A DNA stretch of 23,286 nt from positions 1-23,286 of IMG/VR virus record IMGVR_UViG_3300031251_000108, one strand, 5' to 3'. Under the pieces are notes generated by a model, which was not told the origin of the DNA, made no database searches, and worked only from the letters and a program-made list of their open reading frames with translations. Source of the DNA: a virus. Position 1 is the first letter of the stretch; the number at the start of each line of letters is the position of its first letter. Of this stretch, positions 1-23,286 are shown piece after piece. Position numbers and translations under genes: made by a program.

Positions 1-741
1 GACAAACCCACCAGAGGCGGATTGGCTCGGGGTGAATATGGCATGCTTATGGCTCCACCCAACGTGGGGAAGACCACAGGGTTAGTCAACATTGGTGTGG
101 GAACCTGTAAACAGAGATTCAAAGTTGCACACATCAGCATGGAGATGAGTGAACCACTCATGCTGGCGATGTATAAGCGGTGCTTCCTGGATCGTAGTTG
201 GGAGCAACTCACGAACCTGGACGATGACCAACAGGTGAGGGTAGCCAAGTGGCTTTTCAAGCACAAGGCAAATCTCAAGGCAGACGTGAACATCAAGCAC
301 TTCTCAGCCCATAGACTGTCTGTCGCAGGGTTACGGGCTCACATCATGCTATTGCGATCCATAGGGTTTGATCCAGATGCAGTGGTTCTGGACTACATGG
401 ACTTGATGGAGATGCCCACGCATATCCGTGACGAAGTGAATCAACTTACATGGGTGGGTGAGGAACTCCGGGCCTTGGCTGAGGAAGAGAACCTGGCTAT
501 GTGGTCGGCTACCCAGACCAATCGGAGTGGCGCCCAGAAGCAAACTTCCAAGATGGAAGACGTAGCAGGTGACTTCAAGAAGATGGCTACGGCAGATGTG
601 GTGTGGTCCCTGAATCAGAACGAAGAGGAACAACAGGAAGATCTGATGCGTTGGTTTGTGGTAAAGAACCGTGTAGGCAAGAAACACAATACCTACAGCA
701 CTATCACGAACTTTGAACATTCAAGAATCGAGCCAGCTTAA
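1..741 (+). CDS. DnaB-like replicative DNA helicase, C-terminal part (5' end outside window)
   Basis: The reading frame is open from base 1, so the start lies upstream and only the RecA-like motor domain is present. The opening residues GGLARGEYGML are typical of the strand leading into the DnaB/gp4-type P-loop. Walker A (APPNVGKT) is encoded at 52-75. Walker B ends in the Asp of VVLDYMD, encoded at 391-393. A TQTNRSG sensor-like motif and a late VVKNRVG segment, resembling the region of the DnaB arginine finger, follow. Such proteins are hexameric ATPases that unwind DNA ahead of the phage replisome. The stop codon overlaps the start of the primase gene (TAATG), so translation is probably coupled, which fits a helicase-primase pair. 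The internal TTG at 22 is unlikely to be a true start because the motif continues upstream. The family assignment is firm; the exact phage subgroup is not. Confidence 0.9.
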   Translation, partial: DKPTRGGLARGEYGMLMAPPNVGKTTGLVNIGVGTCKQRFKVAHISMEMSEPLMLAMYKRCFLDRSWEQLTNLDDDQQVRVAKWLFKHKANLKADVNIKHFSAHRLSVAGLRAHIMLLRSIGFDPDAVVLDYMDLMEMPTHIRDEVNQLTWVGEELRALAEEENLAMWSATQTNRSGAQKQTSKMEDVAGDFKKMATADVVWSLNQNEEEQQEDLMRWFVVKNRVGKKHNTYSTITNFEHSRIEPA

Positions 742-1718
742 TGAACCTCATAGGGTTTCTCTCAGCTTGTGGTGGCAAGCCTTCTGGCAAAGGCAACGAA
801 TGGGTATTCGATTGCTGGATGTGCCTGGGAAAAGAGAAACTGTATTTCAACACAACCAAATTAGTTGGGTTCTGTAACAAGTGCCAGACTCCTGTCTCTC
901 TGAAGGATCTGGCAGCTGAACTCGGTGGGGTATCCATAAAAGACATCAACCAGTTCATAGAAGACGCCACCTTCAGTGATAAGATGGCAGTTGGATTTAA
1001 AGAGTCTGTGCTGGAATCCTTACTCTCAGAGTGCCGCACACATGCTGTAAAACCTCGGGAGATTCCCCTACCACCTACCTTCCGGTATCTCGCTGAGGGA
1101 GAGAACAGCGTGATTGGGCGAAAGGCAATAACCTATATGAAAGACCGGGGCTTTAACCTGCAGACTCTTTACGATATGGGATTTGGGTATTGCTCGGGGG
1201 GTTACTATGAGAACCGCATCATAGTGCCATTCTGGGAGAATCAGAAACTTGTCTACTGGCAAGCACGTGATTTTACCAAGAAAGTGCCAATGTCTGAGAA
1301 GATTCTCAATCCCTTGTCTTCCATGGTATCCATTGGAAAATCCAGCGTCCTCTTTAATATAGATGAAGCCTCCAGGCATCCCACCATAGTCGTCTGTGAG
1401 TCCTGGGGTTCAGCTTTGGCCACAGGGTCAGCGGCTGTAGGCATTAATGGCAAGAACATGTCAAACACACAGATGGAGAAACTCTTCAGGACTCCTGCGA
1501 AACGCTATCTGGTGTTGCTAGACCATGGTGCAGAACCTGAAGCCTGGAAGTTAGCTGCACGACTGTCTACTAGACAGGAAACTCTTTTGGCATTTCTACC
1601 GTATGAAGACCCAAACAGCGTGCCACACTCCGTCCTATTACAGAGTATAAAAGATGCACTGCCATACAATCAGTTAAACCATCTCAGGTATTCTGCGGAG
1701 CACATGCAAGTAGGTTAG
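741..1718 (+). CDS. DNA primase with zinc ribbon and TOPRIM domain
   Basis: The protein has 325 residues. Its N-terminus carries a four-Cys zinc ribbon (C25-x2-C28 and C45-x2-C48), as in DnaG and T7 gp4 primases, used to recognise the template. A middle segment (YENRIIVPFWE, then VYWQARDF) matches the usual primase core leading into TOPRIM. TOPRIM motif 1 is at IVVCESWGSALA with E220, followed by the usual Gly-containing strand. The second TOPRIM motif, normally Asp-x-Asp, reads LLDHGAE (D261-H-G), so the second Asp is absent or shifted to E265. The family would make RNA primers for lagging-strand synthesis. The start ATG overlaps the helicase stop by one base. No other start is needed because the zinc ribbon begins close to this Met. 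Identification as a primase is strong; whether the odd metal site still works is unknown. Confidence 0.88.
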   Translation: MNLIGFLSACGGKPSGKGNEWVFDCWMCLGKEKLYFNTTKLVGFCNKCQTPVSLKDLAAELGGVSIKDINQFIEDATFSDKMAVGFKESVLESLLSECRTHAVKPREIPLPPTFRYLAEGENSVIGRKAITYMKDRGFNLQTLYDMGFGYCSGGYYENRIIVPFWENQKLVYWQARDFTKKVPMSEKILNPLSSMVSIGKSSVLFNIDEASRHPTIVVCESWGSALATGSAAVGINGKNMSNTQMEKLFRTPAKRYLVLLDHGAEPEAWKLAARLSTRQETLLAFLPYEDPNSVPHSVLLQSIKDALPYNQLNHLRYSAEHMQVG

Positions 1719-1777
1719 TCGGTAAGTGCACTAGATTCTGTATCTGAGAAGAAACTTTAGATCAGTGAAAATAAGTA

Positions 1778-1806
1778 TTTACTTTCACGATAGAACGACC
1801 GATACT
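1778..1806 (+). promoter_or_regulatory. Possible sigma70-type promoter
   Basis: TTTACT at 1778-1783 and GATACT at 1801-1806 are separated by 17 bases, and each matches the sigma70 consensus at 4 of 6 positions. It lies in the 186-base gap after the primase gene. A start about 7 bases downstream would put the 5' end just before the structured leader at 1818. This is a by-eye call and could be chance in AT-rich DNA. Confidence 0.33.
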
Positions 1807-1817
1807 TTAAATCTACC

Positions 1818-1878
1818 GGGGAAGGGCCGAAACGGCACCCCACAGTTGCGAGTGCAACTTGCCTTTGAGCCCTTCCCC
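1818..1878 (+). promoter_or_regulatory. Structured leader upstream of the sigma-like gene
   Basis: A perfect 10-bp inverted repeat (GGGGAAGGGC at 1818-1827, GCCCTTCCCC at 1869-1878) encloses two more hairpins. One is GCCG-AAA-CGGC at 1826-1836, which overlaps the outer stem by two bases. The other is AGTTGC-GAGT-GCAACT at 1844-1859. GGGG at 1818-1821 can also pair with CCCC at 1838-1841, giving an alternative local hairpin exclusive of the long stem. No T-run follows, so a simple terminator is unlikely. It does not match a tRNA, hammerhead or riboswitch that I recognise. It sits 26 bases before the GTG start of the next gene. Confidence 0.55.
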
Positions 1879-1904
1879 AACTTACCCTGACTCATGAGGT
1901 TTCT

Positions 1905-2528
1905 GTGGTCTCCTGCGATGAGGCAATTAAGAAGTTCGACAAATACGTCTGGGCCGTGGCTCACAAGTTTGCTAGGAACCTGCGAGGATACGATGTTTGT
2001 GATCTGCACCAGGAAGGGTTGATCAAGTTGTATGAGGTTTACACCTCTGCGGCGAACAGCGGCAAACCTGATGCGGAACTGGACAAGATTTTCAAGACCT
2101 CGTTGTCCCACAGGTTTATCGACATCCAGCGTGAGCAGTTCCTTCAGGACCACTACTTGGTTACCATGGACTTGGAAGAAGCAACCTTGTGGTATGGTGA
2201 GGATGCTTTTGCGGAACTTAACTTGCGATATTGCCAAGAGTATCTGGCCCACTTCGTGAGTTCCGATGCAGCCTTGCTCCTGGATTTGCTCGTGGAGCCC
2301 TCTACAGAGTTGCTGTTGGAGTTCCAACTTCAGACCATGCGGAGAGAGCATATCAAGCAGCAAGGTTTCAAGACCCTGATCACCAACAAGATTCCCCACC
2401 GTCTCGCTGGAAAGACGCTAGGGTTTGGCCTTAGCAAGACCAAGAACCTGATTCGTGAACTTCAACACGCCTTTATGGAGCATATGTGCTCAGCCCACAG
2501 TTACAAGCTGAACAAAGCCATGTGCTGA
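1905..2528 (+). CDS. Putative phage RNA polymerase sigma-like factor
   Basis: The product has 207 residues. The N-terminal half resembles sigma70 region 2: an AVAHKFARNLRGYDVCDLHQ helix, a GLIKLYEVY segment, then FKTSLSHRFIDIQRE, the usual helix pair that binds the -10 element and the beta-prime clamp. The C-terminal third (KIPHRLAGKTLGFGLSKTKN) looks like a degenerate region 4 helix-turn-helix. The start is GTG at 1905, supported by GAGG at 1896-1899. The ATG at 1894 is in another frame that terminates early, and an in-frame TGA at 1866 limits extension. Such proteins redirect host RNA polymerase to phage promoters. It lies downstream of a structured leader and overlaps the next gene by 43 bases. 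The sigma assignment rests on motif resemblance only. A diverged unrelated helical DNA-binding protein is the alternative. Confidence 0.62.
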   Translation: MVSCDEAIKKFDKYVWAVAHKFARNLRGYDVCDLHQEGLIKLYEVYTSAANSGKPDAELDKIFKTSLSHRFIDIQREQFLQDHYLVTMDLEEATLWYGEDAFAELNLRYCQEYLAHFVSSDAALLLDLLVEPSTELLLEFQLQTMRREHIKQQGFKTLITNKIPHRLAGKTLGFGLSKTKNLIRELQHAFMEHMCSAHSYKLNKAMC

Positions 2529-3547
2529 AGCTCATTGTCTTTGAGCTTGGTGGGTTAGCCCACGATCACATGAGTCTGCAGGAATTGGACAGCATCATCG
2601 ATAGCATCCTGTCCAAGGGGATTCCCACCACCCTTTCCCCAGCCTTAACCCGATGGATTCGTGCGCACTGCAAGAAACCTGAGTTCAAAATTCAACAGAT
2701 TCTGAGGACAACCATGAGCGACAAGCATTCGTTAGTGCCTGACTGTTTCGCCCGATTCCATGACGGAACCGCAGTGGAATGCAAGGTCTGCTTGGATCGA
2801 GTGGAGTGCAAAGCAAAGTGCACCCACAACGGATCTGCTGAAGTCATGGTTCCAGCAGAGCGAGTTCACGTGGTCTATCCCCTTGGCAAACGTGCTGATG
2901 TGGATGATCTGCGGGAAGTGCTTTCTCAAAAAACAGGCCAGATCGCAAGAACCTTGTCCCAGGGGAACAAGGTTGTTCTGGTAGTTTCTCACAACCAACT
3001 CCAAGTGCTTGCCCTGGAAAGCACCCCGTCCCAGGAGGACACCATCATGAGCAAGAAGCCCGACACCAAGGCCAAGAAGACCGTGGAAGAGGATGACGAA
3101 GAGGACGAAGTCATCACCAAGACCCCCGCGAAGGCTGCGGCCAAGGACCTGAAGCCAGTCAAGAAGGCCGCCAAGCCCGTCGTCGAAGAGGACGATGAGG
3201 AAGACGAAGACCTGGACCTGGAGGAAGTGGACGAAGAGGGGGATGAGGACGAAGACGAAGAAGAGGAAGCCCCCAAGAAGTCCAAGAAGACCACCAAGGC
3301 CGAGCCCGAGCCCAAGGCCAAGAAGGAGAAGAAGGCTGCTCCGGCCCTCAACACCCTCCAGGCCGAGTTCGTGGACAAGCTCAAGACCACCTACAAGGAG
3401 AACGAGGCGCTGTTCAAGGCGGCCAAGAAGGCCGGTGTCAAGTGGGACCGCAAGGACGATCCGCGCATCGACCGCATGCTCTGCGTCATGTCCATGAAGA
3501 AGTTCCTGGGCGAGCAGGGCAAGTCGGCGGCCAAGGCCAAGAAGTAG
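2486..3547 (+). CDS. Unknown Cys-rich protein with PD-(D/E)XK-like pattern and long K/E-rich tail
   Basis: The ORF encodes 353 residues. The GTG at 2486 is favoured because GGAG (2477-2480) lies 5 bases before it; GTG 2522 and ATG 2570 are weaker alternatives. Residues 1-187 form one ordinary-looking domain. It contains V-P85-D86, then G-T-A-V-E98-C-K100, the spacing of a PD-(D/E)XK nuclease core. The same stretch has C99-x2-C102-x5-C108-x3-C112, which could instead bind zinc. Residues 188-353 are low complexity: alternating Lys/Ala and Asp/Glu blocks, then a compact C-terminal segment. A strong ribosome-binding site lies just before Met188, so the second half may be made separately. The coding changes abruptly there to GC-rich, AAG/GCC-biased codons, as if two genes had been joined by loss of a stop. 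The nuclease idea is weak. Confidence 0.6.
   Translation: MLSPQLQAEQSHVLKLIVFELGGLAHDHMSLQELDSIIDSILSKGIPTTLSPALTRWIRAHCKKPEFKIQQILRTTMSDKHSLVPDCFARFHDGTAVECKVCLDRVECKAKCTHNGSAEVMVPAERVHVVYPLGKRADVDDLREVLSQKTGQIARTLSQGNKVVLVVSHNQLQVLALESTPSQEDTIMSKKPDTKAKKTVEEDDEEDEVITKTPAKAAAKDLKPVKKAAKPVVEEDDEEDEDLDLEEVDEEGDEDEDEEEEAPKKSKKTTKAEPEPKAKKEKKAAPALNTLQAEFVDKLKTTYKENEALFKAAKKAGVKWDRKDDPRIDRMLCVMSMKKFLGEQGKSAAKAKK
3033..3038 (+). promoter_or_regulatory. Internal ribosome-binding site AGGAGG
   Basis: A perfect AGGAGG lies 8 bases before an in-frame ATG at 3047, inside the longer ORF that begins at 2486. Its strength and spacing are as good as those of true gene starts in this window. It is the main evidence for an internal translation start. 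Confidence 0.7.
3047..3547 (+). CDS. Nested in-frame low-complexity acidic/basic protein
   Basis: This start would yield 166 residues from the 3' part of the 2486-3547 ORF. The chain begins MSKKPDTKAKK and continues with Glu/Asp runs separated by Lys/Ala/Pro linkers (about residues 11-95). It ends in a folded-looking segment of about 60 residues (ALNTLQAEFVDKLKTTYKEN onward) with a Lys/Ala-rich end. The acidic and basic blocks, including AKPVVEEDDEEDED, closely resemble the tail of the gp32-like protein encoded at 13861. A terminator-like hairpin follows the stop. The function is unknown; a histone-like or SSB-tail-mimicking role is conceivable but not shown. Either this is the only product of the region and the upstream domain is read through, or both long and short forms are made. 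Confidence 0.6.
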   Translation: MSKKPDTKAKKTVEEDDEEDEVITKTPAKAAAKDLKPVKKAAKPVVEEDDEEDEDLDLEEVDEEGDEDEDEEEEAPKKSKKTTKAEPEPKAKKEKKAAPALNTLQAEFVDKLKTTYKENEALFKAAKKAGVKWDRKDDPRIDRMLCVMSMKKFLGEQGKSAAKAKK

Positions 3548-3568
3548 TTCAACACCGGCGCCAAACCT

Positions 3569-3603
3569 ACAGGGGAATGCCATCACGGTGTTCCCCTGTT
3601 TTC
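3569..3603 (+). terminator. Rho-independent terminator
   Basis: A 9-bp perfect stem (ACAGGGGAA at 3569-3577, TTCCCCTGT at 3591-3599) with a 13-base loop is followed by T's to 3602. It lies between the low-complexity gene and the small gene at 3620. Confidence 0.75.
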
Positions 3604-3619
3604 CTAGAAAGGACCAGAA

Positions 3620-3820
3620 ATGGCCGCTGAGACCAAGAAAGCATCCACCGAGACCAGCATCAGTCTGACTTTCGTCAAGTCCACGAAGGGCACCCATGTG
3701 TTCTCCAACATGGATGAGGGCATGTCCAATGTCTACTTCCCCAAGGACCTGGCAGTGTTCAACGGGGCTGACGTGGAGCCCCCCAAGTCCCTGATCATGA
3801 CCCTGAAGGTCAGCAAGTAG
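3620..3820 (+). CDS. Small hypothetical protein
   Basis: The 66-residue product begins MAAETKKAST and then reads as a likely beta-rich fold (ISLTFVKSTKGTHVF, VYFPKDLAVF, SLIMTLKVSK). There are no Cys, signal peptide or membrane segment. AAGGA at 3608-3612 supports the ATG at 3620. The codon use is GC-rich and biased like the highly expressed SSB-type genes. Hairpins bound it on both sides, suggesting a separately controlled, well-expressed transcript. I do not recognise the family. It could be a small structural or DNA-binding phage protein. Confidence 0.7.
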   Translation: MAAETKKASTETSISLTFVKSTKGTHVFSNMDEGMSNVYFPKDLAVFNGADVEPPKSLIMTLKVSK

Positions 3821-3837
3821 CTTCACAACACCAACGG

Positions 3838-3866
3838 CAGGGGTCCATGCGACCCCTGTCTTGTAT
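3838..3866 (+). terminator. Terminator-like hairpin
   Basis: CAGGGGTC (3838-3845) pairs perfectly with GACCCCTG (3851-3858) around a 5-base loop. The tail TCTTGTATTT is only moderately T-rich. It sits just before the GTG start at 3879, so it could also affect that gene's translation. Confidence 0.6.
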
Positions 3867-3878
3867 TTGGAGTCTGAT

Positions 3879-5819
3879 GTGTGCGGGATTGTAGGATGTA
3901 GGTTGTTGAACAAAACTCATCAGCATGAGGCGTTGAATTTTGTTGAACAACTTATGCTTCAGAGTCAGATTCGTGGGATGCACGCCACAGGAGTATCCTG
4001 GTTACGTGGGCCTGAATACACAGACCGCTGGAGACTACAGGTCAGGAAGTCCCCTGTGCCCGCTAGTGAGTTCCTGAAGTCTAGGGAGTGGGAAGATATG
4101 CGCAGGGACAGACCCATGTCCCTCATCGCGCATACCCGCTACAGCACGAGTGGAGACTGGGAAACCAACGCCAATAATCAGCCTATCGCGGTTGGAAGAT
4201 TGGCCATCGTTCATAATGGTCTTGTGTCCATGGCCACCCGTGAAGAGTATGAGCCCCTCTACAACGTGTCCTGCAAGACTGATAATGACTCGGAGATCAT
4301 CCTTGAGGAGATTGAAAATGCCATCGTGGTCATGGAGGGATCAGGCATCACCGATGAGGGATCTGGCGTTATTCGATCAGCGATTGCTGAAGGACTTGAC
4401 AGGATTCACCGGGTTGACCCCCCAATCTTTGCCTGTGGATTCCTGGATGGAGATGGAAACGTCTATGCCATCAGGGACCACATTCGACCGCTATGGTTTG
4501 TGTTCATCAAAGCCTGGGGATTTATTGGATTTGCTTCCACTCGTGACATTATCCAGAGAGCTATCAAGAAGTCAGGTATCACCGAGGATCTTGGAGTTGC
4601 TATCTGGGAAGCAAAGCCATATACTGTCTACACCTTGGACAAGCACATTAACCGGGATGCTATTGAGCTCCCTTTTTCATACCCCAAGGAATTTAGGTTC
4701 CAGCGGCCTGACATCATTTATCATCAATGGTTGGACAACAGAAAGCAGACCAACCGTGGAAAAGACCTGCAGATGGACAATGGCAAGACCAGGGATTACC
4801 GCAAGGACATGCGAACCTGCTTCAAGCACTACTCTGTGGCTGCCATCACGTCCTGGGAAATTGACGTTGCATACCCCATGCTCAATTACCTTTTTCAAAG
4901 ATTTGAGTTCAGCAAGTCTCAGGAATATTGGATTTGTTGGCTCTATGGTGTTTTCTATCAACCTGGGACCGTATTCTATGTGCTCCAGGAGTTTCCAGAA
5001 TTTGAAAAGGTGGATGTAGGCAGACTTGAACGGTGGCACGCTGCAAACTGGCAGAAACTCCGGTATAATACAGACCGTAAATGGGAGAAGGGGCATTTCG
5101 TGGAGATGTTCCTGTCTTACAAGGACATGATTGGTTCTCAGACTCCTAATGCTCAGGAAGAGTTTTACAGCAAACTTCTGAAGAGCAAAGACCCAGTCAA
5201 GAACTTTCACAAGGTATTTGATAAACTCAAGACTCTCACTCGATTTGGAAGATACGCAACCTATATCATGACTGAAGCCCTTGCAAGGTGCATGGGCATG
5301 CCAATACAGGCTGATACCGTTTTCTTGAAAGATGCCGCATCTCCGCGTGCAGGCTTATGTTACGCCCTAAACAGGCCCGATTGGGCAAAAGCAAAGCTCA
5401 CTCAGGAGGAGTGGACAGAACTAGAAGAGGGTCTGGAGGCTCTCATGAAAGAGATCAAGGATGAATATCCTGATGTGCCCATGGATTATTGGTTCATGGA
5501 ATCCTGCTTGTGCTCCTGGAAGGGCTATTGGAGACCAACCAAGGGCAGGTATTTGGGATACTATCTTTCCAGAGGCGCCGATGAAATCCTGCAAATGCAA
5601 GAGACCGATATCACAAGTGGCGTGGATTGGATGGTGCTTTGGCAATTCCGTAAAGAGTGCCTGATGTGGGAATTGCTTGGAGAATATCAGAAACCTCCGC
5701 AACTGTGTATTCAGAAAAGCATGGAACATGTAATGCGTGATACTGGTCACATGATTGGCCTTGCACCGTTTACCAAGAGAGGGATTCTCAATGGCACGCA
5801 GATCTATCGAAAGAGATGA
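3879..5819 (+). CDS. Class II glutamine amidotransferase fused to a predicted amino-acid:DNA transferase (aGPT-PPlase) domain
   Basis: The GTG at 3879 is preferred because GGAG (3869-3872) precedes it and it makes Cys the second residue, as the Ntn-hydrolase fold requires after Met removal; an upstream TTG at 3861 would bury it. The protein has 646 residues. Residues 2 to about 250 are a GATase-II domain: C2-GIVG, THTRYST-like HTRYSTSGD with R87, H112-N113-G114, and the TDNDSE motif at about 134-139. All expected catalytic and glutamine-binding positions are present. The remaining roughly 350 residues lack synthetase or phosphoribosyltransferase motifs. They resemble the alpha-helical amino-acid:DNA transferase / alpha-glutamyl-putrescinyl-thymine pyrophosphorylase group (WICWLYGVFYQPGTVFYVLQ, LERWHAANWQKLRYNTDRKW, FGRYATYIMTEAL). 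The 3' end overlaps the kinase gene by 29 bases. The GATase call is firm; the second domain rests on remembered family pattern. The predicted role is attaching an amine or amino acid to activated hydroxymethyl-dU in DNA. Confidence 0.8.
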   Translation: MCGIVGCRLLNKTHQHEALNFVEQLMLQSQIRGMHATGVSWLRGPEYTDRWRLQVRKSPVPASEFLKSREWEDMRRDRPMSLIAHTRYSTSGDWETNANNQPIAVGRLAIVHNGLVSMATREEYEPLYNVSCKTDNDSEIILEEIENAIVVMEGSGITDEGSGVIRSAIAEGLDRIHRVDPPIFACGFLDGDGNVYAIRDHIRPLWFVFIKAWGFIGFASTRDIIQRAIKKSGITEDLGVAIWEAKPYTVYTLDKHINRDAIELPFSYPKEFRFQRPDIIYHQWLDNRKQTNRGKDLQMDNGKTRDYRKDMRTCFKHYSVAAITSWEIDVAYPMLNYLFQRFEFSKSQEYWICWLYGVFYQPGTVFYVLQEFPEFEKVDVGRLERWHAANWQKLRYNTDRKWEKGHFVEMFLSYKDMIGSQTPNAQEEFYSKLLKSKDPVKNFHKVFDKLKTLTRFGRYATYIMTEALARCMGMPIQADTVFLKDAASPRAGLCYALNRPDWAKAKLTQEEWTELEEGLEALMKEIKDEYPDVPMDYWFMESCLCSWKGYWRPTKGRYLGYYLSRGADEILQMQETDITSGVDWMVLWQFRKECLMWELLGEYQKPPQLCIQKSMEHVMRDTGHMIGLAPFTKRGILNGTQIYRKR

Positions 5820-6492
5820 GGAACTTTGGATCAGCAGCTACGATGGGATTCCCGTCTGGAGACTTTCCACGCTAAAAGCTGCGAAAGGCCCCCGAAAGCC
5901 TCTTTACGCAATCAATCTTAAAGGCGCAAATGGCACAGGCAAGTCCACCATTCCGATGAGGATGATTCAGCATGACAAGAAGGCTGTCTTACTTACGCTC
6001 ACCCAGTTGGATAAGAAGCCTGTTGCTACGTTTCTACCCCAATATGGAGTGGTCCTCATCGGTCTTTATCTCAAGGATACTGCGTGTGGTGGTTGTGACT
6101 CATTGGGAGACACTCAAGTTGTCAAACAGATCCTTAAAGCGCTGTGGAAGAAGGATGTCCACATTCTCTTTGAGGGGGTCATCGTGGGGGATATTTGCAG
6201 CACTTTTTACGAGATCATGAAAGGTTTCAGAGAAGTCCATTCAAGGCAAGTAAGTTTCTGTTTTATGGGGACTCCTCTCAAAGAGGCACTCCGTCGCATT
6301 CAGATTCGCAATGGAGGCAAAGAGATAAACACTGCTCTCGTGGCGCAGAAGTATCAGAACAGCATAAGGCAATTGAAGTTCTACCTGGAACAAGGCGATG
6401 TGGATTGTAAAGTTCTGAAGACAAGTGGCACCATGGAAGACGTGTTCAAGCGGTTCTGTGGGCTTTACCCGGATCTTGGACCTGTTTTTTAG
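5791..6492 (+). CDS. P-loop nucleotide kinase, predicted 5-hydroxymethyl-dU DNA kinase
   Basis: The product has 233 residues. Walker A is GANGTGKST at residues 45-53. The segment DVHILFEGVIVGDI carries a likely Walker B-like acidic residue in the position used by deoxynucleoside and hmdU kinases. An Arg-rich LKEALRRIQIRNGGKEI stretch looks like a lid. ATG 5791 is chosen because it has a purine-rich site (GAGAGGGA) upstream; in-frame TTG 5755 lies deeper in the preceding gene. The family phosphorylates the 5-hydroxymethyl group of hmdU after it is in DNA, the activating step for thymidine hypermodification. The assignment to that family rather than a general nucleotide kinase rests largely on the neighbours: the fused transferase before it and the aGPT-PPlase-type helical gene after it. 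Confidence 0.75.
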   Translation: MARRSIERDEELWISSYDGIPVWRLSTLKAAKGPRKPLYAINLKGANGTGKSTIPMRMIQHDKKAVLLTLTQLDKKPVATFLPQYGVVLIGLYLKDTACGGCDSLGDTQVVKQILKALWKKDVHILFEGVIVGDICSTFYEIMKGFREVHSRQVSFCFMGTPLKEALRRIQIRNGGKEINTALVAQKYQNSIRQLKFYLEQGDVDCKVLKTSGTMEDVFKRFCGLYPDLGPVF

Positions 6493-6501
6493 GAGTGTAT
6501 T

Positions 6502-7479
6502 ATGAGTGCGACTTTGGACGCAATGGTCACCCTGCAGGATTCTCTCCTGGAAAAGAAGTTGGGTATCAATCAGGAAAATCTGGACAGGTTCTGGCAGTTC
6601 ATCTATGATCGCCAGGAGATCTGGCACAAACGCTTCATCATGGGCATGAGGGCTCCATGGAGTGACAATCCCATTTTCAACGAATACAAGTTCACGAATG
6701 TCTACCGTGAGCTGGACCGGGGCACCATCTACCTGCTGGACAACATCTGTGAGAAGATGGAACCTGTAGACCAGGTGTGGAACATCATCGTGTATCGCAT
6801 GTTCAACCGTGTCAGCACCTATGACCACCTGGGTTTCAGGTCGTTTGGGCGCTGGGCCACGGACAAGGGATTCCGCAAGGCTTTCACCATCTTGCGTGAG
6901 TGGGCTGACGATGGCAACTCACTCTACACGGATGCACATATGACATGTGCATACGAACATTTCCCTGGGAAAGACAAATTGGAACGCTTCGAGTATATTT
7001 TCCATGGTGTCATCATGGGCATGGAAGTCTTGATGCGAATCATTAACAAGGCAAAAAGCCTTGAAACGATTCACAAGGCTCTGACTGCATTTCCAGGTAT
7101 TGGGCCTTTCCTTGCATATGAGATGGCAGTTGATATCTCCTATTGTGAATGGAATAATCTTGGAGAGGACGAGTGGGTCAACGCTGGCCCAGGGTGCCAG
7201 AGAGGACTTGCTGCTATATTCCCAGGTATCAAACCCAATGATTGTGCTTGGATGATAAAGGTTCTCAGGCAAGCACAGGAAAGGGAATTTGCGAGGCTTA
7301 AGCTCCCTTTTGAGGCTATTGCTTACGATGGTCGTTGGCTCACCCTGAGAAATATAGAACACTGTTGCTGTGAGGTATTTAAGTACCTCAAGGCTCTGAA
7401 TGGAACTGGGCGCCCCAGAAACAAATTTACTGTGCACGCAAAACCAGGTCAAGCAGACTTTGAACGCCTGAAGGGGTGA
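6502..7479 (+). CDS. HMUDK helical-domain / aGPT-PPlase-family DNA modification protein
   Basis: The product has 325 residues. The N-terminal part carries a pattern I recognise from alpha-glutamyl/putrescinyl-thymine pyrophosphorylase proteins, now often called the 5-hmdU DNA kinase helical domain: FWQFIYDRQEIWHKR, APWSDNPIFNEYKFTN, then VYRELDRGT at about 67-75. A helix-hairpin-helix-like FPGIGPFLAYE lies at about 197-207, consistent with the proposed relation to HhH DNA glycosylases and DNA binding. AGGAG at 6492-6496 supports ATG 6502. In some phages this helical domain is joined to the P-loop kinase; here the two are adjacent separate genes 9 bases apart, so they may form a complex. The exact reaction is not established from sequence: kinase partner, pyrophosphorylase or transferase are all possible. 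Confidence 0.75.
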   Translation: MSATLDAMVTLQDSLLEKKLGINQENLDRFWQFIYDRQEIWHKRFIMGMRAPWSDNPIFNEYKFTNVYRELDRGTIYLLDNICEKMEPVDQVWNIIVYRMFNRVSTYDHLGFRSFGRWATDKGFRKAFTILREWADDGNSLYTDAHMTCAYEHFPGKDKLERFEYIFHGVIMGMEVLMRIINKAKSLETIHKALTAFPGIGPFLAYEMAVDISYCEWNNLGEDEWVNAGPGCQRGLAAIFPGIKPNDCAWMIKVLRQAQEREFARLKLPFEAIAYDGRWLTLRNIEHCCCEVFKYLKALNGTGRPRNKFTVHAKPGQADFERLKG

Positions 7480-7482
7480 CTT

Positions 7483-7977
7483 GTGTCCATTGGTGTCTAT
7501 TGCATCACAAATATGGTGGACGGGAGGGCTTATATTGGCTCTTCCATACACGTGGAAAAGCGATGGAGTGAACACCAGTCAGAGCTGAGACGGAACGTGC
7601 ATCACAGTGTTTACCTCCAGAGGGCATGGAACAAGTATGGCAAGGATGCCTTTCAGTTTCGAGTGCTTATGGAGTGTTCCAAGAAGGACATGCTACGGTT
7701 GGAACAACTTTTCATGATCATTTTCCAGAGTGCAGATTGCAATCATGGCTACAATATGTATCCCATTGCTGGATCTCCTGGAGGCACCAAGGCCACTCCT
7801 GAAGTGAAGGCACAGCTGTCCCAGATAGTAAGGACCAGGTTACAAGACCGACCTGAACTTGTGCAGCAGTTAAGACTAAACGCTTTGAATCAGAAACCAT
7901 GCTCGGACCAAAAACGACAGAAGTGTATAGCAGCAAAACTCTTGTATTGGGCCAACAAGAAAAGTCTGGAAAAATAA
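7483..7977 (+). CDS. GIY-YIG homing endonuclease
   Basis: The product has 164 residues. The catalytic GIY-YIG domain occupies about residues 1-93: G4-V-Y6, Y17-I-G19, catalytic R27, metal-binding E74 and N91 (HGYNMYP). Residues 100-150 (ATPEVKAQLSQIVRTRL and what follows) resemble a NUMOD-type DNA-binding repeat found in free-standing phage endonucleases. GTG 7483 follows a GGGG-containing site and lies 4 bases after the preceding stop. This enzyme would cleave alleles lacking it and promote its own spread. It sits at the boundary between the modification genes and the structured gap. No group I intron core is recognisable beside it, so it appears free-standing. It is probably not part of the base-modification pathway. 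Confidence 0.88.
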   Translation: MSIGVYCITNMVDGRAYIGSSIHVEKRWSEHQSELRRNVHHSVYLQRAWNKYGKDAFQFRVLMECSKKDMLRLEQLFMIIFQSADCNHGYNMYPIAGSPGGTKATPEVKAQLSQIVRTRLQDRPELVQQLRLNALNQKPCSDQKRQKCIAAKLLYWANKKSLEK

Positions 7978-8002
7978 ATTTAATCCTTTCGTCGCCCCAC
8001 CA

Positions 8003-8026
8003 CGTTACTTAGTGCAGAAGGGAAAA
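8003..8026 (+). promoter_or_regulatory. Copy a of a repeated upstream motif
   Basis: The bases at 8003-8026 (CGTTACTTAGTGCAGAAGGG and then AAAA) align with three other upstream copies (8384, 13229, 22603) whose common core is TTTAGGGTAGAAGGAGAA. Here the motif precedes the structured gap rather than a clear gene. It could mark the start of an RNA or be a relict leader. Confidence 0.4.
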
Positions 8027-8354
8027 TTCACCTATGCGCTTTTTCGTTTTCACCCTCTTTGGGATGCCTCCCACGGTGCCGATGGTCTACAAGACCGCAC
8101 TGGCGCCGTCATGGCCTACCCGCTGCAGTGAGGCTGCAGTCGTGGACCCCAAGAGGGGATGCATAGCCAGGGACGGATCACCTGGCTTTCTCCGTGGCCC
8201 ACGTGGCCTGTTCAGGCGGGGCAGCCGCCACGCCAGAGACATCTGTGCTTAGGTATGCCTGTGGGCGCCCAGAGCGTCACTGCACTGCGAACTCGCTCTG
8301 AGAACGATCCAATGTGAGACAAAGGCCCTGCCCATACAACGCGGCGGGGCCTTT
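8027..8354 (+). ncRNA. Probable structured non-coding RNA of unknown class
   Basis: The 429-base gap after the endonuclease has no convincing gene but holds a run of hairpins. These are CGGTGCC 8074-8080 with GGCGCCG 8102-8108 enclosing GGTC/GACC (8084-8096); CTGCAG/CTGCAG (8123-8139); CCCC-AAGA-GGGG (8147-8158); GCCAGG/CCTGGC (8166-8186); GGCGG/CCGCC (8215-8229); AGAGCG/CGCTCT (8271-8299); and the terminator at 8321-8354. CGTGG 8141-8145 could pair with CCACG 8228-8232 to close a multibranch domain. The terminator polarity (T-run on the + strand) sets the strand. The ends are approximate. It does not match RNase P, tmRNA, 6S or a tRNA that I know. A leader controlling the TS-like gene is an alternative. 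Confidence 0.55.
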
Positions 8355-8357
8355 CTC
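8321..8357 (+). terminator. Rho-independent terminator before the TS-like gene
   Basis: A 12-bp stem pairs 8321-8332 (AAAGGCCCTGCC) with 8343-8354 (GGCGGGGCCTTT), with one G-U pair and a 10-base loop. TTTCTCTT follows. It is among the strongest hairpins in the window and separates the structured region from the gene at 8407. Confidence 0.8.
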
Positions 8358-8383
8358 TTGTGAAACTTTTCCTAGGTTCTACC

Positions 8384-8406
8384 CGTTATTTAGGGTAGGA
8401 GGCAGT
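8384..8406 (+). promoter_or_regulatory. Copy b of the repeated upstream motif, with ribosome-binding site
   Basis: CGTTATTTAGGGTAGGAGGC precedes the ATG at 8407. It contains a full AGGAGG (8397-8402) spaced 4 bases from the start. This fixes 8407 as the start rather than the longer in-frame extension to 8314, which would run through the terminator. Confidence 0.55.
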
Positions 8407-9570
8407 ATGAAAAAAGGTCGTAATCTGTTTTGTATTTACCCAGACTTGTTGGAGATGGTTCAACGAGAAGGCCACTACGCAGCACCCCGAGGACAGTCAG
8501 TAATTGAGATGGAGCATCCTGTAGGTTGGAGTTTGGAAAAGCCCCAGGAGTGGGCACTTTTTATTCCAGGGCGCAAACTCAATCCATTCTTTGCCTTGGC
8601 TGAAGTAGTCTGGATGTGGTCAGGCAAGGGTGGTGCTGATTTCATCAAGTTCTACAACAAGAGTATCACCAATTTCCTGGATGCTGGCATCCCTTACTTC
8701 CATGGGTCTTACGGAAGGCGGGTGAGACATGCTGGTTACAACGAATCCCCATTCAGGGAGATCCCCCACAACCGCACTGTGGGCATCCAGTCTAGCGAAG
8801 TGGAGATTGACCAACTGCAGTATGTGATCTCCAAGATTTTGCAGGATCATGACACTCGTCAGGCTGTGGTGAGTCTCTGGGACCCCGTGAAAGACAACCT
8901 GGTGCAGTCCAAGGACCACCCATGTAATAATCTATTGTATTTCTGGGTGCGCAAGGGCAGGTTGAACATGACTGTGGTGCGCCGGTCAAATGACCTGATC
9001 TGGGGTGTGCCCTACAACATGATCCAGATGTCTCATTTGCAAGCCCTTATGGCTGGTTCCCTTCAGGTGGAGGTGGGTGACTACCACGTGACGGCCAATA
9101 ACCTGCACTATTACAAGAACCTGTATCCTGAGACTCTTGATACTGTGGAAGGCTGGGTTAGCAAAGGTGCAGACCTGGACAAACTGTCAGACACGTTCTA
9201 TGGCAAAGGCTGGGACATGCGCTGGGCTCTCCAGGAGTTTGACAACTTCGTGAGCAAGTATTGGGACCCATTTGAGAAGCAGTCCAGGAATTTCTTGACC
9301 AATCAGATGCTCACTATTTACGAGAATGCCAAATCCAACGATCATGCTGCCAGAACAGTGTCAGCCTTCTACAACACCTGTATCATGAATATGGATCAGG
9401 CATTCTCAGAATACGAAGTGCCTGAATACTGGTGTAATCTGTTTCGTATGCTCCTGATTTATCACTGCCGGAAGGCAAGGGCGCTGGACCTGGCTGATGC
9501 TTTGCTCTCTCAGATGCCACGTGCCATGCAGTGGTTGGCTAACGATTTTCTCAAGAAGGAGAGTGTGTGA
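8407..9570 (+). CDS. Thymidylate synthase-family enzyme, candidate dUMP hydroxymethylase
   Basis: The product has 387 residues. It carries TS hallmarks: E66 in AEVVWMWSG, Y102-G103 in HGSYGRR, R151 in DTRQAVVSLWDP, catalytic C173 in DHPCNNLLYFW, RRSNDLIWGVPYN at 192-204, and a late NNLHYYKN replacing the usual HxY. N204 matches the TS Asn that selects dUMP; dCMP hydroxymethylases carry Asp there. The residue after the catalytic Cys is Asn instead of the usual His. The chain is longer than the roughly 264 residues of E. coli TS, with an extra helical C-terminus from about residue 300. The enzyme adds a one-carbon unit from methylene-tetrahydrofolate to dUMP. Given the hypermodification genes nearby, 5-hydroxymethyl-dUMP is the likelier product, but ordinary dTMP synthesis cannot be excluded. 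Confidence 0.82.
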   Translation: MKKGRNLFCIYPDLLEMVQREGHYAAPRGQSVIEMEHPVGWSLEKPQEWALFIPGRKLNPFFALAEVVWMWSGKGGADFIKFYNKSITNFLDAGIPYFHGSYGRRVRHAGYNESPFREIPHNRTVGIQSSEVEIDQLQYVISKILQDHDTRQAVVSLWDPVKDNLVQSKDHPCNNLLYFWVRKGRLNMTVVRRSNDLIWGVPYNMIQMSHLQALMAGSLQVEVGDYHVTANNLHYYKNLYPETLDTVEGWVSKGADLDKLSDTFYGKGWDMRWALQEFDNFVSKYWDPFEKQSRNFLTNQMLTIYENAKSNDHAARTVSAFYNTCIMNMDQAFSEYEVPEYWCNLFRMLLIYHCRKARALDLADALLSQMPRAMQWLANDFLKKESV

Positions 9571-10115
9571 TGGATGGCAAAGAAATGTGCAGACTTCGCA
9601 GGTCTGTCCAGTTTGCGGTGCTGGGAGGCCAAACCAAACGCTTCCATACCTGTAACACCATCGGTGAAAACTCCGTGGCAGCCCATAGCTTTCAGGTGGC
9701 GTGGCTCTGTCATGTATTGATGCAGGGGGCTTCCTACAACCTCATTATGGCTGCTATTGCACACGACATGGCTGAACAGACCACTGGGGACTTGCCTGGT
9801 CACATCAAGTTGCAACTCCCTAGTGGCCAGGAACTTGAGGACATGGAGCACAGAGCTTTAGTCCAGCGTGATTGGAATTTTGTTCTAAACGCCGATGAGC
9901 AGTTTATCCTGAAACTGGCAGATTATCTATCAGGAATGCTATTCTGCTGCCAGGAACGCATGATGGGTAACAAGTCCTTGAATGGATGCTTTAGCTGGTG
10001 GAATGAACGTGTCATGGATATGGTCTATGGCCTCCAGTCAGTATTTTCTCCCAACGAAGTGATACGAATCGTGGTTAATGAAGTTCAACAACACTGGCTG
10101 GAGGCTATCAGATGA
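9570..10115 (+). CDS. HD-domain 5'-deoxynucleotidase (YfbR-like)
   Basis: The product has 181 residues. The HD metal site is visible: H39 in VAAHSFQVAW, H65-D66 in AIAHDMAEQ, then E69 and GD74 in TTGDLPGHIK, and a later Asp in KLADYLSG. This order matches the YfbR/5'-deoxynucleotidase group, which removes phosphate from dNMPs. ATG 9570 overlaps the TS-like stop (TGATG) and has AGGAG at 9557-9561; a GTG at 9567 directly before it is less likely. Translational coupling to the TS-like gene suggests a joint role in the pyrimidine pool, for example destroying dTMP so that the modified nucleotide is used. That specificity is inference. Confidence 0.82.
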   Translation: MDGKEMCRLRRSVQFAVLGGQTKRFHTCNTIGENSVAAHSFQVAWLCHVLMQGASYNLIMAAIAHDMAEQTTGDLPGHIKLQLPSGQELEDMEHRALVQRDWNFVLNADEQFILKLADYLSGMLFCCQERMMGNKSLNGCFSWWNERVMDMVYGLQSVFSPNEVIRIVVNEVQQHWLEAIR

Positions 10116-10558
10116 GTAATCCAAATGAATACCAGGTAGGTGGCAAGCACTACCAGACCCAATACCAGCACTGGGACTTCGTGCACGACTGCCTGGAAGG
10201 CCGATACTTGGAGGGGTGCATTACCAAGTATATCTCCCGCTGGCGCAAGAAAAATGGGCTGCAGGACCTGTTGAAGTCCAAGCACTACGCTGAGAAACTG
10301 CTCTCCCGTATTCAGGTCAAGGATTGGAATTATGTGGTGCCACTCTGCATCATGCATACTAAATCCTTTCCGGCCAATCTTATCCGGTTCTGCACGGACA
10401 ACGGCTTGACTGCTCTGGAGGTGGAGATCATGGGATTGATTTCCAACTGGCGTGGCGCCGGGGATGTGGAACACGCCATATTCCTTCTGAATCAGCTCAT
10501 CCTGCCTGAGCAGGAGATGGCCGATGAGCTGGCTCAGATGCGTCAAGAGAATCCGTAA
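10112..10558 (+). CDS. DUF3310 family protein
   Basis: The product has 148 residues. The N-terminus has the DUF3310 pattern: YQVGGKHYQ, WDFVHDCLEGRYLEGC, TKYISRWRKKNGLQDLLKS, then HYAEKLL. The family is common in phage genomes and is sometimes named a nucleotide kinase, but its activity is not established. The C-terminal 70 residues look like a separate small helical segment that I do not recognise. The start overlaps the HD gene's stop (ATGA) and the stop overlaps the polymerase start (TAATG). This places it in the nucleotide/replication operon. Confidence 0.8.
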   Translation: MSNPNEYQVGGKHYQTQYQHWDFVHDCLEGRYLEGCITKYISRWRKKNGLQDLLKSKHYAEKLLSRIQVKDWNYVVPLCIMHTKSFPANLIRFCTDNGLTALEVEIMGLISNWRGAGDVEHAIFLLNQLILPEQEMADELAQMRQENP

Positions 10559-13224
10559 TGGGTGAGGTAAAAATATCCTGTAGTCAAGGGCCTAACTGTG
10601 AAACGTGTAAGCTTCACGTAACAGACAACACCTGGAGACCCCCAGAAGATTTCAACTACAGTCCCAAGTTCCTGTTTGTGTGTGATCAGTTTACTACTTC
10701 AGGAAAGGCTCGACTCAAGCGGTTGCTACGTGCTTGTGAATTTGATACCAACGACATGGAAGTGGCCTATCTCACCCGCTGCAACGCGGGTGAGGCAGTT
10801 AAGGCACAGATTCGTGAGGGCCAGCACTGCTATCCTCTCACTGAGAAACTTCTGGCTAAGGTGGACAAGAAAACCATCATCGTGCCTATGGGTGCAACTC
10901 CCTGCAAGATGATTGCCAAGCAGAAGTCGATCCTCACAGCCCATGGCAATGCAGTGGAACTTGATGGGCGAGTTATCGTGCCCACTCTCCATCCTGGTCA
11001 GGTCATCGCTTATCCCGATTCGATGCCAACCTTCATGGCAGATCTGGTCAAGATCGCTGACGCAGGGGAAGGGGTCTTTGCCATCAAGTCCTCTGTGAAC
11101 TACACCTTGGTGGATACCATTGCCAAGTTCAAGCAGATGATTGTGGAACTGTGGGATGCTCCTGCCTTCAGTTTCGACATCGAGTCCACCAGTCTGAATG
11201 CCTACAAGAAACTGGATTGGGAACACAAGGTTCTATGCTTCACATTCTCGTGCAAGGAACGCACAGCATGGTGCCTAGTCCTGGATCACGACGAATCCCC
11301 TTGGACCAGGAAACAGCGGGAATACATCCTGCATTGGACAGAAAAGCTACTCCAGCGTGGCTCAGCAGATGGGGTCACCAAGATCCCTCACAATGGGCAA
11401 TTCGATACCAAATATATCAGGAAGGTGCTAGGGTGGGAAGTCACCAATGACTTCGACACACTCCTGGCTCATTACATCGCAATTTCTGAAGAGCAGGGCA
11501 CCCATGGTTTGAAAGTCCTGGCCTGGGAATTTACAGACATGGGAGGCTACGATGATGCCCTGGATGAATACAAACAGACTCATCCTGAAGCTGATCCCGA
11601 CCGTGGGGGCCACTACGGCAATATTCCATTATCCATCCTCTGGTGGTATGCCTGCTGTGATGCTGATTGCACGTTCAGGCTTTACAATATCTTCAAGCCC
11701 AGGATTGACGAGGAGTTTTCTTGGCTCTTTGAGAATATCGTCATGCCATCCACTAATGCTCTCGCTTTCGTTGAAGGTACTGGGGCTCCAGTAGACATCG
11801 AGTGGCTCAGGCATTGCCAGAAGGTTTACCCTGACCTTCTGAACAGCATTCTTGACAGGCTCAGGGAGTTTCCTGAAGTCCTCAAGGTAGAACGGATTCT
11901 GCGTAAACGAGCAAGAGACAAGAAACTACAGGAACGGGTTGACCGGCTAAAGGCCCGAGCAGAGGCCATAGACGAACTGGCAAACACAGACCCAATCAAA
12001 GCTGACAAACTGCTCCTACGCCTGGAAAAAGACATTGAGACTGCCAAGACTAAGCCTATTATAGTTGCTCCAATCCCATTCAACCCCAAGTCTCCTGCCC
12101 AGAATAAACTCTTGTTGTTCGGAGTCCTGGGAATGACTCCTACCAAGAAATCCAAGGGTGGAGGTTGGAGTACTGACAAGGAAGTGCTCAAGAACTTGTA
12201 TGAGATGGATAAGCATCCTATCATCCAGGCTTTGGGGCAGTTCATTAAGATCAAGACACTGTATTCTATGTTCGTGGAACACCTGGATGAGAAGATTGAT
12301 GCGGATGGCCGCATCAGGTGTAGTTACAAGGTGTTTGGAACTGCCCCAGGTCGATTGTCCTGTTCAGATCCCAATCTCCAGCAGATTCCCAAGAATCCCA
12401 AGGAGGATGGATTCCTAGTGGGCATCCCACTACCCTCCATCAAGAAACTGTTCTATGCACTATTCGGCTTTTTCATATTGCAGTTTGACTACAGTCAGGC
12501 TGAACTCAGGGTGATGGCTGCGTTAGCTGATGAACCCACCATGCGGGAGGCTTTTGCCAATGGTGAGGACATTCATAAACGTGTGGCTTCTGAGGCTTAC
12601 GGTATCACTCAGGACGAAGTCACGGAGCAGCAACGGCATGCAGCGAAGACTATTAACTTTGGCCTTATTTATGGCCAGGGTGCTGCTAAACTGGCCAAGA
12701 CCATCGGTTGCTCTCTGGAAGAGGCCAAGGAGTTCATTCGCATATATTTCAAGAAACTCCCAAGAGTGAAGAAGTGGATCAACCAGACCAAGGCTCGGGT
12801 GCGAGAGAACGGCTTTGTGATGTCTCCTTATGGCCGCAAGCGCAGACTGGCTTCTGTATTCTCCCCTGAGCAGGATATTGTAGCCAAGGCTGAACGTCAG
12901 GGTGTGAACTCTCCCATCCAGTGCACCGCTTCTGACTGCACTCTTCAGGCCATTGTGCGGATCAACCACTACTTCCTGAGCCATAACATGAGATCCAGGA
13001 TTATCGTGACGGTGCATGACTCGATTGTAAACTTGATCTGGATTCCTGAAGCCATCAAGGCTTATCGCATGATCAAGAAGATCATGGAGCACCCCATTCA
13101 CAGCGAGTGGCTCAACGGTATTCCCATGGCTGCAGATGCTGATGTGGGATTGAATTGGGGCGAACTTACCAAGGTGAAGTCAGAAGAGGAATTGCTTAAA
13201 CTTGTGGAAACTTTTCCTCGCTAA
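10558..13224 (+). CDS. Family A DNA polymerase with N-terminal uracil-DNA-glycosylase-like domain
   Basis: The product has 888 residues. The N-terminal 170 resemble family 4 UDG: C14-x2-C17 and C75-x15-C91 match the 4Fe-4S ligand spacing, and TLHPGQV replaces the usual HPS motif. The catalytic GEAPG-like loop is replaced by FVCDQFTTSG, so glycosylase activity is doubtful. A DEDDy proofreading domain follows: D207-I-E209, HNGQFD283, Y364-x3-D368. The polymerase motifs are intact: GRLSCSDPNLQQIP, motif A with D644 (FDYSQAELR), motif B K697-x3-F701-x3-Y705, and motif C VHD821. A Lys/Arg/Glu-rich helical insertion lies around residues 440-505. It is the phage replicative polymerase. Fusion of a UDG-like domain to PolA is also known for SPO1-type phages, whose DNA carries hydroxymethyluracil. 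This fits the modified-thymine theme. Confidence 0.93.
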   Translation: MGEVKISCSQGPNCETCKLHVTDNTWRPPEDFNYSPKFLFVCDQFTTSGKARLKRLLRACEFDTNDMEVAYLTRCNAGEAVKAQIREGQHCYPLTEKLLAKVDKKTIIVPMGATPCKMIAKQKSILTAHGNAVELDGRVIVPTLHPGQVIAYPDSMPTFMADLVKIADAGEGVFAIKSSVNYTLVDTIAKFKQMIVELWDAPAFSFDIESTSLNAYKKLDWEHKVLCFTFSCKERTAWCLVLDHDESPWTRKQREYILHWTEKLLQRGSADGVTKIPHNGQFDTKYIRKVLGWEVTNDFDTLLAHYIAISEEQGTHGLKVLAWEFTDMGGYDDALDEYKQTHPEADPDRGGHYGNIPLSILWWYACCDADCTFRLYNIFKPRIDEEFSWLFENIVMPSTNALAFVEGTGAPVDIEWLRHCQKVYPDLLNSILDRLREFPEVLKVERILRKRARDKKLQERVDRLKARAEAIDELANTDPIKADKLLLRLEKDIETAKTKPIIVAPIPFNPKSPAQNKLLLFGVLGMTPTKKSKGGGWSTDKEVLKNLYEMDKHPIIQALGQFIKIKTLYSMFVEHLDEKIDADGRIRCSYKVFGTAPGRLSCSDPNLQQIPKNPKEDGFLVGIPLPSIKKLFYALFGFFILQFDYSQAELRVMAALADEPTMREAFANGEDIHKRVASEAYGITQDEVTEQQRHAAKTINFGLIYGQGAAKLAKTIGCSLEEAKEFIRIYFKKLPRVKKWINQTKARVRENGFVMSPYGRKRRLASVFSPEQDIVAKAERQGVNSPIQCTASDCTLQAIVRINHYFLSHNMRSRIIVTVHDSIVNLIWIPEAIKAYRMIKKIMEHPIHSEWLNGIPMAADADVGLNWGELTKVKSEEELLKLVETFPR

Positions 13225-13228
13225 TCCA

Positions 13229-13251
13229 CGTTCTTTAAGGTAGAAGGAGAA
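13229..13251 (+). promoter_or_regulatory. Copy c of the repeated upstream motif
   Basis: CGTTCTTTAAGGTAGAAGGA lies directly before the ATG at 13256. It includes AAGGAG and differs from copy d by a single-base indel over TTTAAGGTAGAAGGAGAA. A ribosome-binding role is certain in part; the conserved upstream portion is unexplained. Confidence 0.5.
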
Positions 13252-13255
13252 TCAA

Positions 13256-13819
13256 ATGGAACCTACGTTGTTGTCTGAAACCGGCGTGTTGAATAATCTC
13301 AAGATCCGAATGTTTGGCAAGTCCTTCCTCATGCATCCAGGAGAGGATCTTGCCATCCACCCCTCCACCATTGGAGACAATCTCCAGGAACAGGCCAGTC
13401 GATTTGCTTTCTACGCATCCGTGAGGGACATGGCTTCTGCCAAGGTGGATGGCATCACTCTGGAGCTCAAGCAGATGGAGGCCAAGTTGGACCAGACCAT
13501 CAGGGGTGAGGGTGAACTCCCTGGAGGGGGCAAGATCACCGAAACCGGCCTCATCGCTGCAATCAAGAATGATGGGGATTACCAAGCCACCCAGGAAGAG
13601 TTGGCAGAGGCCAAGCACCATCTGGACCTGCTTCAGACTGTGGTGAGGGCTTTTGAGCAGCGCCGGGACTGTCTCCTGGCCTTGTCTTCCAGGGCCAACA
13701 ACACAACCTTCAATGACAAAGACCTGGATGTCACGGTGATGGCCAAGATCCGTAAGCTCATCCCTGATGAAACCAAGTCAATGGGCGCCCATCCTTCCAA
13801 GAAGTCCAACGAAGATTAA
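13256..13819 (+). CDS. UvsY-like recombination mediator (tentative)
   Basis: The product has 187 residues, mostly helical. An N-terminal segment (NNLKIRMFGK onward) is followed by a long helix, ASRFAFYASVRDMASAKVDG with QMEAKLDQTIRG, and another, AKHHLDLLQTVVRAFEQRRD. The arrangement of AxxxxxYxx...LELKQMEAKL, a Gly-rich turn, then a helix ending in a short Arg-rich tail resembles T4 UvsY, which loads the UvsX recombinase onto SSB-coated DNA. The position just before an SSB-like gene and near RecA/UvsX supports this. There is no direct motif proof. The start ATG follows AAGGAG with good spacing. Confidence 0.5.
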   Translation: MEPTLLSETGVLNNLKIRMFGKSFLMHPGEDLAIHPSTIGDNLQEQASRFAFYASVRDMASAKVDGITLELKQMEAKLDQTIRGEGELPGGGKITETGLIAAIKNDGDYQATQEELAEAKHHLDLLQTVVRAFEQRRDCLLALSSRANNTTFNDKDLDVTVMAKIRKLIPDETKSMGAHPSKKSNED

Positions 13820-13824
13820 CCCAT

Positions 13825-13845
13825 CCTCCAAGCATGGAGGCTTTT
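13825..13845 (+). terminator. Short terminator-like hairpin
   Basis: CCTCCA (13825-13830) pairs with TGGAGG (13835-13840) around an AGCA loop and is followed by CTTTT. The stem is short, so it may be partial or may instead sequester sequence near the next start. Confidence 0.5.
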
Positions 13846-13860
13846 CACAAGGAGCAAGAC

Positions 13861-14997
13861 ATGGCAGTGAAAGAGAAGGTCCAGGCCAAGGCAGCCAAGA
13901 AGCACGAGCCTGACTACAAGAAGGCCCTGGAGAAGCTCAACGAGCAGAGCAAGCGGGGTGGTGACCGCAACTACATCGAACTGGAGCAGGGCAAGAATAC
14001 GGTTCGCGTCCTCCCTGGCCATCCCGACATGGAGGGCTTCTATGAGGAGATCTATTACCACAACAAGCAGGTTGGCAAGAAGGCCCGCACCACGGTGATC
14101 TGCCTCAACCATGGCAACCCCGATGGAGAGGACTGCCCCATCTGTGCAGAACTGGAGGAACTCCGTGCTTCCAAGGACAAGGATGACCGCAAGGCGTATG
14201 GTCTCCTGCGTCCCAAGGCCCGGTTCTTCATGAACGCTGTCAAACGTCCTGAGGAAGAGTGCAAGATCCTGGCCTGTGGCATCTCCATCATGAAGGAAAT
14301 CCTGGGCTTTATCACGGATGAAGATTACGGTGACATCCTGGATCCCCAGGAAGGCACTGACCTGGTTATCACAAAGACCGGGGAGATGCTGGACACGGAA
14401 TACAGTGTCAAGGCACGGCGCAATCCTTCCCCGGTGTTTGAGGATGAGGATGCTGTCAATGCCCTGATCGGCACCACCGCCAAGAATACGAAACTCACCA
14501 ACCTCACCGAGATGAAGACCCAGTTCGAGGGTGAACCCAAGAAGGTCATGCTGATCTGGGAAGAGGGCTGGGATGCCCTCAAGGACATGGAAGAGGATGA
14601 TGAGGACGAAAAGCCCAAGAAGGGCAAGAAGGGTGTGAAGTCCAAGTCCAAGCCTGAACCTGAAGAGGATGATGAGGAGGATGAGGAGGAAGAGGTCCCG
14701 AAGGCCAAGGCCAAGAAGAAGGCCAAACCTGAGCCGGAAGAAGATGAGGACGAAGAGGAAGAAGAGGAGCCCAAACCCAAGGCCAAGAAGAAAGCCAAGC
14801 CTGTGGTGGAAGAGGACGAAGACGAAGATGAGGAGGAAGAGGAAGAGGAGCCCAAGCCCAAGAAGAAGTCCAAGCCCGAACCGGAACCCGTCAAAGCCAA
14901 GGCCAAGAAGAAGCCCGTGGAAGACGACGATGACGCGGAAGACCTGGATGACCTGGACGCGGTCCTCAACAAGCACAAAGCAAAGGGGAAGAAATAA
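13861..14997 (+). CDS. gp32-like single-stranded DNA-binding protein with long acidic/basic tail
   Basis: The product has 378 residues. The basic N-terminus is followed by the core: ELEQGKNTVRVLPGHP, then a zinc site of C81-x2-H84-x7-C92-x2-C95, and KARFFMNAV, as in T4 gp32-type SSBs. From about residue 243 the chain is low complexity, with Asp/Glu runs alternating with Lys/Ala/Pro blocks (PKAKKKAKP, PKPKKKSKP). Acidic tails of SSBs recruit replication partners; this one is far longer than usual. ATG 13861 is chosen for AAGGAG at 13849-13854; an upstream ATG at 13834 lies within the preceding hairpin. It coats single strands during replication and recombination. Codon use is GC-rich, suggesting high expression. 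Confidence 0.82.
   Translation: MAVKEKVQAKAAKKHEPDYKKALEKLNEQSKRGGDRNYIELEQGKNTVRVLPGHPDMEGFYEEIYYHNKQVGKKARTTVICLNHGNPDGEDCPICAELEELRASKDKDDRKAYGLLRPKARFFMNAVKRPEEECKILACGISIMKEILGFITDEDYGDILDPQEGTDLVITKTGEMLDTEYSVKARRNPSPVFEDEDAVNALIGTTAKNTKLTNLTEMKTQFEGEPKKVMLIWEEGWDALKDMEEDDEDEKPKKGKKGVKSKSKPEPEEDDEEDEEEEVPKAKAKKKAKPEPEEDEDEEEEEEPKPKAKKKAKPVVEEDEDEDEEEEEEEPKPKKKSKPEPEPVKAKAKKKPVEDDDDAEDLDDLDAVLNKHKAKGKK
14590..14990 (+). repeat. Low-complexity repeat region in the SSB tail
   Basis: Imperfect units of Glu/Asp runs plus Lys/Ala/Pro blocks repeat about four times, with near-repeats such as CCCAAGCCCAAGAAGAAG. The same style is found at about 3060-3320. Such DNA is prone to slippage. It also creates long artefactual open frames on the opposite strand. 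Confidence 0.7.
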
Positions 14998-14999
14998 CC

Positions 15000-15521
15000 A
15001 TGACACAGCAGCTTGAATACGATGCACTCGTTCAATTCAAGTTGCTCCATACGGGAAGTGCCCTGCCAGTTCGGGGCACTTCCCATTCTGGGGCATTTGA
15101 TATTGTATCTCCAACCAGTGGCCAGGTTCGCTCTGGCAAAACCCTTCTGTTTGGGCTTGGAATAGCCCATCAGATCCACGATGACAACCTGTTTCTGCCA
15201 GTCCAGTCCCACGCAGCGGATGGCACCTGGAAGCAGATCAACGTGCCTTTCCGGCTCCAGGGCATCCTGATTCCCCGCTCTGGCCTGGCAGCCAAGAAGA
15301 AGGTCAGGATGTTCTTTGCCCCCTGCCTGATCGACCACGATTACAGGGGTGAGATCCATGCCATGATCGAGAACATGGGCGACAAGGTGCTGCGTTGGGA
15401 AGCGGGTGACAGGATCTGCCAGATAGCCTACCTTCCAGCCTACATGGGGCCCATCATGGAAGTATTCAACCTCTCAGAAACTGACCGTGGTTCTGGCGGT
15501 TTCGGAAGCACAGGAGCATGA
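15000..15521 (+). CDS. dut: dUTP diphosphatase (dUTPase)
   Basis: The product has 173 residues, the usual size for trimeric dUTPases. All five motifs are present: SGAFDI (D34), PRSGLAAK at 92-99, LIDHDYRGEI at 110-119, GDRI at 136-139 and the mobile C-terminal RGSGGFGSTG at 163-172. A short insertion between motifs 1 and 2 (about residues 60-82) is unusual. The enzyme hydrolyses dUTP to dUMP. It keeps uracil out of DNA and supplies dUMP to the TS-like enzyme, a natural fit with hydroxymethyl-dUMP production. AGGGGAAG lies upstream of ATG 15000. Confidence 0.92.
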   Translation: MTQQLEYDALVQFKLLHTGSALPVRGTSHSGAFDIVSPTSGQVRSGKTLLFGLGIAHQIHDDNLFLPVQSHAADGTWKQINVPFRLQGILIPRSGLAAKKKVRMFFAPCLIDHDYRGEIHAMIENMGDKVLRWEAGDRICQIAYLPAYMGPIMEVFNLSETDRGSGGFGSTGA

Positions 15522-15522
15522 A

Positions 15523-16629
15523 ATGGCCATCAAAGACACATCCTCAAGAGACTTCTTGTTCACATCCATCAATACTACTTTCGGAGCGGGTTCAATCGGC
15601 ACTCTCGACAACGATGAGAGAGCCCAGATCCTGCATTGGACCTCCACTGGAGTGTATAGTCTGGATGACGCCACGGGTTGGGGCCTGCCAGGTGGGCGTA
15701 TTGTGGAATACTTCGGGGCAGAGTCTAGTGGCAAGACCACGGCACTAATGGCTGCTATGGTGGAGAATGCCCGGCGGGATGGCGTCAACGTCATGTTCGA
15801 TGCAGAGGGCACTTTCGATCAGGACCGATACAAGCAGATGGGAGGTGACCCCAAGGCTGTCATCATGGTTGATCCTGGAGTCATGGAAGAGTTCTATGAC
15901 AAACTCAAGCGGGTGGTGACCTGGGCCAAGAAGCAGGAAGTGCCCCAGAATGCTGTTGTGCTTGTAGGCGTAGACTCTCTTCCCATGCTCATCACCCAGA
16001 AGATGATGGACCTGGAAGGTGAGGACCAACTTGTGGCTGAGCAGTCCAGAGTCAACTCCAGGCATCTTCCCACCATTGACAAGGAATTGGGCTCCAACAC
16101 CTGTCTGCTACTCCTGAACCAAGTGAGAGACAAGATCGGTGGAATGGCCTGGAATGCGGATGGAAACATCGACACTCCTGGTGGCAGGATCATCAAGCAC
16201 CTTTGCTCCATCCGGGTGCTCTTCAATAAACAGGGTCAGATCGACAATGGCAAGAGCAAGGATGCCCGAGTGATCGTCGGCATGAAGACTGGTGCCAAAG
16301 TCGTCAAGAATAAGGTGGCCCCACCCCTCCGCAAGATCGAGTTCAGGATCATGTTCGATGAGAGGGGCGTGGACAATGTCTTTGCTACTCTACAGACCAT
16401 GGTTAAGAGTGGCTGGGTGAAGGCCCCTAACAAGGGAATCTATACCCTCAACAAAATTAAGGCAGAGGTGAACTTCAAGGCGGAAGGGTTTGCGGGGGTT
16501 CTCAAGGCCCGACCCAAGTGGTGTCAGGCTGCACTCAAAGGCACCTTCGATCTGAAGCACGACTCTCTAGACCTAGACCGTTATTTGGGCAAAACCAGCG
16601 TGGAAGACGATGGAGAAGACGATGACTAA
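15523..16629 (+). CDS. RecA/UvsX-like recombinase
   Basis: The product has 368 residues. Walker A is GAESSGKTT at 65-73, with the conserved E95 in MFDAEGTFD, VLVGVDSLPML as Walker B, and NQVRDKIGG onward as the L1/L2 DNA-binding region with GGRIIKH. The C-terminus ends in an acidic VEDDGEDDD, as in many RecA proteins. It catalyses strand exchange in recombination-dependent replication. ATG 15523 has AGGAG (15512-15516); the frame is open further upstream but within the dUTPase gene. The 3' end overlaps the next gene. Its partners here are the SSB, the UvsY-like protein and the Mre11-Rad50 fusion. Confidence 0.92.
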   Translation: MAIKDTSSRDFLFTSINTTFGAGSIGTLDNDERAQILHWTSTGVYSLDDATGWGLPGGRIVEYFGAESSGKTTALMAAMVENARRDGVNVMFDAEGTFDQDRYKQMGGDPKAVIMVDPGVMEEFYDKLKRVVTWAKKQEVPQNAVVLVGVDSLPMLITQKMMDLEGEDQLVAEQSRVNSRHLPTIDKELGSNTCLLLLNQVRDKIGGMAWNADGNIDTPGGRIIKHLCSIRVLFNKQGQIDNGKSKDARVIVGMKTGAKVVKNKVAPPLRKIEFRIMFDERGVDNVFATLQTMVKSGWVKAPNKGIYTLNKIKAEVNFKAEGFAGVLKARPKWCQAALKGTFDLKHDSLDLDRYLGKTSVEDDGEDDD

Positions 16630-17569
16630 ACCTAGGAGCACGCATATTATAGTGTTCGATGCAAGCAACGCTGCGCACCGCATCTCAGCTGCCACCCAAC
16701 CTCTCACTAACTCCAAGGGAGAGCGTGTTGAGGTTATGTTTGGACTTCTGCGGCTGCTCTCTGCTGTGCTTAGGCAGAATCCAGCCAGACGGTGCTACCT
16801 GGTCTGGGATGGCAAGGGTTCCAGGAACATCCGGCAGAAGATTGATCCCCAATACAAAGCCAACAGGGGCAAAGAGTTCACGGATGAGGACCGGGAACGC
16901 ATAGAGGGCATGCACCAACAGGTGGGGAAGTTCTGGGAATTGTTCGGTAAGAACCTTCCCATCACCTGGATGTCCTCAGAACGCTATGAGGCTGACGACA
17001 TCATCTCAATGCTCACTCATGCTGCTGACGTGGAGCAGTATTCTACGTTGGTGGTGAGCGGGGACAAGGACTTGCTTCAGTTGGTCACCCCACACGTGTC
17101 CATATTTAGTCCAAATTCATTGAAGTATTGCACCCACGACAACTTCCAGGAATACACTGGAGGCTATCCCACCCCTCTTGCTTTCCTGTTTGGGAAGTGC
17201 CTACAAGGAGATTCCTCAGACAACGTGGCAGGTGTCGGAGGTATTGGAGAGAAGACTGCCCTCAAGATCCTGGCAGAGCACAACTGGGATCTACAGACTA
17301 TCAGGGACACCCCTTCTGAGGGATTGAAGAAGAGTGCTGTCGGACAGAGACTTCTCAGCGATAGCGGCTGGGCACGGTTAGCGTTAAACTATAAACTGAT
17401 GTCCCTCCACGCTCCGCTCCACCAGTGTGTGCAGAAGTCCAGGATCACTCTTGACTATGGTCGGATGAACATCACCATGCTCAAGACCCACTTCGCCAAG
17501 CAGCAGTTTGTGTCTCTTCTGGCTGGATTCCAGCAGTTTATTAATCCGTTCAACTCTCTGGAGGTTTAA
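16622..17569 (+). CDS. 5'-3' exonuclease / flap endonuclease (RNase H-type)
   Basis: The product has 315 residues from ATG 16622, which has GGAG at 16612-16615; ATG 16610 in the same frame is an alternative adding four residues. Acidic metal-site residues occur in VFDASNAAHR, RYEADDIISML and VSGDKDLLQL, and a helix-3-turn-helix in GDSSDNVAGVGGIGEKTALK. This matches the T5/T4 RNase H and PolI 5'-nuclease family, which removes RNA primers and flaps. Here it is separate from the polymerase. The next gene is a DNA ligase, so flap removal and sealing are encoded together. Confidence 0.9.
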   Translation: MTKPRSTHIIVFDASNAAHRISAATQPLTNSKGERVEVMFGLLRLLSAVLRQNPARRCYLVWDGKGSRNIRQKIDPQYKANRGKEFTDEDRERIEGMHQQVGKFWELFGKNLPITWMSSERYEADDIISMLTHAADVEQYSTLVVSGDKDLLQLVTPHVSIFSPNSLKYCTHDNFQEYTGGYPTPLAFLFGKCLQGDSSDNVAGVGGIGEKTALKILAEHNWDLQTIRDTPSEGLKKSAVGQRLLSDSGWARLALNYKLMSLHAPLHQCVQKSRITLDYGRMNITMLKTHFAKQQFVSLLAGFQQFINPFNSLEV

Positions 17570-18846
17570 TGCCCACCCTCAAAATACTTGCAGGCATCCT
17601 GCACCAACTGGAAGCCTGTAACAGCACCATGGACAAGATCGAGACTATCCAGAAGTTTGAGAACATGGGTAGTTTCAAGGAGATGCTGTGGTGGGCCCTG
17701 AATCCCTACAAGAAGTTTGGGATTCAGAAGATCCCCTTTGTGAACGGGGTGGAGCTCATCCAGTCTGACTCCGTCTGGAAGGATGTCATCACATTCTTGA
17801 ACAGGGCCTCATCCAATGCTGTCTCTGGGGGAGCCCTCAAGAATGAGTTTGAAGACCTGCTCAGAAGCCTGATCCCCTATGAACGGGAGGTGCTCCGCAG
17901 GGTAGTGCTCAAGGATCTGCGCTGTGGCGTGGGTGCCACTCTGGTGAACAAGGCCATCCCTGAGCTTATTCCTGAGTTTGGCATCATGCTGGCTGAGACT
18001 CTGGAAGAGAGGCACCTCAAGATTCTGCGTCAGCAGCAGTTCGTGTATTTCCAGGCTAAGAAGAATGGGGACCGCAGTGCTCACGTGATTGACGACAGTC
18101 CTCAAGCCTATTCCCGCAATGGCCACGAGCAGTTGAACTATGGACACATCACTGCTGCATGCAAGACCGTGTGTGACCGTGCCCAGGAGTATTTCACCTT
18201 CGATGGTGAAGTGATCATGGATGACTTCTGGGGCACACGCAAGGTCAAGAAACTGGCGGGAAACCAGGCTGAAGGCGCTGTGCTCCATGTCTTTGACATC
18301 ATCCCCATCGCGCAGTGGGTCACACGCAACACTTCCAGTTATTCCACGCGCCGACGAATCCTCAAAAACATCTGGGACTACGTGTCACCTGAGATGCCTC
18401 TCAAACGGGTGCCCAGCTACCAGATCGAAGGGGCCAATGTCACCTGGGAACTGATCGAGGAGTGGAGGCTGAAGTTTGTGGCCATGGGGGAAGAAGGGCT
18501 CATGATCCGGTTGGACAAGCCCTACAACTTCAGCACCCGCAACAGCCTCTACAAGCGCAAGCTCATGAAGGAAGGTGACTTCATGATCCTGGAGATCAGG
18601 GAGGGCGAAGCGGGCAAGAAGTACGAGAACATGGCAGCCAAGGTTCTGGTTGATCTTGGCAACGGGGTCTCCTGTGAAGTGGGTCTCAAGGGTGACGTGG
18701 ACACCCGCAGGGAATTGTGGAACCATCGCAACAAGTATGCTGGCATGATGTGCGAAGTCCATTTCCAAGGCTGGACTGAGTGCGAGGACGGTGAGAAGCG
18801 ACTTCAATTTGGGATCATGCATCGTGTAAGGGCAGACAAATCATGA
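17569..18846 (+). CDS. ATP-dependent DNA ligase
   Basis: The product has 425 residues. An N-terminal helical region (about 1-155) is followed by the adenylation domain. Motif I reads K164-K-N-G-D-R169 where KxDGxR is usual, so Asn replaces the conserved Asp. Motif III is FTFDGEVI, motif IV EEGLMIR, and motif V lies at LYKRKLMKEGDFMILE; the OB domain follows. It seals nicks after flap removal and repair. TAATG overlap with the preceding gene and GGAGG before the start indicate coupled, efficient translation. The family is certain; the Asn substitution may alter activity. Confidence 0.9.
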   Translation: MPTLKILAGILHQLEACNSTMDKIETIQKFENMGSFKEMLWWALNPYKKFGIQKIPFVNGVELIQSDSVWKDVITFLNRASSNAVSGGALKNEFEDLLRSLIPYEREVLRRVVLKDLRCGVGATLVNKAIPELIPEFGIMLAETLEERHLKILRQQQFVYFQAKKNGDRSAHVIDDSPQAYSRNGHEQLNYGHITAACKTVCDRAQEYFTFDGEVIMDDFWGTRKVKKLAGNQAEGAVLHVFDIIPIAQWVTRNTSSYSTRRRILKNIWDYVSPEMPLKRVPSYQIEGANVTWELIEEWRLKFVAMGEEGLMIRLDKPYNFSTRNSLYKRKLMKEGDFMILEIREGEAGKKYENMAAKVLVDLGNGVSCEVGLKGDVDTRRELWNHRNKYAGMMCEVHFQGWTECEDGEKRLQFGIMHRVRADKS

Positions 18847-19130
18847 ACGTCACTGAACACCTTCTTGTGTGCTTGTCCGAGGAATGCGCTGAAGTCCAGC
18901 AAGCCGTGTCAAAAGCCCTTCGGTTTGGGATCAACGATTCCTACAAGGACTATGGGAATAACCATGACCGTATTGTCCAAGAGATCCACGATTTTCTGGG
19001 TGTGCTCTCTTTGCTTGTGGATAGTGACGTGCTGATTATGCCGTTGGACCCCGAACCTCTTATTGAGGCCAAACGCGTTAGAGTTCTCAAATATATTGAG
19101 TATGCTAAGGAAAGGAAGACAATATCATGA
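18843..19130 (+). CDS. MazG-like nucleotide pyrophosphohydrolase
   Basis: The product has 95 residues. The all-alpha NTP-pyrophosphatase signature is present: E13-E14-x2-E17 (LSEECAEVQQA) and E47-x2-D50 (IVQEIHDFLG). Single-domain MazG-like proteins hydrolyse (d)NTPs to monophosphates. In a phage with modified DNA a dTTPase role is conceivable but not shown. ATGA overlap with the ligase gene. Confidence 0.78.
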   Translation: MNVTEHLLVCLSEECAEVQQAVSKALRFGINDSYKDYGNNHDRIVQEIHDFLGVLSLLVDSDVLIMPLDPEPLIEAKRVRVLKYIEYAKERKTIS

Positions 19131-19495
19131 ACAAGATGACTAATCGTTACAAGGGATGGACTCAGAAGTTCATCATCAAGGGACGACAGGAAGAGATGAA
19201 GGGATATCTGCGTGTGTCTGAGCGCGATGACGGCACCCTCCATGGTATCCAACTCGACATCCACCGGGAAGGCTCCTTTGCCAAGGCGTTTGCTAATGCC
19301 TTCGCTGCAAGCATGAACATTGGCCTTCAGAATGGGGTGCCTCTTTCTGTCTATGTGGAGGCGTTCAAGGACTGGAAGTTTGAACCCTATGGAAAAGTGG
19401 AGTGTTCTGACAGCATCAAGATCGCGCAGTCACTCCTGGACTACGTCATGAGGGAACTAGAAGTGAAGTATCTGGGAGGAAAAGCTGATGTCTAA
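19127..19495 (+). CDS. Stand-alone TSCPD domain resembling the C-terminus of B12-dependent ribonucleotide reductase (NrdJ)
   Basis: The product has 122 residues. The whole chain matches the pattern of the NrdJ C-terminal TSCPD region: HGIQLDIHREGSFAKAFANA, MNIGLQNGVPLSVYVEAF, FEPYGKVECSDSIKIAQS, then LLDYVMRELEVKYLGG. No catalytic barrel or radical-site residues are present. The gene is complete, with its own start (ATGA overlap) and stop, so it is not a simple fragment. It could be part of a split reductase encoded outside the window or a regulator or adaptor of one. Confidence 0.75.
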   Translation: MNKMTNRYKGWTQKFIIKGRQEEMKGYLRVSERDDGTLHGIQLDIHREGSFAKAFANAFAASMNIGLQNGVPLSVYVEAFKDWKFEPYGKVECSDSIKIAQSLLDYVMRELEVKYLGGKADV

Positions 19496-22430
19496 GATTG
19501 CATTCTTGGCAGACTTACATTGCCATAATTTTTCGGAGTTTGGCAAGACCATCATCTACAACGACAAACCCATCAATTCCAGGCTCTATGACCTTCTCAA
19601 TACAATCACAAATGCAGCCAAATCTGCAAGCAACAAGGGATGCACGCATCTGGTCATCCTAGGAGATGTGTTTCACCTTCGGGGCCAGATTCCCACGGAT
19701 GTGATGCAGTATGTCTACGACATGTTTGACTGGATTCATACCAGGCTGGACCTGGAAATTATCATCATGACTGGCAATCATGACCAGGCAGACAAGGCTG
19801 GGCAAATTCACTCTGTGTATGCCCTCAAAGGCGTTGCACAGATCGTTGACACTGCTGAAATGATCGAGGTGGAAGACACCAACCTGTGGATGATCCCTTA
19901 CACCCCCAGCCATGAGGACCTGATCCACTGCATCGAGCGATTGGATTTGGATCCAGACGATGACACACACTACAACATTCTGTGCCTACACGCAGGGGTG
20001 GATGGTTCCTACATTGGTCCTGTGGAATACAAGATCAAAGACCCTCTCACGCTTGAGGACCTCCCCACAGAAAAATTTGCACAGATTCTCCTGGGCCACT
20101 ACCACAAACCCCAGACCCTTGCATCCAACGTGCGCTATGTAGGCTCTCCAGTTCAGCACACCAGAGCCGAGATGGGAGACACCAAGCGTTGGATCATGTG
20201 GGATGAGGGCCATATTCGCTCCATCAAGACCAAGGCCAAGCAGTTCTTCAGCATCAAAGCTTCAAGCAGAGACATGGAATTTCTGCCAGGATACTACGAC
20301 ATAACGCTGGACAATGACTTGTCGGTGGCTGACATCCAGCAAGCCTTTGAAGGGCACTCTGAATGCTCCTACAAGATCATCTCCACCAAGCAAGCCAATG
20401 CCAAGAAGGCCCGCATCAAGGTAAACGCCAGCACCACAGACGACAAGTTGCTCCAGAAGTATCTCAAGCACGTGAATGATGGCACCTTGGATGTGGTGCT
20501 GCATAAGGTGGGTGTGGATTATCTGGGAAAGGCTACCAACAACCAGAGCGCCAAGACCCAGTTGGGATTCACCCACGTCAGCATTCAGAACTTCTTGTCA
20601 ATCTCAAACGCCAACCTGGACCTGAATCGCCCTGGAGATGTCATCGCTGTGCTAGGTGACAATCAGGACGCAGAAGGGTTTGACTCCAACGGTTCTGGCA
20701 AGAGCAGCCTTCTGCCTGAGAGCATCTATTGGTGCTTGTTTGGACAGGTTGCCAGGGATCTTCCTGCAGACAAAGTGGTCAACAACGTCAACAAGCGTGA
20801 CTGCTGTGTCAAACTGGAACTCACCTGTGATGAGACCATCGTTGTGGTGCAGCGATACCGCAAGCACAAGGAGTTGGGTGGAACCGGCCTAAACGTATTC
20901 GTGGATGGCACTCCCATCACTCAGGGTTCTGTGGCTGAGACTGAGAAGCTTCTGTGGCAGATGTTGGGGTTGGACTACACCACCTTCAGTTCTATCGTGG
21001 CCTTCAGTCCTGAGAACCTCCATTTTGTGAGCAGCAACGATGCTGACCAGAAGCGGGTGCTGGATTCCATCCTCCAAACTTCCCGGTTCTCGGCTGCTCT
21101 CGATCTGGTAAAAGAGGATGCGAAGGCCCTCAAGACTTCCAAGCAGGAAGCGACTGAAGACCTTCGGGTGATAGAAGGCGGGGTGAAGACCCTCCAGGCC
21201 AACCTCGCTGACTACAAAACAGCGAGTGCTCAGTTCATGGAGAAAGAGGCGAAGCGTAGGAAAGACCTGCAGGGAAGTATTGACACCGAACAGGAGGAGT
21301 TGTCTGAATTCAAAGACGATCTGAAAGAAGCAGCAAAGGCTGTGGATAAGCAGAACAAAGCCATCGAAGCGTTTGAGATTCCTGATATCACAGAACTGTC
21401 CGAACAGGAAGGTAAACTCAACAGGGTATTGGGTGGCACCAAGGCAGATCGAGCCACAGCTAAGGCTGCTCTATCAACATGTGAAACCAAATTGGCATTG
21501 GCAGCTGAACAGGCTGGAAAGCCCTGCCCCACGTGTGGACAGCCAGTCATGAATACTGCCAAGTTGATGGCCACTCTCAGCACGGATCGTAGTGCCTACA
21601 CCAGCGCAATTGCCCTGTTAGATGCCAAGATTACATTGATTGGCGAACGCTTGACTGCTATTGCCACTGCCATGGCAGAATACAACACCAGGACATCTGC
21701 CAAGATGCTCATGATAAATGAGTTGGCTAAACTGGAGAAGACCAGGAATACTGTCAACAGCAAGATCACATTGTCAGAGGCTCAACTCAAGAACCTGAAA
21801 GCAAGCCTGAAGGATGTTCCCACAAACGAGTATGAGTCCAAGCTAATCCCTGCAACCTTGAAGAAACTGGAAGAGGCCAATGCCAGGTCTCTGGAACTTC
21901 AGGAACAGATAGTGGATCTGGATGAGAAGTTGGAGCAACTGTCTTTCTGGATCACAGGATTTGGGAATGGTGGTGTGAAGTCCTTCCTGTTTGACCAGAT
22001 CATCCCAGAACTCACGGAATACGCAAATTATTACGTGGATCAACTCGCAGGAGACTCTCTCAAGATCGAGTTCCATACTCAATCAGACACAGGGAAAGAG
22101 AAGTTCTCAATCAAGGCTTATAACTCAGAAGGATCTGACCTCTATGGTGGTAATTCCAGTGGGGAGCGAAGGCGTATTGACATATGTGTAATGCTTGCTC
22201 TATTCCGGGTGGCTAACAATCGGATCAAGATGTCTATCCTTCTGCTGGATGAACTCTTTGATACCCTTGATGAGACAGGACTAGAGAATACGGTTACTGT
22301 CCTGGAAGAGATGGCCAAGGACTTGGACCTCACCATCTTTGTGACAAGTCACACCAATCTGGCTAACATGCTACACGAGAGCATTACGGTTTGTAAGAAA
22401 AACGGATTGGCTACGCTTATGGAGGATTAA
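19488..22430 (+). CDS. Fused Mre11-Rad50 (SbcD-SbcC / gp47-gp46-like) nuclease-ATPase
   Basis: One uninterrupted 980-residue chain. Residues 1 to about 330 are the Mre11/SbcD phosphoesterase: D8-L-H10, G59-D60-V-F-H63, G96-N-H-D99, then LCLHAG and GHYH. Residues from about 365 are Rad50/SbcC: Walker A DSNGSGKSS with K405, coiled-coil arms with a zinc hook C680-P-T-C683, ABC signature NSSGERRRID, and Walker B SILLLDELFD followed by the D-loop region. T4 and most bacteria encode the two as separate genes. The complex processes DNA ends for recombination-dependent replication and can degrade host DNA. GGGAGGA precedes ATG 19488, and the gene overlaps the previous one by 8 bases. A sequencing artefact joining two ORFs is possible but the linker reads smoothly. 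Confidence 0.92.
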   Translation: MSKIAFLADLHCHNFSEFGKTIIYNDKPINSRLYDLLNTITNAAKSASNKGCTHLVILGDVFHLRGQIPTDVMQYVYDMFDWIHTRLDLEIIIMTGNHDQADKAGQIHSVYALKGVAQIVDTAEMIEVEDTNLWMIPYTPSHEDLIHCIERLDLDPDDDTHYNILCLHAGVDGSYIGPVEYKIKDPLTLEDLPTEKFAQILLGHYHKPQTLASNVRYVGSPVQHTRAEMGDTKRWIMWDEGHIRSIKTKAKQFFSIKASSRDMEFLPGYYDITLDNDLSVADIQQAFEGHSECSYKIISTKQANAKKARIKVNASTTDDKLLQKYLKHVNDGTLDVVLHKVGVDYLGKATNNQSAKTQLGFTHVSIQNFLSISNANLDLNRPGDVIAVLGDNQDAEGFDSNGSGKSSLLPESIYWCLFGQVARDLPADKVVNNVNKRDCCVKLELTCDETIVVVQRYRKHKELGGTGLNVFVDGTPITQGSVAETEKLLWQMLGLDYTTFSSIVAFSPENLHFVSSNDADQKRVLDSILQTSRFSAALDLVKEDAKALKTSKQEATEDLRVIEGGVKTLQANLADYKTASAQFMEKEAKRRKDLQGSIDTEQEELSEFKDDLKEAAKAVDKQNKAIEAFEIPDITELSEQEGKLNRVLGGTKADRATAKAALSTCETKLALAAEQAGKPCPTCGQPVMNTAKLMATLSTDRSAYTSAIALLDAKITLIGERLTAIATAMAEYNTRTSAKMLMINELAKLEKTRNTVNSKITLSEAQLKNLKASLKDVPTNEYESKLIPATLKKLEEANARSLELQEQIVDLDEKLEQLSFWITGFGNGGVKSFLFDQIIPELTEYANYYVDQLAGDSLKIEFHTQSDTGKEKFSIKAYNSEGSDLYGGNSSGERRRIDICVMLALFRVANNRIKMSILLLDELFDTLDETGLENTVTVLEEMAKDLDLTIFVTSHTNLANMLHESITVCKKNGLATLMED

Positions 22431-22580
22431 ATGGCATCACCTGGGGTTTGCGCAACTTGTAACATCGTTGGATCGTGTGAACTCCAGTTTCCACAGTGTA
22501 TGGAGGAAGAAACTGACCTCCCTGCCATTGTCACCTCCATACACGGTGATCACCCATTATTCGATTTCGGGCCTCAGTAA
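22431..22580 (+). CDS. Small Cys-rich hypothetical protein
   Basis: A 49-residue ORF begins immediately after the fused nuclease stop, with GGAGG at 22421-22425 spaced 5 bases before the ATG. It carries C7-x2-C10-x5-C16-x6-C23 near the N-terminus, a possible zinc site, then an acidic middle. I do not recognise a family. The strong start signal and tight spacing make it a likely real gene. It is one of a run of small genes at this end of the operon. Confidence 0.65.
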   Translation: MASPGVCATCNIVGSCELQFPQCMEEETDLPAIVTSIHGDHPLFDFGPQ

Positions 22581-22602
22581 CTAGCGTTTGAACCGATTTA
22601 GA

Positions 22603-22626
22603 CGTATTCTTTAGGTAGAAGGAGAA
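22603..22626 (+). promoter_or_regulatory. Copy d of the repeated upstream motif
   Basis: The block contains TTCTTTAGGTAGAAGGAGAA, nearly identical to copy c before 13256. It precedes the ATG at 22635 and supplies its AAGGAG (22619-22624). Confidence 0.5.
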
Positions 22627-22634
22627 CCCCCAAC

Positions 22635-22805
22635 ATGCGAGAGTATGTCCTGGTTGTTGACACCCTCAGAGTCAAGGTGAGACTTGAGCGGAAATTCAAG
22701 CAAGGCGATGAGTTCCGAGTGGACGGCCAAAAATGCAAGGTCACAGGAGTTGCTGAGCACCTGACCTTGCCCACCTTTGTTACTCTGGAGATTTGCGATG
22801 TCTAG
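22635..22805 (+). CDS. Small hypothetical protein
   Basis: The 56-residue product begins MREYVLVVDTLRVKVRLERK. It reads as a compact beta-rich fold (alternating V/L strands, a KQGDEFRVDGQKCKV turn, TLPTFVTLEI). There is no signal peptide or membrane segment. The ribosome-binding site comes from the repeated motif copy d, 10 bases upstream. The stop overlaps the next gene by 8 bases. The family is not recognised. Confidence 0.65.
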   Translation: MREYVLVVDTLRVKVRLERKFKQGDEFRVDGQKCKVTGVAEHLTLPTFVTLEICDV

Positions 22806-23085
22806 GTCCTCAAAAACTCTCAAGGAGCATGAGCTACCTGATCTCAGGGCAGCTCAACTCCAGGCTGCAGAGTTACACAGACTTGATTGGGTGAAGTGGA
22901 TGCGAGCCACCTACACCTATGCAAAGGCAGTGAGAATGTCCCGTCATCTGGGCTTCCCCGTTCCAAACCTGTTATTCTATCAGCGTATGCGGGAAGCTGG
23001 CAAACTGCTAAAACAGCTGCCCAAACCTGCACCAATCATCCCGCTGCATTGGGGGCTTCTTCAAGACATTGATCTTTTAGGATAG
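22798..23085 (+). CDS. Hypothetical protein
   Basis: The product has 95 residues from ATG 22798, favoured by GGAG at 22786-22789; an in-frame upstream start at 22777 would lie inside the preceding gene without a site. The chain is helical and rich in Ala, Leu and Arg (RAAQLQAAELHRLDWVKWMR, TYTYAKAVRMSRHLG), with a proline-rich stretch LPKPAPIIPLHWG near the end. No motif is recognised. Confidence 0.6.
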   Translation: MSRSSKTLKEHELPDLRAAQLQAAELHRLDWVKWMRATYTYAKAVRMSRHLGFPVPNLLFYQRMREAGKLLKQLPKPAPIIPLHWGLLQDIDLLG

Positions 23086-23099
23086 GGGGCCTGGTTTCG

Positions 23100-23286
23100 A
23101 TGAGAAAATTCTTGAAATCCATAATCCATTTTTTACTCCCCTCCACCCTAGGATTGGTCAAGGGAACATCACTGGATGAGTCCATATCCAATGTGATCAA
23201 ACTCCCGGACATTGGCAACCTGCAAGTATACCTGGTCTGGGATGGAAAGGCCAAGAGGTTTTCAGAGGCACTTATCTTCAGGGTTC
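23100..23286 (+). CDS. Hypothetical protein, 3' end outside window
   Basis: An open frame starts at ATG 23100, with an AGGGGG-type site upstream, and runs off the window end after 62 codons. The N-terminus MRKFLKSIIHFLLPSTLGLV is basic then hydrophobic, like a signal or membrane-anchor segment. The remainder (LQVYLVWDGKAKRF) is unrecognised. Confidence 0.5.
   Translation, partial: MRKFLKSIIHFLLPSTLGLVKGTSLDESISNVIKLPDIGNLQVYLVWDGKAKRFSEALIFRV

Follow-up and report, generated by a model that had tools for sequence, protein, structure and literature searches.

A glutamine amidotransferase joined to a DNA base-modifying domain

What reaction is served by a single protein of an uncultivated phage that unites a glutamine amidotransferase (GATase) domain, of the ammonia-releasing kind, with a domain from a family whose members join small amines to bases in DNA? 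The protein is encoded in a 23,286-base IMG/VR virus record, probably a fragment, the whole of which is referred to here as the window. The identities of its two domains are demonstrated below; the chemistry that would link them is inferred. The original prediction, made from the sequence alone, placed the gene at 3879-5819 with a GTG start, and both the coordinates and the start held: the open reading frame (ORF) on the plus strand is intact and its first residues are Met-Cys.

3869-3872, plus strand: Shine-Dalgarno sequence GGAG, 6 nt ahead of the GTG start (sequence)
3879-5819, plus strand: GATase-ADDT fusion gene, 646 codons, mature protein beginning at Cys1 (sequence; Pfam; full-length relative L016, 52% identity)
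3882-4658, plus strand: class II (Ntn) glutamine amidotransferase domain, about residues 1-259 (Pfam GATase_6; PurF/GlmS structural match; invariant catalytic residues)
4815-5678, plus strand: ADDT/PUGT-like base-modifying domain, about residues 312-599 (Pfam ADDT; PDB 8z2m structural match; alignments)

The N-terminal domain is a class II GATase of the PurF/GlmS fold. Pfam GATase_6 matches residues 80-145 above its curated cut-off (E 1.4e-9), the N-terminal part of a structure model of the fusion matches PurF and GlmS with Z scores of 23-25, and the best NCBIfam match of this region is purF (E 5.8e-9, below the NCBIfam cut-off). Removal of Met exposes Cys1, as befits the N-terminal catalytic Cys of class II GATases, and the substrate and oxyanion residues of this class (Arg, N-G and the Asp of the NDSE motif) are all in place: R86 (mature numbering; R87 with Met), H-N-G at 111-113 and N-D-S-E at 135-138 within TDNDSE. 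The claim of a complete class II GATase, which rested on the N-terminal Cys, R87, H-N-G and TDNDSE, was upheld for each of these elements. Cys1, R86, N112, G113 and D136 are invariant in an alignment of 51 GATases (51/51); the count for Cys1 includes 50 locus sequences that were selected for having Cys directly after a start codon; two further sequences carry the Cys internally. Glutaminase activity is inferred from these features.

The C-terminal domain belongs, beyond chance, to the amino-acid:DNA transferase (ADDT/PUGT) family, so that its predicted kinship to aGPT-PPlase/amino-acid:DNA transferases was borne out by both Pfam and structure comparison, its transfer activity being inferred. 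Pfam ADDT (PF18724) matches residues 346-547 (E 7.7e-22; 78.6 bits against a cut-off of 26.2), and aGPT-Pplase3 also matches the protein (E 4e-8). The single-chain fusion model, built from a 68-sequence alignment of the window and locus proteins, reached a pLDDT of 84.3 and a pTM of 0.86, and its C-terminal part superimposes on PDB 8z2m, the PUGT of phage PaMx11, with a Z score of 18.1 over 252 residues (rmsd 3.4). Structure prediction of the C-terminal part alone, which the original prediction had proposed as a check, gave a Z score of 17.4 to 8z2m (rmsd 3.3, 252 residues aligned), whereas the first unrelated entry in the ranking, an 8-oxoguanine glycosylase, scored only 8.8; the modelled domain thus has the PUGT fold. 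This likeness emerged only by structure comparison: the ADDT domain shares only 13% sequence identity with PaMx11 PUGT, searches of PDB sequences by phmmer and profile found no match, and a sequence-profile comparison of the ADDT domain with PaMx11 gp46 was not significant. Residues conserved in alignments of the domain are W350, G456-R457 and E540-x3-C544-x2-K547, the last of which constitutes the E-x3-C-x2-K core of the ADDT/PUGT family. Because amino-acid-using ADDTs have this same core, the sequence does not show that an amino-acid pocket has been lost. Among ADDTs linked to a GATase, a segment like GRYLGYYLDRQAEEI (residues 556-569; window 5547-5588) is conserved, whereas the ViI-, Zemanar- and PUGT-type ADDTs have a different sequence there; the segment might form an interface with the GATase.

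The fusion gene lies among predicted 5-hmdU hypermodification genes

The genes 3′ of the fusion encode, in order, a kinase P-loop subunit, its helical partner, a GIY-YIG endonuclease, a thymidylate synthase (TS)-family protein, a YfbR-like HD protein, a DUF3310 protein and a family A DNA polymerase.

5791-6492, plus strand: 5-hmdU DNA kinase P-loop subunit HMUD1 (PF18748, E 2.8e-22)
6502-7479, plus strand: 5-hmdU DNA kinase helical subunit, HMUDK_hel (PF18723, E 3.5e-65)
8407-9570, plus strand: thymidylate-synthase-family protein, predicted dUMP hydroxymethylase (PF00303, E 1.1e-24)
9567-10115, plus strand: YfbR-like HD 5′-deoxynucleotidase (PF12917, E 1.9e-12; PaMx11 gp52, E 2e-13)
10112-10558, plus strand: DUF3310 protein, collinear with PaMx11 gp53 (Pfam; E 9e-20 to gp53)

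The HMUD1 ORF is open from 5755, and its likely ATG at 5791 overlaps the fusion gene; the TS-family ORF is open from 8314, and its start at 8407 was set by alignment with the L016 protein. The window contains a split 5-hmdU DNA kinase together with a TS-family protein whose Asn (in PYN) aligns with an Asp of T4 dCMP hydroxymethylase. Asn at this position of TS-family enzymes points to dUMP as the substrate. That the protein hydroxymethylates rather than methylates dUMP is inferred from the adjoining 5-hmdU kinase and from PaMx11. The GIY-YIG gene occupies 7483-7977, after the gene for the kinase helical subunit and before that for the TS-family protein; at the same place L016 has a gap of ~400 bases.

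The same flanking genes occur in the same order in PaMx11, in which gp46-gp55 encode PUGT, an FAD oxidoreductase, an acetyltransferase, the kinase, its helical subunit, TS, HD and DUF3310 proteins, gp54 and a DNA polymerase. BLASTP matches between the two support this synteny (kinase, E 8e-9; helical subunit, 1e-20; TS, 3e-40; HD, 2e-13; DUF3310, 9e-20; polymerase, 3e-14), and Pfam agrees. PUGT (gp46, a 5-PmdU glycinyltransferase; PDB 8z2m/8z2n) shares both its fold and its Pfam family with the C-terminal domain of the fusion. However, where PaMx11 has the trio of glycinyltransferase gp46, FAD enzyme gp47 and acetyltransferase gp48, the window has the single GATase-ADDT fusion, and a profile search found no GATase in PaMx11. 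The window also differs in having the extra GIY-YIG gene and no gp54 counterpart.

Linkage of GATase and ADDT recurs in environmental viruses

Neither single-protein scans of viral_contigs (IMG/VR) nor one scan of genome_contigs found a relative, and no INPHARED isolate phage matches the fusion over 80% of its length. ADDT alignments used as queries against viral_contigs did find relatives, at 12 loci and then as 228 confirmed relatives, the best 80 of which underlie the locus counts. A search for the fusion architecture, also proposed with the original prediction, thereby yielded a second fusion in a syntenic sister virus (L016, 52% identity) and many unfused GATase/ADDT pairs. These two are the only true fusions known; elsewhere the genes are separate, sharing one base in L109 and adjacent in L022, while other loci have a GNAT gene, or amidoligase and GNAT genes, and sometimes a further GIY-YIG/ParB-like gene between them. 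GATase is fused to or precedes ADDT in 42 of the 43 viral loci where the sequence ahead of the ADDT match is longer than 4.6 kb (the L016 fusion included), the sole exception being L025, which lacks a GATase. This fraction overstates the number of independent cases, since some loci are near-identical or were drawn twice from one contig; 29 GATases remain at <90% identity.

The usual setting is an operon of the order TET/JBP - GATase - (amidoligase) - (GNAT) - ADDT - P-loop kinase, conserved in L017, L022-L024, L032, L043, L069, L086 and others. Among 12 records, TET/JBP genes occur in ten, and a TS-family gene only in that of L016. A cytosine target for the TET operons was considered and is disfavoured by the lack of any C5-methyltransferase in the same 12 records; thymine as the target fits the data, with the provisos that the records may be fragments and that TET activity is inferred.

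Because PF13522 missed the L023 GATase, the distribution of GATases was assessed with a profile built from six GATases, which detects the domain in six GATase-ADDT records and in the LUZ24 positive control. It found none in ten isolate phages, the majority belonging to the amino-acid type and most bearing ADDT (phiW-14, ViI, PaMx11, MP1412, Zemanar, MO526, Cr30, Cygsa01, SH-Ab 15599 and Vibrio 1.244.A); the alpha-glutamyl phage SP10 was not among them. A DAO-family FAD enzyme, which adjoins ADDT in MO526, and a PALP-family PLP enzyme, which is present in MP1412, were each found in none of the nine GATase-ADDT records searched. Two records, L023 and L069, contain radical-SAM genes, at a distance from the operon. 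Tailoring enzymes of the window virus could lie outside this 23 kb fragment.

A proposed one-step route to 5-aminomethyl-dU

Based on the domain identities, intact catalytic residues, recurrent linkage and synteny, all of which are shown, we propose that the fusion is likely a glutamine-dependent DNA-base aminase; the ammonia transfer, phosphate leaving group, product identity and direct channelling are inferred, without biochemical or mass-spectrometric data. The TS-family enzyme would make hm-dUMP, which would be incorporated into DNA as 5-hmdU, and the two-subunit kinase would phosphorylate 5-hmdU in DNA to 5-phosphomethyl-dU. The GATase domain would hydrolyse glutamine at Cys1 and hand the ammonia on to the ADDT domain. 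There ammonia, and not an amino acid, would displace the phosphate, so that 5-aminomethyl-dU (5-NmdU) is formed in a single step. PaMx11 reportedly attaches glycine that is later cleaved by the FAD enzyme to leave 5-NmdU, a route that one-step amination would replace. In PurF (glutamine PRPP amidotransferase), ammonia displaces a pyrophosphate leaving group. Ammonia replacing phosphate is the most economical proposal because the GATase residues are intact, the partner has the PUGT fold and PurF provides the chemistry; direct channelling is inferred from the fusion of the domains and the way class II GATases generally behave.

The original prediction had left open whether ammonia (giving 5-aminomethyl-dU) or glutamate (giving an alpha-glutamyl-type base) is transferred onto activated hydroxymethyl-dU. 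The ammonia branch is favoured by the recurrence of GATase-ADDT linkage, the intact catalytic residues, the synteny with PaMx11 and the absence of GATase from the ten isolate phages, the chemistry itself being inferred. The glutamate branch is not favoured, and as the activated base, 5-phosphomethyl-dU is more likely than a pyrophosphate, judging from the title of PDB 8z2m.

In the related viruses, TET/JBP dioxygenase would probably make the hydroxymethyl base directly in DNA, and amidoligase and/or GNAT would probably decorate the new amine by amidation or acetylation; the presence of these genes in TET operons is consistent with the predicted tailoring of a primary amine. A bolder reading, slightly more likely to fail than to hold, is that a GATase-ADDT enzyme or pair allows a widespread group of environmental viruses to aminate thymine-derived bases directly, the ammonia coming from glutamine and 5-aminomethyl-dU serving as a primary-amine handle that in many of them is decorated by amidoligase (amino-acyl or peptidyl amides) and GNAT (acetyl).

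Relation to known systems

Neither 5-aminomethyluracil as a natural phage base (PMC11550810) nor the fusion of GATases to phage DNA-modification enzymes is new. In Gat-QueC of phage 9g, a GATase domain is fused to QueC (PMC6884629), which acts on 7-deazaguanine, whereas the ADDT partner in the window would act on a thymine derivative. CmoY-type ligases that include a glutaminase domain are predicted to place glutamine-derived ammonia on a DNA base substituent (PMC12783734), but by ATP-dependent amidation of 5-carboxymethylcytosine, without ADDT, kinase or 5-hmdU. The ADDT of Salmonella phage ViI (Vi01_199) is of the same Pfam family and lies near a member of the 5-hmdU kinase family, but no GATase was found in ViI by profile search; its reported base is 5-(2-aminoethoxy)methyl-dU (PMC6449724). 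PurF, which the GATase domain matches best in structure (Z 25), has an unrelated acceptor domain, and its acceptor is PRPP rather than the base in DNA proposed for the fusion.

We found no description of GATase-ADDT in the literature searched, although the central papers of the field fell outside it and prior notice is not excluded. Our proposal, if correct, adds to the enzymatic routes that lead to 5-aminomethyl-dU a second and simpler one, and implies a class of enzymes that modify DNA with nitrogen taken from glutamine. For phages, having a primary amine in their DNA would mean a chemically versatile handle; for biotechnology, it would offer a labelling tool. The bolder reading, if true, would add to DNA hypermodification a branch that the literature searched does not describe.

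Alternative explanations

One alternative is that ADDT attaches glutamate or glutamine, with the GATase supplying glutamate locally or deamidating the attached glutamine, to yield an alpha-glutamyl-type thymine. In its favour, amino acids are the substrates of the ADDT members characterised to date (PUGT is titled a glycinyltransferase in PDB 8z2m), the fusion has the core motif of such members, and alpha-glutaminylthymine has been reported as a natural base in phages (PMC11550810). However, free glutamate is abundant in cells, so that no glutaminase should be needed; the GATase carries the class II residues for free glutamine; and GATase is absent from the ten isolate phages, most of them ADDT-bearing (SP10 not included). 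We consider this explanation unlikely.

It is likewise improbable that the GATase mainly serves another enzyme, such as an amidoligase or nucleotide-pool enzyme, and is linked to ADDT as a matter of operon convenience. In LUZ24, tf and Shrooms a GATase does adjoin an amidoligase in the absence of ADDT, and most TET operons contain an amidoligase; yet two viruses have GATase fused directly to ADDT, and no amidoligase was found in the window or in the L016 (80.5 kb) or L023 (146.6 kb) records, so the GATase is not merely an amidoligase partner.

That the GATase is an EgtC-like gamma-glutamyl amidase, stripping a glutamyl protecting group from an ADDT-attached amine on DNA, is very unlikely: the structural matches do include EgtC (Z 20.3), which is also a weak NCBIfam match (E 0.015), but PurF and GlmS match better, and Amidoligase_2, a potential maker of the gamma-glutamyl amide and the only ligase family concerned here, was not found in the window or L016.

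With ammonia transfer by the fusion as the preferred reading, two further observations concern other genes. ORFs in L109 (5652-9217 and 15589-20238) resemble intein- or homing-type insertions in radical-SAM-like and DnaE-like genes. In the window, two phage proteins end in long acidic/lysine-rich low-complexity repeats (14581-14996 and 2486-3547), the repeats having been computed for 14400-15000.
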